Positions 1 to 64,000 of a stretch of 64,000 nt of DNA are shown piece after piece. A program made the position numbers and the translations under genes. The DNA is from Verrucomicrobiota bacterium (GTDB taxonomy: Bacteria > Verrucomicrobiota > Kiritimatiellia > CAIQIC01 > JAGNIJ01), in assembly GCA_022710725.1 (NCBI GenBank), contig JAKLGK010000005.1:220347-284346 (forward strand), written 5' to 3'. Numbering within the stretch: position 1 is the stretch's first letter; each line of letters begins with the position of its first letter. The notes below the pieces were generated by a model. It worked only from the letters and a program-made list of their open reading frames with translations. It was not told the DNA's origin and made no database searches.

Positions 1-195
1 CATGATCCCTTCCACCAGGCCGGCCTGCCGGCCGTGGACCTGATCGACTTCCACTTCGGCAGCGGCCCGGGCCGCAACGATTACTGGCACACGATGGAAG
101 ACCGCATGGACAAGATCGCGCCGGAGAGCCTCGATCTGGTGGGCCGCGTGGCGCTGCGGTTGCTGGCCCGCATGGCGGATCGCGTCGAACCGTGA
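1..195 (+). CDS. M28-family peptidase / glutaminyl cyclase-like, C-terminal fragment
   Basis: The frame is open from the window edge and stops at 193-195, so the 5' end lies outside. The visible 64 residues read H-D-P-F-H-Q-A-G-L-P-A-V-D-L-I-D, then N-D-Y-W-H-T-M-E-D-R-M-D and a final helix. This is the usual end of zinc aminopeptidases of family M28 and of bacterial glutaminyl cyclase-like proteins, where the YWHT histidine is a metal ligand. The codons are GC-rich in third position like the neighbouring genes. It converges on the MauE/DoxX gene with a four-base gap. Peptidase and cyclase cannot be told apart from this fragment. Confidence 0.75.
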   Translation, partial: HDPFHQAGLPAVDLIDFHFGSGPGRNDYWHTMEDRMDKIAPESLDLVGRVALRLLARMADRVEP

Positions 196-199
196 CGCC

Positions 200-625
200 C
201 TACCGTGCCTGGCCCGGGCGCCGATCCCGGGCGATCAGGGCCGCCAGGATCAGAAGGAAGTTCCGGCCGAGGTTCCACCAGCCCATGTGCCGCGCCCCGG
301 GCTTGACGGTGAAACAGCCGCACGCGATGTCGATTCCGCGGTACAAGTTGAACGCGATGGCCGCGGTGAAGACGAGCAGGAGCCCCCCGAGCACGACCAG
401 CGCGGCGTCCCGCCAGCTCGGGACCGCGACGAGGGCGAGGGCGCTCAACAGTTCCAGCCAGGGCAGAAACAGCGCCGCCAGGTTGACGAGCGAATGCGGC
501 AGCATCTGGTAGCGGAAAACCGCGACGGCAAAATCGTGCGGAGTCAGGATCTTCGGCACGGCCGCGGCGAGGAACACCGCGGCGAGCGCCCAGCGCGCTG
601 CCGGCCTCATCCATGCGCGGTTCAC
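200..625 (-). CDS. MauE/DoxX-family integral membrane protein
   Basis: A protein of 141 residues with four predicted membrane helices (roughly residues 12-28, 40-65, 70-95 and 115-135), the layout of the MauE/DoxX family. The loop motif C-G-C-F around residue 100 supplies a cysteine pair that could be redox-active. I chose the GTG at 625-623 because it overlaps the stop of the rhodanese gene as GTGA, the same arrangement used by the gene before it. An ATG at 661 would add 12 unremarkable residues. It is the last gene of the SGNH-DUF1573-rhodanese operon. MauE relatives often accompany thiol-disulfide proteins, so a role in periplasmic sulfur or redox chemistry is a fair inference but is not shown. 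Confidence 0.7.
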   Translation of the reverse strand: MNRAWMRPAARWALAAVFLAAAVPKILTPHDFAVAVFRYQMLPHSLVNLAALFLPWLELLSALALVAVPSWRDAALVVLGGLLLVFTAAIAFNLYRGIDIACGCFTVKPGARHMGWWNLGRNFLLILAALIARDRRPGQAR

Positions 626-1128
626 GGCCGGCCCTCCACGGGCAGTCCGGCCCGAGTCCATTCCTCGTAGCCGCCCGAGTACAGCACGATGTTCGTGGTG
701 CCCTGCTGCCGCAGGAACTCGGTCAGCAGGAAGGATTCGTCGCAGACCAGGCCTGAACAGTACGTCAGGATCGGCTGCCCGCCGAGAAGCAGGACCGCGA
801 CGTTCTGGAACTCGTTCTGGACCGCGTCGTAGGGCAGCGAGACCGCGCCCGGCAGGTGGCCGGCCTTGAAATCCATCGCGGGCCGCGCGTCGAAGATCAG
901 GTGCGACCGGTTTTCGACGATCTCGCGGGTCGTGGCGGTGTCCGCCAGCCGGAAGCCGGCCGCCAGGGCGCGCGCCTCGATATAGCGCGACCAGTCCTCC
1001 ACCCAGGCGATTTTCCGCGGATGCGCGAGGTTGGCCAGGCCGCCGGCCACGGCCGCCATCAGCAGGAGCCCCGCGACGCGAAGCGCCGTGGCGGAGTTCG
1101 GCCGCAGGCTGGAGCCCTCCTCGTTCAC
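622..1128 (-). CDS. membrane-anchored rhodanese-like domain protein
   Basis: 168 residues. An N-terminal hydrophobic helix (about residues 14-32) suggests a membrane anchor or uncleaved signal, placing the rhodanese domain (about residues 60-165) outside the cytoplasm. The domain has the usual F-D-A-R-P...F-x-x-G-H-L-P-G-A motif and an active-site loop beginning Y-C-S-G-L-V-C, with the first cysteine as the candidate persulfide carrier and a second cysteine four residues on. The start is a GTG whose bases overlap the TGA of the DUF1573 gene (GTGA), and its own stop overlaps the MauE GTG in the same way. Sulfurtransferase activity is a family inference; the acceptor is unknown. Confidence 0.8.
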   Translation of the reverse strand: MNEEGSSLRPNSATALRVAGLLLMAAVAGGLANLAHPRKIAWVEDWSRYIEARALAAGFRLADTATTREIVENRSHLIFDARPAMDFKAGHLPGAVSLPYDAVQNEFQNVAVLLLGGQPILTYCSGLVCDESFLLTEFLRQQGTTNIVLYSGGYEEWTRAGLPVEGRP

Positions 1129-2123
1129 GGAGAGGGGGTCGTGATGCGGATGGGGATGGTGGCCATCGGCATCTCTTCGACGCTGGTGCGGATGCGGATC
1201 TCCGCGCCGTTCAGTTCCGGCTTGGAGCTTAAATTGTCCAGTTGCACCCGGTATCCGCTGCCGCCCATGGGGAAGACGGTCGCCGTGATCCCGCCGGCGG
1301 GCACTTCGACCCCGAGGAGCGAGAACGGGACATTGTCGGGCGAGTGCAACACGATGTGCCGTGTCAGGGGTTGGGCGTCGGTCGAGCCGATGACGATCTC
1401 CGTCGGCGCCACGGTCAGCCCGCCGCCCACGACTCCGGTGACCGTGACGACCAGGTTGGAATACGCGCCCGGGTGGTCGGTGGCGACCGTGATCCGGCCC
1501 AGGAAATGGCCGACGGGGAGCGGCGGCTGGGTCCGGACGACCAACCGGTACCGGTGGCCCTCCTCGACCGTCTCCGCGGTTGCGCCGATGACGGCGTTGT
1601 CCGACGCGATGCCCGTGACGCGCAGGGGCGTGCTGGGGGCGGTGACGATTTCCACCGTGGCGGTGGCGCTGCCTTCCGCCCGTAGGCGCCCGAGGAACAG
1701 GTTGGGGGGATTGACCTGGACCTCGGCGATGGCCGCGCCCGTCATGGTGAGCGTGTAGGTCGGCTGGGTGGGGTCGTTGGACTCCACGCGGATCTGCTTG
1801 TACTGTGCGCCGGAGCGGCCGCGCAGGTCCAGCTTGACGGCCAGCGTGGCCTCGGCGCCGGGCTCGAGGGAACTCGTGGAAAGCTGGGCGACCGTGCAGC
1901 CGCACGTCGGCCGGACGTTTCCGATCAGCAGCGTGGCGTGGCCCTCGTTCTTCAGTGTGAACACGTGTTCGATGGTCTGGGTGTTGACCTGGTCGCCGAA
2001 GCTCCAACTGGACTCGGCGCAGGCGATCCGCGGCGCGTAATTGGTGGCGGGCGGCTCCTGGGCGAGGGCCCGGGAGGCGAGCAGGAGAGCGGCGGCGACG
2101 AGGGACAGGCGGGCGATGCTCAT
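1125..2123 (-). CDS. DUF1573 domain secreted protein
   Basis: 332 residues with a clear signal peptide (hydrophobic core at 7-19, likely cleavage after A-L-A). The DUF1573 module follows (about residues 28-125): W-S-F-G-D-Q-V-N-T, then F-x-L-K-N-E-G and the signature R-P-T-C-G-C-T. Two further beta-sandwich (ASH/HYDIN-like) repeats fill the rest. DUF1573 proteins are abundant secreted proteins in Bacteroidota and PVC bacteria, with no firm function. The ATG at 2123 overlaps the stop of the SGNH hydrolase gene as ATGA, which fixes the start; reading further upstream gives Arg-rich, non-signal sequence. The C-G-C motif here and C-G-C-F in the MauE neighbour suggest a shared thiol theme. Confidence 0.85.
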   Translation of the reverse strand: MSIARLSLVAAALLLASRALAQEPPATNYAPRIACAESSWSFGDQVNTQTIEHVFTLKNEGHATLLIGNVRPTCGCTVAQLSTSSLEPGAEATLAVKLDLRGRSGAQYKQIRVESNDPTQPTYTLTMTGAAIAEVQVNPPNLFLGRLRAEGSATATVEIVTAPSTPLRVTGIASDNAVIGATAETVEEGHRYRLVVRTQPPLPVGHFLGRITVATDHPGAYSNLVVTVTGVVGGGLTVAPTEIVIGSTDAQPLTRHIVLHSPDNVPFSLLGVEVPAGGITATVFPMGGSGYRVQLDNLSSKPELNGAEIRIRTSVEEMPMATIPIRITTPSP

Positions 2124-2797
2124 GGCGAAACCCCTTCCGTTGAAAGCGCGCGGACCGTTTCGTACACGGTCCGGGCGATGGCGGCCGCGCCCGAGGCGTT
2201 GGGATGCACGCCGTCGGGGAACCATTCCGGCCGGCCGCTCAACGCCGCGTGCACGTCCGCCACCCGCCAGCGTTCCGCATCGGCCACCCGCCGGATCGCC
2301 GGCAGGATCTCGCGGCGGAGCACGGTCTGCGCGTACGAACTCATCACCCCGTAGCAGGGCGGCGGCAGGTTCAGGACCATGGCCGGCCGGGTGTCCAGGT
2401 CCGCCAACTGCCGGGCCAGCGCCCGCAGGTCGGCCTCGTACTGTTCCCGCTCGCCGCGGTTCCGCATGTGCGAATCGTTGGTTCCGAGCATGAGGACGAC
2501 GACCCGGGGGGCGAAACGCTTCGCGGCATCAAACTCGGGGAGGATCCAGTAGGGCAGGGAGCCGTTGCGCAGGGCCGTCGCGCCGTTGACGCCGAAATTG
2601 CGCACCTCGTAGCCCTCGCCCAGCAGGCTCTGCAGGATGGCGGGATAGCTTTCGCGGGCGGGATCGGCGAGCCCGGCCCCGTAGGTGATGCTGTCGCCCA
2701 CGCAGGCCACGCGGATCCGCTCGGACGGGGCGCCGGCCGCCGATACGGCCGCCAGAAGAAAGCATCCCATCATGATTGCGGACAGCCAGGAATCCAT
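2120..2797 (-). CDS. secreted SGNH/GDSL hydrolase
   Basis: 225 residues. The signal peptide spans residues 1-23. All four SGNH blocks are present: G-D-S-I-T near residue 37 (nucleophile Ser), G-V-N-G-A (Gly), M-L-G-T-N-D-S (Asn) and D-G-V-H-P near residue 200 (Asp and His of the triad). The family covers esterases, acetyl-xylan esterases and lysophospholipases; the closest style is the sialate/carbohydrate O-acetyl esterase-like SGNH group, so deacetylation of a glycan is a reasonable guess. It is the first gene of the four-gene operon, with its own promoter at 2828-2855, and ends in an ATGA overlap with DUF1573. Starts further upstream would lose the signal peptide. Confidence 0.88.
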   Translation of the reverse strand: MDSWLSAIMMGCFLLAAVSAAGAPSERIRVACVGDSITYGAGLADPARESYPAILQSLLGEGYEVRNFGVNGATALRNGSLPYWILPEFDAAKRFAPRVVVLMLGTNDSHMRNRGEREQYEADLRALARQLADLDTRPAMVLNLPPPCYGVMSSYAQTVLRREILPAIRRVADAERWRVADVHAALSGRPEWFPDGVHPNASGAAAIARTVYETVRALSTEGVSP

Positions 2798-2827
2798 GGT
2801 TCCGACTCCGATTGCGGCGATGCGGAA

Positions 2828-2855
2828 AATATACCGGCCTTTCCCGGCGGAACAA
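2828..2855 (-). promoter_or_regulatory. sigma70-type promoter for the SGNH-DUF1573-rhodanese-MauE operon
   Basis: On the minus strand a -35 box TTGTTC (2855-2850) and a -10 box TATATT (2833-2828) are separated by 16 bases, about 30 bases before the ATG at 2797. It is back to back with the kinase promoter. Sequence match only. Confidence 0.45.
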
Positions 2856-2884
2856 GCGCATTTCGGGAGGCGAACAATGCCCGC

Positions 2885-2913
2885 TTGCGCCCGGGCGCGC
2901 CGCCCGGTATAAC
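2885..2913 (+). promoter_or_regulatory. sigma70-type promoter for the Ser/Thr kinase gene
   Basis: A -35 box TTGCGC (2885-2890), 17 bases, and a -10 box TATAAC (2908-2913) place a start near 2920, 28 bases before the kinase ATG. The -10 is strong and the -35 partial. Confidence 0.45.
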
Positions 2914-2947
2914 GTGTCCTTGCCCCGGGTTTACCCGGCGGGACGCC

Positions 2948-4507
2948 ATGCTCAAAGAAAGCATCCAGGTACCCGGCTACGAAATCATCTCGGTGGTGGG
3001 AGAAGGCCGCTCCTCCGTCGTGTGGGCCGCGCGGACCGGGCCGGATGCGCCGCCGGTGGCGCTGAAGTGGCTGCGCACGGACGAGGTGCCCGACGAGAGC
3101 TTCCGGCGCCGCGCGATGGAGGAGGCGCGCGCCTCCAGCCGGCTGCATCACCCCGGCATCGTGGACCTCAAGGACGTCGGCGAGATCGACGGCGGGCTCT
3201 ACTACGTCATGGAATTCGTCGACGGCTGCACGCTGGCCGAACTGCTGGCCCGCAAGGGCCGGCTGCAGCCCAAGCACGCCATGCAGATCGCCGAGGGCAT
3301 CGCCCTCGCCCTGACCTATGCCTGGGACCGCGAGCGCCTGATCCACCACGACCTCTGCCCCGGCAACATCATGCTCGAGCGGGACGGCACCGTCCGCGTC
3401 GCGGACATGGGCATCCTGCCGCCCGGCGGCGTAGCCTACCGGGCGCGGCTCTCCTACGCCGCCCCCGAGCAGGCGGACGGCTCCGCCAGCGTGGATTACC
3501 GCGCCAACATTTATTCCGCCGGCGCCTTGTTGTACGAGATGATGACCGGCCGCAAGCCGTTCCGCGAGCTCACGGGCGTGGAGGCCCTCGACCGGCAGGT
3601 GCCGGAGCAACTGCCCGATCCGCAGGAGCTCAACCGGGAAGTCACGTCGGGCGTGGGTTGGCTGGTCGAGAAATCCATGATCCGCGACCCGGCCAACCGG
3701 TACCGGACCTGGGCCGAGTGGCTGGCGGACCTGCAGGAAGTCGCCAAGGGCGGCTGGCCGTTGAGCGAACTGCCGGTCTCGGGCCAGAGCCTGGTCCTGC
3801 GCAGCGCGCTTCGGTTCCCGCCGCCGGTCAACATCGTCGAGCCGGCCCCGACGGCGAAGAAGTTCCTGCGGAGCCGCAAGCAGGCGCCGGCCGGCAAACG
3901 CGTCCTCGTGCCGAAGGCCCCCTCCGCGACGGTCAGCGCGCCGGCCCGCTCCCGCGCGGCCTCGGAACTGGCCCGCTCCCTGTCCGCTTTCCTGGTGTTG
4001 GGCGCGATCACGGCCGTGGCCTACGCCGGGTTCTGGCTCCACGGCCGCTGGAAGGCCGGCGCCTTCGAGCAGGAAACGCCGCCCGCGGAACCGGCCGTCC
4101 TTCCGCAGCCCGACATCCCCGAGGACAGCCGCAAGATGTCGTTCGACGGGACCGTCCGGCCCCCGGAACCCGCGCCCACGCCTGCCGTCGAGCCCAAGCC
4201 GGCCGGCGCGGAGGAAGTGATCACCTGGGACCATCCCATCTTTGTGCGCGGCGCGCGCAGCTTCAACGAGGCCGTCGCCCTGTACCAGAAGTATATCCAG
4301 GACCGCAAGGACCCGGCCCTCCTGAAGGAGATCGAGAAGAAATGCCGCGAGGCGATCCGCGATTTTGAATCCTGCCGTAACGAGGCCCCGCCGGAGGTCG
4401 GGATGGCGGAGATCCTGACGCAGGCCTACCGCCTGCTCTCCGACTGCCGTCAGATGATGCTGGTCCCCGACGTCTCGTCGGACGGCGAGGCCACGCCGCC
4501 GCGTTGA
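2948..4507 (+). CDS. membrane-anchored Ser/Thr protein kinase
   Basis: 519 residues. The kinase domain covers about residues 10-270: glycine loop G-E-G-R-S-S-V-V (18-25), VALK lysine K40, catalytic loop H-H-D-L-C-P-G-N with D135 and N140, a D-M-G in place of D-F-G (D153-G155), and A-P-E-Q. H-H-D replaces the common H-R-D arginine, so activation-loop control may differ from RD kinases. A basic linker follows, then one membrane helix (about 345-363) and a C-terminal region of 155 residues rich in Pro, with a helical end, predicted outside the cytoplasm. There are no PASTA repeats, so the ligand of the outer part is unknown. It runs divergently from the SGNH operon, and its 3' end overlaps the convergent pcnB gene by 58 bases. 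Confidence 0.88.
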   Translation: MLKESIQVPGYEIISVVGEGRSSVVWAARTGPDAPPVALKWLRTDEVPDESFRRRAMEEARASSRLHHPGIVDLKDVGEIDGGLYYVMEFVDGCTLAELLARKGRLQPKHAMQIAEGIALALTYAWDRERLIHHDLCPGNIMLERDGTVRVADMGILPPGGVAYRARLSYAAPEQADGSASVDYRANIYSAGALLYEMMTGRKPFRELTGVEALDRQVPEQLPDPQELNREVTSGVGWLVEKSMIRDPANRYRTWAEWLADLQEVAKGGWPLSELPVSGQSLVLRSALRFPPPVNIVEPAPTAKKFLRSRKQAPAGKRVLVPKAPSATVSAPARSRAASELARSLSAFLVLGAITAVAYAGFWLHGRWKAGAFEQETPPAEPAVLPQPDIPEDSRKMSFDGTVRPPEPAPTPAVEPKPAGAEEVITWDHPIFVRGARSFNEAVALYQKYIQDRKDPALLKEIEKKCREAIRDFESCRNEAPPEVGMAEILTQAYRLLSDCRQMMLVPDVSSDGEATPPR

Positions 4508-5745
4508 GGCGCCTCCGGGGCGGGCGCCGGCGGTTCCGGCGCGGGATCCCGCAGGCCGCCGAGGAAGTCGCTCCACCACTTCACCAGTTCCTCGTTCTCC
4601 CCGCGTGCCCGCGCGGAGAACTTGAAGAAGACGAACGCGTCCTTGAACACGTGCCGCGCGGCGAACCGGCGCGGCCCCTTGCCCTGCGTCCGGGGAAAGA
4701 CCGCCTGCGCCGCGAGGATATCGGCCGTTCCCCGCGCGACGTTCCGCGGGATCTGCACGCGGTGGGACGGGTTCAGCAGTTGGTCGTGCGCCGTGCGGGC
4801 CCGCGCCGCGGTGCGGGACAGGTTGGCCAGCCCGGGATCGGCGGAGCGGGCCTCGAAGTAGGGGCCGAACAGGAGCGCCCAGAGCAGGGATTCCCCGGGC
4901 CGCAGGCCCGCGGCCTTCCACTTGTCCACCTGCCGGAGCGCCCGCCGCATCCAGTCGCGGCCCGCCTCGCCGCCGGCCCCGTCCAGCCACGCCGCCACTT
5001 CCGGGAACAGGACGGCAAAAAGGTCCGTGTCGAACAGGCCCTGCAGCACGGCCTCCGCGCGGCCGCAGAAGAAGATCTTGAGCATCTCCTCGTGCAGCCG
5101 CTCCCGGGAGGCCTGGGCCAGGTGCTCCTTCATGTCGAGGATGGCCTGCCGCGCGGTTTCCTCGATCGTGAAATCCAGCGACGCGGCAAAGCGGACGGCG
5201 CGCAGCATCCGCACGGGGTCCTCCTGGAAACGCACCCGCGGGTCGCCGATCACCCGCAGCAGCCGGGCGTCGAGATCCTTCAGGCCGCCGACGTAGTCCA
5301 CGAGCGAGTAATCCGCGATGTCGTAGAACAGGGCGTTCACCGTGAAGTCGCGCCGCAGGGCGTCCTCGGGGGGCGTGCCGAACACGTTGTCCCGCACGAT
5401 CATCCCCTCCTTCGTCGTCACCCGCTGCGCGCTATCCGCCGGCACGTGCGCCCGGAAGGTGGAGACCTCGATGATGATGTCCGGGAAGAAGACGTGGGCC
5501 AGCCGGAAGCGCCGGCCGATGAGCCGGCAGTTGCGGAACAGGCGCTTGACCTGGTTCGGGTGGGCGCTGGTCGCGATGTCGAAGTCCTTGGGCGTGCGGC
5601 CCAGCAGGAGGTCGCGCACGCCGCCGCCGGCCAGGTAGGCCGTGAAGCCCGCCTCGTGCAGGCGGTAGAGCACCCGGAGCGCCTCCGGCGCGATGTTCTT
5701 CCGGCTGACCGTGTGCTGCGAACGATCTATGATAAGCGGCTGCAT
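4450..5745 (-). CDS. pcnB: poly(A) polymerase / CCA tRNA nucleotidyltransferase (class II)
   Basis: 431 residues. The nucleotidyltransferase head (about 20-200) has the class II signature G-G-G-V-R-D-L-L-L-G-R-T-P and D-F-D-I-A-T, whose aspartates bind the two metals. It is followed by R-R-F-R-L-A-H-V and R-R-D-F-T-V-N-A-L-F, the pattern typical of bacterial PcnB. The RNA-binding arm follows to the C terminus. The product would add A tails to RNA or CCA to tRNA; motif style favours PcnB, but these enzymes swap activities readily. The ATG at 5745 is chosen because GGGGAC lies just upstream and residues 1-20 match the family start. The last 19 codons run antiparallel over the kinase gene end. 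Confidence 0.85.
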   Translation of the reverse strand: MQPLIIDRSQHTVSRKNIAPEALRVLYRLHEAGFTAYLAGGGVRDLLLGRTPKDFDIATSAHPNQVKRLFRNCRLIGRRFRLAHVFFPDIIIEVSTFRAHVPADSAQRVTTKEGMIVRDNVFGTPPEDALRRDFTVNALFYDIADYSLVDYVGGLKDLDARLLRVIGDPRVRFQEDPVRMLRAVRFAASLDFTIEETARQAILDMKEHLAQASRERLHEEMLKIFFCGRAEAVLQGLFDTDLFAVLFPEVAAWLDGAGGEAGRDWMRRALRQVDKWKAAGLRPGESLLWALLFGPYFEARSADPGLANLSRTAARARTAHDQLLNPSHRVQIPRNVARGTADILAAQAVFPRTQGKGPRRFAARHVFKDAFVFFKFSARARGENEELVKWWSDFLGGLRDPAPEPPAPAPEAPQRGGVASPSDETSGTSII

Positions 5746-5780
5746 GTCCCCATTTTTTGTCAGGCTCCCGGAGAACCGGC

Positions 5781-5808
5781 TTGCCCGCGGCCTCCATCTC
5801 CCTACACT
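5781..5808 (+). promoter_or_regulatory. sigma70-type promoter for cvpA-dnaG
   Basis: TTGCCC (5781-5786), 16 bases, TACACT (5803-5808), then a leader of about 43 bases to the cvpA ATG at 5858. It lies between the divergent pcnB and cvpA genes. Confidence 0.4.
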
Positions 5809-5857
5809 GGTCCCGGATACGGGTCGCGCCCGGAGGCCGAAGCGCGGGAGATTCATA

Positions 5858-6463
5858 ATGGAAAACCTGCCACAATTCAACCTGGTGGATATTCTGGTGA
5901 TGATTTACATCGTCCTGGGCGTCGTGCGCGGCTTCCTGAACGGCCTCTCCGGCGAGCTGGCCCGGCTGTTGAGCGTGGTCGTCGCCGTCGCGGCGGGCAT
6001 CCACTTCTACGAGCCGATGGGCGGCTACCTGCTCGAGCACACCCGCCTGGGGGAGTGGGACCCGAAGACGGCCTACATGGTGTCCTTCGGCGTGCTGCTG
6101 CTCGGCGGCTGGCTGGCCATGCGGCTGCTGCGCGTCGTGCTGCGGCACCTCATGGAGTTCACGTTCCGCGGCCGCATCGAGAAGGTCGGCGGGGCGCTGG
6201 CCGGGTTCCTGCGCTACTCCGTGGAGGCCGGCGCGATCATCCTCCTGCTCGGCCTCGTCCCCCACGAGGCCATGCGCCGGCACTTCGTGGACGAGTCCTT
6301 CTTCGGCCGCCCGCTGGCCCAGTATGTCCTGCCCGCGTACGAGAAGCTGGCGGAGAAATATCCCGCCCTCCGGATCCCCGTCCGGCAGGAGGCCGGGGAC
6401 GTGGAGAAGGAACCGGCGGACGCGGAGCCGCCCGCGGAGGCCGCGCCGGAGGAGGGCGAGTAG
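5858..6463 (+). CDS. CvpA-family membrane protein
   Basis: 201 residues with four hydrophobic segments (about 9-28, 30-50, 68-92 and 115-140). It opens with N-L-V-D-I-L-V-M-I-Y-I-V-L-G-V-V-R-G-F, the usual CvpA start, and ends in an acidic Glu/Ala/Pro tail from about residue 175. CvpA is an inner-membrane protein linked to colicin V secretion and envelope stress in enteric bacteria; its molecular role is unsettled. GGGAG at 5846-5850 sits seven bases before the ATG, which fixes the start. Only seven bases separate its stop from the dnaG ATG, so the two genes are almost certainly co-transcribed. Confidence 0.82.
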   Translation: MENLPQFNLVDILVMIYIVLGVVRGFLNGLSGELARLLSVVVAVAAGIHFYEPMGGYLLEHTRLGEWDPKTAYMVSFGVLLLGGWLAMRLLRVVLRHLMEFTFRGRIEKVGGALAGFLRYSVEAGAIILLLGLVPHEAMRRHFVDESFFGRPLAQYVLPAYEKLAEKYPALRIPVRQEAGDVEKEPADAEPPAEAAPEEGE

Positions 6464-6470
6464 CCGCGCC

Positions 6471-8273
6471 ATGGGACAGATCCTTTCCAAGGCCCTGCTG
6501 GAGCAGATCCGCGCCGCGAACGACATCGTCGAGGTCGTCGGCGCCTACCTGCCCCTCAAGCGCGCGGGCTCGTCGTTCAAGGGGCTCTGCCCGTTCCACA
6601 AGGAGAAGACCCCGTCCTTCCACGCCAACCCGCAGCGGCAGTCCTTCCACTGCTTCGGGTGCGGCGCGGGCGGCGACGTGTTCCGGTTCATCATGCAGTA
6701 CGACGGCGTCGATTTCGTGTCGGCCGTCCGCCTGCTCGCGCGGCGCGCCGGGATCGCCGTCGAACTGACCGAGGACGACCGGCAGGAGGGCCCGAACAAG
6801 GACCTCCTGCTCAAGCTGCTCGAGGACGTGACGATGGTCTACCACCACGCGCTGCAGAAGCTGCCGGCCGCCGAGGCGGCGCGGGCGTATCTTCGTAAAC
6901 GCGACCTGGGCGATGCCGTCGTGCGCGACTACCTGCTCGGCTACGCCCCCGAGGGCTGGGACACGCTGGTCAAGTGGGGCCAGAAGAAGAACTACTCGCC
7001 CGCGCTGCTGGAGGCGGCGGGCTTGTTGAGCCGGTCGGACTCCGAGGAGGGCCGCGTCTACGACCGGTTCCGCCACCGCCTGATGTTCCCCGTCCGCGAC
7101 GAGATCGGGCGCATCGTCGGGTTCAGCGGCCGCGTGCTTGCCGACGACCCCAAGGCCGCCAAGTACGTCAATACGCCGGAAACCCCGGTCTTCCACAAGG
7201 GCAAGCTGCTGTACGCCCTCGACAAGGCGCGCCGCGCGATCATGGACAGCCGGACCGCCCTGCTCTGCGAGGGGCAGATCGATGTCATCCGCTGCCACCT
7301 CGGCGGATTCCAGAACGCGGTCGCCGCCCAGGGCACCGCGCTGACCGAGCAGCACGCCCAGGTCCTCAAGCGCTATGCCGATTCGGTCATCGTGGTCCTG
7401 GATGCCGACCCGGCCGGCCAGAAGGCCTCCCTGCGCTCGGCCGAACTCCTGCTCGCCGCGGGCTTGAGCGTCAGCATCGCCTCCCTGCCGCCCGACGAGG
7501 ACCCGGACTCCCTGATTCGCGCCAAGGGGCCCGCGGCCTTCCAGGCGGTGTTGGACAAGGCCCGGCCGTTGCTGGATTTCCAGGTCGCGCTGCTGCGGCA
7601 GGGCGAGGGGTTCTCCGGGGAGGCCGGCCTTATGCGGGCCGCCCGCGCCGTGCTGGAGACGATCGCCAAGGCCCCGACCGCCGTGCAGCGGGACCATCTT
7701 CTCCGCCAGGCCGCCCGGGAGCTGGGCTTGACGGAGAACGCCCTGCGGCAGGACCTGAACAAGCTGACCCGGACTTCCGGCCCCGCCCGGGTCCAGGCCG
7801 AAGGCGAGCCCGAGGCAAAAGTTCAGCATCCCCTGGAGGAAGTGACCGTGCTGGAGTTGTCCGTGCGCCATCCCGAGGTGGTGCTGCTGTTCCGCCGTTA
7901 CCTGCCCGCGGACGCGATGACCGATCCGACCTGCCGGCGCCTGTACGAGCTTGTGCTGGTTGGCGAAGAGAACCCGATGGGCGCGCTGGGCCCGGACAGC
8001 CCGGAGGCGGCGCGCCTCCTGGCCCAGGTCGAGGCCGCGCCTTCGCGGCTGGTGGGGGAAGACCTGACTGCGGAGCATCCCGCGCAGGATCTCATCCTCC
8101 GGCTGCGGCGGAAGCAGATGGAGCGGCGCCGGGTCGAACTGCGACAAAAGTTGAGTTCCGCTCCCGAGAGCGAGCGCCAGGCGCTCGATCTGGAGTGCAA
8201 GCAGCTGACGCTCGACATCAAGTCGCTGCAGCAGGGGTGGGACCGCGCCCTGCCCATTCTCGAACTGGACTGA
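6471..8273 (+). CDS. dnaG: DNA primase DnaG
   Basis: 600 residues, normal for DnaG. The CHC2 zinc-binding domain has C40, H43, C61 and C64 (C-P-F-H...H-C-F-G-C-G). The TOPRIM domain follows, with E267 in C-E-G-Q-I-D-V and the D-A-D-P-A-G acidic pair near 310-312 that binds catalytic metals. The C-terminal third is helical and should contact the replicative helicase. The enzyme makes RNA primers at the replication fork. In many bacteria dnaG sits beside rpoD; here it follows cvpA and converges on smc with a 19-base gap. The motif E-G-Q-I-D-V differs slightly from the common E-G-Y-M-D-V but keeps the catalytic residues. Confidence 0.95.
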   Translation: MGQILSKALLEQIRAANDIVEVVGAYLPLKRAGSSFKGLCPFHKEKTPSFHANPQRQSFHCFGCGAGGDVFRFIMQYDGVDFVSAVRLLARRAGIAVELTEDDRQEGPNKDLLLKLLEDVTMVYHHALQKLPAAEAARAYLRKRDLGDAVVRDYLLGYAPEGWDTLVKWGQKKNYSPALLEAAGLLSRSDSEEGRVYDRFRHRLMFPVRDEIGRIVGFSGRVLADDPKAAKYVNTPETPVFHKGKLLYALDKARRAIMDSRTALLCEGQIDVIRCHLGGFQNAVAAQGTALTEQHAQVLKRYADSVIVVLDADPAGQKASLRSAELLLAAGLSVSIASLPPDEDPDSLIRAKGPAAFQAVLDKARPLLDFQVALLRQGEGFSGEAGLMRAARAVLETIAKAPTAVQRDHLLRQAARELGLTENALRQDLNKLTRTSGPARVQAEGEPEAKVQHPLEEVTVLELSVRHPEVVLLFRRYLPADAMTDPTCRRLYELVLVGEENPMGALGPDSPEAARLLAQVEAAPSRLVGEDLTAEHPAQDLILRLRRKQMERRRVELRQKLSSAPESERQALDLECKQLTLDIKSLQQGWDRALPILELD

Positions 8274-8292
8274 TCGCCCGCCGGGGTTCTGA

Positions 8293-11200
8293 TCAGGCCG
8301 GCGGCGGCTCTGCCGCGGGCGCCTCGCCCGCGGGCGCTTCCGGCGGAGTGGATGCCGCGGCCGGTTGCGAAACGGGTTCCGGCGCCGCGGCTGGCGCAGG
8401 GGGCGGTTCCTTGGCCGGGGCCGGTTCGCTCTTCGCCGGCGGCTTGGCCTTCTCGTGGTGCGAGAATTTCACCGAGACGATCTTGGAGACGCCCTGGTGC
8501 TCCATCGTCACGCCGTAGAGGATGTCCGCCGCGCCGATGGTCTGCCGGTTGTGCGTGATGACGATGAACTGCGAGCTTTCCAGGAATCCCTGCACCACCT
8601 TGATGAACCGGCCGATGTTGGCCTCGTCGAGGGCCGCGTCGAGCTCGTCCAGCAGGCAGAAGGGGCTCGGCTTGACCATGTAGAGGGAGAACAGCAGCGC
8701 GACGGCCGTCATCGTGCGCTCGCCGCCGGAGAGCAGGGAGACGGTCTGCAGCTTCTTGCCCGGCGGCCGGGCGATGATCTCGATGCCCGACTCGAGCACG
8801 TCGCCTTCGTCGACGAGCACCAGCTTGGCCGTGCCGCCGCCGAACAGCTTCTGGAACATGTCCTGGAAGTTGGCGTTCACCCGGTTGAAGGTCTGCTGGA
8901 ACATCTCGGTCGTGGTCTGGTTGATGCGCCGGATGAAATCCAGCAACTGCTGCTTGGCGTTGACCAGGTCGTCCTGCTGCCGCGTCAGGAAGTCGTGCCG
9001 CTCCTCGTGCTGCTTGTACTCCTCGATCGCGACGAGGTTGACCGGCCCCATGGATTCCAGCTTGGCGCGCAGCTCGGCGATCTGCGTCTCCATCTCCTCG
9101 CGGTCGGGCCGCTGGCCGTTTTCCCAGGCGGGCTCCGGCGCGGCGGCAAGCTGGTCCAGCGTGATGTGATACTCGGCCATGGCGCGCTCGACGAGGTTCT
9201 GGCGGCGCACGCGCTGCTCGGCGAGTTCGACGTCCACCTGTCCCTTGCGGTTCCTCACGTCGTCCATGTTCGCGCGCTGCTCGTGCAGGCGCTTGTCCCA
9301 GACGCCCACCGCGGCCAGGGCCTCCTCGCGGCGCTTCCGCGCGGCGTCCAGGTGCGCGGCCTGGCGGGCGACTTCCTCCTCCATCGGCTGCAGGCGGGTC
9401 TTCGTCTCCGCCAGCTGCCGCTCCAGGTCGCCGATGCGCGCGCGGTACGACACGAGGTCCTCGGACCGCGTGCGGATGAGTTCCTCGATCTCCTGGATGC
9501 GGGCCTGCAGAGGTTTCTGGCGCTCGACCATGTGCTCGGCGGCCTGCCGCCGCTCGGCGTGGCCGACCCGGGCGTTCGTGACCGCGTCCGCCTTCTCGGT
9601 GCGCTCGTTCTCCAGCGCCCGCAACTCGTCGTTCTTGGACGCGGTTCCGGCGCGGATCTCGGCCTGCCGGGCGCGGTATCGCTCCAGCTCGGCGTGGATC
9701 GCGTTCTTCCGTTCGGCGCCGGAGGAGGTCTGCTCTTGCAGCGACTGCCATTCCCACGCGACCGTGTCCGCGCGCTGCCGGGCCTGGTCGGCCTCCTGGG
9801 CGATGATATGCTGCTCGCCCTCGCGCTGGGCCAGGGCGTGACGGCGCTCGTCGAGCTGGCGGCGCAGGCCGGTCTCCTCGGCCTCCGCCGCCGCGATATC
9901 GTCCCGCAGCCGCGCCGCCTGCAGTTCACCCTCGGTGTGCTGCCGCCGCAGGTCCGCCAGCTCCCGCGTCCAATCCTCGAGGTACTGCCGCCGCGCCAGG
10001 GGCGTGATCTCGTGGGCGCCCGGCATCCAGAATTCGAGCAGGCCGTTTCCGCGCCGCACCGCGCCGCCGGGCGTCACCAGCGTCGCGCCCGCCGGGATGG
10101 CGGCGCCCGGCGCGGGCAGAACGTCCACGACGCGCACGCCGCGGAGCAGGCGATCGACGGCCGGGCGCCACTCGGGGGCGCAGCGGACGCGCTCGGCCAG
10201 CGGCCGGCCCGGCCCGTCCGGCCAGGGGTCCGGTCCCGGCGCGGCGGCGGCGAGGGGCAGCAGACGCGCGGCGCCGGCGGCCCGCCGCTCGAGTTGGCTC
10301 AGCAGGTCCGCGGCGGTCGACTCGTCGGCGACCGCCAGGGCGTCCAGGCCGGTGCGCAGGGCCGCCTCCAGCGCGACGCGGTAGGCCGGGTCGGGCTGCA
10401 GGTGATCCGTCAGCGCGCCCAGCACGGCGCCCGCGCGAAGATTCCAGTCCGCCGGCGGGTCGAGCAGGGCGCGCGCCCCGCTCGGAAGTCCGTCGAGCCG
10501 CGCCTCGGGTTGATCGAGCATTTCCACCTGGGCCTCGCGCGCGGCGAGCCGCGCCTTGAGGTCGGCCAGGCTCTTCAAGGTGTCGGCCAGTTGGCGGGCG
10601 GCGCTGTCTTTCGCCGCCGCGCGCTCTCCGTGGCGGCCCTGGAGCGAGCCGACTTCGTCGCGCAACGCGCCGAGGGACCCGTTCATCTCCTCCTGGCGGG
10701 CCGCGTAAATGTCCACGGCGTGGCGCAGCTCCGACTGCTCGGCGGCGAGCCGCTCCCGGCGCAGGGTCGCCGTGCGCTCGCTGGCCTCGAGGTCGTAGAG
10801 CTCGTTCTGCAGGCGCGAGGTCCGGCTCTCGATGTCGATCATCTCCGTGCTCAAGTCGTGCAGGAACTGGCGCGTCGCGGAGAGTTTGTCCTCGTGCGCC
10901 GCCAGGTCCGCCTGGCGGGCCTGGAGGTCGCGCTCGGCCGCGTCGCGGGCGGCGACGGCGTCGGTCAGCTGCCGGCCCAGTTCCTCGAGCGAGGCGCGGT
11001 GCTGGTCCAGGCGCTGCCGCGCCTCGTCGGCGTCGTGGCGGTCGCGGTCGGAGAGGGTTTGCAGTTCCCGGATGCGGTCCTCGTTGACCTGGATCAGTTC
11101 CCGCGCGCGGTCGAGGTCGGTGCGCGCCCGCATGGAGGCTTCCATGGCCTGCGCGATGGCCTGCTCGGCGGCGGAGAGCGCGGCCCGGTTTTCAGAGGCC

Positions 11201-12003
11201 TGGCGCTCGGTCTCGGCCATGTGCGCGCGGAGGGCCTCCTCCTGCTCGGCGAAGCCCGCCACCCGCTTCTCGAGCTGCGCGAGGTCGAGGTCGTAGGCCT
11301 GCATCCGGTCCCGCGTGGCGAACAAATCGAGCCCGCGCAGCTGCTCCTGGATGACCTGGTAACGGCGGGCCTTGCCGGCCTGGCGCTGGAGGGAGATGAT
11401 CTGGCGGCGGACCTCGCGGATGATGTCCGCCAGGCGCAGCAGGTTGGCCTCCGTGTGCTCGAGCTTGCGGATGGCCTCCTTCTTGTCCGCCTTGAACTTC
11501 GTGATGCCGCTGGCCTCCTCGAAGACCTCGCGGCGGTCCTCCGGGCGGGAGCTCAAGATCTGGTCGATCCGGCCCTGCTCGAGGATGGAGTAGGAGTCCG
11601 TGCCGATGCCGGTGTCCATGAACAGCCGCTGGATGTCCTTGAGCCGGCAGGGCGTCTTGTTGATGAAGTAGCTGCCCTCGCCGTCGCGGAAGACGCGGCG
11701 GGTGACGGTGACCTCGTTGTACTCGGTGCCGAGCACCTTCTCGCAGTCGGCGAAGGTCATGGACACCTCGGCCATGCCCATGGGCTTGTGGGTGTCCGCC
11801 CCGTTGAAAATGCAGTCCTCCATCTTCGCGCCGCGCAGCGCCTTGGCGCTCTGCTCGCCGAGCACCCAGCGGATGGAATCGGCGATGTTGCTCTTGCCGC
11901 AGCCGTTCGGGCCGACGATGGCGGTCATGCCCGGCTCGAAATCCAGCTTCGTGCGGTCGGCGAAACTCTTAAACCCGATCAGTTCCAGGTGTTTCAGATA
12001 CAA
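8293..12003 (-). CDS. smc: chromosome segregation ATPase SMC
   Basis: 1,236 residues. The head starts with G-F-K-S-F-A-D and Walker A G-P-N-G-C-G-K-S (about 32-39). Coiled coil follows, then a hinge around 510-680, a second coil, and the C-terminal head with signature L-L-S-G-G-E-R and Walker B C-L-L-D-E-L-D-A-A-L-D. SMC dimers with ScpA/ScpB organise and segregate the chromosome. The first codon is TTG, not ATG: no ATG precedes the conserved start, and AAGGGG lies eight bases upstream. The protein ends with an unusual tail of 52 residues, almost entirely Pro, Ala, Glu and Lys (about 1185-1236), absent from typical SMC and probably disordered. Confidence 0.95.
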   Translation of the reverse strand: MYLKHLELIGFKSFADRTKLDFEPGMTAIVGPNGCGKSNIADSIRWVLGEQSAKALRGAKMEDCIFNGADTHKPMGMAEVSMTFADCEKVLGTEYNEVTVTRRVFRDGEGSYFINKTPCRLKDIQRLFMDTGIGTDSYSILEQGRIDQILSSRPEDRREVFEEASGITKFKADKKEAIRKLEHTEANLLRLADIIREVRRQIISLQRQAGKARRYQVIQEQLRGLDLFATRDRMQAYDLDLAQLEKRVAGFAEQEEALRAHMAETERQASENRAALSAAEQAIAQAMEASMRARTDLDRARELIQVNEDRIRELQTLSDRDRHDADEARQRLDQHRASLEELGRQLTDAVAARDAAERDLQARQADLAAHEDKLSATRQFLHDLSTEMIDIESRTSRLQNELYDLEASERTATLRRERLAAEQSELRHAVDIYAARQEEMNGSLGALRDEVGSLQGRHGERAAAKDSAARQLADTLKSLADLKARLAAREAQVEMLDQPEARLDGLPSGARALLDPPADWNLRAGAVLGALTDHLQPDPAYRVALEAALRTGLDALAVADESTAADLLSQLERRAAGAARLLPLAAAAPGPDPWPDGPGRPLAERVRCAPEWRPAVDRLLRGVRVVDVLPAPGAAIPAGATLVTPGGAVRRGNGLLEFWMPGAHEITPLARRQYLEDWTRELADLRRQHTEGELQAARLRDDIAAAEAEETGLRRQLDERRHALAQREGEQHIIAQEADQARQRADTVAWEWQSLQEQTSSGAERKNAIHAELERYRARQAEIRAGTASKNDELRALENERTEKADAVTNARVGHAERRQAAEHMVERQKPLQARIQEIEELIRTRSEDLVSYRARIGDLERQLAETKTRLQPMEEEVARQAAHLDAARKRREEALAAVGVWDKRLHEQRANMDDVRNRKGQVDVELAEQRVRRQNLVERAMAEYHITLDQLAAAPEPAWENGQRPDREEMETQIAELRAKLESMGPVNLVAIEEYKQHEERHDFLTRQQDDLVNAKQQLLDFIRRINQTTTEMFQQTFNRVNANFQDMFQKLFGGGTAKLVLVDEGDVLESGIEIIARPPGKKLQTVSLLSGGERTMTAVALLFSLYMVKPSPFCLLDELDAALDEANIGRFIKVVQGFLESSQFIVITHNRQTIGAADILYGVTMEHQGVSKIVSVKFSHHEKAKPPAKSEPAPAKEPPPAPAAAPEPVSQPAAASTPPEAPAGEAPAAEPPPA

Positions 12004-12011
12004 GGCTGTTT

Positions 12012-12017
12012 CCCCTT
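12012..12017 (-). promoter_or_regulatory. Shine-Dalgarno site supporting the TTG start of smc
   Basis: AAGGGG on the minus strand, eight bases before the TTG at 12003-12001. With no ATG near the conserved N terminus, this site decides the smc start. Confidence 0.65.
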
Positions 12018-12020
12018 CAT

Positions 12021-12061
12021 GCCCGGCGGAAAAAACCGGGCCGGACCCTGAAAAATCAGGG
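12021..12061. repeat. two small inverted repeats upstream of smc
   Basis: GCCCGG...CCGGGC (12021-12041) is followed by CCCTGA-AAAA-TCAGGG (12046-12061). They lie in the smc leader on the minus strand and could form two short hairpins. There is no T-run, so they are not terminators. The function is unknown. Confidence 0.35.
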
Positions 12062-12217
12062 TGTATTCAGTACCACGTGCGGCACAGGCGCGCAACATCA
12101 ATGCGACGCCCGATCCCGCGTTTTTTCGAGGAATTCCGCGGGATTGGAGGTTGAAGCCGGGCCGGCCTTCGGCCACAATGCATGACGGGCGCCAAAGCCC
12201 GGAGCATGGAGGGTCCC

Positions 12218-12511
12218 ATGTACGTTACGCTGGTGCACGTGCGCGTGAAAAAAGAGGCCGTCCCGTCCTTCATCCAGGCCTGCCGGGCCAACCACGAAGC
12301 CTCGACCAGCGAGCCGGGCAACCGTCGATTCGACGTCCTGCAGCTGAAGGAAGACCCGACCCGATTCGTCCTCTACGAGGCGTATGCATCCAAAGAGGAC
12401 GCTGCCGCGCACAAGAACACGCCGCACTATGCCGCGTGGCGCGACGCCGTGGCGGGCTGGATGGCCGAGCCCCGCAAGGGCGTGGTGTACGACGGCCTGT
12501 TCCCGGCCTGA
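12218..12511 (+). CDS. antibiotic biosynthesis monooxygenase (ABM)-fold protein
   Basis: 97 residues matching the dimeric ABM ferredoxin-like fold: M-Y-V-T-L-V-H-V-R-V-K at the start, E-P-G-N-x-R-F-D-V-L in strand two, and Y-E-A-Y...H-K-N-T-P-H-Y-A-A-W in the second half. Relatives include LsrG-like and YgiN-like quinol or autoinducer-processing enzymes, often annotated as putative quinol monooxygenases. GGAGG at 12208-12212 precedes the ATG at 12218 and fixes the start over an upstream ATG at 12182. It stands alone, divergent from smc and convergent with the serpin gene (four-base gap). The substrate cannot be read from the sequence. Confidence 0.8.
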   Translation: MYVTLVHVRVKKEAVPSFIQACRANHEASTSEPGNRRFDVLQLKEDPTRFVLYEAYASKEDAAAHKNTPHYAAWRDAVAGWMAEPRKGVVYDGLFPA

Positions 12512-12515
12512 TCGG

Positions 12516-13718
12516 CTATTCGCCGGCCTTTGTCGGGTCGGACAGGCGGCCCATGAAGAGCAGGCTGCCGGTCTGCTTTTCCACGATCAGGAAAAGGAAC
12601 GGGTGGTCCGCCGTGAACAGGACCGGCCGGCTGGGCGCCATGGCCCTCGGCTGCATCACCACGGCCGTCGCCGCCGCGGCCTCGGTGCCTTCCTCGTTGA
12701 CCTCGACGAAGGCCTTGTGGAGCACGGCGCCGATGTAGAGCCAGTCCGGCCGCCCGTCCATGCCCGCGAAGTTGGCGAGGGTGTCGCTGAAGGCGTCCGG
12801 CATGCCCATCGCGGACAGCGTGTCGTTCAGGCGGAAGGCGGAGGTCATCGTGAAGCGGGGCAGCGTGACCAGGACGTCCCGGTCGCTCATTTCATCGCGC
12901 CACGCCCCGAGCCGGTCCGCGGTGAGCCCCTGCTCCAGCGTCCGCAGGCCGTCGACCGTCGCGGGCAGGAGGATCAGCATGGCGCAATCGCCGCCCGCGT
13001 ACGGCAGTTCCGCCAGGTCCAGTTCCGGGAAGTGGGCGTACGCGCACTTCAGCTTCCGGATCATCATCGGCGCCTGGACGGTCTGGTCGGCGGACAGGTG
13101 GAAAGGGGCGTCCCGCGTCGCGGCCGCGTCGAACGGCGCGGCCCATTTCCCCTTGAAGTAGATGGCGTTGACCAGCACGAGGCGGGTCATCGAGGTGATG
13201 AACCCGGGCTGGATCAGGTTCCGGATCTTCTCCCGCGTTTTCTCCTCGACCCACCCGTTGATCCGGGCCCGGACCGATTCCGGCTCGCCGAAATCGAGCG
13301 GCGTCACGGAAACGCCGTACTCTTTCTCCAGCAGCGCAACATATTCCGGGAGAAACGGATACTGCTGCTGCGGCCACAGGGAGTTGGCCGCGGTCCATTG
13401 AACCTGGCCTTCCTTCTGTGTCCGGGCGAGCCGGGCGGACAGGTCGGCGAACGCGGGGTGCAGTTCTTCCTGGCCGAGGCTGAAACGAAGCGTCGCGGCC
13501 ATCTGCTTTTCCGTTTCGCCGCGCGCGCCGGCATAGGTCATGGCGAGGGCCGTGGAAATGCTGTAGGGCGAGAAGAACAGATTCCCGGGCGCCGGGGCCA
13601 GGGCGCGGTAGAGATCCACGGCGAACGCGGTGTTGTCCTGCGCGAGGTCCGCGGCCGCGGGCAGGGCGGCGGCCAGCGCCAGCGCGAGGATGGCCGAACC
13701 GACGGGGCGTGCTTTCAT
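12516..13718 (-). CDS. secreted serpin, predicted inhibitory with Arg at P1
   Basis: 400 residues: signal peptide (1-23), then a full-length serpin fold. The hinge of the reactive loop reads E-E-G-T-E-A-A-A-A-T, the consensus for inhibitory serpins. Counting from P17 places P1 at R358 in Q-P-R-A-M, so trypsin-like proteases are the likely targets. The F-x-A-D-H-P-F-L-F motif that follows the loop is present. Serpins trap serine or cysteine proteases by loop insertion; in bacteria they may guard against exogenous or host proteases. GGAGGAC lies just before the ATG. The gene starts 16 bases after the sigma-factor stop on the same strand, so the two are probably co-transcribed. Confidence 0.92.
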   Translation of the reverse strand: MKARPVGSAILALALAAALPAAADLAQDNTAFAVDLYRALAPAPGNLFFSPYSISTALAMTYAGARGETEKQMAATLRFSLGQEELHPAFADLSARLARTQKEGQVQWTAANSLWPQQQYPFLPEYVALLEKEYGVSVTPLDFGEPESVRARINGWVEEKTREKIRNLIQPGFITSMTRLVLVNAIYFKGKWAAPFDAAATRDAPFHLSADQTVQAPMMIRKLKCAYAHFPELDLAELPYAGGDCAMLILLPATVDGLRTLEQGLTADRLGAWRDEMSDRDVLVTLPRFTMTSAFRLNDTLSAMGMPDAFSDTLANFAGMDGRPDWLYIGAVLHKAFVEVNEEGTEAAAATAVVMQPRAMAPSRPVLFTADHPFLFLIVEKQTGSLLFMGRLSDPTKAGE

Positions 13719-13734
13719 GGGTCCTCCTCCGGAG

Positions 13735-14802
13735 CTACATCCGCGGATTCACGACGCCGCGCCGGAGCATCTGGCGCAGCTTGCGGAGGGCGTCGTCCTG
13801 GATCTGCTTGATGCGGGCGCGCGTGAGGTTGAGCATGGCTCCGGTCTCCTCGAGCGTCCGGCCCTCGATGAACCGCAGGCGCATGATCAGCTTCGAGCGC
13901 GCGGGGAGCCGCTCCACCGCCGTCCAGATCTCCGAGCGCTGCGCCGCGTGGGAGGCCTCCTCGGCCTCGCTGTCCTCGACGATGTCGTACAGGTTGGATT
14001 CGTTGTCCGCGAACATCGCGTCCAGCGAGACCGGCGGGCCGGGCTGGTGCTCGAGCTGGCGGACATACGGGCGGATCTTCGCCACCCGTTCCTCGGTCAT
14101 GCCCGTCAGGTTGGCCAGCAGGGCGTCGTCCGGCGGCTCGCCGCGGTCCTTGGGCCAGGCGTCGAGGATTTCCTTGAGCGCCAGCATCTCGCGCGAGGGC
14201 CGCATGCCGATGCTGCCGGAGCGGACGTGGTCGCGGAAGTAGTTGCGCAGGCGGTTCTGGACGGCCTTCTGCGCGTAGACGTAGAACGGCGTGCCGCGCG
14301 TGAAATCGAACTTCCGGATGGCGTTGGACAGGGCCTTGGAGCCCTCCTGCAGGAAGTCGCCCAGCCAGACCTGGCCGATCCAGAAGTAGGGCTTGATGCA
14401 GCTCACCACGAGGCGCCGGTTGGCGATGAACAGCTCCTCCTCGGCCGCCTCGATCTGCGAAATGAGCTTGCGCGCCGCGACGCCTGCCTCGCGCCACTGG
14501 GCGGAGCTTTTCATGTGGCGGCGGGAGAGCAGCCGGATCTGCGTGGCGCACCAGTGAATCTCGGTGAAGAGGGCGAGCGTGGACTCCGGCGTCAGCAGTT
14601 CCACCGTGCCGCGCTCGATGAGAAACCGGCCGACCGCCTGCATGTTCGAGTCCGGGCTCATGTAGGTGCGCTTCTGGCGCACGGGCGGGGGGCAGCCGGC
14701 GGGCCGGCGGAACTCGGGCCGGGTGATAACCTTGAAGGGAAGGCCGGCGGCCAGGGCTTTCAGCTCCTCCCGATATTGCCCGCCTGTTTTCGTCAAGGCC
14801 AC
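13735..14802 (-). CDS. sigma-70 family RNA polymerase sigma factor (alternative type)
   Basis: 355 residues from a GTG at 14802. Region 1.2 begins near residue 54 (A-V-G-R-F-L...L-L-T-P-E-S). Region 2 contains D-F-L-Q-E-G-S-K-A-L-x-x-A-I-R-K-F-D-F-T-R-G. Region 4 ends with T-L-E-E-T-G-A-M-L-N-L-T-R-A-R-I-K-Q-I-Q, close to the RpoD helix-turn-helix that reads TTGACA. Region 2.3 lacks the Trp-Trp pair of primary sigma factors (Y-A-Q-K-A-V-Q-N instead of a W-W-I-R-Q form), so this is probably an alternative sigma factor. An ATG at 14661 would give 308 residues and is a real alternative; the upstream codons look coding, and a promoter near 14850 fits the longer form. It precedes the serpin gene by 16 bases. 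Confidence 0.85.
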   Translation of the reverse strand: MALTKTGGQYREELKALAAGLPFKVITRPEFRRPAGCPPPVRQKRTYMSPDSNMQAVGRFLIERGTVELLTPESTLALFTEIHWCATQIRLLSRRHMKSSAQWREAGVAARKLISQIEAAEEELFIANRRLVVSCIKPYFWIGQVWLGDFLQEGSKALSNAIRKFDFTRGTPFYVYAQKAVQNRLRNYFRDHVRSGSIGMRPSREMLALKEILDAWPKDRGEPPDDALLANLTGMTEERVAKIRPYVRQLEHQPGPPVSLDAMFADNESNLYDIVEDSEAEEASHAAQRSEIWTAVERLPARSKLIMRLRFIEGRTLEETGAMLNLTRARIKQIQDDALRKLRQMLRRGVVNPRM

Positions 14803-14846
14803 GATCGTGCCCGATACGGAAATTGTCGCGAACGCTCGAACGCTAC

Positions 14847-14875
14847 ACTGTGCATGGCTTGAGCCGCGCTGTCAA
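14847..14875 (-). promoter_or_regulatory. candidate promoter for the sigma factor-serpin unit
   Basis: A perfect -35 box TTGACA on the minus strand (14875-14870), 17 bases, and a weak -10 CACAGT (14852-14847). It lies over the last codons of the upstream fusion gene and would start transcription about 38 bases before the GTG at 14802. The -10 is poor, so confidence is low. Confidence 0.3.
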
Positions 14876-16806
14876 CGGCGGCCTGAAGATTCCCGCGACA
14901 GGAGCCGCTCCGTGACCGCCGCCAGGACGGGAAGGGCGGGGCTGCGGCCGAGGGCGCGACGGAGGAGGCGCAGGGCCGGCGGGATGAACCGGGCGAAGGA
15001 CTCCAGGCCCGGCTGGGCCGACAGCTGGCCGTACGCGCCGAGGGCCTGGGCCAGGCGTTCCACGGCCGCTGGCCGGAAAAGCCGGATCGCCGAAGGGTCG
15101 CTCGGCCGCCGCCGCGCATAATGCCTGAGCAGCTTCTCCTGCAGCGGCTCCGGCAGGGCCACGTAGGGATCGCAGAGCAGCGAGGCCAGGTCGTAGGCGG
15201 CGGGCCCGAACCGCATGCCTTGGAAATCAATAAACACCGGCAATCCGCGCTTCAGAAGGATATTGCTCGACTGGAGATCGCGGTGCAGCAGGACGCGCGG
15301 CGCCCGGTTCAATCGAGCCGCGATGCCGGCCAGTTCGCGGCGGATTCGCCGGATTTCACCCGCGCTCGCCCGGCCGGCGTTCCGCAGGAAATGGGTCACG
15401 AACAGCTCGCGCTCCCACCGGTACAGCTTCGGCGTAAAAGGCTGCATCAAAGGCAGATGCTCCTGTTGCGCTCTCCTCGTCCCCGTTTCGTGAAGCCGGG
15501 CCGCTTGGTCCAGGATTCGTTCGTACAAGAGCTCGATCCGGTTCGGCCGCGAGCAGAGGACCACGTCCCGCAGGCAACGGTCCCCGGCGTCCTCCAGCAG
15601 GGCCAGGCGCGCCGCGGGTTGGTCCAGCCGCACGGCCGGAACCGGGAACCCGAAACGCGCGAGGAACCGAGTGTGCGGGACCTGCAGCGCGTTCTCCGCT
15701 CGAGCGGAATCGTAGCGCACGAGGATCAGGCTTTGGCTGCCGCGCCGGATGCGCGCGAACGCGCGGGCCGAGCCGCGCGGGCCGAAAGGAAGGACCGTCG
15801 CCTGGGCCGCGGGCCAGCCGTATTGCTGCAGCGCCTTCTGCTCCGCGTCGTCCAGCACGCGGTCCCCGCGCCCGGCGAGGAATCGAACCGGCTCGTTCAC
15901 GACGGCATCGCGGCCGACGATGGCGTCCGTGATGCGCGTGCGGGGTCCGAGCCGGGCGCCTTCCCAGGCGACGGCGTTTTCGATCCGGCATCCCGCGGCG
16001 ATCCGGACGGAGCAAGGGATGGCGGCCCAGCCTTGCACGCGGGCGCCCGCAGGCCGCGGCATACGGGCGAACAGGCGGCCGCCGGGCTTTCCGTCCAGGC
16101 GGGCCTGCCGGACCGCCGCGTGGGCGTCGAGGTACTGGCGCGGCGTGCCGAGGTCCGCCCAGAAGCTGTCCGGGACGCAGACGCCCGCGATGCGCTCGCC
16201 GCGCTTCGTCGCGCGCTCGTAGGCGGGCACGATGCCGGCGAATCCCTCGGCCGGCAGGTAGTCCAGGATGCGCGGGGAGAGCAGGTGCAGGCCGCAGAAG
16301 GTAAACGTTCCCTCGGAGCCGGGGACCGGTGCGTGGAACGAGGTGACCAGGCCGTTCTCCATGCTCACCGTCCGCGGGCCGAGCGAGGGATGCAGCCACA
16401 GGGCGGCGAGCGGGCGGGCGCGTGCGAACGCGCGGAGGAGCGGGGCCGGATCGAGGTCCGCGGCCACGTCGGCGTTGATCAGCCAGAACGGCCGCTTGTC
16501 CAGGAACCAGGCCGCGCGCCGCAGGGCCCCGCCGGTGCCGAGGATCTCCGGCTCGAAGGAAAAGTTCACGCGCAGGCCCGCGACCGGGCGGCCGGCGGCC
16601 CACCGGACCAGCTCGCCGGGCCGGTGATGCGCGTTGATCAGCACGTCGCGCACGCCCCAGTTCCGGAGCAGGAGCAGGACGTGTTCGAGGATCGGCCGGC
16701 CCCACAGCGGCATCATGGGCTTGGGCAGGTCGCGGCTCAATGGGAGCATCCTCGTGCCGAAACCGGCGGCAAGAATAAAGGCCTTGCTGGGGGCGTTCCT
16801 GCGCAT
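14872..16806 (-). CDS. sugar-1-phosphate nucleotidyltransferase fused to a sugar kinase (MurU-AmgK-like)
   Basis: 644 residues with two enzymes. Residues 8-245 form a nucleotidyltransferase: A-A-G-F-G-T-R-M-L-P-L-S...L-P-K-P, then G-T-G-G-A-L and an N-A-D-V metal aspartate. Residues 255-310 look like a short left-handed beta-helix (A-R-V-Q-G, C-R-I-E-N, R-T-R-I-T-D-A-I-V-G). Residues 330-640 are an APH/choline-kinase fold with H-R-D-L-Q-S-S-N-I-L-L near 505 and D-F-Q-G-M-R-F-G-P-A-A-Y-D-L near 525. AmgK and MurU of Pseudomonas do kinase then uridylyltransferase steps on recycled MurNAc as separate proteins. A fused MurNAc or GlcNAc salvage enzyme is my inference; another sugar is possible. 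The promoter places transcription at the ATG itself. Confidence 0.8.
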   Translation of the reverse strand: MRRNAPSKAFILAAGFGTRMLPLSRDLPKPMMPLWGRPILEHVLLLLRNWGVRDVLINAHHRPGELVRWAAGRPVAGLRVNFSFEPEILGTGGALRRAAWFLDKRPFWLINADVAADLDPAPLLRAFARARPLAALWLHPSLGPRTVSMENGLVTSFHAPVPGSEGTFTFCGLHLLSPRILDYLPAEGFAGIVPAYERATKRGERIAGVCVPDSFWADLGTPRQYLDAHAAVRQARLDGKPGGRLFARMPRPAGARVQGWAAIPCSVRIAAGCRIENAVAWEGARLGPRTRITDAIVGRDAVVNEPVRFLAGRGDRVLDDAEQKALQQYGWPAAQATVLPFGPRGSARAFARIRRGSQSLILVRYDSARAENALQVPHTRFLARFGFPVPAVRLDQPAARLALLEDAGDRCLRDVVLCSRPNRIELLYERILDQAARLHETGTRRAQQEHLPLMQPFTPKLYRWERELFVTHFLRNAGRASAGEIRRIRRELAGIAARLNRAPRVLLHRDLQSSNILLKRGLPVFIDFQGMRFGPAAYDLASLLCDPYVALPEPLQEKLLRHYARRRPSDPSAIRLFRPAAVERLAQALGAYGQLSAQPGLESFARFIPPALRLLRRALGRSPALPVLAAVTERLLSRESSGRR

Positions 16807-16812
16807 GCGTGC

Positions 16813-16841
16813 AATGTAGGATATTCTGCCCGCGAAACCAA
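16813..16841 (-). promoter_or_regulatory. promoter giving a leaderless start for the fusion gene
   Basis: Minus strand -35 TTGGTT (16841-16836), 17 bases, -10 TACATT (16818-16813), then six bases to the ATG at 16806. No Shine-Dalgarno is visible, so the transcript probably begins at or next to the start codon. Confidence 0.45.
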
Positions 16842-16927
16842 TGCCGGGTCGTCACCGCGGCGTTTCAGGCTTGACCGGCGCGGCCCCGGCTGGAAGCGTA
16901 GGGTGCGACAGGCGCGGGAGGACCGTC

Positions 16928-17968
16928 ATGGGCAAGACCAGCAAAAAAGGCGCGGCCTACACGCGGGCCGGCGTGGATATCGACGCCAAGATGAACGCGC
17001 TGCGCGCGGTGCGGGCGGAGATCCGGGGCACGTTCACGCGCGGGGTGGTCGGCGACATCGGCCATTTCGGCGGCCTGTTCCGCGCGCCGGGCCGCGACCG
17101 GCTGCTCGTCAGCAGCACGGACGGCGTGGGCACCAAGCTCAAGGTGGCCTGCCTCGCCGGCCGGCACGACACGGTGGGCGAGGACCTGGTCAACCACTGC
17201 GTGAACGACATCCTCGTGCAGGGCGCGGAACCGCTCTTCTTCCTCGACTACGTCGGCATGTCCCGGATGAACCCGGCCGTGTTCCGGCAGGTGGTGCGCG
17301 GCCTCTGCCGCGCCTGCCGCCGCAACGGCTGCGCGCTGATCGGGGGCGAAACCGCCGAACTGCCGAACCTGTACCCGGACGGCGAGTACGACCTGGTCGG
17401 CACCATCGTCGGGTCCGTGCCGCGGCGGGAATTGATCACCGGCGCCGGGATCCGCCCCGGCGACGTGCTCATCGGCCTGCCGTCCAGCGGCCTGCACACG
17501 AATGGATACTCCCTCGCGCGCCGCGTGATCCTCGAGGAGGCCGGGCTGAAACTGCGCGACCGCCTGCCGGGCACGCGCCGGACCGCGGCGGATGCGCTGC
17601 TCGCGGTTCACCGGAGCTATTTGAAGCCCGTCCGCGCCCTGAAGCGGGCCGTGCCCATCCGCGGGATGGCCCACATCACGGGCGGCGGATTTCCCGACAA
17701 CATCGCCCGCATTCTCCCGCCGGACGTTTGCGCGGTGGTGGACCGTGCCCTGTGGCGCCCGCCCCCGCTGTTCCAATTCATCCAAGAGGCCGGCCGCGTG
17801 GACCGCGACGAGATGTACCGCGTCTTCAATATGGGCGTGGGCCTGGTGATCTTCGTGCGCGAGGCCCGGGCCGTCGAGGCGGTGGAGGTCCTGCGAGCGG
17901 CCGGCGAACGGGCCGTCGCGATCGGGCAGGTGGAGAAGGGGCGGCGCGGAGTGATCCTGGTGAATTGA
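16928..17968 (+). CDS. purM: phosphoribosylformylglycinamidine cyclo-ligase (AIR synthetase)
   Basis: 346 residues, the usual PurM length. It shows Y-x-x-A-G-V-D-I-D at the start, the S-S-T-D-G-V-G-T-K-L-K loop, N-D-I-L-V-Q-G-A-E-P-L-F-F-L-D-Y, G-G-E-T-A-E-L-P, S-S-G-L-H-T-N-G-Y-S-L-A-R and H-I-T-G-G-G-F-P-D-N-I. The enzyme uses ATP to close FGAM to AIR in purine synthesis. GGGAGGACC lies five bases before the ATG and rules out the longer in-frame extension. The purH gene follows after nine bases, so they form a two-gene purine unit. A TTGACC at 16871 could be a -35 box, but I see no convincing -10. Confidence 0.95.
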   Translation: MGKTSKKGAAYTRAGVDIDAKMNALRAVRAEIRGTFTRGVVGDIGHFGGLFRAPGRDRLLVSSTDGVGTKLKVACLAGRHDTVGEDLVNHCVNDILVQGAEPLFFLDYVGMSRMNPAVFRQVVRGLCRACRRNGCALIGGETAELPNLYPDGEYDLVGTIVGSVPRRELITGAGIRPGDVLIGLPSSGLHTNGYSLARRVILEEAGLKLRDRLPGTRRTAADALLAVHRSYLKPVRALKRAVPIRGMAHITGGGFPDNIARILPPDVCAVVDRALWRPPPLFQFIQEAGRVDRDEMYRVFNMGVGLVIFVREARAVEAVEVLRAAGERAVAIGQVEKGRRGVILVN

Positions 17969-17977
17969 GAGGATGCC

Positions 17978-19606
17978 ATGAAGATTCAACGGGCCTTGAT
18001 CAGCGTGTCGGACAAGACCGGGATCGTCGAGTTTGCGCGCGCGCTGACGGCGATGGGGGTCGAACTGCTTTCCACCGGCGGCACGGCGAAGTCGCTGCGC
18101 GAGGCCGGCGTGGCCGTGCGCGAGGTGTCGGACTTCACCGGCTTCCCCGAGATGCTGGACGGCCGGGTGAAGACTCTGCATCCTAAGATCCACGCCGGCC
18201 TGCTCTACCTCCGCGGCCAGCCCGACCACGAGGCGACCATGACGAAGCACGGGCTCCTGCCGATCGACCTCGTCTGCGTCAACCTTTATCCCTTCGAGTC
18301 CACGGTCGCCCGGGACGGCGTGCCGCTGTGGGAAGCCGTGGAGCAGATCGACATCGGCGGGCCTTCCATGCTCCGCTCCGCGGCCAAGAACCACGCGGCG
18401 GTGACGGTGGTGACCGACCCATCGGACTATGCGCGCGTGCTCGATCAGATGCGCGGGCACGGCGGCGACACGACGCCCGCGCTGCGGATGGAACTGGCCC
18501 AAAAAGTGTTCGCGCGTACCGCCGCGTACGACGCGGCCATCTCGCGCTTCCTCGCGAACCGGCTCGATGCGTCGACGCCGCCTCCGCTGGTGCTGTCGGC
18601 CGGCGATCCCGTGAAGCTGCGCTACGGCGAGAACCCCCACCAGGAAGCCCTGTTCTACCGCGAGCCCGACCCGCGGGCGGCCTGCATCGCGCGCGTGGAA
18701 ATCCTGCACGGGAAGGATATGTCGTACAACAACTACCTCGACGGCGACGCGGCCCTGGAGGCCGTGCGCGAACTCTGCGGGGCGCCCGCCGCCGCCGTCA
18801 TCAAGCACAGCAACCCCTGCGGATACGCCACGGGCCGGACGCTCGCCGCGGCGCTGGCCGCGGCGTGGGACGGCGACCCGGTGTCCTCCTTCGGCAGCGT
18901 CATCGCGGTGACCGTTCCCTTTTCGCTGGAGGCCGCGCAGGTCCTCAAGGGCCGTTTCGTCGAGGCGCTGATCGCGCCGGACTACGAGCCGGACGCGCTG
19001 GAGTTCCTGAAGGCCAAGAGCAAGGACCTGCGTATCCTGAAGCTCAACCGGCCGCTGACCCCGCCCGTTCGCGACCGCGTCCTGCGCCAGGTCCACGGCG
19101 GCATCCTGGTGCAGGACCGCGACGTCATGGAGATGGAGCAGTGGGTGATCCCGACCGAGGCGCTGTTTCCCGAGGAGAAGCGGGCGCTGGCGGAGTTCGG
19201 CATCCGGGCGTGCAAGCACATCAAGTCCAACGCCATCGCCATCGTCCGCGAGTACGAGCCCGGGCAGTTCGCCCTCCTCGGCATGGGGGCGGGACAGCCC
19301 AACCGCGTGGACGCCCTGCGCAAACTGGCCGTGGCGAAGGCGCGGGAGAACATCGCCCTGCTGGCCAAGCACGCGTCCACCTACGGCCAGTCGCCCAAGG
19401 AATTCGAGTGCCGCGTCATGGGCGAGTGCGCGCTGGTCTCCGATGCCTTCTTCCCGTTTGCGGACAACATCGAGGCCGCGGCCGAGGCCGGCATCCGGTA
19501 CATCGTGCAGCCCGGCGGCTCGAAGAAGGACGAGGAAGTCATCGCCGCCTGCGACAAGTACGGGATCGCCATGGCCGTCACCGGCGTCCGGCATTTCCGG
19601 CATTGA
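17978..19606 (+). CDS. purH: bifunctional AICAR transformylase / IMP cyclohydrolase
   Basis: 542 residues. The N-terminal MGS-type cyclohydrolase domain (1-200) has [15 protein letters not shown] and [16 protein letters not shown]. The C-terminal transformylase has K-H-S-N-P-C-G-Y-A and the family ending G-V-R-H-F-R-H. It performs the last two steps of IMP synthesis, using 10-formyl-tetrahydrofolate. AGAGG six bases before the ATG fixes the start. The protein is slightly longer than the E. coli enzyme (529) without an obvious extra domain. It is paired with purM. Confidence 0.95.
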
Positions 19607-19629
19607 AGCCGGGCGTCCTCTCCATGCGC

Positions 19630-20190
19630 CTACGGCGCCTTGAGCGGGCGCAGGCGGGGCGGCAGCTTGCGCGCCTTCTCGCCGCTCGATTCATCCAGCA
19701 AGTTCCAGCCCACGTTCGCCTTGGCGGATAACGGGTCGTATTTTTCCGCCAGGACCGTGCCGTCCGTGGAAAGCACGCGAATCCCGTACCCCGCGATATC
19801 GTCCTCCACCGTGCCGGGATTCAGCGAGCCGGTCCACTCCCGTCCCTCGAGCTTGAACGCCTCGGTTTCCACGACGACCGGCTGCCCGAGCGCCAGGCTG
19901 ATGCTCTTGCTCCCGAACGTGCCCGGGAACAGGCGTCCGCCCGCGCCCTCGACCAGGATCAGCCACTCCACCTTCACATCCGTCGGCGTGGCGGGCGACC
20001 AGTTCTTGAGTTCGATAGAGTAGCAGATCTGCTTTTCGACCGACCGGCTTGTGCCGCGCCAGAGGTCCTGCTCGTTGCCCTTGCGCGCATCCAGGGTCTT
20101 TTTCGTTGCCGTGATCTCGATGTTGTCCCGGGCGCAGGCCACGGACGCCAGCAGGCCCAGGATCAATCCGCACAGGATAGGCCGCTTCAT
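19630..20190 (-). CDS. secreted protein of unknown function
   Basis: 186 residues with a signal peptide (1-20, ending A-C-A-R). The mature part is predicted to be all beta: I-E-I-T-A-T-K-K-T-L-D, then I-E-L-K-N-W-S-P-A-T-P-T-D-V-K-V-E-W and a final basic tail K-A-R-K-L-P-P-R-L-R-P. The segment E-L-K-N-x-S...D-V-K-V-x-W resembles one strand pair of an Ig-like fold. I do not recognise a named family. GGGAGGGAC before the ATG is a strong ribosome site. It lies between purH (convergent) and the pseudouridine synthase gene, which ends 27 bases upstream on the same strand. Confidence 0.75.
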   Translation of the reverse strand: MKRPILCGLILGLLASVACARDNIEITATKKTLDARKGNEQDLWRGTSRSVEKQICYSIELKNWSPATPTDVKVEWLILVEGAGGRLFPGTFGSKSISLALGQPVVVETEAFKLEGREWTGSLNPGTVEDDIAGYGIRVLSTDGTVLAEKYDPLSAKANVGWNLLDESSGEKARKLPPRLRPLKAP

Positions 20191-20217
20191 GGGTGTCCCT
20201 CCCTCGTGGCGTCCATC

Positions 20218-20976
20218 TTAGTTCCGCGGGCTGGTCGCTGTCCAGTCAAGCCGGAGGCCGGCCATCTCCTCGGGTCGGAGAAACCGCCAGCCGCCGATGG
20301 GCAGGCGGCCCAGCGAAAGGGGGCCGATGTCCGTTCGGCGCAGGCGCGCGACCGGCAGGCCGAGGACCTCGAACATCCTCCGGATCTGGCGCTTGCGGCC
20401 TTCCTTCAGGATTACCCGGCAGCAGGTCGTCTCGCTGCGGGCCTGAAGCACGCGCACCTCCTGCGCCCGAAGCGTTTCGCCCTCATACTCCACTCCTTCG
20501 ATGAATTGCCGCAGTTGCTCGGCCGAAGGACGGCCGCGGACCCAGACCCGGTATACGCGCGGGACGTGGTGGCGCGGATGCATCAGGCGGTGGGCCAGTT
20601 CGCCGTCGTTCGTCAACAGGAGCAACCCCTCGCTGTCCGCGTCGAGCCGCCCGATCGTGTACAGCCGGCCCGCGGGCCACGGATCGTCCGAGACCGACCG
20701 CGTCCCGGCCAGGGCGCCGACCACGGTCGGCCGGCCCTGCGGGTCATGGCTTGTGCAGATCAGCCCGATGGGTTTATTGACGGCGATCACGACGGGCGCC
20801 TCGGGGCGGACTGCGCGACCGTCCGCTTCGACCCGATCGCGAGTCGGATCGATGGTGGTCCCGAGGCGGCGGACGACCTGCCCGTTCACGCGGATTCGAC
20901 CATCGGCGATGAGTTGCTCGCAGGCGCGGCGCGAGCCTATCCCGCACTGGGCGAGGTACTTCTGGAGGCGCATCAT
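20218..20976 (-). CDS. RsuA/RluB/RluE-family rRNA pseudouridine synthase
   Basis: 252 residues. An S4 RNA-binding domain (1-60: M-R-L-Q-K-Y-L-A-Q-C-G-I-G-S-R-R-A-C-E) precedes the catalytic domain, with I-G-R-L-D-A-D-S-E-G-L-L-L-L-T-N-D-G, whose Asp is the nucleophile. K-E-G-R-K-R-Q-I-R-R-M-F is near the end. The domain order with S4 fits RluB (23S U2605) or RsuA (16S U516). The first ATG of the double ATG at 20976 overlaps the stop of the FAD-subunit gene as ATGA, so it is translationally coupled to the molybdenum hydroxylase operon although the functions are unrelated. An open reading extension upstream is Arg-rich antisense-like sequence and was ignored. Confidence 0.88.
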   Translation of the reverse strand: MMRLQKYLAQCGIGSRRACEQLIADGRIRVNGQVVRRLGTTIDPTRDRVEADGRAVRPEAPVVIAVNKPIGLICTSHDPQGRPTVVGALAGTRSVSDDPWPAGRLYTIGRLDADSEGLLLLTNDGELAHRLMHPRHHVPRVYRVWVRGRPSAEQLRQFIEGVEYEGETLRAQEVRVLQARSETTCCRVILKEGRKRQIRRMFEVLGLPVARLRRTDIGPLSLGRLPIGGWRFLRPEEMAGLRLDWTATSPRN

Positions 20977-21827
20977 GCTTCGAGCAGGGCGCGGACAAGC
21001 CGGCCGGAAACCCACTTGCGATACGTGGCGGTGGACCGGATGTCGTCGATGGGATGCACCTCGGCCGACGCGCGGCGCTCGACTTCCTCGAGCAGGTTCA
21101 GATCCACCCGGCGGCCGGCGATCCATTGCTCCAACTCGGGCAGGCGGACCGGCACGGGCGCGACGCTGCCGAGCGAGACGGCCAGCGAAACGATCGTCCC
21201 GTTCTGAACGCGGACGCGGCAAGCGCCCATGACCTTGGATATGGCCTGCGCGGCGCGCGTGCCGATCTTATGGAACTTCTCCCGCGCGCCCGCGGGCAGG
21301 GCCGGGAGCGTGAAGGAGACGAGCAGTTCATCCGCGCGCACGTCGAGCTTCCGGTAGCCGGTGAACAGCTTGGCCAGCGGAATGTCCCGCCGTCCCGAGG
21401 CCGAGGCCGCGGTCGCCAGCCCGTCGGTGATCAGCAGGGTAGGGGCGAGGTCGCCTGCCGGGCTGGCGTTGGCGACGTTGCCCGCGATGGTGCCCCGGTT
21501 CTGGATCTGGCGTCCGCCGACCGTCGCCGCGGCGGCCGCAAGCGCCGGAAGCTTTTCCCGGACAAGGGGCGACGACCGCAGTTCGGTATGCGTCGTCATC
21601 GCGCCGATCTCGATGCCGCGCGGCGTTTCGCGGATGCCCTTCAATTCCTTCAGCCCCCAGAGGCTGACCGCGCGTTCGGGAATGGCCGCGACCCCGGATT
21701 CCCACTGGACCATCAGGTCCGTGCCGCCCGCCAGCGGACGGCCCCGCGTCTTCTCGTCCGCCTGCCACGCCAGCGCCTCGGCCAGGCTGCCCGGGAACCG
21801 GATTTCGATGTCTTCCACCGTTCTCAT
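20973..21827 (-). CDS. xanthine dehydrogenase-family FAD-binding subunit
   Basis: 284 residues, the usual size for the medium subunit of molybdenum hydroxylases. FAD-binding motifs are A-G-G-T-D-L-M-V (about 32-39) and R-N-R-G-T-I-A-G-N-V-A-N-A-S-P-A-G-D (about 105-122), followed by the C-terminal CO-dehydrogenase flavoprotein domain. It passes electrons from the iron-sulfur subunit to FAD and then to NAD+ or another acceptor. ATGA overlaps join it to the 2Fe-2S subunit before and to the pseudouridine synthase after. The start at 21827 keeps the conserved I-R-F-P-G-S beginning. Confidence 0.9.
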   Translation of the reverse strand: MRTVEDIEIRFPGSLAEALAWQADEKTRGRPLAGGTDLMVQWESGVAAIPERAVSLWGLKELKGIRETPRGIEIGAMTTHTELRSSPLVREKLPALAAAAATVGGRQIQNRGTIAGNVANASPAGDLAPTLLITDGLATAASASGRRDIPLAKLFTGYRKLDVRADELLVSFTLPALPAGAREKFHKIGTRAAQAISKVMGACRVRVQNGTIVSLAVSLGSVAPVPVRLPELEQWIAGRRVDLNLLEEVERRASAEVHPIDDIRSTATYRKWVSGRLVRALLEA

Positions 21828-22303
21828 TTTTCGGGCCACCGGTTGGCGGCCAGCTTGACCGCCTCGATGATTTTCTCGTAACCCGTGCACCGGCAGATAT
21901 TACCGGCGTGCGCCTCGCGGATCTCCGCGTCGTCCGGCGTGCGCGTTTTCGAGAGCAGCGCGAAGGACGACATGATCATGCCCGGGATGCAGAACCCGCA
22001 CTGGGCCGCGCCGCGCTCGATGTAGGCCTCCTGGAGGATGCGCCCGCCCTCGGTTTTCTCCAGGCCTTCCACGGTCATGATCTCTGCGCCGTCGGGGACC
22101 TGCCCGGCGGCGATCAGGCAGGACGTCACGGGTTCGCCGTTCAGCAGGACTGTGCAGGCCCCGCACTCGCCCTCGCCGCAGCCTTCCTTGGTTCCTTTCA
22201 GTCCCAGGTCGTTGCGGAGCGCGTCGAGCAGACGCCGCCCGGGCGGGAGATCCACCGTCCAGCGCTCGCCGTTAACGACCCAGGTTCTTTTGACTGTGCT
22301 CAT
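21824..22303 (-). CDS. xanthine dehydrogenase-family 2Fe-2S subunit
   Basis: 159 residues with both clusters: the plant-ferredoxin type (C42, C47, C50, C62) and the helical [2Fe-2S]-binding domain (C102, C105, C137, C139; Q-C-G-F-C...C-R-C). This is the standard small subunit that relays electrons from molybdenum cofactor to FAD. Its first 32 bases overlap the end of the large-subunit gene, and its stop overlaps the FAD-subunit ATG, so translation of all three is coupled. Confidence 0.93.
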   Translation of the reverse strand: MSTVKRTWVVNGERWTVDLPPGRRLLDALRNDLGLKGTKEGCGEGECGACTVLLNGEPVTSCLIAAGQVPDGAEIMTVEGLEKTEGGRILQEAYIERGAAQCGFCIPGMIMSSFALLSKTRTPDDAEIREAHAGNICRCTGYEKIIEAVKLAANRWPEK

Positions 22304-24536
22304 AAAGTTTTTCCGGCGTGATGGGCAGGTCGCGCATGCGCAGGCCCGTCGCGGCCTCGATCGCGTTGGCGATCGCCGGCGCGAGGCCGTCCATCGGGAG
22401 TTCGCCGACCCCCTTGGCGCCCGGCGGCGCGTGGTCGAAGGGGAACTCGACGAAGTCCAGGTCCATTTCGGGGATGTCCTGCATCGTCGGGATGATGTAC
22501 GTCTGCATCCGGCTGGCGTCGAACCGGCCCTTCCTGTCGATGCCGATTTTTTCCATCACGGAATAACCGAGCGCCTGGACCAGGCCGCCCTCGATCTGGC
22601 CCTTGGCCAGCACGGGATTGACGACCTTGCCAATGTCGTAGAAGGCGGTGATTTTCTTCACGCGGATTCCGAGCGTCCGCGGATCCACCTCGACCTCGGC
22701 GACGTTGCAGCCCCACGAGTAGCCGGGGTAGGAGTCGCCCCGGAAGGTCTTCTGGTCCCACTGCGTGCCCGGCGGCAGGACGAACAGGTGCTCCACGCGC
22801 AGGCGGCCGTGCTTGTTCAGGTAGGCGGAGGCGATCTCGTCGAACTCCTTGCCCGACGCAATCGGTTTCCCGGCAAACTGTTCCAGCGCCTTTTTCAGCT
22901 TGCCCGCGGCGCCGTAGACGCAGCTCCCGACGACCATGGTCGTGCGAGAGGCGACGGTCGGGCCGCTGTTGGGCACGAGGGCGGTGTCGGGGAAGGGGCA
23001 GCTCACGCGCGAGAGGTCGAGGCCGAGTCCGTCGGCGGCGAGCTGGCTCAAGACGGTCAGCGCGCCCTGGCCCATCTCGGTGGAGCTGACGCGGACGATG
23101 CCGCCGGGCCGGCCGGGCGCGAGCCAGTCGAGGTCCATCGCGGCGCGGGCCTTGATGCGGGCCTCGCCGTCGCCGGTGAAGGCGGCGCCGTGCGCGAAGA
23201 AGGAGACGCCGATGCCGTACCAGCTCTTTGCGCCGGGCTTCCCGCGGCTGCACTTCTTCCACTGCTCGTCGAACCGGCAGCGCTCCAGCGATTTCTCCAG
23301 CACCGCGGGCGAGCCGACGCTCCATTTCAGCACCTGGCCCGTCGGCGTGGTGTCGCCCTGGACGAGACAGTTCTTCAGCCGGAACTCGTGCGGCGTCATG
23401 CCGGCGGCGGCCGCCATGGCGTCCACGTGGCTCTCCAGTCCCCAGATGGCCTGCGGCGCGCCGAACCCGCGGAACGCGCCGGAGGGAACCGTGTTCGTGC
23501 GCGCGACGAGGCCGTTGACGAAGACGTGGTCGCAGCGATAGCCCATCGCCGCGTGCAGGATGCCGCGGTACATGACCACGTCGCTCAAGGTCAGGTACGC
23601 GCCGCCGTCGAGCAGGAAATCCACGGCGATTGCCGCGATCGTCCCGTCCCGGTTCAGCCCCGTCCGGTAGCGGGACCACACCGGGTGCCGCTTGGTCGTG
23701 TAGAGGATGTCCTGGTGCCGGTCGTAGACGATCTTCACCGGCCGTTTTGCCTTGAGCGCGAGCAGGGCGACGTAGCCGGCGAGCCAGGTCGGGAATTCCT
23801 CCTTGCCGCCGAACGCGCCGCCGACGGCGGCCTGCTTGACGCGGATCTTCTCGGGCGGCAGGGCGAGCGCCTCGCACAACTCGTGCACGATGAAGTACGG
23901 GCACTGCATGCTGCCGTAGATGAACACGCCGCCGTCCCCGGTCGGCTCGGCGACGAGGCCCTGCGGCTCGATGTAGAGTTGCTCCTGGTGGCCCGCGGTG
24001 TACTCCGCCTCGACGACCTTGTGGGCGCGGGCCAGCGCGGCCTCGGCGTCGCCCTTGCGGATGGTCTGGCCGCAGAGCTTCACGAGGGCCGGGTCGTTAT
24101 GCTTGAACTGGTCCGCAACCTCGTGCAGTGTCAGGATCGCGGGCCGTTCCTCGAAATCGATGCGCAGGTGCTCCGCGGCCTCGCGGGCCAGCCGAAGCGT
24201 GGGCGCGGCGATCAGCGCGACCGGCTCGCCGGCGTACAGGAACTCGTCCGAGGCGATGACCGGCATCGAGCGGTCGTGGCTGACGATGCAATTGGGGCCG
24301 GGGATGTCCTTCGCGGTGACCACGACCACGCGCGACCAGTCGAACGCCGGATCGGGCGTCAGCCCGCGTAGCAGGCCGTGCGGGACAGGCGCGCGGACGA
24401 CATGGCCGTGCCAGCCGTTGGGAACGAGGAGATCGTCCACGTACTGGGCGCGCCCGCGGACTTTATCCTCGGCGTCCACGCGGGGGATGCCCTGGCCCAC
24501 CCATCGAGGATCGCGTGTCTGCACAGTGGCCGGCAT
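22272..24536 (-). CDS. xanthine dehydrogenase-family molybdopterin-binding subunit
   Basis: 754 residues, typical for the large subunit. It has G-x-A-x-Y-V-D-D near the start, G-G-A-F-G-G-K-E-E for cofactor binding, A-F-R-G-F-G-A-P-Q, and near the end K-G-V-G-E-L-P with the catalytic Glu of the family. These enzymes hydroxylate purines, aldehydes, nicotinate or aromatic compounds using water. The residues that fix the substrate cannot be assigned by eye, so I call only the family. The ATG at 24536 has TTGGAG upstream. It is the first gene of the hydroxylase operon, behind a candidate terminator that isolates it from the radical SAM gene. No maturation gene (XdhC type) or cofactor gene is adjacent. 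Confidence 0.9.
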   Translation of the reverse strand: MPATVQTRDPRWVGQGIPRVDAEDKVRGRAQYVDDLLVPNGWHGHVVRAPVPHGLLRGLTPDPAFDWSRVVVVTAKDIPGPNCIVSHDRSMPVIASDEFLYAGEPVALIAAPTLRLAREAAEHLRIDFEERPAILTLHEVADQFKHNDPALVKLCGQTIRKGDAEAALARAHKVVEAEYTAGHQEQLYIEPQGLVAEPTGDGGVFIYGSMQCPYFIVHELCEALALPPEKIRVKQAAVGGAFGGKEEFPTWLAGYVALLALKAKRPVKIVYDRHQDILYTTKRHPVWSRYRTGLNRDGTIAAIAVDFLLDGGAYLTLSDVVMYRGILHAAMGYRCDHVFVNGLVARTNTVPSGAFRGFGAPQAIWGLESHVDAMAAAAGMTPHEFRLKNCLVQGDTTPTGQVLKWSVGSPAVLEKSLERCRFDEQWKKCSRGKPGAKSWYGIGVSFFAHGAAFTGDGEARIKARAAMDLDWLAPGRPGGIVRVSSTEMGQGALTVLSQLAADGLGLDLSRVSCPFPDTALVPNSGPTVASRTTMVVGSCVYGAAGKLKKALEQFAGKPIASGKEFDEIASAYLNKHGRLRVEHLFVLPPGTQWDQKTFRGDSYPGYSWGCNVAEVEVDPRTLGIRVKKITAFYDIGKVVNPVLAKGQIEGGLVQALGYSVMEKIGIDRKGRFDASRMQTYIIPTMQDIPEMDLDFVEFPFDHAPPGAKGVGELPMDGLAPAIANAIEAATGLRMRDLPITPEKLYEHSQKNLGR

Positions 24537-24587
24537 AGATCGCTCCAACCCCTGCAATTTACACCAGCCCGGGCGGTTTTGAAGCAG

Positions 24588-24624
24588 AAAAAAGCGCGCT
24601 AGACCGTGGCGGGGGCCGGCGCGC
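24588..24624 (-). terminator. candidate intrinsic terminator after the radical SAM gene
   Basis: On the minus strand GCGCGC (24624-24619), a 19-base loop and GCGCGC (24599-24594) are followed directly by six T (24593-24588). The structure spans the stop codon of the radical SAM gene. The six-pair stem with a long loop is weak by energy, but the T-run is clear. Confidence 0.4.
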
Positions 24625-25978
24625 ACGCAGAAGCGGCGGTCGCCGGCTCCCTGCCCCGGGCCGGATTCCACCCGCGTATCTTCCACCGGAACGTGCGCCC
24701 GTAGTAGGCCAGATTCACGGCCGCCAGGTACGGAAGCGACGCCAGGCCGCCGGGCCGGAAAGCGTGCCGCCACATGCGGCGGGCCATGCGCCAGGGGCGG
24801 TAGAACTCGCGCGTGACCCAGTCATGTCCCGCCTGCAGGTCGGCTGCCGTCATGTTTTGCGGCCGGAATACCGCGTGGTGGAAATCGTAGTGCGACCAGT
24901 CGCCGTCCATGATCCGGTCTTTCATCATCCCGTGCCGCGGCGTACCGGGCAGGGGGGTGAAGATCGAGGCCTGGATCACGTCGATCTCCAGGTCGTCGAG
25001 CTGCTTCAGCGTGGCGGCAAAGACGTCCGGCGTGTCGCCGTCGAACCCGAACACGATGCCCGCCTCCACGGCGATGCCGTGGCGGTGCAGCAGGCGGACG
25101 GCCTCGCGATATCCGCTGACGCGGTTGAACGATTTGCTGACGGCGCCGAGGTTCCGGTCCGAGAACGTCTCCAGTCCCACGAAGACGCCCTTGCAGCCCG
25201 CTCGCGCGGCCAGTTCCACCAGTTCCGGATCGTCGGCGATGGCCAGCGTGGCCTGCGTGATCCACCATTTCCGCAGGGGAGCCAGCGCCTGGAACAGGCG
25301 GCGGGCGTAGTCGCGGTCCGCCGTCAGGTTGTCGTCGACAAAGATGATGAACTTGTCGGGAATGGCGGCGACTTCCGCGACCACCTCGTCCACGGGGCGC
25401 TGCCGGTGGGTCTTCCGGTTGAACGCGGAGATTGCGCAGAAGTCGCAGCCGTGGGGGCAGCCGCGGGTGGCCTGCACGGCATGGACCGTCGCGTAGCGCC
25501 GGCCCTGCAGCAGGTGCCGGGGCGGAGGATGCAGGCCGCGCAGCGAGTGCAGGCCGTCGGCCCGGTAGATTCCGCTCATCCGGCCGGCGCGCGCGTCATC
25601 GACCACGCGGGACCACAGTCCCTCCGCTTCGCCGGCCAGGACGGCGTCCGCGTGCCGGATGGCCTCGTCGGGGCAGAGGGACGGGTGCATGCCGCCCAGG
25701 ACCACGGGCACGCCGCGCGCACGGAACCGGCCCGCGATCTCGTAGGCGCGGGGCGCGAGCGCGGTCATGCACGTAATGCCCACAAGGTCCGCCTCCGCGT
25801 TCCACGGGATATCCTCGATCTGCTCGTCGACGATACGGATGCTCACGTCCGCCGGTGTTTCCGCCGCCACGCTAAGCAGGCTTAACATGGAGAATCGAAA
25901 TACCTTGCCCCCGAATAGCCTGTTCTTCCCGACGCTCGTCCACCGGCCGCTCGCCGGCGCTATCAACAAGAGTTTCAT
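24599..25978 (-). CDS. B12-binding radical SAM protein
   Basis: 459 residues. The N-terminal part (1-150) is a cobalamin-binding-like Rossmann domain (L-L-I-A-P, D-L-V-G-I-T-C-M-T-A, V-V-L-G-G-M-H-P-S). The radical SAM core has R-G-C-P-H-G-C-D-F-C near residue 178, the C-x3-C-x2-C cluster motif, then F-V-D-D-N-L and G-L-E-T-F-S. The C-terminal 100 residues are basic and probably membrane-peripheral. The layout matches the BchE/HpnJ-like group that modifies lipids, hopanoids or tetrapyrroles, often by methylation or cyclisation. No substrate is evident. AAGGAC lies before the ATG. It runs divergently from the sigma54 activator. Confidence 0.87.
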   Translation of the reverse strand: MKLLLIAPASGRWTSVGKNRLFGGKVFRFSMLSLLSVAAETPADVSIRIVDEQIEDIPWNAEADLVGITCMTALAPRAYEIAGRFRARGVPVVLGGMHPSLCPDEAIRHADAVLAGEAEGLWSRVVDDARAGRMSGIYRADGLHSLRGLHPPPRHLLQGRRYATVHAVQATRGCPHGCDFCAISAFNRKTHRQRPVDEVVAEVAAIPDKFIIFVDDNLTADRDYARRLFQALAPLRKWWITQATLAIADDPELVELAARAGCKGVFVGLETFSDRNLGAVSKSFNRVSGYREAVRLLHRHGIAVEAGIVFGFDGDTPDVFAATLKQLDDLEIDVIQASIFTPLPGTPRHGMMKDRIMDGDWSHYDFHHAVFRPQNMTAADLQAGHDWVTREFYRPWRMARRMWRHAFRPGGLASLPYLAAVNLAYYGRTFRWKIRGWNPARGREPATAASACAPAPATV

Positions 25979-26111
25979 GCGATGTCCTTTCCGTTGTCCC
26001 TTGTGCGCATTTCTTGATAGCAGCTAGCCTGCCAACCGGAAGGCGATTATTCACAACATGCTTCATATGAGATGGTTGTAGAAAGTTCACGCGAATGCGC
26101 CTGCCTAGAGC

Positions 26112-26161
26112 TTGTTTGGTTGCATTCATTTTATGTATACTATACATACATTGAATGTATG
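26112..26161 (+). promoter_or_regulatory. promoter and overlapping palindromes at the sigma54-activator start
   Basis: TTGTTT (26112-26117), 18 bases, TATACT (26136-26141) form a good sigma70-type promoter. Over it lies ATGTATA-C-TATACAT (26133-26147), a perfect seven-base inverted repeat. Next, CATACAT-TGA-ATGTATG (26145-26161) is a second perfect one whose right arm ends in the ATG start codon. No Shine-Dalgarno is present. The site could bind a dimeric repressor, possibly the activator itself, or fold into an RNA hairpin that hides the start codon. Confidence 0.5.
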
Positions 26162-27631
26162 AAGCAGAGCCTTCGAATCCCGGCCTCCGATCAGCCGCTG
26201 TTCCGGTTGGTGGAGGCGGCCGCGGTGGCCAATCCGTTCAGCGACGACCGGTTCGAGGTGGAGCGGAAAATCGCCGGCGCCGCGGGCGGGACCGCCGCGC
26301 CAATCCGCGAGCGCGCCATTCAAAAGGTACGCGAGCGGGTCGCGGGATACGTCCGGCGAGGCCGGGCCGACATCCGGCTCTATCCGCGCGAGGACGCGCA
26401 GCGGCTCCGGACGGTCATCCTGTTTGACGTGTTCCACCGCCATATCCAGGAACTGGACGGCCTGATCGTGCGGCAGCAGGAGGCGGGTGACGCCCCGATC
26501 GAGGTGCCCTTCGCGGGAACGATTCTTCAGGAGATGACGGACGCCGGGTTGACCCTCGATGCCTCCCGCCATGTCCTGGCGGAATTCTACCAACTGCGGC
26601 GCGCGTTCTACTTCATCCGCCACGCGGCGCTGGGCTCCAGCCCCTGCATGCAGGCGCTGCGATGCGAGCTCTGGACCAACGTCTTCACGCACGATTTCAA
26701 CCTGTACGATCGCTTCCTGTGGGATCGCATGGAGGATTTCTCGACGCTGCTGCTGGGCGAAACAGGAACGGGGAAGGGCATGGCGGCGCGGGCCATCGGC
26801 TGCTCCGGGTTCATCCCGTATGATCCGGTGAAGGGGCGTTTTGCCTGCAGCTTCACCCGAACGTTCATCTCCTTGAACCTCTCGCAGTTCCCGCCGTCGC
26901 TCATCGAGTCGGAGCTCTTCGGCCATCGCAAGGGGGCCTTCACCGGGGCGATCGAAGAGCATACCGGCTTGCTGGCGCGGTGCAGCCCGCACGGCGCCAT
27001 CTTCCTGGACGAGATCGGGGACGTGGACATCCCCATCCAGATCAAGCTGCTGCAGGTCCTCCAGGAGCGGACCTTTTCGCCCGTCGGGAGCCACGAGAAG
27101 AAGCGGTTCCAGGGCCGGGTCATCGCGGCGACGAACAAGCCGCTGGAGCAACTGCGGCGCAGCGGCCGTTTCCGCGACGACTTCTACTACCGGCTCTGCT
27201 CCGACCAGATCACGTTGCCGCCCCTAGCGCAGCGCCTGCGCGAGAATCCCTCGGAACTGGGCGATCTGGTCGGCGCCATCCTCCAGCGGCTCTGCGGAAA
27301 GAGCTTCCCGGAACTGAAGGCCGTCGTGCTGGCCGCGCTCGAAAGGAGCCCCGGGCCGAATTACGCCTGGCCGGGCAACGTGCGCGAGTTAGAGCAGGCG
27401 ACGCGGCGCATTCTTCTCAAGGCCGGATACGAGGGCGACGCGAAGCGGGCGGACGGCGGAGCGGAGCCCGAACTGCTGGAAGGGATCCGGGCGGGAACCG
27501 CCGACGCGGCCTCTCTTCTCTCCATGTACTGCAAGGTTCTCTACGAGCGGCACGGCACCTACGAGGAGGTGGCGCGGCGCACGGGCCTGGACTGGCGCAC
27601 GGCGAAGAAGCACATCGCCGCGGTCCCGTAA
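26159..27631 (+). CDS. sigma54-dependent transcriptional activator (AAA+)
   Basis: 490 residues. Residues 1-190 are a helical N-terminal region I cannot assign to a PAS, GAF, response-receiver or RtcR domain. The AAA+ core (about 205-430) has Walker A G-E-T-G-T-G-K-G, the sigma54-contact loop G-A-F-T-G-A, Walker B A-I-F-L-D-E-I-G-D and a sensor II segment W-P-G-N-V-R-E-L-E. The end carries a helix-turn-helix (Y-E-E-V-A-R-R-T-G-L-D-W-R-T-A-K-K-H-I). It should open sigma54 promoters on a signal read by the unknown domain. Codon use matches the chromosome although the upstream DNA is AT-rich. It is divergent from the radical SAM gene and precedes the lipoprotein gene by 49 bases. I found no clear -24/-12 promoter in the window. 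Confidence 0.9.
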   Translation: MKQSLRIPASDQPLFRLVEAAAVANPFSDDRFEVERKIAGAAGGTAAPIRERAIQKVRERVAGYVRRGRADIRLYPREDAQRLRTVILFDVFHRHIQELDGLIVRQQEAGDAPIEVPFAGTILQEMTDAGLTLDASRHVLAEFYQLRRAFYFIRHAALGSSPCMQALRCELWTNVFTHDFNLYDRFLWDRMEDFSTLLLGETGTGKGMAARAIGCSGFIPYDPVKGRFACSFTRTFISLNLSQFPPSLIESELFGHRKGAFTGAIEEHTGLLARCSPHGAIFLDEIGDVDIPIQIKLLQVLQERTFSPVGSHEKKRFQGRVIAATNKPLEQLRRSGRFRDDFYYRLCSDQITLPPLAQRLRENPSELGDLVGAILQRLCGKSFPELKAVVLAALERSPGPNYAWPGNVRELEQATRRILLKAGYEGDAKRADGGAEPELLEGIRAGTADAASLLSMYCKVLYERHGTYEEVARRTGLDWRTAKKHIAAVP

Positions 27632-27680
27632 GCGCATATCGGGCTTGTCCTGCCGGGCGGGGGTGTGGCATCGTGCCGCC

Positions 27681-28652
27681 ATGTCAAATCCTTCGCTCCT
27701 TGTCCTGGCCGTCCTGCTGCTCGCGGCGGGTTGCCGGTCCCCGCGGGTGGAACAGATCCACCCGATGACGGAAGGGGAGATGCGCGCCGTCTTTTCGCGC
27801 GCGCAGGATCCGCGGCGGTTCTGGATCACGGTGTACGGTTCGGAGGAAGGCGCGTATTTCGCCAATGCCAACCGGCTGCACCCGGACCAGGTCGTGGCCT
27901 TGCCCTTCGCGGCCGGGAAGGCCCAGCCGGACTGGCCCCTGGTCGGCGTGCAGGCGACCTCCAAGGAGTCCTTCCTGGCGCTGGTGGACACGAGTTCGCG
28001 GGACAGTTGGGGCGCGCCCGATATCGTGCTCGGCCTGCGCGGCACGCCGCTGGGGCCGCCGGCCTACGACGCCGTTCCCGAGCATGTCGCGGAGCCGGTC
28101 AAGGGGTACGCCTGCGTGATCCCGACGCTCCGGTACGACCTCATGCAGATGGAAAACGTGCTGGTCTACCTGCGCGCCGCCCAGGGGCCGCTGGGCTACC
28201 TGGCGCGCCGGGACGAGAAGAAGACGCCGCCGGTCCTGGTCCTGGGCATGTCGTGGGTCAACGTGTTTTCCTTCGTGCAGCTCAACTATCCCGAAAAACT
28301 CCTCTTCCTGTCCTCCTCGTCGGCCTACGGGCCGTCCGCCGACCACCTGATCGCCGAGGTGCCGCTGAAGACGGTGCGCGGGGCGCTCGCGGTGGACGGC
28401 CTCATCGATGGGGAGCCGGCCACGCTGGTCCTCGATTCGGCCGGCGATTTCGAGCTGGCGATGACCGAGCCGCCGGTCGAGCCCGTCCGCGTGAGCGTGG
28501 GCGACCTGGTCTTTCCCCGCGCGAAGGCCGTGGCGGCCCGGGAGCACGCGCTGGGCCTGCCCAGCTATCCGCGGATCGGCGCGAAGTGGCTGGCCAAGTA
28601 CAAGGTCACCATCGCCCCGAAGGCCAAGGTCGTCTACTTCGAACGGCCGTGA
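27681..28652 (+). CDS. lipoprotein with two degenerate retropepsin-like lobes
   Basis: 323 residues. The lipobox L-A-A-G-C ends at about C18, so it is a lipoprotein. The mature part seems to repeat a pattern: hydrophobic-D-T-S-S near residue 105 (A-L-V-D-T-S-S-R-D) followed later by L-G-M-S-W-V-N-V-F, then L-V-L-D-S-A-G near residue 255 followed by I-G-A-K-W-L-A-K-Y-K-V-T-I-A. Each resembles the D-T-G...(I/L)-L-G-x-x-x-L frame of retropepsin or clan AA aspartyl proteases, but D-T-S and D-S-A replace D-T-G, so activity is doubtful. The resemblance is by eye. It follows the sigma54 activator on the same strand and converges on the giant amylase with a 31-base gap. Confidence 0.6.
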   Translation: MSNPSLLVLAVLLLAAGCRSPRVEQIHPMTEGEMRAVFSRAQDPRRFWITVYGSEEGAYFANANRLHPDQVVALPFAAGKAQPDWPLVGVQATSKESFLALVDTSSRDSWGAPDIVLGLRGTPLGPPAYDAVPEHVAEPVKGYACVIPTLRYDLMQMENVLVYLRAAQGPLGYLARRDEKKTPPVLVLGMSWVNVFSFVQLNYPEKLLFLSSSSAYGPSADHLIAEVPLKTVRGALAVDGLIDGEPATLVLDSAGDFELAMTEPPVEPVRVSVGDLVFPRAKAVAAREHALGLPSYPRIGAKWLAKYKVTIAPKAKVVYFERP

Positions 28653-28683
28653 CGGATGACCGGGATCGGCGATTCCGGCTGCA

Positions 28684-31600
28684 TCACGGCTCCGCCACGC
28701 TGATCTTGTAGAACCGGTTGGTCATCAGGTTCGGGTGCGGCGAGGTCTGGGTTCCGTTGTCCGTCCACTCGTACAGCGCGCCGGTCCCGTCGATGCCGGT
28801 CGGGGTCGCGTTGGACCACGACTGGTTCAGCAGGCCGGTGTTGTTGTAGTAGATGTAGTACTTCCGGCCGTTCGCCGTGCCGAACCGCACGATGAACCCG
28901 CTGGAGTTCCGGGCGGTCGAGGCGATCTCGAAGAAGTTGTCCTTGTCCTTCGGATCGGTGTCCGCCACCTGCTCCTGCCAGTCGAGCAGGGTATCGTCGT
29001 CCCAGTCGCTGTCCTCGTCGGCCGTGGTCAGGTTGCCGAAGTTATCGAGCTCCCACTGGTCGGGGATGCCGTCGCCGTCGCTGTCCGTGTCGCCGGTGCC
29101 CAGGACGGAGAAGCCCATCGAGAAGGCGAACGCGTTGGTGCCGAAGACCTCGACCTGGTGGGTCTGGGCCTGGTTGCGCATGGTGATGGTGAACACGGCG
29201 TTGGTGCCCGGCATATCGTCCACGGCCTGCAGGTTGAAGGCCGCATTGTGCCCGGCGTCGCCGTACCCGAGCCGGGCCTGGACGGTCTTGCCGCCGCCGA
29301 GGTTGGCCAGGGTCATGACGCCGCCGGAATGCTCCTCGACGCCGAGGGTGTTCTGGCCCTGGCGGAGGAGGTTGTCGAGGTTGGGCGAGAAGCCGTGGCG
29401 GACGTAGAGCACGCCGCCGTTGAGCGTGTTGGTCACGTTGTAGGACACCTGGAAGAGGTTGGTGCCCTGGTTCAGGGTGATGATCTTCCGGATCTTGCCG
29501 TCGGCCGAGGTCATGCGCCAGCCGTTGGTCCAGTAGGTGAACGTGTAGAGATCGTTCACGTAGTTCGTCGTGCCGGCCCACCAGTCCTTCAGGCCCGAGG
29601 TCCGGTAGGAGAGGGTCGTGCCGTTGGTGGCGACGTGGCCCGTGCCCTCGACCTCGGTCTCGACGCCCGCATAGCTGACGGGGTTGCCGAGCACCTGGCG
29701 GACGGCGCCGTCGGACGGGTCGCGCGCGAACGCGGCGGTCATGCGGCCGCCGATCCGCTCGAAGATCGCGTAGAGGCGGTCGTTGTAGAGCACGTACTCG
29801 TTCTCGCCGTCGAGGTCCACATCGGCCTGCGCGGCCTGCGGGGTGGTGACGCCGGAGGCGATGGCGGCCCAGTCGTCCACCTCCTCGTACAGGGCGGCGA
29901 GCCGGGTCTGGGCCTGGGCGGTCTTGGCGAAGTCGATCAGCGTGAGGTAGCTCTCCGAGGGGTAGAGGTACTCGCCCGTGCTCCACCGGCGCAGGTCGTT
30001 GTTGTCCTCGTTGTGGAAAGCCGTCTCGAAGACCGAGGCGTGGATCACCGCGCGGGCGAGGCGGGCGATGTTGGTGTCCGCGATGGACTCGACCTGTCTC
30101 CACGCGCTGCTGACCGCGCCGCCGAAGTAGAGCATGCCGTAGGCCTGGGAGACGTTCGTGCCGGGCCGGATCTCGAAGACCTTGTTCTGCAGGCCCTCGC
30201 GCTTGGTCGCCTCGCCGACGTACCAGTTGTCGTAGTCGCCGCGGGTGGCGTGGTTGATCCAGTCGTGGCTCTGCTTGGAGAGCGACGGCGAGCCGCGGTC
30301 GTTCTTCCACCAGGCGTTGCCGACGTCGTCGCCGTCGGTGTCGATCGCTCCGGACAGGACCTCCTCGAGGCCCACCAGCTTGATCCAGGGCCGGTTGGCG
30401 ATCCAGCGGAGGTTGCGGTCGTACGCGTCCGCATCGTCGTTGTCGCTGAAGTCCTCCCAGTTGCTGAAGATCGTCGTCACGCGCTGCTGGTCGCCGCGGG
30501 CGCGGCGGTTGAACAGCGCGCGCATGGACAGGCTCAACCCGTTGTCGGTGTTCGAGAACCGGTACTCGGTGGGCAGGTTGTTGATGACGAAGCAGTCCAC
30601 GTTGCCGATGCGGTTGATGCTGTAGCCGTTGTCGCCCATCGAGTCGGTGCGGCCGAACCAGTAGTACAGGTGCGTGTTCTGGTCGAGCACGGTGGCGCGG
30701 AACCCGGCGTTGGTGATCTTGGCGAGCGTGTCGTCGTCCAGCACGCGCTCGGGCGTCCAGAACACGCTGTTGGTGGTGAAGCTCGCGCCGTAGATCTCCG
30801 AGAGGTATTCCGAGGCCAGCCGGATGTTGTCCCGGTTGAACTCCTTGGTGAAGTACGGGAGGATGTGGTCGGAGAACGTGCTGCCGAGCATCCAGACGAC
30901 GTTGGTCGCCACGAGGCGGCGGACGGTCTCGTTGAGCGTCGGCCCGTCGCGCCAGGTCGGGCTGGCGTTCGTGTCCACGCGCGCCCACTGGAGGGAGGCC
31001 GCCAGCGTGGGCGTGACGTGCAGGTTCAGCGCCTGGCCGAAGACCTCGTGGGCCAGCAGCGGGCGGTGGTAGCCGGCGCCGGCGCCCGTGTTGACCAGCA
31101 ACTGGGCGACGTGGCCGGGCTGGTCGTGCTGGTTGCCGTGGAGGACGATCGCGGCCTTGGCGCGGCCGGCCCGGACCGTGCCGGGGATCCAGTTGTACAG
31201 CACGCTGTTCGCGCCGCTCAAGCCGGCCTGGGCCTCCCAGTAATCCTCGGCGATGTAGTCGTTCCAGATCGCGTCGCGGATGTCGCTGCGCCCGCCGAGG
31301 TCGCCCGCGCCGACGGGGTCGTTCTGCGTCCCGTCGCGCGTGGAGTAGACCTGGAAGTTGAGCGAGGCCATGCTGCCGTTCCAGCCGATCGCGGTCAGCG
31401 CGGTCCGGCTGATCGAGAACTCGACGGCGTCCAGTTCGTGGTTGTAGTAGGCGCTGCCGAAGTGCTGGGGCTGGGCCTGCACGCCGCCGTAGGTGAACAG
31501 GTCCTCGGCGAACGTGCTCGTGTTCTGGCCGGGGTTCGTGTCGACGTACACCGTGCCCGCCGACGCATCGTAGAGGGCGACGACCGCCTCCCAGCGCATC

Positions 31601-34600
31601 TCGGTCAGCGTGTCGACGTCGTCCGGCAGCTTGCGCTCGCCGATCGACTGGTTGCCCGTGTCGATGACGACGTACAGGTCCAGGTTGCCCTGCTCGGCCA
31701 GCGCCTTGAGGTCGTAGAAGTCGAAGCGGAAGTACAGCTTGCCGTCGGACGAGCCGCCGTCGCGCGCGTAGAAGGCGAGCAGGTCGCGGGAGGTGTCCCA
31801 GTCGTCCCAGGCCTTGTAGATGTCGCCCTGCTGGTTGTTGTTGCCGCCGCCCTCGTAGTAGTCGAGCGCCCGCAGGTCCGACCAGGTCCACTCCGTGAAT
31901 TCCTGGTAGTTGGTGGTGCCGTTGATCACGCCGAGGGCCTCGCCGCGGCCGATGACGATCGAGCCTTCGGGCGGCGGCGGGCTGGTGACGCACACCCGCG
32001 GGTCGGTTCCGCCGAGATAGTGCTGGTAGTTGCTGACCCCGCAGCTGGTCAGGTCGCCGTCGGCCCCCTGCCTCGTGTTCGTCGGGCTCATCTGGCCGGT
32101 CTGAATGCTGTACCAGCCGTCGTTGAACGGATCGAGGCCGTACCGCTGCTCCCACCCGTCCGGCAGGCCGTCGTCCTCGGTGTCCCGGTCGAGCGGGTCG
32201 GTCTCCAGGACCAGCAGGCGCGGCCAGACATTCGTGTTCTGCCAGACGCCGTTCGTGTAGCGCGGCCGCGGGTGGTCCGTCCACAGCTTGCTGTAATCCA
32301 ACGCGCGGGAGCGGACGCCGGAGAGCCCGTTGCCGAGGATGTTCGTGCTGTTGTTGGTCCACGTGACGACGAACGTCGTGGTCGTGCCGGCGGGCCAGAG
32401 CAGCGCCAGGTTCACCCGCTCGTTCAGGTCGGCGTCCTCGGCGCCGTCGGCCAGGTCGTCGCCGTCCGTGTCGCCGTTGTTGGGATCGGGCTCCAGGAAG
32501 CGGGCGTTGGCGGCCAGCGAATCGCTGTCCACCTGGGACGAGTTATACACGGTCGGGACGTTCGGATGGGCCAGCACGCCGGTGGCCACACCGCTGCCGT
32601 TGAGCGTGCCGATTTCCACCCGGCCGTTGCGGTTGAGGTCCTCCTGCCCGTCGAGCAGCCCGTCGTAGTCCGTGTCGGGCTTGCTCGGATCGGTCGTCGT
32701 GCCGCAGATCTGGTCCGTGCGCGACCGGTTGAAGTTGTAGCGCGAGTAGCCGGAGTTGTCGGTGGTGTTGTAGATCGGGATGTCCTGGTCGGCGATGAAG
32801 TTCTTCCACCCGTCGCCGTTGGTGTCGGTGTTGGTATCCGTGCCGGAGCTGGGGCCGCCCCATCCGCTCTCCAGGCCGTCCGGGAGCCCGTCGTTGTCGG
32901 TGTCCGGGCTCAAGGGATCCGTCCGGCCATAGACGTACCAGATGTGGACCTGGCCGTTGTTCCAAGTCTCGGGATTCGTATCCGGGAGGTTCGTCGACGT
33001 AACCTCGGGATCGTCCTGCAGCCCGTCGTCGTCGTCATCCAGGTCGTTGGTGTTCGAGTTCACCGATTGCATCAGCACCACGGTCGCGTTGCGCAGGGCG
33101 GAGGCGTGCTTGGTCGTGCCGGAGGCCGAGTTGGTGTCCGCGTGGGCGTAGAACTGGAAATGGCCGGCGGTCATGTTGGTCCACAGGAAGCCCCAGATCT
33201 GCTTGTTCCCGGAGACCGAGGGGTTCGGGTCCACGCGCCACGCCGTCTGCCCGGAGGCCGTCGCGCCCGGGTAGGTCGCGGTCAGGATCAGCTGGTTGCT
33301 CGCGACCACCTGCGAGACGACCAGGTAGTTCGTGCTGATCCGGATCGTGTTGCCGACGCCCAGCTCCTGGTGGAACAGCGTGCCGGACCCGGCGACCGTG
33401 TTGGATCCCGCCCACACGGACACCGTGCCCGTGAGCTGGTTGCTCGTCGAGGCGATCCGCGGCGCGAAGCCCACCGAGTTGGTGAACTCGATCCAGACGT
33501 TCCTCGCCTTCGTGTCCGTCTCGACCTGGACCCGGTACTGCCGCTGCGTCGGCGACGGGCTCGCCACGTCCGGCAGGACGATCTCGTACGGCGCGCCGTC
33601 GGAGTCGTACTCGGGCGGGTCGGTGATCTGGATCAGGATGCTGTCCGCGCTGGACTGGGCGCGCACGATGCGGCTGGCCTGCAGCGTGATCCCCAGCCCC
33701 GCCGCGTTCGTGTGCAGGACCTGGAGGTTGTGCAGGTAGTTCGTGTCGCCGTTGTACATGTCCGACAGCGGGATGGCCAGGGCGTGGTGGCTGCCGCTGA
33801 CGTCCCACTCGAAGTACCAGTCGTCGCGGCCCTGGGCCACGTCGTTGATCTTGAAGATGAACCGGCTCTTCAAGGTGTCGTTGTCGATGCCGTCGGCGAG
33901 CGACTGGCTGAACCAGACCTTGGCCACGTAGCCGGAGAAGACCAGGTCGCCGTCGTACTGCGGCCACGCGACGTACAGGTCGTAGGCCGGTGCGTCGGTC
34001 TTCACGTTGCGCGTGAGCGTGGTGAAGTGGCCGAGCGTGTCCGACAGGGTCAGGTTGGTCGAGGAGGAGAGCTCGCGCAGCTTGACCGTGATGGTCGCGT
34101 TTGAGTTGCCCGACGGGATGTTGCGGTAGGTGAACCGCCACTCGTCGGGATACGCGCTCGAGATGTAGAGGCTCGGCGTCACCTTATAGGCCCGCGCCCA
34201 CGAGAGCTGGCCGACGGCGTTGGTGCCGATGCCGTTCGTCTGGCCCGTGGATCCGTCGTCGTTGGTCTTGTCGCTGTCGCTGATGTTGAACCAGACCTCC
34301 GTCACCGTCGGGTCGGTCCGCACGACCGCGCCGTACTCCTTCGAGCCCAGCGTCTCGCTCTCGGCCGGGTACTTCACCTCTCCGCCGGGCCGGTCCATGT
34401 CGAGGTAGAAGGGCTGGGTGAAGGTGTTGAAGATGGACGCCTTGCCGCCCCGGTCCAGGAACGCGCGCGACCGCATGACGTGGAAGCCGTCCACGAGGCC
34501 CGTCGAGACCGTGCCCCAGTCATTGTGCGGCCGGTACGCCACCGTCCGCAGGTTGATGTTCGTCACCTGCCACACGCCCATCCGGGTCGTCTTCATGGAA

Positions 34601-37236
34601 ACGGAGGCGCCGTCGACGGGGCTCTCGACATCCCAGGGGAAGCCGTCCGAGCCCTGTTCGCGGTAAGCCCCGACCTTGTACCGAAGCACCGTGCCGTTCG
34701 TCATGGCCGGGATCGTCGCCGACCACCAGTCCGGCGTGCCCGTGCCGTCGGGCGCCCCGTTGGCGTACCACGTCAGCGGAACGACCTTCGTCGTGCCGCG
34801 CCCGAAGCCGCCCGCGCCCTCCGGCCACGTCGCGCCGTCGGTCGTGTAATACAGCGCCAGCCGGTTGACGTACGTGGACGAGTAGCCCACCTTCACGCGG
34901 ACCGTGATGTTGGAGTTGACCGCGTTTTGGGGCAGGGGGAAGAACTGCTTGGCCGACCACTCGTCGTTATCGTTGGGATTATGGTACACCCAGGCCGCGG
35001 TCTCCGCGCCGTCCCAGTCGTTGTTCCCGCTGCCCGCGTTGGCATAAAGCCCCGCGGTGCCGATCGTCATGGTATAGCTTCCCGAACCCATCGAGCCGAT
35101 GGTGTTGTGCGCCGAGTTCGTGTCCGCGAACTTCTCGCGGTGCTGCCGGTGGATGAACAGGGCCTGCTCGTACCCCTCGAACACGTCCGTCGAGCCCTCG
35201 TTGCCGGGCGGATGGTCGCGCGGGTCGCCGCTGCTGTGGTTGTTGGTGTTCAGGTTCATCCCGCCGTCCAGCTTCATCAGCACGTTCGCCGCCGAGCCGT
35301 CGACGAAGCTGACGAACCGGAGATTGGTCGACGAGGTCACCCGGGGGAGGCTCCACGTGTAGGAGTAGTCGGTGCTGTTGGCGTCCGCCGCGCCGTACGG
35401 ATTGAAGCCCGGGTCGCCGTCCGGCCCGTCGCGCCGGGTCACCGAGATGGTCCCGGCCTCCTGGCCGTTCTGGAAGATCGTGACCGGGCTGCCGCCGTGG
35501 CAGCTCCAGGGCTGGGCCTGCTCCGGGCTGCGCCAGGAGAAGGCGAAGTATCCGCCCGGCGGGACGATCACCGATCCAAGCTGGGAGGCGTAGGTGTAGA
35601 ACCCCCCGCCGTAGGTTGAGTAGTTGTAGAGGTACGCGTCGTCCACGAACGGGGTGTGGCCGAAGCCGGTGGAGATGCTGCGCGACTGGCCGGAGGCGTA
35701 GTTGTCGTTGATCATCATCAGCAGCACCGTGCCGTCCGGGTCGTTCATGCTGCCGTTCTCGCGCTTGTCCATGCGCTCGTAGGCGCAGAAGTCGCCGTCC
35801 CCCCATTTCGACATGTGCCAGCTGCGCGCGAAATGGCTGTGGATGTACGCGAGGTTCGGGATGCGGCTGTCCCCCCACTGGCCCAGGTAGCAGGTGTTGG
35901 CGTGGCGGGGGAACGCGCCGCCGCTCGCGCCCATGATCTCCGCGTGGCGGTTGCCGTCCGTGTAGATCACCGGCAGGCCCGCGCGCGTCAGGTTGAACGC
36001 GTTGTGCAACTCCTCGCGGTAGGCGACGTTGTCGTCGTGGCTCTTGGCGTAGTACACGCCCAGGTACTGGCCCATCTGTTTGCCCGAGATGTAGTCCGCC
36101 GAATCAAGCCCCGAGAGCGATCCCCAGGGGTTGCCGAGGTTGTCGTTGAACGTCTGGTGGGTCCGCGCGTCCAGGAGGCGCATGCCGGCGGCCCAGTAGT
36201 CGCCGTAGGGCGGCGGCTCGCCCATGTGCTCGCCGAACATCAGCGCGTCGTTGCGGCCGAAGGACTTTTCGAGATCGAAGACGGTGTCGCGGTGATTGTC
36301 CCAGTCGGCGTAGCCCCGGGTCATGTTGAACTGCCACTGGGCCTGGCCGCAGTAGCCCGCGCTGCTCGAATCTTTGTCGCCCGCCCACTGCTCGCCGAAG
36401 AAGTAACCCGGCACGTGCTTGACGGCGTCGAGGCGCAGGCCGTCCACCTTCGTGTGGTGAATCAGCCAGCGGACGTTGCGGCAGAGGTACCCGCCGACGT
36501 CCTCCGTGAAGGAGCCCGGGTACTGGGCGATCATGTTGGTGGTGATGTTCGTGCTGTAGAATCCCACGTAGGCCATGCCGGTCGGTGTGTAGGCCCAGTC
36601 GTACCACTCGGGGTGGGTCGGCTGGCGGACGAAGTGGATCTTCGGGTACGTGCTGCCCTCGGACGCGCCGAAGTTGGCGTTCGGGTCCTCGTGCGCGATG
36701 TCGATCAGGTCGGACAGGTTCCGGTTCTGCACTTCCCACGTGCTGCCCCAGTTCACCGTGTTGTCCCACTTGCGGTAGAAGCCGTCCTCCGTCACGCGCA
36801 GGTGGAAATCCTCGGGGGCCATGCCGGGGTAAATGTCCAGCGCCGTGTACTCGTCCCAGCCCGGCACGTCGAACGCGCGGTGGTTCATGATGTTGTCGAA
36901 GTACACGCGCATGCCGAAGCGGTGCGCGAGTTCGATCAGGCGGAGCAGTTCCGCCTCTGTGCCGTACCGGGTCTTCACCGTGCCGCGCTGGTCGATGCCG
37001 CCCAGGTCGAAGGGATCCCAGAGGTCGTAGCCGACGGAAAGTCCGCCGCTGCCCTTCTGCGGGGGCGGCAGCCACAGCGCGCCGTAGCCGGCCTCCGCGA
37101 GTTCGGGCAGCTTGTCGGCGATCTCGTTCCAGGTGTTGTTGAAATACTGCAGGGCTACTTCGGCGGGGGCGGACAAGCTCGCGAGCAGCAGGAGTGAAAA
37201 CGCGACGGTTGCGGCGCGGATGGAACGAGTGCTCAT
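28684..37236 (-). CDS. giant secreted amylase: GH13 plus GH57-like modules with TSP3 calcium repeats
   Basis: 2,850 residues. Signal peptide 1-25. GH13 domain (about 26-480): D114-N118-H119 (region I), R268 and D270 in G-L-R-L-D-A-V-K-H (nucleophile), E336 in M-F-G-E-H (candidate acid), H400-D401. Beta-sandwich modules fill 560-1400. TSP3/EF-hand-like repeats appear near 1445, 1522, 1695 and 2718 (D-T-D-N-D-G-L-P-D-G). A second catalytic region (about 1770-2600) starts with L-H-G-N-Q-H-D-Q-P-G (2031-2041) and has F-W-T-P-E-R-V with E2163, resembling GH57 motifs, then a D-V-D-L-D-G-E-N-E-Y segment like GH57 C-terminal domains. It should cut alpha-glucans outside the cell; the GH57 assignment is by eye. 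AAGGGGAAG precedes the ATG, and a LacI-type palindrome lies upstream. Confidence 0.85.
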   Translation of the reverse strand: MSTRSIRAATVAFSLLLLASLSAPAEVALQYFNNTWNEIADKLPELAEAGYGALWLPPPQKGSGGLSVGYDLWDPFDLGGIDQRGTVKTRYGTEAELLRLIELAHRFGMRVYFDNIMNHRAFDVPGWDEYTALDIYPGMAPEDFHLRVTEDGFYRKWDNTVNWGSTWEVQNRNLSDLIDIAHEDPNANFGASEGSTYPKIHFVRQPTHPEWYDWAYTPTGMAYVGFYSTNITTNMIAQYPGSFTEDVGGYLCRNVRWLIHHTKVDGLRLDAVKHVPGYFFGEQWAGDKDSSSAGYCGQAQWQFNMTRGYADWDNHRDTVFDLEKSFGRNDALMFGEHMGEPPPYGDYWAAGMRLLDARTHQTFNDNLGNPWGSLSGLDSADYISGKQMGQYLGVYYAKSHDDNVAYREELHNAFNLTRAGLPVIYTDGNRHAEIMGASGGAFPRHANTCYLGQWGDSRIPNLAYIHSHFARSWHMSKWGDGDFCAYERMDKRENGSMNDPDGTVLLMMINDNYASGQSRSISTGFGHTPFVDDAYLYNYSTYGGGFYTYASQLGSVIVPPGGYFAFSWRSPEQAQPWSCHGGSPVTIFQNGQEAGTISVTRRDGPDGDPGFNPYGAADANSTDYSYTWSLPRVTSSTNLRFVSFVDGSAANVLMKLDGGMNLNTNNHSSGDPRDHPPGNEGSTDVFEGYEQALFIHRQHREKFADTNSAHNTIGSMGSGSYTMTIGTAGLYANAGSGNNDWDGAETAAWVYHNPNDNDEWSAKQFFPLPQNAVNSNITVRVKVGYSSTYVNRLALYYTTDGATWPEGAGGFGRGTTKVVPLTWYANGAPDGTGTPDWWSATIPAMTNGTVLRYKVGAYREQGSDGFPWDVESPVDGASVSMKTTRMGVWQVTNINLRTVAYRPHNDWGTVSTGLVDGFHVMRSRAFLDRGGKASIFNTFTQPFYLDMDRPGGEVKYPAESETLGSKEYGAVVRTDPTVTEVWFNISDSDKTNDDGSTGQTNGIGTNAVGQLSWARAYKVTPSLYISSAYPDEWRFTYRNIPSGNSNATITVKLRELSSSTNLTLSDTLGHFTTLTRNVKTDAPAYDLYVAWPQYDGDLVFSGYVAKVWFSQSLADGIDNDTLKSRFIFKINDVAQGRDDWYFEWDVSGSHHALAIPLSDMYNGDTNYLHNLQVLHTNAAGLGITLQASRIVRAQSSADSILIQITDPPEYDSDGAPYEIVLPDVASPSPTQRQYRVQVETDTKARNVWIEFTNSVGFAPRIASTSNQLTGTVSVWAGSNTVAGSGTLFHQELGVGNTIRISTNYLVVSQVVASNQLILTATYPGATASGQTAWRVDPNPSVSGNKQIWGFLWTNMTAGHFQFYAHADTNSASGTTKHASALRNATVVLMQSVNSNTNDLDDDDDGLQDDPEVTSTNLPDTNPETWNNGQVHIWYVYGRTDPLSPDTDNDGLPDGLESGWGGPSSGTDTNTDTNGDGWKNFIADQDIPIYNTTDNSGYSRYNFNRSRTDQICGTTTDPSKPDTDYDGLLDGQEDLNRNGRVEIGTLNGSGVATGVLAHPNVPTVYNSSQVDSDSLAANARFLEPDPNNGDTDGDDLADGAEDADLNERVNLALLWPAGTTTTFVVTWTNNSTNILGNGLSGVRSRALDYSKLWTDHPRPRYTNGVWQNTNVWPRLLVLETDPLDRDTEDDGLPDGWEQRYGLDPFNDGWYSIQTGQMSPTNTRQGADGDLTSCGVSNYQHYLGGTDPRVCVTSPPPPEGSIVIGRGEALGVINGTTNYQEFTEWTWSDLRALDYYEGGGNNNQQGDIYKAWDDWDTSRDLLAFYARDGGSSDGKLYFRFDFYDLKALAEQGNLDLYVVIDTGNQSIGERKLPDDVDTLTEMRWEAVVALYDASAGTVYVDTNPGQNTSTFAEDLFTYGGVQAQPQHFGSAYYNHELDAVEFSISRTALTAIGWNGSMASLNFQVYSTRDGTQNDPVGAGDLGGRSDIRDAIWNDYIAEDYWEAQAGLSGANSVLYNWIPGTVRAGRAKAAIVLHGNQHDQPGHVAQLLVNTGAGAGYHRPLLAHEVFGQALNLHVTPTLAASLQWARVDTNASPTWRDGPTLNETVRRLVATNVVWMLGSTFSDHILPYFTKEFNRDNIRLASEYLSEIYGASFTTNSVFWTPERVLDDDTLAKITNAGFRATVLDQNTHLYYWFGRTDSMGDNGYSINRIGNVDCFVINNLPTEYRFSNTDNGLSLSMRALFNRRARGDQQRVTTIFSNWEDFSDNDDADAYDRNLRWIANRPWIKLVGLEEVLSGAIDTDGDDVGNAWWKNDRGSPSLSKQSHDWINHATRGDYDNWYVGEATKREGLQNKVFEIRPGTNVSQAYGMLYFGGAVSSAWRQVESIADTNIARLARAVIHASVFETAFHNEDNNDLRRWSTGEYLYPSESYLTLIDFAKTAQAQTRLAALYEEVDDWAAIASGVTTPQAAQADVDLDGENEYVLYNDRLYAIFERIGGRMTAAFARDPSDGAVRQVLGNPVSYAGVETEVEGTGHVATNGTTLSYRTSGLKDWWAGTTNYVNDLYTFTYWTNGWRMTSADGKIRKIITLNQGTNLFQVSYNVTNTLNGGVLYVRHGFSPNLDNLLRQGQNTLGVEEHSGGVMTLANLGGGKTVQARLGYGDAGHNAAFNLQAVDDMPGTNAVFTITMRNQAQTHQVEVFGTNAFAFSMGFSVLGTGDTDSDGDGIPDQWELDNFGNLTTADEDSDWDDDTLLDWQEQVADTDPKDKDNFFEIASTARNSSGFIVRFGTANGRKYYIYYNNTGLLNQSWSNATPTGIDGTGALYEWTDNGTQTSPHPNLMTNRFYKISVAEP

Positions 37237-37367
37237 GTGCGCTTCCCCTTCAGATAAGTTACCTCAAATCGGCATGGGTTGAAAGCCGCTTGGCGACGGT
37301 TTTCATCAGCGAAACAGACTTTCTCCACCCCGGTATTTTCACCATACCCTCGTCAGTATGCCGTGTT

Positions 37368-37385
37368 AAGTGAAGCGCTTTACTT
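37368..37385. promoter_or_regulatory. LacI-family-type operator upstream of the giant amylase
   Basis: AAGTGAAGCGCTTTACTT is an 18-base palindrome with one mismatched pair and a central AAGCGCTT, the style bound by LacI/GalR-family sugar repressors. It lies 132 bases before the amylase ATG (37236) and 46 bases past the CPBP stop. No LacI-type gene lies in the window, so the regulator would be encoded elsewhere. Confidence 0.5.
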
Positions 37386-37431
37386 TTCTGCTGCAGGCCG
37401 TGGTATGGTATTGCCTGGCGGCAAACACAAC

Positions 37432-38088
37432 CTAGGAGAAGGGCGCAATCACAAAAACGCTTACGTCCCAAAGCGCGTGACTGTATATAATTATGGAAGC
37501 AGAAGATGTGGTGGCATAAAGCCATCCCCAGAAGAGTCCAGCTACCAGCGCGGCGAGAATGAGAACCAGGTTTCCACTACCGGCATGGACGCCGGCATAG
37601 AGCAGGGCGCCAATCAGGAGGCCTGTTCGATCGCCGAATCGCGCACAGAAGCGTGGCTGAAGAAAAAGGCGCCAGAAAATTTCTTCGCCGGGGCCGATGA
37701 TGGTGATCATCAGTAAAGCGATTAACCACGCGGACAGCGCGGGCCGCAGAAGGTAGACGCTGGATATGTGCTGCTCCGAATCGGGAAGCCATCCGCGGAT
37801 CAGCATCCGGCCGGCGAGGAAGATCAAGTAGAGGCCCGCCGCTGAAACAATGCCGATGACAAGTTTTCTGAACGCATCGGATCGGAAGTCCGAGACCAGT
37901 TGCCGGCGGAGGTCGGGGCGCGAAACGAGCATGGATGTGTTGAGCAGGAGAAGCAGGCCTGACATCCACCACCAGAACAGGGCCGGCTTGGCCAGACCCC
38001 ATCGGAACAGCGGAGCGAAAAGAACGGCCGCAACTCCTGCCAGGAGGACGATGGGTATGCTCTTCGCCCTCGCGGAAGCGCGCAGCAT
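37432..38088 (-). CDS. CPBP-family intramembrane metalloprotease
   Basis: 218 residues, about six membrane helices. The CPBP/Abi signature is complete: G-P-G-E-E-I-F-W-R near residue 133 (paired Glu and Arg), a histidine in A-G-V-H-A-G-S, and S-H-A-L-W-D-V near the end. The family includes CAAX prenyl proteases and bacteriocin-immunity or signalling proteases. The substrate is unknown. The ATG shares a base with the menA stop (TGATG), so it is coupled to menA, and it lies just beyond the regulatory region of the amylase gene. Confidence 0.85.
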   Translation of the reverse strand: MLRASARAKSIPIVLLAGVAAVLFAPLFRWGLAKPALFWWWMSGLLLLLNTSMLVSRPDLRRQLVSDFRSDAFRKLVIGIVSAAGLYLIFLAGRMLIRGWLPDSEQHISSVYLLRPALSAWLIALLMITIIGPGEEIFWRLFLQPRFCARFGDRTGLLIGALLYAGVHAGSGNLVLILAALVAGLFWGWLYATTSSASIIIYSHALWDVSVFVIAPFS

Positions 38089-39026
38089 CAGAGGAGCCTG
38101 TCCAGGATGAAGCCCGCGGTGCAGAGCAGTCCGAACGCCAGGTTCAACTGGGCCGTGGCGCCGTCGAGCGCGACGAAATCCGTCGGGTGGGCCGGCGCTT
38201 TTCGTTTCCGCGCCTTGTCCCAGAGCCGCAGCGCCAGGGGCAGCGCCAGCCAGACGAGCAGCGCCGGCCAGGGCATGCCGCAGGCGGCGTCCGGCCGGGC
38301 GATGCCGACCGCGGCCAGCGCCGTGACGATGATGAACGGCCCGAAGACAAGCGCGCCGTAGTAGAGCAGTGAGCCGCGATCACCCAGCAGCGAGGCCACG
38401 GTGCGGATGCCCGCCCGCTCGCGGTCCGTGGCGATATCCCGCCAGTTGTTCGCGTGCAGAATGCCGATCACCAGCAGGGACATGGGCACCGCCCATAGGG
38501 CCGGCCGCCAGGAGGGCTGGCCCGTTTGCACCGTCCAGGCGCCCAGGGCGCCGAGGATGCCGAAGTCGAGGAAGACGGCCAGGTCGCCCAGCGCGCGGTA
38601 CTTGAGGGCCGGCCCGAGAGTGTATCCAATGCCGATCGCGACGCCGATCACGCCGATCCAGAACAGAGGCCATCCGATGCGGAGGGCGAGCCCGAGGCCG
38701 ATGGCCGAGCCGGCGACCAGCAGCAGGATCGCGCCGCGCCGGACCTGCGCGTCGGACAGCAAGCCCCGCACGATGGAGCCGCTGGCGGGCGTGGCCTCGC
38801 GATCGAGGCCTTTGCGGAAATCGGTCACATCGCTCAACATGTTGGCCCCGGTGTGGAGCAGGACCATGGCCAGCAGGGCGGCGGCAAACAACCCGGGGTG
38901 GAACGCCGCCCCGCCTTGCGTCGCGGCCGCCGTCGTGCCGAAAACGACGGGCATGATGGAGGCCGGCAGCGCGAAGGTTCGCGCCGCAACGAGCCACTTG
39001 CGGGCGGGATGCATCTCGGGTGGCAT
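38088..39026 (-). CDS. menA: 1,4-dihydroxy-2-naphthoate prenyltransferase-like UbiA protein
   Basis: 312 residues with eight or nine membrane helices. The two Asp-rich metal/prenyl-diphosphate motifs are N-M-L-S-D-V-T-D-F-R-K-G-L-D (about 62-75) and N-N-W-R-D-I-A-T-D-R-E-R-A-G (about 192-205). Sequence around A-T-P-A-S-G-S-I-V-R-G matches MenA rather than UbiA or COQ2 style. It would attach an isoprenoid tail to DHNA in menaquinone synthesis. No other men gene is nearby, so the substrate is a family inference. Its upstream region carries the palindromic repeat island at 39071-39198. Confidence 0.8.
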   Translation of the reverse strand: MPPEMHPARKWLVAARTFALPASIMPVVFGTTAAATQGGAAFHPGLFAAALLAMVLLHTGANMLSDVTDFRKGLDREATPASGSIVRGLLSDAQVRRGAILLLVAGSAIGLGLALRIGWPLFWIGVIGVAIGIGYTLGPALKYRALGDLAVFLDFGILGALGAWTVQTGQPSWRPALWAVPMSLLVIGILHANNWRDIATDRERAGIRTVASLLGDRGSLLYYGALVFGPFIIVTALAAVGIARPDAACGMPWPALLVWLALPLALRLWDKARKRKAPAHPTDFVALDGATAQLNLAFGLLCTAGFILDRLL

Positions 39027-39070
39027 GCCCTATGCATAACCCCTTTTTCCCGAAAAGCAACAGCCATCAC

Positions 39071-39198
39071 CCATGCTCACACTTCTAAAAGTGTGAGCAT
39101 GGATGGAATAGTAGCAACCTATTTATAAATAGCAGATAACAAGTAATATCATTAATACTGTATTTTCTGATCATGATCACATATTTAGAAGTGTCTGG
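39071..39198. repeat. AT-rich island with two copies of a CACACTT-N4-AAGTGTG palindrome
   Basis: The left copy (39071-39102) is a perfect 14-base inverted repeat around CTAA with core CACACTT-CTAA-AAGTGTG. A degenerate second copy of its central 24 bases lies at 39175-39198 (15 of 24 positions match), 100 bases away. Between them are CTATTTATAAATAG (39119-39132) and TGATCATGATCA (39168-39179), both perfect palindromes, in strongly AT-rich DNA unlike the chromosome. The rest of the 282-base gap 39027-39308 shows no gene. It resembles the island at 56613-56723. Confidence 0.7.
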
Positions 39199-39308
39199 CG
39201 GGGAACGGGCATCTCGGCTTCCGGTTGAGCGGGATGAAGCGTGCGCCGATGGCGCGGGCCCGCTGCAAAAAAAATGCGCGCCGGATCAGCCTGGTGTACG
39301 ATGAGGCC

Positions 39309-40409
39309 ATGCAGGATCCACAGCAGTTTCACATGGATGTGAGCCGCTTGCCGGCGGAGAGGGAATGGCGCGGCGCGCGCTCGCTGGGGATATTCCTCAT
39401 GCTGTTCTCCCTCGTGTGGGGAGGGCTCCCCGCCGCCATGCTGGTGCTGACCCTGGCCCGGGAGGGCTTCAGCCCGGCCATCATGCCGGCCCTGGTTTTC
39501 CCCGTCGTCGGGGCCGCGATGTTCCTGGTCGGCTTGAACCAAATCGTCCTCCGCGGCCGGGTTCGTATCGAGGCGTCCGCGGTTTTCTTCGAGCGCCGAA
39601 GTCTGTTCAAGCGATCGGAATGGACCGAGCCGCTGGCCCGGTACGCGGGGCTCCTCTACAGGACGGAACATCATTCCGGGGGGAAGAACCGGCCTTCCTA
39701 TACGCTGTATATCGTGGAACTCCATCACCCGGAAAAAGCCCGGCGGGTGACGATCTGCCAGTCCAAGTCGCCCGACGGCATGCGGGCCGCCTGGGAGAAT
39801 CACTGCCGGGCGCTGAACATGGCCGCGCTCGAGGAGTCGGGCGGGCAGTTGATCCGGCGCGGGCCGGCGGACCTGGACAAGTCCGTGCGCGACCTCGCCC
39901 GGGAACGCAAGCTGGACCTGGCGTTCGATCCGCGTCAAGCGCCGCCCCAGGGGATCCAACTCGAGATCGGCCGCGATGAACTGCGCCTCGCCATCGGCGT
40001 GCCGGCCCTCCCGCTGAAAGTGGCGGTCCCATGGGCACTGGCCGCGCTGGCGATGATCGGCCTGCCTTTTGTTGTCAGGGCTGCGCCGTTGTTCGTGGCG
40101 ACGCTGGGCCTGATATCGCTGGCCGTGCCGGTGGCCTGGCGCGTGTTGTCCCCCCGGTTCCGGCAGGTCCTGGTGGTCTCCCGCGCCGAGGTGCGGGTGG
40201 GCTGGGAAACGCCATGGGGGCCCCCGGCGGAAACCGTCCTGCCGGCCGGCGAGATCGAACAGGTGGAGGTCCGGCGGGGAGCGGGGGGCCAGTCCCCGAC
40301 GTTGCATATCATCACCGACCGGCGCGAGGTCTCGGTCGGCCCGTTCCTCAAGCCGGCCGACCGCGACTGGCTTCGCCACTGCATCCTGGCCGTGATTTCG
40401 GCCGGCTAG
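39309..40409 (+). CDS. membrane protein of unknown function, two helix pairs
   Basis: 366 residues. Helix pairs at about 26-48 and 58-80, and again at 238-262 and 265-282, flank a soluble middle of about 150 residues. A second soluble part at the end is rich in beta strands (Q-V-L-V-V-S-R-A-E-V-R-V-G-W-E-T; E-V-R-R-G-A-G). The repeating pattern of two helices plus a beta domain could be two PH-like membrane domains in tandem, but I do not recognise a family. The start is uncertain: ATG 39309 has a GAGG very close upstream, and in-frame ATGs at 39234 and 39249 would add a basic stretch. It lies between the palindromic island and the convergent prc gene. Confidence 0.7.
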   Translation: MQDPQQFHMDVSRLPAEREWRGARSLGIFLMLFSLVWGGLPAAMLVLTLAREGFSPAIMPALVFPVVGAAMFLVGLNQIVLRGRVRIEASAVFFERRSLFKRSEWTEPLARYAGLLYRTEHHSGGKNRPSYTLYIVELHHPEKARRVTICQSKSPDGMRAAWENHCRALNMAALEESGGQLIRRGPADLDKSVRDLARERKLDLAFDPRQAPPQGIQLEIGRDELRLAIGVPALPLKVAVPWALAALAMIGLPFVVRAAPLFVATLGLISLAVPVAWRVLSPRFRQVLVVSRAEVRVGWETPWGPPAETVLPAGEIEQVEVRRGAGGQSPTLHIITDRREVSVGPFLKPADRDWLRHCILAVISAG

Positions 40410-40417
40410 CAAAACCT

Positions 40418-42550
40418 TCAGCCGGCCGGCGCGGCCGCCGTGACCGGGTGTTCCGCGTCCGCCGGCTGGGCCGGTTCAGCGTTCATGGAGATCAGGTCGC
40501 TGAGGATCTGGAGCGCCTCGTTCAGCATGACGTCGGCCTGCTGGTCGCCGCCTTCATCCTTCTCGCGCAACTGGTCGCTCAACTCTTTTTCCGTGCGGGC
40601 CAGTTCCAGGCGCTTTTCGAAGTTCAGCGTGACCGTCGGATCCTTCTGCCGCTCGGCGAGCCGGCCGAGCAGTTCCAGGTAGGCCTGGTAGCGGGCGTCG
40701 GACTTGCGCCGGGCCTCCACCTTGCTCCGCAGCGCGGGCATCTGTTCCCTCAAGGGCGTCGCCAGGGCGTACGTCAGGGACCGGATCTGGGACCAGGGCA
40801 GGGCCTGCGGCAGCGTCTCCTCGCCGATCTCCAGGGTGTCGAGGCTGGACGGCGTCACGATGTCCGGGGCGACGCCTCGCAACTGCGTCGAGCCCCCGTT
40901 GATCCGGTAGAAACTGGCCGTCGTGACCTTCAGCTTGCCGAGCGCCGGCTGCCCGTCCTTGAGGTCGGCGAGCGTCTGGACCGTGCCCTTGCCGTGCGTC
41001 TTGGAATCGCCCGCGATGACGGCGCGCCCGTAGTCCTGGAGCGCGCCCGCCAGGATCTCCGAGGCGGAGGCCGTCTGCCGGTTGACCAGCACGATCATCG
41101 GGCCGTCGTACACGACTTCCGGGTCGGAATCGTTCATGACCTGGCTCCGCCGCCCGTCGCTGACCTGGACCACGGGGCCGCGCTCGATGAAGAGGCCGGT
41201 CATCCGCACGGCCTCCGCCAGCAGGCCGCCGCCGTTGTTGCGCAGGTCCAGCACGAGCCCCTCGACGCCGTTGGTGGACAGCTCGCGCAGCAGCCGGCGC
41301 ACGTCCTGGGCCGAGCTGCGGGCCTCCGCGCCCAGCCCGCGCAGCGGCCGCACGTCGGCGTAAAAGTCGGGCAGCGTGATGATCCCCAGCTTGCGGGTTC
41401 GGCCGTCGGCGCCGACCACCTCCTTGACCGCCGACTTGGCGGCCTGGTCCTCGAGCTTCACCTCTTCGCGGATCAGGTCGATCTTGACGACCGTGGTCCC
41501 CGTGGGGTCGGAGGCCGGGATCACGGACAGCACGACCTTCGTATTCTTCTCCCCGCGGATCAGGCGGACCGCCTTGCTCAACGGCCAGTGCAGGATGCTC
41601 ACGGGCTCCCCGTCGCCCTGGGCGACGGCGATGATCTTGTCGCCGGCCTTCAGGCGCCCGTCCTTCTCGGCGGGGCCGCCGGGGATGAGCTGGTCGATCT
41701 TCGCGGCGCCGTCCTCGCTGGTCAGGCGGGCGCCGATGCCCACGAGCGAGAGCTGCATGCCGATCTCGAAATCCTCCGTCTGGCTGGCGGACATGTAGTC
41801 CGTGTGCGGGTCGTACGCCTGGGTAAAAGCGGTCAGGTAGCGGTCCACCGGCCACTCGGCCCGGTTGTCGTTGAGCACGTCAAGGTACTGCCGGTAGCTC
41901 TTCCGGATGGCCTCTTCCGGCGTGAGGCGCAGGTCGGTGGACAAATCCACCTCTTCCGACGGTTCGACCGCCGGCTCCTCCGGGAGGGACGCGGCCGGCT
42001 CGTTGGTGCGGGCGGCGTCCGCCATCCGGCGGTTGACCATGTGCGCGATGTACTGGTTCTTGATCTTCCGGCGCCAGAGGTCGTCCCAGGCCTTCTCGTC
42101 CGCGGGCCACTCGGCGTCCTTCCGCTTCCACGTGTACGACTCGTCGCGGTCCAGTTCGAAGCCCTGCTTCAGCAGGCCCTCCACGAAGTCCACCCGGTTG
42201 CTTACCCGCGTCCGGAGGGTGTCGTATGCTTCCTGGGCAAAGGAGACGTCGCCCGCGATCAGCCGGTTGTCCAGGTTGGTGGCGGCGAGCTGGAACCGCT
42301 GAATGTCCGAGGCCAGGAAGTAGCTCCGGTCGAAGTCCAGGAACGCCAGGAACCGGTCCAGGGCGGCGACCGCGCGGTCATCGTCCATCGGCAACTGGGT
42401 CAGGTGCCACTGGGGCAGGCGCCGGGCGACGAGTCGAGCCGCCTCGGAAGCCTCCGCCTCCGGCGCGCTCGCCGGCGCGCGGGCCGCGGCCCAGACCATG
42501 CCGCCGACCATCAGGGCGCAAGGCCCCAGCCATCTTTTCCAGCCTTTCAT
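40418..42550 (-). CDS. prc: C-terminal processing (tail-specific) periplasmic protease
   Basis: 710 residues: signal peptide 1-23, an N-terminal helical domain (30-240), a PDZ domain (about 255-345: G-I-G-A-R-L...I-x-x-L-I-P-G-G-P-A), then the S41 catalytic domain. The catalytic Ser is in R-Q-T-A-S-A-S-E-I and the Lys in K-T-H-G-K-G-T-V-Q. The ending matches long Prc/Tsp (E. coli 682). It degrades proteins with nonpolar tails and processes envelope proteins. The ATG at 42550 follows GGAGAT; a TTG one codon earlier is less likely. A -10-like TATAGT lies at 42576-42571 on the minus strand, with no clear -35. Confidence 0.92.
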   Translation of the reverse strand: MKGWKRWLGPCALMVGGMVWAAARAPASAPEAEASEAARLVARRLPQWHLTQLPMDDDRAVAALDRFLAFLDFDRSYFLASDIQRFQLAATNLDNRLIAGDVSFAQEAYDTLRTRVSNRVDFVEGLLKQGFELDRDESYTWKRKDAEWPADEKAWDDLWRRKIKNQYIAHMVNRRMADAARTNEPAASLPEEPAVEPSEEVDLSTDLRLTPEEAIRKSYRQYLDVLNDNRAEWPVDRYLTAFTQAYDPHTDYMSASQTEDFEIGMQLSLVGIGARLTSEDGAAKIDQLIPGGPAEKDGRLKAGDKIIAVAQGDGEPVSILHWPLSKAVRLIRGEKNTKVVLSVIPASDPTGTTVVKIDLIREEVKLEDQAAKSAVKEVVGADGRTRKLGIITLPDFYADVRPLRGLGAEARSSAQDVRRLLRELSTNGVEGLVLDLRNNGGGLLAEAVRMTGLFIERGPVVQVSDGRRSQVMNDSDPEVVYDGPMIVLVNRQTASASEILAGALQDYGRAVIAGDSKTHGKGTVQTLADLKDGQPALGKLKVTTASFYRINGGSTQLRGVAPDIVTPSSLDTLEIGEETLPQALPWSQIRSLTYALATPLREQMPALRSKVEARRKSDARYQAYLELLGRLAERQKDPTVTLNFEKRLELARTEKELSDQLREKDEGGDQQADVMLNEALQILSDLISMNAEPAQPADAEHPVTAAAPAG

Positions 42551-42692
42551 CAAATTGATCTCCGCCGCGTACTATAGGGTAAACTCCGCATCTTTTCTAC
42601 AGGACTCTTGCCGGCCGCGCGCCGCATGACCGGGCCATAGACGCCGGGGCCGCGCCCCGTGTTCATTTTTCCCGGCGCCGCGCAAAGCAGGC

Positions 42693-42720
42693 TTGGTTTC
42701 CGGCCGGCCCGCTGTAGTAT
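42693..42720 (+). promoter_or_regulatory. promoter giving a leaderless start at 42727
   Basis: TTGGTT (42693-42698), 16 bases, TAGTAT (42715-42720), then six bases to the GTG at 42727. The expected transcription start coincides with the start codon, and no Shine-Dalgarno is present. The -35 is the same as in the promoter at 16813-16841. Confidence 0.4.
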
Positions 42721-42726
42721 GAAATC

Positions 42727-43692
42727 GTGAACCGGTTCGAATTGAGAAGGGCCGCCGGCGTGGCCGGGCTGCTGGTGCTCGGCGCCGGGTTCGTCTTTTT
42801 GCTGTTCATCGGGTCCTCGCTAGGCTGGTTCGAGCGCGAGCCCTCGGCGCCGGCCCGCGCCCGGCCGGGCGGAACCCCCGCGGCCTTGTCCGCGGCGCCG
42901 GCCGCGGCGGCGCCCGCCGCGCCGATCGCCGCCCCCTCGCGACGGGCCGGCCCGTCCGGGGGCGGCCCCGGGGCCCTGAAGGACGCGGAGGCCCTGGAAA
43001 CCCGTTTGCGGGAGATCGAGACGGAGAACCGCCGGCTCCGCGGCGAGGTCCAGGACCTGCACGGCCGGCTCGTGGGCGTGCTGAACTGGGTGCTGACGAA
43101 CTTCAGGGGCACCTACCCGCTGCCCGAGCCGCTGATGGCCCGGCTCCAGGTGCCGCCCGTGACGGAGGATTACACCCTGCATCCCGAGGCCGCCGCGCTG
43201 ATCAAGGTCACGCCGGAAGAGGAGCAGAAGATCAACGATGTCTTCGCGTACGCGCGCTCCTACCTCGCCGAGATCGAGGCGGCCATGCTGACCGTCACCA
43301 GCCCGCGCCCGGACAAGGTCATCCTGCACATCCCGCCGTTCGCGGAGGACGGGGCCGCGCTGCGGGAGGACATGTACGCGGCCCTGGAAATCACGCTGGG
43401 GGCGGACCGCTTCGACCGTTTCCTCAAGGTTTCCGAGGCGGGGCTCAAGTCGAGCTTCTACCGTTTCGGCGAGGCGTCCCGGACGCTCGTGTTCGAGCTC
43501 GTCTACGCGGGCGAGGGGGAGCCGCCGCAGCTGAAGATCAAGGACGGCTGGATCATGGAGACCGTGCCGGGCGCCAAGGAGATCACGGCCACGGAGGCCA
43601 CCGTCACGAATCTGCCGTCGCGGTACGCCGCGTATTCGCCCTGGCTGCCCGACTACCTCGTGCAGGGATTCGCTACCGAGGCTGTTCGGTAG
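42727..43692 (+). CDS. membrane-anchored coiled-coil protein of unknown function
   Basis: 321 residues from a GTG. One membrane helix (about 10-32), an Ala/Pro-rich linker to residue 85, a short coiled coil (88-115: L-E-T-R-L-R-E-I-E-T-E-N-R-R-L-R) and a folded domain of about 200 residues with Y-A-R-S-Y-L-A-E-I-E and L-K-I-K-D-G-W-I-M-E. I do not recognise the domain. The start is chosen from the first in-frame GTG before the helix and from a promoter that would put the transcript start on it. The last 20 bases overlap the convergent zinc-ribbon gene. Confidence 0.7.
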   Translation: MNRFELRRAAGVAGLLVLGAGFVFLLFIGSSLGWFEREPSAPARARPGGTPAALSAAPAAAAPAAPIAAPSRRAGPSGGGPGALKDAEALETRLREIETENRRLRGEVQDLHGRLVGVLNWVLTNFRGTYPLPEPLMARLQVPPVTEDYTLHPEAAALIKVTPEEEQKINDVFAYARSYLAEIEAAMLTVTSPRPDKVILHIPPFAEDGAALREDMYAALEITLGADRFDRFLKVSEAGLKSSFYRFGEASRTLVFELVYAGEGEPPQLKIKDGWIMETVPGAKEITATEATVTNLPSRYAAYSPWLPDYLVQGFATEAVR

Positions 43693-43864
43693 GCGGCGGG
43701 CCCTTCCACTTCGCCATTTCCTTCTGGTAGCAGGCCGGGCAGATCCCGTGGCTCACCTTGTTCATCTCGCCGGGCTTGACGTCGATCCACTTGCCGCAGG
43801 CGGCGCACTTCACGTACATCAGCTCGGCGGATTCCTTCGCGGTCTTTTGTTCGTGGCGGCTCAC
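43673..43864 (-). CDS. small zinc-ribbon protein
   Basis: 63 residues. Two C-x2-C pairs (C-A-A-C and C-P-A-C, about 22 residues apart) make a zinc ribbon: V-K-C-A-A-C-G-K-W-I-D-V-K and G-I-C-P-A-C-Y-Q-K-E. It begins at a GTG with AAGGG a few bases upstream and overlaps the end of the convergent gene by 20 bases. The Cys spacing and the intact frame in a short span support a real gene. Its role is unknown; a regulator or RNA/DNA-binding adaptor would fit the fold. Confidence 0.6.
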   Translation of the reverse strand: MSRHEQKTAKESAELMYVKCAACGKWIDVKPGEMNKVSHGICPACYQKEMAKWKGPPPTEQPR

Positions 43865-44011
43865 GGCGCCCTTTCATCGGCTCGGCCGCGCAGGGCGGCG
43901 ACCCCGTTGTTGTGACAGGAAAAACGGGCCGGGGCAAGTCTTCTCGCCGGCCCGGGGCGCGGCTGCTTTTTCCGCTTGAAAACAGGGTCGTCGCGGTGGA
44001 GGGTACCCGCC

Positions 44012-44809
44012 ATGCGGCGGAACATCATCGACGTGCATACCCACGTGTTCCCGGACGACCTGGCCGCGCGCGCGATCCAGCACCTGTCCGGTAATTCCGG
44101 GGAGCGGGCCTTCACGGACGGCACCGCGGGCGGCCTCCAGGCCTCCATGCGCCGGCACGGCATCGCCTTGAGCGTCACCCAGCCGGTCTCCACCCGGCCG
44201 GCCCAGACGCCCAGCATCAACACCTATGTCATGGAATTGAAGCAGCCGGGCCTGATCCACTTCGGCACGCTGCACCCGGACTACGGGAACCCGGACGCGG
44301 AGATCGAGCGCCTGGCGGCCGGGGGGATCAAGGGCATCAAGTTCCACCCGGACTACCAGAACTTCTTCGTGGACGAGGAGCGGATGTTCCCGGTCTACGG
44401 GAGGATGGCCCGGGCCGGCCTGATCGCGTTCTTCCATGCCGGGGTGGACATCGGCCTCCCGCCGCCCGTTCATTGCCCGCCGGACCGGCTGGCCCGCGTC
44501 CTGGAGCGCGTGCCGGACCTGCCCGTCGTCGCCGCGCACTTCGGCGGCTTCAAGATGTGGGACGAGGTGGCCCGCCATCTCGTCGGCAAGCCGCTCTGGC
44601 TGGAATCCTCGTTTACATTGTCGTGGCTGCCCGCGGCGGATTTCACGCGGATGGCGCGGCGGCACGGGATCGAGCGGGTGATGTTCGGGACCGACTCGCC
44701 GTGGGCCGACCAGGGCGCGGAGATCGCCCTGATGGAAAAGACCGGGCTGAACGAGGCCGAGCTCGACGCCGTCTTCCACGGCAGCGCCGCGCGGCTGCTC
44801 GGCTTGTAA
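44012..44809 (+). CDS. amidohydrolase-2 family metal-dependent hydrolase
   Basis: 265 residues forming a TIM-barrel. The start M-R-R-N-I-I-D-V-H-T-H-V-F has the H-x-H metal pair. K-F-H-P-D-Y-Q, F-H-A-G, H-F-G-G and M-F-G-T-D-S-P-W supply further ligand and catalytic residues (the last Asp is the general base). Relatives include 2-pyrone-4,6-dicarboxylate lactonases, aminocarboxymuconate-semialdehyde decarboxylase and many uncharacterised enzymes. GGAGGG at 43998-44003 with an eight-base spacing fixes the ATG. It stands alone, convergent with cusA. The substrate is unknown. Confidence 0.85.
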   Translation: MRRNIIDVHTHVFPDDLAARAIQHLSGNSGERAFTDGTAGGLQASMRRHGIALSVTQPVSTRPAQTPSINTYVMELKQPGLIHFGTLHPDYGNPDAEIERLAAGGIKGIKFHPDYQNFFVDEERMFPVYGRMARAGLIAFFHAGVDIGLPPPVHCPPDRLARVLERVPDLPVVAAHFGGFKMWDEVARHLVGKPLWLESSFTLSWLPAADFTRMARRHGIERVMFGTDSPWADQGAEIALMEKTGLNEAELDAVFHGSAARLLGL

Positions 44810-44842
44810 GGCGCGGCGCCTCCAGCCCTCGAAACGCGTCTC

Positions 44843-47800
44843 TCACGGGCGCGCGGCTTTGTTCAGGCTCTTTTCCCTTACCCAGCTGTACAGGACCGGC
44901 GCCATGAACATGGTGACGACCTCCAGCAGCATGCCGCCGAAGGAGGCGAGCGACATGGGCACCATGAGATCCGAGCCCCGGCCGCGGGACGTGATGACCG
45001 GCAGCAGGGCCAGCACCGTCGTCGCCGTGGTCATCAGGCAGGCGCGGATCCGGCGCCCGCCGGCGAAGACCGTGGCCTCGCGGATCGCCTCGCGGGTCGC
45101 CGGCCGGACTTCCTCGAACCGCTGCTTCAGGTATGCGCACATCACCACGGCGTCGTCCGAGGCGATGCCGAACAGCGCCAGGAATCCCACCCAGATCGCG
45201 ATGCTCATGTTGACGGGGCGGACCTGGAAAAGGTCGCGCAGGTTCAACCCGAACACGGAGAAGTCGAGGAACCACGGCTGGCCGTAGAGCCAGATCAGCA
45301 GGAGCCCCGAACCCCAGCAGACGAAGATGGTCGAGAACACGAGCCCCGTCGTGACCACGGACCGGAACTGGAAGTAGATGATCAGGAAGATGACAAACAG
45401 GGTCAGGGGGAGGATCAGCGACAGCGTTTTCTGCGCGCGGAGCTGGTTCTCGTAGTTGCCCGCGAACCGGTACGAAACCCCGGGCGGCAGCGCCAGGTCG
45501 CCGGAGGCGAGCCGATCCGCGAGATAGGCCTGGCAGGCCTCGACCACGTCCACCTCGGCGAAGCCGGGCTTCCTGTCGAAGAGGACGTAGCTGACAAGGA
45601 AGCCGTCCTCGCTCTTGACGGCCTCGGGCCCGCGCGCGTAGCGGATGTCCGCAAGCTGCGCGAGGGGGATCGGGGCGCCGTCCATGGCCGGGATCAGGAT
45701 GTTTTGCAGGGCCTCGGGCGAGTCGCGCCGCTCGCGCAGGTAGCGCGCGCGCACGGGATAGCGGTCGCGGCCCTCGACGGTCGTCGTCAGCCGGACGCCG
45801 CCGACGGCGACCTCGATGGCCATCTGCACGTCCTCGATCTTCATCCCGTAGCGGGCGAGCGCCTCGCGCCGGAGCTCGATCTCCAGGTACGGCTTGCCGA
45901 CGATCCGGTCGGCGATCACGGCGGAGGGCTCGACGCCGGGCGCCTCCTTGAGGAAGCGCTCGATATCGAGCCCGGCCCGTTCGATGGCCTCCAGGCTGGG
46001 CCCGCTGACTTTGACGCCCATCGGCGCCCGCAGGCCGCTCTGCAACATGACCAGGCGCGCGGCGATCGGCTGGAGACGCGGCGCGCTCGTGCTGCCGGGC
46101 ACCTCGGCCGCCCGGACGATCTCGTCCCAGATGTCGTCGGGCGTGCGGATGTGGTCGCGCCACTGGCGGTAGGGCTTCCCGCGCGGGTCGGGGACGAGGC
46201 GGCCGTCCGCGTCGCGCGCGAATTGGCGTTGCTGGCGGTCGTACCGATAGAGGAGCGCGCGCCCGGCCTGGTCCGTGGCGTACTCGGATTTGTAGGCGAT
46301 GACCGTCTCGATCATGTTCACCGGCGCCGGATCCAGCGCGGACGCCGCGCGCCCGATCTTGCCCACGACCGACTCCACCTCGGGGATCGCCCGCAGGGCC
46401 ATGTCCTGCTTGCGGACGATGTCCATGGCCTCGCCGAGGGAGGCGTGCGGCATGGTGGTCGGCATGTACAGGAAAGACCCCTCGTCCAGCGGCGGCATGA
46501 ATTCCTTGCCGAAGCCGGGAAAGGCGTGGACCGCCCACGACCACGGACCGCTCTGGCGCAGGGCCCGGGCGGCGGGCCAGGCCTTTTCGAGGCCGGCGGG
46601 CACGAAGCCGAAAAGCCGGTCGAACCCGAGCCAGGCCGTGTACCCGGCGATCACGATGGCGGCCGGCAGCGAGAGGAACGCGAGCTTGTGCTCCAGGCAC
46701 CACCGCAGGATGCGGGCGTAGCGGCGTTCGACCAGGTAGTAGAACCCCTGGAGCGCGCCGATGACGACGGCCACGAACACGAAGTTCCGCAGCCAGCCCT
46801 TCTCCGGCCCGAGCGGCAGCCAGTGGCCCGCCAGCAGCGCCCCGACGAGGAGCACCGCGAGGGCGTTGGCCAGCCCGGGCGCTACCCGGCGGAGACGTTC
46901 GGGCAGGCGCTCCTCGACGGCCACGTAACCGCCCCACAGCGCGAAGAGCGGCGCCGCCCGCCACCAGCCGAACAGCACGCCCATCGCCACCCCCGCCAGG
47001 ACCAGCCCCGCGCCCAGCGCCTGCTGGATCCGGTTCGACGGCGGCCGCCGGCCCAGGAGAAGATGCGCGGCCGCCGGCACGATTGTCAGCGCGATGACCA
47101 CGGAGCCGACCAGGCAGAAGGTCTTGGTAAAGGCGAGGGGCCGGAACAGTTTCCCCTCCGGGCCGGACATCGCGAAGACGGGCAGGAAACCCACGACGGT
47201 GGTCGAGATGGCGGTCAGGATGGCGCCGCCCACCTCGCCGGCGGCGCGGTAGATGACCTCCAGCCGGCTCTCGTCGCGCCGCGCGTCGGCGAGGTGCTGC
47301 AGGATGTTCTGGCAGGTGATGATGCCCATGTCCACGATCGTACCGATGGCGATGGCGATCCCGGACAGCGACACGAGGTTGGCGTCCACGCCGAACAGCC
47401 GCATGGCGATGAAGGAAAACGCGACCGCCAGCGGCATCACCGCGCTCACGAGCAGCGAGAGCTTGAGCTGCGCCGCCATGACGATCACCACGATGGTCGT
47501 GATGAGGATCTGCTCGTAGAGCGCCGCGTTCAGGGTCCCGAGCGTCTCGTAGATCAGGCCCGTCCGGTCATAGAACGGCACCACGGTCACGCGGCTGGTG
47601 GTGATCCCCGCAGGCCAGCGCTCCCGCGGAACGGCGTTCAGCCGCGCGAGCCACGCCTCCTGGTCCAGCGCGCCGTCACGGAACGCCTCGAAGCCTTCCC
47701 CGCGCGCCCACTGCTCCAGGTCCGCCTTCGTGGCGCGCCGGTAATCGGCGACGGCCTTGACCGGCAGGGTGGGGGCGATCTCGGCGATCCGGGCCTTGAC

Positions 47801-48787
47801 GTTCCGGATGGCGTCCAGGGGGTTGTGCCCGTGGCGGACCACGACGACCCCGCCGACGGCCTCGGCGCCCTCCTTGTCCAGCGCGCCGTCGCGGAACGCG
47901 GGCCCGAGCGCCACCTTCGCGACGTTCCGCACGTAGATCGGGACGTTGCCGTTGACCTTGACGACGGTGTCTTCGAGGTCCTTGATCCCTCGGAGGAACC
48001 CGCGGGCCCGGATGAGATACTCCACGCGGTTCAGCTCGATCTGGCGCGCGCCGACGTCCAGGTTCGACGCGCGGACCGCCCGGAAGACCTCTTCCAGCGA
48101 CACGTTGTGAATCCGCAGCGCGTCGGGATCCACGTCCACCTGGTACTCGCGGAGGAACCCGCCGATCCCGGCGACTTCGGTGACGCCCCCGGCCGCCTGC
48201 AGGTGGTAGCGGACGGTCCAGTCCTGGATCGAGCGCAACTCGTCGAGATCCCAGCCGCCGGCCGGATTCCCGTCCGGGTCGCGGCCTTCCAGGGTATACC
48301 AGAAGACCTGGCCCAGCGCCGTGGCGTACGGACCGAGCGCCGGCTTCACGCCCGCGGGCAGCGTGCCCTCGGGCAGGCCGTTGAGCCGCGCGATCACCCG
48401 GTTCTGCGCGGCCTCGAACGGGACGCCCTCCTCGAAGATCACGTAGACCATGGAGAAGCCGAACATGGAGTAGCTGCGGACGGTCCTGACGCCGGGCATG
48501 CCCAGCAGCGAGACGGTCAGCGGGTAGGTGACCTGGTCGTCCACGTCCTTCGGCGAGCGGCCCATCCAGTCGGTAAAGACGATCTGCTGGTTCTCGCCGA
48601 TATCCGGGATGGCGTCCACGGGCACCGGGTGGCGCACGAGGCCCGTGTGCGCCCAGTCGAAAGGCGCGACGATGACGCCCCAGATCGCGATGAAGGCGAC
48701 CAGGAGGCCGACGACCAGTTTCTGCTCGAGGCAGAAGCGGATCACGCGGTGGACCGGGCCGGCCGGGCGCTCGTCGTCAGTGGGCAT
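44843..48787 (-). CDS. cusA: CusA/CzcA-family heavy-metal RND efflux pump
   Basis: 1,314 residues, about 265 longer than E. coli CusA. The RND core is complete: P-V-D-A-I-P-D-I-G-E-N-Q near the start, R-T-V-R-S-Y-S-M-F-G-F, G-I-A-I-A-I-G-T-I-V-D helix IV and the mid-membrane repeat. Metal-path methionines are suggested by F-L-Y-M-P-T-T-M-P and V-M-L-Q-S-G-L-R-A-P-M-G-V-K-V-S-G. The extra length is mainly an insert after the first helix bundle (about 630-760, hydrophobic, with additional predicted helices) and a spacer near 440-470. The pump moves Cu(I) or Ag(I) out across both membranes with CusB and the TolC-type channel. The start lies within the end of cusB (11-base overlap). Confidence 0.9.
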   Translation of the reverse strand: MPTDDERPAGPVHRVIRFCLEQKLVVGLLVAFIAIWGVIVAPFDWAHTGLVRHPVPVDAIPDIGENQQIVFTDWMGRSPKDVDDQVTYPLTVSLLGMPGVRTVRSYSMFGFSMVYVIFEEGVPFEAAQNRVIARLNGLPEGTLPAGVKPALGPYATALGQVFWYTLEGRDPDGNPAGGWDLDELRSIQDWTVRYHLQAAGGVTEVAGIGGFLREYQVDVDPDALRIHNVSLEEVFRAVRASNLDVGARQIELNRVEYLIRARGFLRGIKDLEDTVVKVNGNVPIYVRNVAKVALGPAFRDGALDKEGAEAVGGVVVVRHGHNPLDAIRNVKARIAEIAPTLPVKAVADYRRATKADLEQWARGEGFEAFRDGALDQEAWLARLNAVPRERWPAGITTSRVTVVPFYDRTGLIYETLGTLNAALYEQILITTIVVIVMAAQLKLSLLVSAVMPLAVAFSFIAMRLFGVDANLVSLSGIAIAIGTIVDMGIITCQNILQHLADARRDESRLEVIYRAAGEVGGAILTAISTTVVGFLPVFAMSGPEGKLFRPLAFTKTFCLVGSVVIALTIVPAAAHLLLGRRPPSNRIQQALGAGLVLAGVAMGVLFGWWRAAPLFALWGGYVAVEERLPERLRRVAPGLANALAVLLVGALLAGHWLPLGPEKGWLRNFVFVAVVIGALQGFYYLVERRYARILRWCLEHKLAFLSLPAAIVIAGYTAWLGFDRLFGFVPAGLEKAWPAARALRQSGPWSWAVHAFPGFGKEFMPPLDEGSFLYMPTTMPHASLGEAMDIVRKQDMALRAIPEVESVVGKIGRAASALDPAPVNMIETVIAYKSEYATDQAGRALLYRYDRQQRQFARDADGRLVPDPRGKPYRQWRDHIRTPDDIWDEIVRAAEVPGSTSAPRLQPIAARLVMLQSGLRAPMGVKVSGPSLEAIERAGLDIERFLKEAPGVEPSAVIADRIVGKPYLEIELRREALARYGMKIEDVQMAIEVAVGGVRLTTTVEGRDRYPVRARYLRERRDSPEALQNILIPAMDGAPIPLAQLADIRYARGPEAVKSEDGFLVSYVLFDRKPGFAEVDVVEACQAYLADRLASGDLALPPGVSYRFAGNYENQLRAQKTLSLILPLTLFVIFLIIYFQFRSVVTTGLVFSTIFVCWGSGLLLIWLYGQPWFLDFSVFGLNLRDLFQVRPVNMSIAIWVGFLALFGIASDDAVVMCAYLKQRFEEVRPATREAIREATVFAGGRRIRACLMTTATTVLALLPVITSRGRGSDLMVPMSLASFGGMLLEVVTMFMAPVLYSWVREKSLNKAARP

Positions 48788-50216
48788 GCGGGCCTCCCGG
48801 GAGAGGTTCGGGCTCCACGCCCGCGGCGCGCATGGCCTCGAGGTACTTCTCGGGTCCGGCGGAAAAGGCGGCGTCGCAAGCGCCGCAGCAGAAGTAGATC
48901 CGCAGGCCCTGGTAATCGGTATAGAACTTCTTATCAATCTTGCCGCCCATCACGGGGCACACGCTCTGGGCTTTCGACTCGGCGGCGAGCGCCGCCGGGG
49001 GGCTCATCATGCTGGGCCGGCCCTGGATCTGGAGCGAACTGTCCAGTTTGAAGGCGCCGCTCGTCACCACCCGCTCGCCCTCCTCGAGGCCGGACCGGAC
49101 GACGTAGAAATCGCCGGCCCGCGGCCCCAGCGCGATCTCGCGGCCCTCGAACGCGCCCTCCTCGCCGGGGACCGCGACGTACACGACGGCGCGCGCGCCG
49201 GTGATCAGCGGCGCGGACGCGGGGATCACCAGCGGCGCCGCCCCGGTCCCGTCGCCCGCCGTGGACGCCTTGACCGTTGCGCGGATGAACATCCCCGGCT
49301 TCAGCCGGCCGCCGGGATTCGGCACATCGGCGCGCACCCGCACGGTCCGGGTCATCGGGTCGACCACCGGCTCGATGAACGCGATCGTGCCGCGCAAGGG
49401 CTCGCCGGGATAAGCCTCGGCCTCGAGTGCCGTCTCCTGGCCCTCGCGCAGCCAGGCGAGGTCCGACTCGTAGGCGTCCAGCACGGCCCAGACCGTCGAC
49501 AGGTCCGCCACCGTGAAGAGCGGCATGCCGGCCTCGACATACTGGCCCTCGCGGGCGTCCTTCTCCACCACGACGCCGCCGAGAGGGGCGTGGAAGGCGA
49601 GGTGCTCCCGGACCTGCCCCCCGCGTTCGATCTCCGCCACCTGCTCGGACGTGAGCCCCCAGAGCCGCAGCCGCTCCCGGGCGGCGTCGAGGAGCGCGCC
49701 GGCCCGGCCAGCCTGCAGGAGTTCCTGCTGGGCGGCGAGCAGTTCGGGGCTGTACAAGTCCGCCAGGGGATCGCCGGCCTTCACCGCGATGCCGGTGAAA
49801 TTGGCGTAAAGGCGGTCAATCCGTCCTCCGACCCGCGGCGCAATGGTTGCGACGCGCGTCTCGTCCGGTTCGATCCGGCCGGCGAGCCGGACGTCCACCG
49901 CCACGGGGCGCCGCTCCGCGGGTGTGACGTCTACCTCCGCCAGGCGGCGCGCCGCCGGGGAAAGCGCCAGCCGGCGCGGCGGCTCATCCCCGCCGCGGGA
50001 AGACGCGGCCGCCGGGACCAGGTCCATGCCGCACAGGGGGCACAGGCCGGGCCCGGGCTGGCGGATCTGCGGGTGCATCGAACAGGTCCAGATGGCCGCC
50101 GTCTCCGCGCCGCCGGCGGCCGCGCTCCCGGGCGCGCCGCGCCGGGGGCCCGCCCGGCCCGCGAAAAACCCGAACGCCAGCAGAAGGATTCCCGCCGCGA
50201 GGTATCTCTTTTTCAC
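48777..50216 (-). CDS. cusB: CusB-type periplasmic adaptor with N-terminal heavy-metal-binding and C-terminal YHS domains
   Basis: 479 residues. After the N-terminal anchor helix comes a short metal-binding domain (42-68: W-T-C-S-M-H-P...C-P-L-C-G-M-D-L). The membrane-fusion core follows: barrel-sandwich hybrid, helical hairpin and L-Y-S-P-E-L-L-A-A-Q-Q-E. At the end a YHS/TRASH-like domain (about 410-465) has C-P-V-M-G-G-K-I and Y-F-C-C-G-A-C. Having metal sites at both ends suggests it loads copper as well as joining pump and channel. Its GTG overlaps the outer-membrane gene stop (GTGA). Confidence 0.9.
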   Translation of the reverse strand: MKKRYLAAGILLLAFGFFAGRAGPRRGAPGSAAAGGAETAAIWTCSMHPQIRQPGPGLCPLCGMDLVPAAASSRGGDEPPRRLALSPAARRLAEVDVTPAERRPVAVDVRLAGRIEPDETRVATIAPRVGGRIDRLYANFTGIAVKAGDPLADLYSPELLAAQQELLQAGRAGALLDAARERLRLWGLTSEQVAEIERGGQVREHLAFHAPLGGVVVEKDAREGQYVEAGMPLFTVADLSTVWAVLDAYESDLAWLREGQETALEAEAYPGEPLRGTIAFIEPVVDPMTRTVRVRADVPNPGGRLKPGMFIRATVKASTAGDGTGAAPLVIPASAPLITGARAVVYVAVPGEEGAFEGREIALGPRAGDFYVVRSGLEEGERVVTSGAFKLDSSLQIQGRPSMMSPPAALAAESKAQSVCPVMGGKIDKKFYTDYQGLRIYFCCGACDAAFSAGPEKYLEAMRAAGVEPEPLPGGPHAH

Positions 50217-51538
50217 CGTGCTCCGCCTCCCGCCGGTCCGGGCCCGGCGCGCGGGGGCGCGGCCAGGACGCTTTCCAGGTCCGCCCCGTATTTCCCGATG
50301 CAGCAGCCGATCTCGACCAGGGCCAGCTCCCGCTCCACGAGGGCCCGCTCGTGCGCCAGCCGGAACTCGAGGAGCATCCGCTGCACGTCGTTGACGTCCA
50401 TGAACTCGGCCCGCCCGGCCGCGAACGCCTGCCGGGCCACCGCGTAGGCCTCTTCCGTCCGGGGGATCAGCGAATCCCGGAACAGCGCGATCCGGCGCTC
50501 GCTGTCGCGGACCTTGAACACCGCCATGCGCAGTTCGGTCTTGAGCTCGTTGAAGCGGTCGGCCTGCTCGTTCCGGGCCGATTCGGCCATCGCGGCGGCC
50601 TCGCGCCTCCCGGCGGAGTTTTTGCCCCGCCACCAAGGCAACGTGATCCCGACCATCACCGACGCGTCGTATTCGCTCCCGCCGCCCTCCATGGACGGCA
50701 TGCTCATGACGCCGGCGCCCAGCATCAGGTCCGGGCGGCCGCGCCGCCGGGCGAGTTCCTGCGTCGCCCGCGCCCGGTCGGTCATGGCCTGCGCGGCCTT
50801 CAGTTCCGGGTTCAAATCCTCGATCATGGCGAGGAGCGCCGGCTCGTCCAGGAGCGCGGAGGCGGACGGCTCGACGGCCGGCCAGGGGAGGGGCGGGCCG
50901 GCGGGCCGGTCCAGCAGGGCGGAGAGCCGATCCGACAGGACCCCGCGCTCGTCGCGCATCGAGGCCAGTTCGCTGGCGGTCCGGTCTTTCTCCACCTGCG
51001 CTTTCGTGAGATCCGGGAAGCCGGCGGAGCCGGCTTCGTAGCGGGACCGGATCACGTTCTCCAGGTCCGCGAGCAAGTTGTACTGCTCCTCCATGACGGC
51101 CAGGGAACGCCCGAGCAGGTGATAATCGTAGAACGCGCGGCTGACCCGGTCGTAGAGGTCCAGCCGGGCCGCCTCGTATTCGTGCCGGGCGGCCCGGGCT
51201 TCCGCGGATGCCTCCCGGGCCATCCAGCCGCGTCGCCCGAACAGGGGGATCATCTGGGTCAGCGCCGCCTGCCAGCGCACGTCCTTCTGCTCGAGGAAAT
51301 ACTCGTAGGACAGTTGCGGATCATCCAGGGCCTTCGCCTGGGGGACGCGCTCGTCCGCGGCCGCCCACTTCTGGCGCATCGCCTTCAGGCCGGGGTTGTC
51401 CCGGAACGCGCGCTGAAGGATCGCGTCCAGCGTGGCCTGTTCATCCGGCCGTTCCCCGCCCCGGGCGGCGGGCCCCTCGAGGGCCAGCAGGGCGAGGGCG
51501 AGGGCCCCGGCGATTCCGAACGGGCGGCGGGGGGTCAT
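50213..51538 (-). CDS. cusC: TolC-family outer-membrane efflux protein (CusC-like)
   Basis: 441 residues. Signal peptide 1-27, then the two internally repeated helical halves of the outer-membrane efflux family: A-I-L-Q-R-A-F-R-D-N-P-G-L, Q-M-I-P-L-F-G-R-R, and in the second half P-E-L-K-A-A and Y-D-A-S-V-M-V-G-I-T-L-P-W-W. It forms the trimeric exit duct for the CusBA complex. The ATG at 51538 lies three bases past the csoR stop, and its own stop overlaps the cusB GTG, so csoR-cusC-cusB-cusA form one transcript. Confidence 0.88.
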   Translation of the reverse strand: MTPRRPFGIAGALALALLALEGPAARGGERPDEQATLDAILQRAFRDNPGLKAMRQKWAAADERVPQAKALDDPQLSYEYFLEQKDVRWQAALTQMIPLFGRRGWMAREASAEARAARHEYEAARLDLYDRVSRAFYDYHLLGRSLAVMEEQYNLLADLENVIRSRYEAGSAGFPDLTKAQVEKDRTASELASMRDERGVLSDRLSALLDRPAGPPLPWPAVEPSASALLDEPALLAMIEDLNPELKAAQAMTDRARATQELARRRGRPDLMLGAGVMSMPSMEGGGSEYDASVMVGITLPWWRGKNSAGRREAAAMAESARNEQADRFNELKTELRMAVFKVRDSERRIALFRDSLIPRTEEAYAVARQAFAAGRAEFMDVNDVQRMLLEFRLAHERALVERELALVEIGCCIGKYGADLESVLAAPPRAGPGPAGGGAR

Positions 51539-51541
51539 GGG

Positions 51542-51823
51542 TCAGCCTCCGCACTGCCGGACGACCTTCAGGATCTCGGCGATCTTGGTCTCGATATCGC
51601 GTTTCGAGCGGCTCCGGAACGCGTCGGCGACGCAGTGTTCCATGTGTTTTTTCAGGACCCGGCGGCCGACCGCCTGGAGGGCGGCGACCGAGGCCTGGAC
51701 CTGGGTGACTATGTCCATGCAGTACTCGCCCTCCTCGATCATCCTCCGGATCCCGCGGACCTGTCCCTCGATCCGGGCGAGCCGCCCGCGGTTCTCGTCG
51801 TGTCGCGTCTTGTGGTTTTTCAT
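51542..51823 (-). CDS. csoR: copper-sensing repressor CsoR
   Basis: 93 residues, all helical, matching the CsoR/RcnR/FrmR family (DUF156). The Cu(I) ligands are C35 (E-Y-C-M-D-I-V), H60 and C64 (K-K-H-M-E-H-C), the Cys-His-Cys set typical of CsoR rather than RcnR or FrmR. Copper binding should release it from the operator at 51844-51862. It is the first gene of the cus operon, so it represses itself and the pump together. GGGAG precedes the ATG. Confidence 0.92.
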   Translation of the reverse strand: MKNHKTRHDENRGRLARIEGQVRGIRRMIEEGEYCMDIVTQVQASVAALQAVGRRVLKKHMEHCVADAFRSRSKRDIETKIAEILKVVRQCGG

Positions 51824-51841
51824 CGGTTGCTCCCGAGCCCC

Positions 51842-51869
51842 ACTATACCCCGGTGGGGTATATTATCAA
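51842..51869 (-). promoter_or_regulatory. csoR-cus promoter with CsoR operator in its spacer
   Basis: Minus strand -35 TTGATA (51869-51864), 16 bases, -10 TATAGT (51847-51842). The palindrome TATACCCC-GGT-GGGGTATA (51844-51862) fills the spacer and covers part of the -10. The CCCC/GGGG half-sites flanked by TA match known CsoR boxes. A bound repressor would block polymerase directly. Confidence 0.8.
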
Positions 51870-51876
51870 GGCGCGC

Positions 51877-51908
51877 GGCCGGGGCGCCGCGCCCCGCGGC
51901 GCCCGGCC
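51877..51908. repeat. GC hairpin between csoR and hsp20
   Basis: GGCCGGGGCGCCGC pairs with GCGGCGCCCGGCC over a five-base loop, with one bulged base. It lies between the two divergent promoters and outside both transcripts. It may be a transcription-insulating structure or a chance feature of GC-rich DNA. Confidence 0.35.
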
Positions 51909-51931
51909 GGTCCGGCGCGGCGAAATGCGGC

Positions 51932-51960
51932 TTGAGCGCGGGGGCCGCCGGGGGTATCAG
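51932..51960 (+). promoter_or_regulatory. sigma70-type promoter for hsp20-lon
   Basis: TTGAGC (51932-51937), 17 bases, TATCAG (51955-51960), followed by a 38-base leader to the hsp20 ATG. I saw no CIRCE element or other heat-shock operator. Confidence 0.4.
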
Positions 51961-52005
51961 TAGGACCGGTGTGGCGGAGGTGCCCGGCGGCGGGGAGAGG
52001 GACGT

Positions 52006-52443
52006 ATGACCCGTAATATTCTAGTCCAGTGGGCCCAGATACAACGCAAGCTGACCGGATTGTCCGACCACACCCTCGAGCCCCACGGGGCCGGGACCTG
52101 GTCGCCCAACACGGACGTGTACGAAAGCGCGGACGACGTGGTCATCAAGATGGAACTGGCCGGGGTGCCCGCGGAGAGCGTGCATATCGTTCTCGAAAAC
52201 CGGGTGGTGCGCGTGGAGGGGCTCCGCCGCGACCCGCAGAGCGGGGAGAGCGCCGCCGGATACCGCTTCCGCCAGATGGAGATCGAGTACGGGGTGTTCA
52301 GCCGAACGATCGAGCTCCCGTTCGCGGTGGACGGCGGACAGGCGCGCGCCCGGATGCAGAACGGCGTGCTGTCCGTCCGGCTGCCCCGCGCGCGGGAGGC
52401 GGACGGGCACCGGATCACCGTGACCACGGAAAATCAGCCATGA
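52006..52443 (+). CDS. small heat shock protein (Hsp20/alpha-crystallin)
   Basis: 145 residues with an alpha-crystallin domain (about 35-130): P-N-T-D-V-Y-E-S-A-D-D-V-V-I-K-M-E-L-A-G-V, then Y-G-V-F-S-R-T-I-E-L-P and the N-G-V-L-S-V-R-L-P ending motif. There is a short C-terminal tail without a clear I-x-I. It is an ATP-independent holdase that keeps denatured proteins soluble. GGGGAGAGG precedes the ATG. The stop overlaps the lon ATG (ATGA), so chaperone and protease are coupled. Confidence 0.92.
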   Translation: MTRNILVQWAQIQRKLTGLSDHTLEPHGAGTWSPNTDVYESADDVVIKMELAGVPAESVHIVLENRVVRVEGLRRDPQSGESAAGYRFRQMEIEYGVFSRTIELPFAVDGGQARARMQNGVLSVRLPRAREADGHRITVTTENQP

Positions 52444-54854
52444 GCGATGCGCCCGAATCCAGTTCGCCTCCTCCGGGACCGGCGGATCCCCCCCCGGCGA
52501 ACGGGGAGCGTCCGAGCCCGAGCCCGATCCCTCCCGTTCTCCCCGTGCTGCCGATGAGCGACCTGGTCCTGTTCCCGTCCATGGTCGCCCCGCTCGTGGT
52601 GAATACGCCCAAGTCCGCCCGGCTCATCGACGCCGTGACCGCGGGCCCCCGCCTCCTGATCACCGTGCTCCAGAAAAGCCGCGCGGCGTCGGACGATGCC
52701 GTGGGATTCGCGGACCTGCACGAGTACGGTTGCGTGGCGCGGCTGATCAAGATGCTCAAGTTCCCCGACGAAACGGTGCGGATCCTCGTGCAGGGGATCT
52801 CCCGCTGCCGCCTGGCGCGGCCCCATGGCAACCCGAATTTCCTGGAGGTCTACCACGCGATCCTTAAGGACGAGGTCGAGGACTCGGTCGAGACCATGGC
52901 CCTGGCGCGCAACGCCTCCCAAAAGTTCCAGGAGATCATCACCCTCTCGCCCACGCTGCCCGAGGAACTGAAGATCGCCGTGTTCAACGTCGACGGCCCC
53001 GGCGCGCTGACGGACCTGATCGCGTCGCACCTGAACATGTCGCTGGAAGACCGCCAGGCGCTGCTGGAGGAATATCGCGTCAAGGGCCGCCTGAACCGGC
53101 TCACCACGCTGCTGAATCGCGAGTTCGAGGTGCTGCGCATGGGCACCGAGATCCAGCACAAGGTCAGCGAGAACTTCGCCAAGACCCAGCGCGAGTTCTT
53201 CCTCCGCGAGCAGATGAAGGCCATCCGCCAGGAACTGGGGGAGAAGGACCAGCAGCAGATGGAAGGCCAGGAGATCGAGAAGAAGATCGCGGCCGCTCGG
53301 CTGCCGCCCGAGGCCCTCGAGGCCGCCAACAAGGAGCGTGAGCGCCTGCTGACCATGCCGAGCGCGTCGCCGGAATACGCCATCATCCGCACCTACCTCG
53401 ACTGGCTGACGGAACTGCCCTGGGCGGTGGCCACCGAGGACGCGCTCGACATCGCCCGGGCGCGCGCGATTCTCGACCGCGATCATTACGACCTGGCCAA
53501 GGTCAAGGACCGCATCCTGGAGTACCTGTCGGTGCTCAAGCTGAAGAAGGACCTGAAGGGGCCGATCCTGTGCTTCGTCGGCCCGCCGGGGGTGGGAAAG
53601 ACCTCGCTCGGGCAATCCATCGCCCGGGCGCTCGGCCGCAAGTTCGTGCGCATGTCGCTGGGCGGCATGCGGGACGAGGCGGAAATCCGCGGGCATCGCC
53701 GGACCTATGTCGGCGCGCTCCCCGGCCGCATCATCCAGGGCCTGCGGAAGGCCGGATCGCGCAACCCGGTCTTCATGCTGGACGAGATCGACAAGCTGGG
53801 CCAGGACTTCCGCGGCGACCCGTCCGCGGCGCTGCTGGAGGTGCTGGACCCCGAGCAGAACACGGCCTTCACGGACCATTATCTCAACGTGCCGTTCGAC
53901 CTGTCCTCGGTGCTGTTCATTACGACGGCGAACCTCGTGGACCCCCTGCCGCCTGCCCTGCACGACCGCATGGAGACGCTCGAACTGCCCGGCTACACCG
54001 CCAACGAGAAAGTTCATATCGCCGGCCGGTACCTGGTCCCGAAGCAGATCGCCGCGCACGGGCTCAAGCGGTCGCAGCTGGCGTTCCCCCGGGCCACGCT
54101 GCAGCGCATCATCGGCGATTACACCCGCGAGGCCGGGGTGCGGAATCTCGAGCGCCAGATTGCGTCGATTTGCCGCAAGACGGCCCGGCGCGTGGCCGAG
54201 GGGCGGCGTGGCGCGAAGCGGGTGACCCCGGAGGCCCTGCATGGGTTGCTCGGGCCGAAGTTGTTCGAGGCGGAGGTGGCGGAGCGGCAGTTGGAGCCCG
54301 GGATCGCGACCGGCCTCGCGTGGACCTGGGCCGGCGGCGACATTCTCTTCATCGAAGCAACGCGCATGCCGGGCCGCGGGCTCCTGACGCTGACGGGGTC
54401 GCTCGGCGAGGTCATGAAGGAATCCGCGCAGGCGGCGTTGAGCTATGTCCGGGCCAACGCGCGGAAGTTGGGGCTGCCGGCCGATGTGCTGAAAAGCACC
54501 GACATTCATATTCATGTCCCCTCGGGGGCGATCCCGAAGGATGGCCCGTCGGCCGGCATCGCGATGCTCTCGGCCCTCGTGTCGCTGCTTTCCAGCCGGC
54601 CCGTGCGGGCGGGCGTGGCCATGACGGGCGAGATCACCCTGCGCGGGAAGGTCATGCCCGTCGGCGGGATCAAGGAAAAGGTCCTCGCGGCGGCCCGGGC
54701 GGGGATCCGGAAGATCATCCTGCCCGCCCGGAACCGCCGGAGCCTGGAGGACGTGCCGTCCGAAGTGCGCCGGCGAGTGAAATTCGTGCTTGTGGACAAT
54801 GCCGATTCGGCCCTGCGGGCGGTACTGGGGCCGGGGCGAAAGGCGGGGACGTGA
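52440..54854 (+). CDS. lon: ATP-dependent protease Lon
   Basis: 804 residues. A Pro/Ser-rich extension of about 30 residues precedes the LonB-type N domain (L-P-V-L-P-M-S-D-L-V-L-F-P). Walker A G-P-P-G-V-G-K-T (about 381-388) and the AAA+ domain follow, then the protease with the Ser-Lys dyad S704 (D-G-P-S-A-G) and K747 (G-I-K-E-K-V-L-A-A). It degrades misfolded and regulatory proteins. The ATG overlaps the hsp20 stop, and its own stop overlaps the next GTG (GTGA). Confidence 0.95.
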   Translation: MSDAPESSSPPPGPADPPPANGERPSPSPIPPVLPVLPMSDLVLFPSMVAPLVVNTPKSARLIDAVTAGPRLLITVLQKSRAASDDAVGFADLHEYGCVARLIKMLKFPDETVRILVQGISRCRLARPHGNPNFLEVYHAILKDEVEDSVETMALARNASQKFQEIITLSPTLPEELKIAVFNVDGPGALTDLIASHLNMSLEDRQALLEEYRVKGRLNRLTTLLNREFEVLRMGTEIQHKVSENFAKTQREFFLREQMKAIRQELGEKDQQQMEGQEIEKKIAAARLPPEALEAANKERERLLTMPSASPEYAIIRTYLDWLTELPWAVATEDALDIARARAILDRDHYDLAKVKDRILEYLSVLKLKKDLKGPILCFVGPPGVGKTSLGQSIARALGRKFVRMSLGGMRDEAEIRGHRRTYVGALPGRIIQGLRKAGSRNPVFMLDEIDKLGQDFRGDPSAALLEVLDPEQNTAFTDHYLNVPFDLSSVLFITTANLVDPLPPALHDRMETLELPGYTANEKVHIAGRYLVPKQIAAHGLKRSQLAFPRATLQRIIGDYTREAGVRNLERQIASICRKTARRVAEGRRGAKRVTPEALHGLLGPKLFEAEVAERQLEPGIATGLAWTWAGGDILFIEATRMPGRGLLTLTGSLGEVMKESAQAALSYVRANARKLGLPADVLKSTDIHIHVPSGAIPKDGPSAGIAMLSALVSLLSSRPVRAGVAMTGEITLRGKVMPVGGIKEKVLAAARAGIRKIILPARNRRSLEDVPSEVRRRVKFVLVDNADSALRAVLGPGRKAGT

Positions 54855-55648
54855 ACCGGGGCGTCGTGTCGGCTGTGCTGGTGGTGTGGGCCGGCGCCTT
54901 CTCGTGGGCGGCGATGGACGAGGAGCCCCTGCTGCGCCCCGATGCGTCCTGGCCGGACGCCGTCGAACTGGTCCAAGGCGTGGTCGCCGGCCTGCCGGAT
55001 GTGCCGGTGCGGATGGAAGCGCAGTTGCAGTCGAAGGACCGTCGCGGAACGATCGAGGGCACGCTGAACGCGGAAATGAAGCTCGATTGGTACGGCCAGC
55101 CGCCGAGCGCCGAGTACCGGATCCGCGACGCCTTTGGGGCCGAGCGCGAGGCGCTCCGTCTCGACTGGAGCGAGCCCGGCCGTCCCGTCTACCGATACAG
55201 CCGCGGCGAACCGCCGGCGAGCGAGCCGCTGCCGGATTTATACCGCCCGATCGAAGGCACGGACATCAGCTGGATCGACTTGAGCTTGTCGTTCCTCTGG
55301 TGGCCGGGCGGCCGCACCGTCGGCATGGAAAAGATCAAGGGGCGGATGTGCTATATTGTTGAAATGCCCGCTCCGGCGGGCGAGGCGGGCGGATACGCCG
55401 GGGTCCGGCTTTGGATCGAGCCGCGCATCCGGATGATGCTGCAGGCGGCGGCTTTTGACGCCGGCGGCGAGGTGCTGCGCTTGGTCGAGGTGAAAAGTTT
55501 CAAAAAGGTTCGCGACCTGTGGCTGATCCAGAACCTGGATGTGCAGACGTTCCCCGGGCGGCATCGAACGAGCCTGCGGGTTCGGCACGTGGCGGTGGCT
55601 GGCGAGGCCATCGAGGAGGGCGGGAAAGGCGGCGGCGAGGACAGTTAA
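54851..55648 (+). CDS. LolA-like outer-membrane lipoprotein-sorting family protein
   Basis: 265 residues: signal peptide 1-20 (A-F-S-W-A-A-M), then a single beta-rich domain. R-L-W-I-E-P-R-I-R-M-M-L-Q-A...R-L-V-E-V-K-S-F-K-K-V and T-F-P-G-R-H-R-T-S-L match the strand pattern of proteins annotated as outer-membrane lipoprotein-sorting (LolA-related). Whether it carries lipoproteins or another lipid is not known. The GTG start overlaps the lon stop. Its stop lies ten bases before the zinc-ribbon gene. Confidence 0.72.
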   Translation: MNRGVVSAVLVVWAGAFSWAAMDEEPLLRPDASWPDAVELVQGVVAGLPDVPVRMEAQLQSKDRRGTIEGTLNAEMKLDWYGQPPSAEYRIRDAFGAEREALRLDWSEPGRPVYRYSRGEPPASEPLPDLYRPIEGTDISWIDLSLSFLWWPGGRTVGMEKIKGRMCYIVEMPAPAGEAGGYAGVRLWIEPRIRMMLQAAAFDAGGEVLRLVEVKSFKKVRDLWLIQNLDVQTFPGRHRTSLRVRHVAVAGEAIEEGGKGGGEDS

Positions 55649-55658
55649 GGAGCGCGAC

Positions 55659-56483
55659 GTGGCCGATATCCAATTGAAGTGCGCCCAGTGTGGAAAGGAG
55701 ATCACCGTCTCCGAGTTCGTGTCCACGGAGGCGTTGACCTGCCCGGCCTGCGGCGCGGCCCTGTCCATGCCGGAACGGAAGGCGGAGGCCGTGCCTCTGA
55801 AGATCCGCCTCCAGGAGCGGGAGTCCCGGACCGCGCTGACGGGCCATGAGATGGACGTGGATGTTCTGGCCCGGGCCGTAGCGGCCAAAGAGACGGACTC
55901 GGTCATGGGCGAGGTGCACAAGGCCCGGACGCAGGTCAAGAAGTCCACCGGGATATGGCTCTGGATCATTCTCCTGCTGGTCGGCGGCGGCCTCGTCGGA
56001 TGGCAGCATGCTGTGGCGGAAGGAATCGGGCCCGCCGGACTGGCGGACAGTTACGGCATGGCGCGGGCGGGCATCGCCGGCCTGGCCGCAGTCCTCGTCC
56101 TGGCCGTGGCGTTTTACGAGAGCTGGGTCCAGGGCGTGCTGTGCCTCTTGCTCCCCTTTTATATCCTGTACTACACGATTGTTCGCATGGAGTTCAACAC
56201 GGTGCGCGGCTTGTTCCTTGGCGTCTGCGTCGCGATCGCCGTCGAGGTAAGGCTGCTTCCGGATCAATCGCTGCTGTTGGCGGCCCAGGGTCGCTTCGAT
56301 CAGTTTGTCACCGCCGTGAATCAGAAGATCAAGCGAGCCGGGGAGCCGCCGAGCATGCCGCCGAGCCGAAGGCGTGGCAGGCATGCTAAACCGAAGTCCT
56401 TTAATGCTGTCCCGGTCTTCTTTGACGTTGGCACATGCTCGCGCCGGCAAGGAGACTCCCGGGAGCTTCTTCTTCCTGCCTGA
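55659..56483 (+). CDS. zinc-ribbon membrane protein of unknown function with an anomalous tail
   Basis: 274 residues from a GTG with AAGGAG seven bases upstream. An N-terminal zinc ribbon (C-A-Q-C...C-P-A-C, residues 8-31) is followed by a helical linker and three membrane helices (about 106-128, 131-155, 158-185). No family is recognised. From about residue 230 (base 56350) the codons change abruptly to A/T-ending and rare forms (CGA, AGG, AAA, TTT, CTT repeated) and the sequence becomes basic and low in structure, so the tail may be read-through into former intergenic DNA. It is the last gene of the hsp20-lon operon. Confidence 0.75.
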   Translation: MADIQLKCAQCGKEITVSEFVSTEALTCPACGAALSMPERKAEAVPLKIRLQERESRTALTGHEMDVDVLARAVAAKETDSVMGEVHKARTQVKKSTGIWLWIILLLVGGGLVGWQHAVAEGIGPAGLADSYGMARAGIAGLAAVLVLAVAFYESWVQGVLCLLLPFYILYYTIVRMEFNTVRGLFLGVCVAIAVEVRLLPDQSLLLAAQGRFDQFVTAVNQKIKRAGEPPSMPPSRRRGRHAKPKSFNAVPVFFDVGTCSRRQGDSRELLLPA

Positions 56484-56852
56484 TTGATGGCAACAACCCT
56501 GCGCGACCGTATGGCGTGTTGGCCGGCGCGACGCGAACGAAAGGCCTAATTCCTGGCACTGCTTGTTCGGACGGACTTCAGTTCGGTCGTTCATGCATTC
56601 TTGTGCATTGCATATCACACTTTGCAAAGTGTGGAAGTGAAATGAGTAATTACATTCTTGTAATTAAGTAGTTATATAAATAACGGTATTCCAGCTTATT
56701 TCCACACTTTGCAAAGTGTGGAAGTAGCGGCATCGGTTTATTTGCGGCAAGCGGTTTTTCAGGCGCTGGAATTAACAAAAGAGGCCGGGTCGTGGTCGGG
56801 TGCACTGCAGGGCGGGCCGCCCCGTCGGTCTCTCGCGGGCCTGAATGGGGGA
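56484..56852. other. 369-base convergent intergenic region, mostly AT-rich
   Basis: This gap lies between the 3' ends of the zinc-ribbon gene and the ROK kinase gene. It contains the palindromic island at 56613-56723 and otherwise no gene, no ribosome site and no convincing intrinsic terminator. The AT content rises sharply between about 56590 and 56770 compared with the flanks. Confidence 0.7.
56613..56723. repeat. AT-rich island with two copies of a CACACTT-TGCA-AAGTGTG palindrome
   Basis: Perfect 18-base palindromes CACACTTTGCAAAGTGTG lie at 56616-56633 and 56703-56720. Both continue with GAAGT on the right, giving a 23-base direct repeat 87 bases apart. The second copy extends to a perfect 24-base palindrome (56700-56723). 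Between them are TAATTAC-N6-GTAATTA and GTTATATAAATAAC (56671-56684), further palindromic DNA. The core CACACTT-N4-AAGTGTG is identical to the island at 39071-39198, only the four centre bases differing. Confidence 0.75.
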
Positions 56853-57824
56853 TCACTCCATCATCGACAGCGTCGCCGCGCCGATGACGCCGGCGTCGTT
56901 GCCCAACTCCGCGGGCTTGACCACGATCCGCTCCGCGAACACCGGGCTCAACCGCTCGGTCAGGTGCCGGCGCAGCGGGTCGAACAGGATCGCCCCGCTC
57001 TGGGCGATGCCGCCTCCGATGATGAACGCCTGCGGCTGAATGAGGTAGGCAACCGACGCGAAGGCCGCCGCCAGGCAATCGGCCATGAAGTCGAAAAGCT
57101 CCAGCGCCAGCGCATCGCCCTGGCCAGCCGCCTTCGCGATCAGTTCGACCGTGATCGCCGAGAGGTCGCCCTGCGCCAGTTCGCGGATCAGCGATGCGCG
57201 GCCCTGCTGGAGGGCCTGAACGACGCGCTCCACCAGGCGCCGGTTGCCGACATACTGCTCCAGGCCGCCGCGGCCCTGCGGAGACTTGACCCCGTCCATC
57301 CGGATCGGGACGTGCCCGATCTCGCCGGCCATCGAGTAGGCGCCGCGGTACAACTGGTTGTTGATGACGATGCCGCCGCCGACGCCCGTGCCCAAGGTGA
57401 CGAACACGGCGTGCTGATAGGCGCGGCCCGCCCCGTACGTGCACTCGCCCAGGGCCATCACGTTGACGTCGTTATCCACCCGCACGTGCAGATGGAACCG
57501 CTCCTCGATCCTCGGCGCGAGATGGACGTTGGTCCAGCCCGGCACGTTGGCCAGGTCGTAAATGAAACCTCGCTCGAAATCCACGAAACCGGGCACCCCG
57601 ACGCCAATACCGGCCAACGGCGCGTCCGCAGGGGCCTTCTTGTCCTTCAACTGCTCCAGTCCCCGGCCCACGGCGTCGAGCCAGCCGTCGAGGCCGGGCG
57701 CATCCTTCGTCGGGATCTTCGCGCGGGCCTTGATCTCGCCGCGCTCGCTGACGAGGGCCATCTTGATGAAGGTCCCGCCGAAATCCACGCCGATGGCGTG
57801 GCGGATGCTGGTGGCGTCTTTCAT
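56853..57824 (-). CDS. ROK-family sugar kinase lacking the zinc-binding cysteines
   Basis: 323 residues. ROK signatures are G-V-D-F-G-G-T-F-I-K at the start (ATP site), V-D-N-D-V-N-V-M-A-L-G-E (catalytic Asp), G-T-G-V-G-G-G-I and A-G-E-I-G-H. Next to that His, ROK kinases normally have C-x-C-G-x-x-G-C for zinc; here the stretch reads K-S-P-Q-G-R-G-G-L-E with no Cys. Glucokinase or N-acetyl-sugar kinase activity is the family role, but the missing zinc site makes the substrate and fold stability uncertain. The ATG overlaps the TatD stop (ATGA). It is the last gene of the hppA-side cluster. Confidence 0.85.
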   Translation of the reverse strand: MKDATSIRHAIGVDFGGTFIKMALVSERGEIKARAKIPTKDAPGLDGWLDAVGRGLEQLKDKKAPADAPLAGIGVGVPGFVDFERGFIYDLANVPGWTNVHLAPRIEERFHLHVRVDNDVNVMALGECTYGAGRAYQHAVFVTLGTGVGGGIVINNQLYRGAYSMAGEIGHVPIRMDGVKSPQGRGGLEQYVGNRRLVERVVQALQQGRASLIRELAQGDLSAITVELIAKAAGQGDALALELFDFMADCLAAAFASVAYLIQPQAFIIGGGIAQSGAILFDPLRRHLTERLSPVFAERIVVKPAELGNDAGVIGAATLSMME

Positions 57825-58606
57825 GATCTCGCTCCGAGGAAAAGCCTCTCCGCGTTTGCCGTGGTACTATGCTCGATGAGTTCGAGGCTGTCATTTCGAA
57901 TTTTCGCGAGCACCTCGGCCACGGGCACGACCCAGGCCGGCTCGTTGCGCTTCCCGCGATGAGGCACAGGCGCTAGGAATGGCGTGTCGGTCTCGATCAG
58001 CAGGCGGTCCCCCGGGATGCCCCGAGCCACTTCGCGCAGCGGATCGGCGTTACGGAAGGTGAGGATGCCACTGAAGCTGATCATCAGGCCCAGGTCGAGG
58101 AGCCGGGCCGCGAATTCCGCGCTGCCGGTGAAGCAATGCAGCACGCCGACCCGCTCCGGATCGCCGGGCCAGGCCCGGGCATGGTCGCCCAAAAGCGCCA
58201 GCGTGTCGGCGTCCGCCTCCCGGCTGTGCACGATCACGGGTAGCCGGCGGCGTCGGGCCATCTCCAACTGCGCGGCCAGCAGCGTCTTCTGGGCGGCGGC
58301 CGTTTCCGGCTCGTAATGATAGTCCAGCCCGATCTCGCCGAGCGCTACGACGCCAGGCCGGGCCAGGTCCGCCTCAAGCCGGGGCAGGGAGGGCGCAGCG
58401 GATGCCTGGTCGCGATCGAATCCCAGGGCGGCGAACACGCGGCCGGGCCATTCTGCCAAGGCCTCCAGCGCGGCGCGGTTGGTGTCCGGCGAGCCTCCGA
58501 CGGCAAGGACGCGCCCCACCCGGGCGGCTTCTGCGCGGTCGAGGGCCGCGCGGGCCTCTGCCGGATCGGCGAACGCGTCGAAGTGGGCGTGCGTGTCGAA
58601 GAACAT
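57821..58606 (-). CDS. TatD-family metal-dependent deoxyribonuclease
   Basis: 261 residues, a TIM-barrel with the TatD order of metal ligands: D-T-H-A-H at the start, A-L-G-E-I-G-L-D-Y-H-Y, P-V-I-V-H-S-R-E-A, H-C-F-T-G and I-E-T-D-T-P-F-L-A-P. It is a 3'-5' DNase/hydrolase linked to DNA repair. The start ATG shares its last base with the stop of the TIGR03790 gene (TGATG), and its stop overlaps the ROK ATG. Upstream in-frame sequence is Arg-rich and was not used. Confidence 0.9.
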   Translation of the reverse strand: MFFDTHAHFDAFADPAEARAALDRAEAARVGRVLAVGGSPDTNRAALEALAEWPGRVFAALGFDRDQASAAPSLPRLEADLARPGVVALGEIGLDYHYEPETAAAQKTLLAAQLEMARRRRLPVIVHSREADADTLALLGDHARAWPGDPERVGVLHCFTGSAEFAARLLDLGLMISFSGILTFRNADPLREVARGIPGDRLLIETDTPFLAPVPHRGKRNEPAWVVPVAEVLAKIRNDSLELIEHSTTANAERLFLGARS

Positions 58607-60225
58607 CAGGAACCGGGAGTCAGGGATGGCGATTCGGCCGGCGCGTCTTCTTCGAGGCGGCCCGTTTCCAGCCAAGGGAGCACGACGCTGTCCTTCCAGC
58701 GCCCGCGCAGCGTCTGCTCCAGGGCGTCGGCTTCCGTCGTACGGTTCAGCACGCGCAGGATCCGGAGCGCCAGGGCGCCCGCCCGCACGGCGGTATCGGC
58801 CGTGGCGGCCTGCTCGGCGACCGCCCGGTATTCCTCCGCGGCCTCCGGGAAGAGATCGTTGCGGGCGTACAACTCAGCCAATTTTTCGCGGAGGATCGGG
58901 CTCCCGGTTTCGGCCAGCCAGCGGCGGCATAGCCCCAGGCCGATGTTGAAACGGCCGGCGCGGACCAGCTGGTTGACCGCGCGCGCGCGGGCCCAGTCCG
59001 TTGCCGGAGCGCTCTCTTCCCCGGGCACGTGGCGGAAGGGCCGATAGAGCGGGTCCCCGACGACGGTAACCTGCCAGGAGAGCACGGGCTGCGCCAGGTA
59101 GGCGCTCTCGCCGAACGTCAGGCCGCGGCACAGCCGGTCGATGAAGACGGACAGGTGGGGCGTAAGGTTGAGCAGCGGCTCGCCCACGCAACCCATGCTG
59201 GCGGAGGCGCCGGCCGCCAGGAGCGGGCCGGTCCAGTGCTCGGCAGGCGTGCGGAGCTTTTCCGCGCTGGTCGAATGAATATGATAGGCGACCGCTCCCG
59301 GCTCGAAGCGGAATCCCGGCTGCAGGAACGGCCCCGTCGCATTCTCGTTGTACCAGCCCAGGTACACGGCGGCCTGTTCCATCGGGAAGGCGGGCCCCCA
59401 GACGGGTTCAGCCGAGTCCTGCACGACATCGAGCCCCTCGCGCAGCAGGCGCTCCGCCGCCTCCGACAGCCAGAAATCGCCGAGGGCGTAGGACCCGTGA
59501 GCGAGCCCGCGCCCGTCCACGTAGGCGCGGCCTTCGAGCCCCCGGGCCTCGGCCGTCCGGGCGTCGTCGATCATCCGCCGCACGGTGGCGGCGTCCGGTC
59601 CGTCCAGCCGGGCCGCGATCAGGATCAGGGCGGCGGACGGCGGGGCGTCGGCCTCGTTCATCTGGTTGAACAGGGGGTTCGGGTACGGGCCGCGGATCGG
59701 GTAGTCGGCGTTCAGCAGCAGGGCCAGTTCGGAATCCACGGCGGCCGCGTCCTTGAGATCGAACCGGCGCAGCCGGTTGGCGATGGCCTCGCCGATCCGC
59801 CAGCGGGTGTCGGCGATGCGCACCGGCACGCCGTACATGGAGACCACGTACCGTATCGAGGTGGACAGCGTCTGCCACTCGCTCTCGTGGCGGCGCACGG
59901 AATCCGAAGGGCGCCGCACCTGTTCGATCAGCCGGCGCTCGCGCAGGAACGCCAGCAGCGGGTCGCGGAGGCGGACTTCGTAGACCTCCCGCATGAGGGT
60001 CTCGCCGGCGGGCAGGTCGAGCGCGCACAGGCGGTCCGCGGGGATCCCCCGGGCCTGCATGTAGTGGCGCGCCAGTTCGACCGATTCGGGGACGCGGCGG
60101 TTGGCCAGCACGACCGTCCGCAGGGCGGGGTCGTCCGCCCGGGCGGCACAGGCCAGCAGCGCCAGGGCCAAGGAAAAGAGCCGGGCGTCGCGGCTCTCCA
60201 GGACGCCCGGCCCCTTTGTCCGCAT
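58606..60225 (-). CDS. TIGR03790-family protein, secreted
   Basis: 539 residues: a signal peptide (about 15-31), then the TIGR03790 pattern [34 protein letters not shown] and [12 protein letters not shown]. The last 120 residues form TPR-like helices ([11 protein letters not shown]). The family is known mainly from planctomycetes, myxobacteria and other complex bacteria and has no assigned function. It follows hppA after nine bases and couples to TatD. Confidence 0.8.
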
Positions 60226-60234
60226 GGCCGATCC

Positions 60235-62361
<2,127 letters not shown>

Positions 62362-62430
62362 GTGAATCTCCTTATTATTCTGGCAAAACAGGCTATATTC
62401 CCGGCCGGATACCTGACCGGACGGGCCGAC

Positions 62431-62459
62431 ACTCTAGGGGGCCGGCCCCGCGGTGTCAA
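62431..62459 (-). promoter_or_regulatory. sigma70-type promoter for hppA
   Basis: Perfect -35 TTGACA on the minus strand (62459-62454), 17 bases, -10 TAGAGT (62436-62431). The leader would be about 60 bases with GC-rich hairpin potential (62400-62430). Confidence 0.55.
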
Positions 62460-62534
62460 TCCCGCAGGCGGAGGCCGAAAAAGGTTGCATCCGCCGCCGG
62501 AACCCGGGAGAAGGGAAGGGCGCGGAGCAAACCC

Positions 62535-63320
62535 ATGCTGAAACTGAAACTCGACAGGCCCCTGGTCGTCTTCGACATCGAATCCACCGGGACCAACAAG
62601 AAGGCGGACCGGCTGATCGACCTGGCCGTGGTCAAGTTCTGGCCCGACGGGCGCGCCGAATCGTTCGCGTTCCGCGTGAACCCCGAGCGGCCCATCCCGC
62701 CGGAGTCCACGGAGATCCACGGCATCACGGACGAGATGGTCAAGGATTGTCCGACCTTCCAGCAGATCGCGCCCCGCGTCATGGACGTGTTCCGTGGCTG
62801 CGACCTGGCCGGCTACAACATCCTCGGGTTCGACATCCCGCTGCTGACCGAGGAATTCACCCGCGCCGGCCTGGTGTTCGACACCCAGGCCTGCCGCGTG
62901 CTGGACGCCCAGCGGATCTTCCACAAGAAGGTGCCGCGCGACCTGCCGGCCGCGCTGGCCTACTACTGCGGCGAGATGCACCTCGACGCGCACGACGCCA
63001 TGGCGGACGTCCAGGCCACCGTCCGCGTGCTGGAGGGCCAGTTCGAGCGTTACGCGGACCTGCCCCGGGACATGGAGCGCCTGGACGAGTTCTGCAATCC
63101 GCGGCATCCCGACTGGGTGGACCGGTCGGGCAAGTTCAAGTGGGTGGGCCGCGAGGCGGTGATCAACTTCGGCAAGAAGCAGGGGACGCCGCTTGCCGAG
63201 ATCGCCCGGACGGATCCCGGTTTTCTCAAGTGGATGCTGAAAAGCGACTTCGCGCCGGACGCGCTGGAGATCGCGAAGAACGCGCTCGAGGGCAAGTTGC
63301 CGCGGCCGCCGGGCGGGTGA
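62535..63320 (+). CDS. DEDDh 3'-5' exonuclease (DnaQ/DNA polymerase III epsilon-like)
   Basis: 261 residues. The DEDDh residues are D-I-E-S-T (first Asp and Glu), Y-N-I-L-G-F-D (second Asp) and H-D-A-M-A-D-V (His and last Asp). Fold and length of the exonuclease (about 1-180) fit proofreading subunits, but the extra 80 residues at the end (I-N-F-G-K-K-Q-G-T-P...W-M-L-K-S-D-F) resemble the tail of DnaQ-like exonucleases in PVC bacteria. No clamp-binding motif is obvious. It is divergent from hppA and convergent with the NifU-like gene. Confidence 0.88.
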   Translation: MLKLKLDRPLVVFDIESTGTNKKADRLIDLAVVKFWPDGRAESFAFRVNPERPIPPESTEIHGITDEMVKDCPTFQQIAPRVMDVFRGCDLAGYNILGFDIPLLTEEFTRAGLVFDTQACRVLDAQRIFHKKVPRDLPAALAYYCGEMHLDAHDAMADVQATVRVLEGQFERYADLPRDMERLDEFCNPRHPDWVDRSGKFKWVGREAVINFGKKQGTPLAEIARTDPGFLKWMLKSDFAPDALEIAKNALEGKLPRPPGG

Positions 63321-63323
63321 GCT

Positions 63324-63545
63324 TCAATCCACGCGTTCGACCGACAGCTCCGGGTTGACCACTTCCCGCAACTGCGTCTCGATGCCCTGGTGGAGCGTCA
63401 TCAGCGCCCCGGGACAGCCTCGGCAGGCGCCGAGGAGCTTCAACTGGACCACCTTGTCCCGAAGGGCCACGAATTCCACGTCGCCTCCGTGGGACTGGAT
63501 GTAGGGGCGGATCTGCTCGATGTAGGCCTTGACCTGTTCTTCCAT
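63324..63545 (-). CDS. NifU C-terminal domain (Nfu-type) iron-sulfur scaffold
   Basis: 73 residues, a stand-alone NifU-C domain: I-E-Q-I-R-P-Y-I-Q-S-H-G-G-D-V-E-F-V at the start and the cluster-binding C-R-G-C-P-G-A near residue 42-48. Such proteins carry [4Fe-4S] or [2Fe-2S] clusters to apo-enzymes; radical SAM and molybdenum-hydroxylase proteins in this window would be users. AAGG before the ATG at 63545 decides the start over an in-frame upstream extension. The 169 bases to the next gene show two short inverted repeats (for example CCCC-N7-GGGG at 63577-63591) and no gene. Confidence 0.88.
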   Translation of the reverse strand: MEEQVKAYIEQIRPYIQSHGGDVEFVALRDKVVQLKLLGACRGCPGALMTLHQGIETQLREVVNPELSVERVD

Positions 63546-63714
63546 GGGCAACCTTTCGCGTTTGGCCTGAACATTCCCCATCGCGAGGGGATATGCAAGC
63601 CGGGTTTTTCCACGCCGATTCCACATTCTCTTGCTTTTGCTCGAAAGAGAAACAGTCCATGAGCGCGAGCCTGGTTGCGGGGACGACGGGACCGTGGGAG
63701 TTCCGGGACGAGCA

Positions 63715-64000
63715 CTACCGTTGCCGCGGCCGAAAGCGCAGGGTCACGGGCGTATTCAGCGGCGGCACGAGCTTGTCGTTCACGACCAGGATCTCGTCGT
63801 TGGAGCCGGCGGGATCGCCGATGTTCACGATGGCCCAGGGATCCCAGTAGGTGACCACGAGGCTCTCCTCGGCCAGGGCCTTGAATTCGCCGTCCTCGAA
63901 CATCGAGCCGGTGAACAGCCAGGGGATCTGCTTGAGAGGCCGGTTCCTCTCCACGTTCCGGATGAACCGCTCGGCCGGCAGCGAGCGCCGCTTGCCCTTG
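63715..64000 (-). CDS. YdjY-like domain protein, C-terminal part, truncated by the window edge
   Basis: The frame is open from base 64000 to the stop at 63715-63717, so the beginning lies outside; a GTG at 63954 is internal. Visible motifs are P-W-L-F-T-G-S-M-F-E-D-G, E-S-L-V-V-T-Y-W-D-P-W-A-I-V-N and a final P-V-T-L-R-F-R-P. The W-x-F-x-G-S pattern with a following acidic and aromatic stretch resembles the YdjY domain found in planctomycetal secreted proteins. The assignment is by eye and tentative. Confidence 0.55.
   Translation of the reverse strand, partial: KGKRRSLPAERFIRNVERNRPLKQIPWLFTGSMFEDGEFKALAEESLVVTYWDPWAIVNIGDPAGSNDEILVVNDKLVPPLNTPVTLRFRPRQR

Follow-up and report, generated by a model that had tools for sequence, protein, structure and literature searches.

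A single open reading frame (ORF) in the window, the 64,000-nucleotide stretch of a Verrucomicrobiota bacterium contig analysed here, encodes a giant protein in which, by computation, a GH13 alpha-amylase domain with a complete catalytic triad is followed by a GH57-fold module whose canonical proton-donor Asp is lost, and this arrangement is conserved across the phylum. The reading we favour, with middling confidence, is that of one active GH13 alpha-amylase joined to a conserved, catalytically altered GH57-like module that probably binds alpha-glucan.

Architecture of the protein and fold of its two halves

The ORF is preceded by a Shine-Dalgarno-like AAGGGGAAG and begins with MSTRSIRAATVAFSLLLLASLSAPAE, which by inspection resembles a signal peptide; the protein looks secreted, judging from this N-terminus. 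The features along the chain are as follows.

28684..37236, minus strand: complete ORF with ATG start, 2,850 aa, GH13-(beta sandwiches)-TSP3-(beta module)-GH57-like-beta sandwich-C-terminal tail (ORF, Pfam, homologs)
37162..37236, minus strand: signal-peptide-like N-terminus, residues 1-25 (sequence and upstream AAGGGGAAG)
35467..37161, minus strand: GH13 domain, residues ~26-590 (Pfam, PDB profile matches, triad)
33082..35466, minus strand: string of Ig/cadherin-like beta sandwiches, residues ~591-1385 (AF2, Foldseek)
31930..33081, minus strand: TSP3-type calcium-motif spacer, residues ~1386-1769 (motif positions)
31177..31929, minus strand: beta-rich module, residues ~1770-2020 (AF2 secondary structure; conserved in homologs)
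30337..31176, minus strand: GH57-fold (beta/alpha)7 barrel, residues ~2021-2300 (Pfam, AF2, Foldseek)
30748..30759, minus strand: CSR-3 WTPE with the nucleophile-equivalent E2163 (alignment of fusions)
30448..30468, minus strand: CSR-4 FSNWEDF, in which the proton-donor position is N2259, the canonical Asp being lost (profile alignment, AF2, fusions)
29092..30336, minus strand: helical part and C-terminal beta sandwich of GH57/TLGT type, residues ~2301-2715 (AF2, Foldseek)
28687..29091, minus strand: TSP3 motif and C-terminal domain, residues 2716-2850 (homolog search)

The original prediction of one chain carrying both a GH13 and a GH57-like module held, as both domains scored over their Pfam cut-offs in hmmscan (PF00128, GH13, 44 bits against 22; PF03065, GH57, 26 bits against a curated cut-off of 21.2) and the GH13 triad is complete. 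This triad (D270, E336 and D401, in conserved regions II-III-IV) is invariant in 66/66 aligned homologs. The nearest solved structures to the GH13 profile are liquefying-type alpha-amylases (3BC9, 1MWO and 1HVX), which the N-terminal domain resembles, catalytic residues included, although it is divergent and joined to 2,200 further residues. The domain looks like a working alpha-amylase and is presumably active.

The two halves are joined, as had also been proposed, by beta-sandwich modules, identified with AlphaFold2 (AF2) and Foldseek, and by spacers with calcium-type TSP3 motifs (at residues 1400, 1445, 1521, 1589 and 1685, together spanning 1400-1693, with a further one at 2716). The region of residues 591-1385 was modelled at pLDDT 87 and pTM 0.61, and Foldseek returned generic Ig/cadherin-like matches only, with no CBM match for residues 591-1411. 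The beta-rich module that follows the spacer (~1770-2020) had no match in the Pfam search, and by inspection we take it to be DOMON/glucodextranase-C-like. At the other end of the protein, the C-terminal domain of ~130 aa (residues 2716-2850) recurs in many other ORFs of the same genome and of relatives, which points to a domain that Kiritimatiellia proteins share for secretion, sorting or anchoring.

The second half was examined as residues 1770-2720, for which AF2, given a 74-sequence alignment, produced a model (pLDDT 93.7, pTM 0.92) with seven barrel strands and a helical region after them. Its top Foldseek match was the GH57 4-alpha-glucanotransferase of Thermococcus litoralis (1K1X; E 3.4e-18, 781 columns), aligned over the barrel, the helices and into the C-terminal sandwich, with GH38 and other GH57 enzymes ranking below. 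PF03065 was also matched independently by 30 of the 33 GH57-region homologs (E up to 0.1; best 3.6e-11). According to the predicted structure, residues ~2021-2715 are a genuine GH57 fold, including a GH57-type C-terminal part. Given this fold and the C-terminal match, the earlier assignment is therefore right as far as the fold is concerned: both the HMM and the structure comparison point to GH57 and not to a non-catalytic fold, the C-terminal segment is of the type foreseen, and the motifs read from the sequence are in place (LHGNQHDQPG at 2032-2041, WTPE at 2160-2163).

Distribution and genomic context of the fusion

Homolog searches covered related genomes and 84,980 species genomes. GH13 and GH57 follow each other in the same order in 60 homologs whose ORF is intact at the 5' end, found across Verrucomicrobiota; between them lie the middle modules, the TSP3 region and the beta module in the window order, and the C-terminal part comes after GH57 in nearly all of the 60. 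Because such full-length, same-order homologs occur in many independent genomes, the fusion is neither chance nor an assembly artefact. Fusion homologs are 2.6-3.4 kaa long and share ~42-56% full-length identity with the window protein (76% in a same-genus relative, over 2,199 aa compared). They come from Kiritimatiellia, Opitutia, Verrucomicrobiae and related Verrucomicrobiota; carriers include the cultured Cerasicoccus arenae, as well as Pontiellaceae bacterium B12227 and Kiritimatiellaeota bacterium B1221. In an even draw across the phylum the GH57-like module was present in 38 of 388 genomes. GH13-only and GH13-GH13 relatives exist too, as does a separate short form without GH13 (1,100-1,280 aa); the window genome itself holds the window gene, a divergent long fusion of 2,593 aa (contig C9) and a short form (contig C11). 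A 26,627-aa frame ending in a GH57-like module (G005:C61; L040, L057) was rejected as an artefact (72,000/80,708 bases masked N).

The gene neighbourhood in relatives supports a link to alpha-glucan. A further GH13-related ORF lies directly downstream of the fusion in ~20 relatives (at locus L106 with a Pfam score just under the GH13 cut-off), a classical GH13 gene is found near the fusion in 13 loci, and one adjacent GH13-GH13 protein has a CBM53 match barely over the cut-off. In the window the neighbours are unrelated (a CAAX-type protease, a UbiA prenyltransferase, an S41 protease, a molybdopterin oxidoreductase and a radical SAM protein). A neighbour gene product at L073:15492-21203 and in L083 appears to combine two different GH13 domains with a CBM53-like module, which makes it another multi-amylase giant.

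Catalytic residues of the GH57-like module

In GH57 enzymes, strand 4 carries the nucleophile Glu. The donor Asp belongs to strand 7 and is residue 20 of CSR-4, three residues ahead of the specificity position 23 (Thr in alpha-amylases, Leu in branching enzymes; PMC6037648). In the AF2 model, E2163 comes after barrel strand 4 and N2259 is the last residue of strand 7 (2253-2259), which are the published places of the nucleophile and the donor. Profile-profile alignment with canonical alpha-amylase-type GH57 proteins (L135-L137) pairs VTTIFSNWEDFS with INLFMDYETFGE and sets N2259 on the donor Asp of FMDYETFG; CSR-4 aligned with this group only, and stayed unaligned in hhalign comparisons with branching-enzyme-type, HAN-type and secreted-type GH57 profiles because of long insertions. 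PDB sequence matches were few and weak (7E1Y as sole match of the window GH57 profile, at E 0.05, and none for the canonical GH57 alpha-amylase L135), so the residues were mapped onto a solved enzyme through profile alignment, the published numbering and the strand positions. The Asp proton donor expected of GH57 members in CSR-4, at the end of strand 7, is absent, with N2259 in its stead, and the module agrees with the definition of a GH57 'like' protein, a homolog of GH57 in which one or both catalytic residues are missing (PMC6037648).

Comparison of 85 fusions shows how differently the two catalytic positions behave. The Glu nucleophile is kept in 84, and H2033, N2035, R2164, D2185, Q2186 and H2189 are, like E2163, invariant or nearly so, with zero variation at R2164, D2185, Q2186, H2189, W2278 and W2284. 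Position 2259 spans 12 residue types (N 21, D 21, M 16, A 7, S 5, H 5, plus R and others), its variability is at the 89th percentile among 400 scored columns, and nothing in the 85 fusions indicated that an acid is selected for at this slot. The residue is Ala in the same-genus relative and Ser in the next one. Loss of the Glu/Asp pair in close relatives had been named beforehand as evidence against a second catalytic domain, and one half of that loss is found: the Glu stays, and the Asp gives way to Asn, Ala or Ser, being present in 21/85. The proposal of two independent starch-cutting chemistries is thus unsupported in the window protein, and annotation of its second half as an active GH57 amylase would be unsafe.

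At the donor position, Asp is found in 9/9 stand-alone short paralogs (FDDWEA). In a tree, the Asp-bearing fusions, one of them from Cerasicoccus arenae (L106), belong to clades of Opitutae/Verrucomicrobiae type that are nested among those without Asp, and at least 7 changes at the donor position are needed within the fusions. As the root is uncertain and support is weak at many forks, we claim no direction of change.

In the reading we favour, the N-terminal GH13 domain would be the one normal catalytic engine of a secreted, alpha-glucan-acting protein. The GH57-fold module retains the barrel, the nucleophile Glu and the surrounding pocket and lacks the canonical Asp, a loss because of which standard GH57 retaining hydrolysis is not expected of it; most likely, this pseudo-enzyme-like module serves the GH13 domain by binding or positioning an alpha-glucan chain. 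We infer both the binding of alpha-glucan by the pocket and the absence of hydrolysis. A binding-only module need not keep its nucleophile in 84/85 sequences, however, a strictness that suggests some chemistry, and in the lineages of the 21 Asp-bearing fusions the module may be active.

Less probably, the protein is a two-engine enzyme: the GH57-like module would then be catalytically active on alpha-glucan, as a hydrolase or a transferase, using a relocated donor such as E2261 in the same CSR-4 turn or another carboxylate. The near-invariant nucleophile and pocket would fit such a shift. So would the acids E2261 and D2262 that adjoin N2259, since at least one acid stands at 2259, 2261 or 2262 in 85/85 fusions and an acid at 2261 is commoner without D2259 (60/64 vs 11/21; Fisher p 6e-5, kinship uncorrected). 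A kinship-aware test found only 3 independent pairs, however, and left this compensation unconfirmed; four fusions have no acid at either 2259 or 2261; and E2261 is not special, since canonical GH57 proteins also carry a Glu at this place beside the working Asp (DxE). Should the donor be relocated or dispensable, which we consider less likely than not, the family would be a phylum-wide two-engine alpha-glucan enzyme with changed catalytic residues in one engine.

Retaining enzymes without an acid/base, such as myrosinase, are known elsewhere, and a non-standard chemistry with the Glu alone (such as cleaving, or transferring from, substrates that carry a good leaving group) would agree with a pocket that is strongly constrained while the donor slot drifts over 12 residue types; we consider it improbable, as no substrate, ligand or genomic partner indicates it and the idea is purely inferred. 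Least probable of all is that both engines are canonical, as first proposed: the GH57 fold and the nucleophile are there, and Asp occurs in 21/85 fusions and in all nine short paralogs, but it is replaced by Asn, Ala or Ser in the window protein and its closest relatives.

Relation to described GH57 proteins

GH57-like proteins with incomplete machinery are already known (the alpha-amylase-like group and others, Janecek and colleagues; PMC6037648), and the window module shares their incomplete catalytic pair; what is new is the phylum-wide fusion of GH13 with a GH57-like module. The published 'like' proteins were classed from GH57 sequences alone, whereas the window module sits beside an intact GH13 domain and its family almost always keeps the nucleophile. 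The 4-alpha-glucanotransferase 1K1X differs from it by 14% identity, a complete Glu/Asp pair and the lack of a fusion, and the GH57 amylopullulanases of Staphylothermus (7E1Y) and Aquifex (9JLQ) share the fold but have a complete pair and no GH13 partner. The two families also share one alpha-glucan locus elsewhere, for example in the Pontibacter PUL, where they are described on separate polypeptides, unlike the window fusion (PMC11206854). The phrase 'GH13 and GH57 domains' turned up in one paper only, PMC5010890, where it refers to separate proteins. We found no description of a GH13/GH57 fusion in the literature searched, subscription papers and CAZy being outside its reach.

If the favoured reading is right, Verrucomicrobiota have a recurrent giant starch-acting protein that has escaped notice so far, and its members form a natural series of variants of a retaining glycosidase: nucleophile and pocket stay fixed while the general acid drifts over twelve residue types. 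Such a series makes it testable what a GH57 pocket does without its acid. The published GH57 tree left one Opitutaceae GH57 sequence unplaced (PMC6037648), and our guess is that the fusion family may explain it.

Among other GH57 proteins encountered, the stand-alone DOMON-GH57 paralogs (L037, on G000:C11, and L168-L175) keep the Glu/Asp pair and have a CSR-3 of the form His-x-Pro-Glu-Arg; L037 was not recognised by Pfam at E up to 0.001. The window genome also encodes two more secreted-looking GH57 proteins with HxHQP motifs, of ~1,300 and 1,410 aa (G000:C1, L034, and G000:C10, L035).
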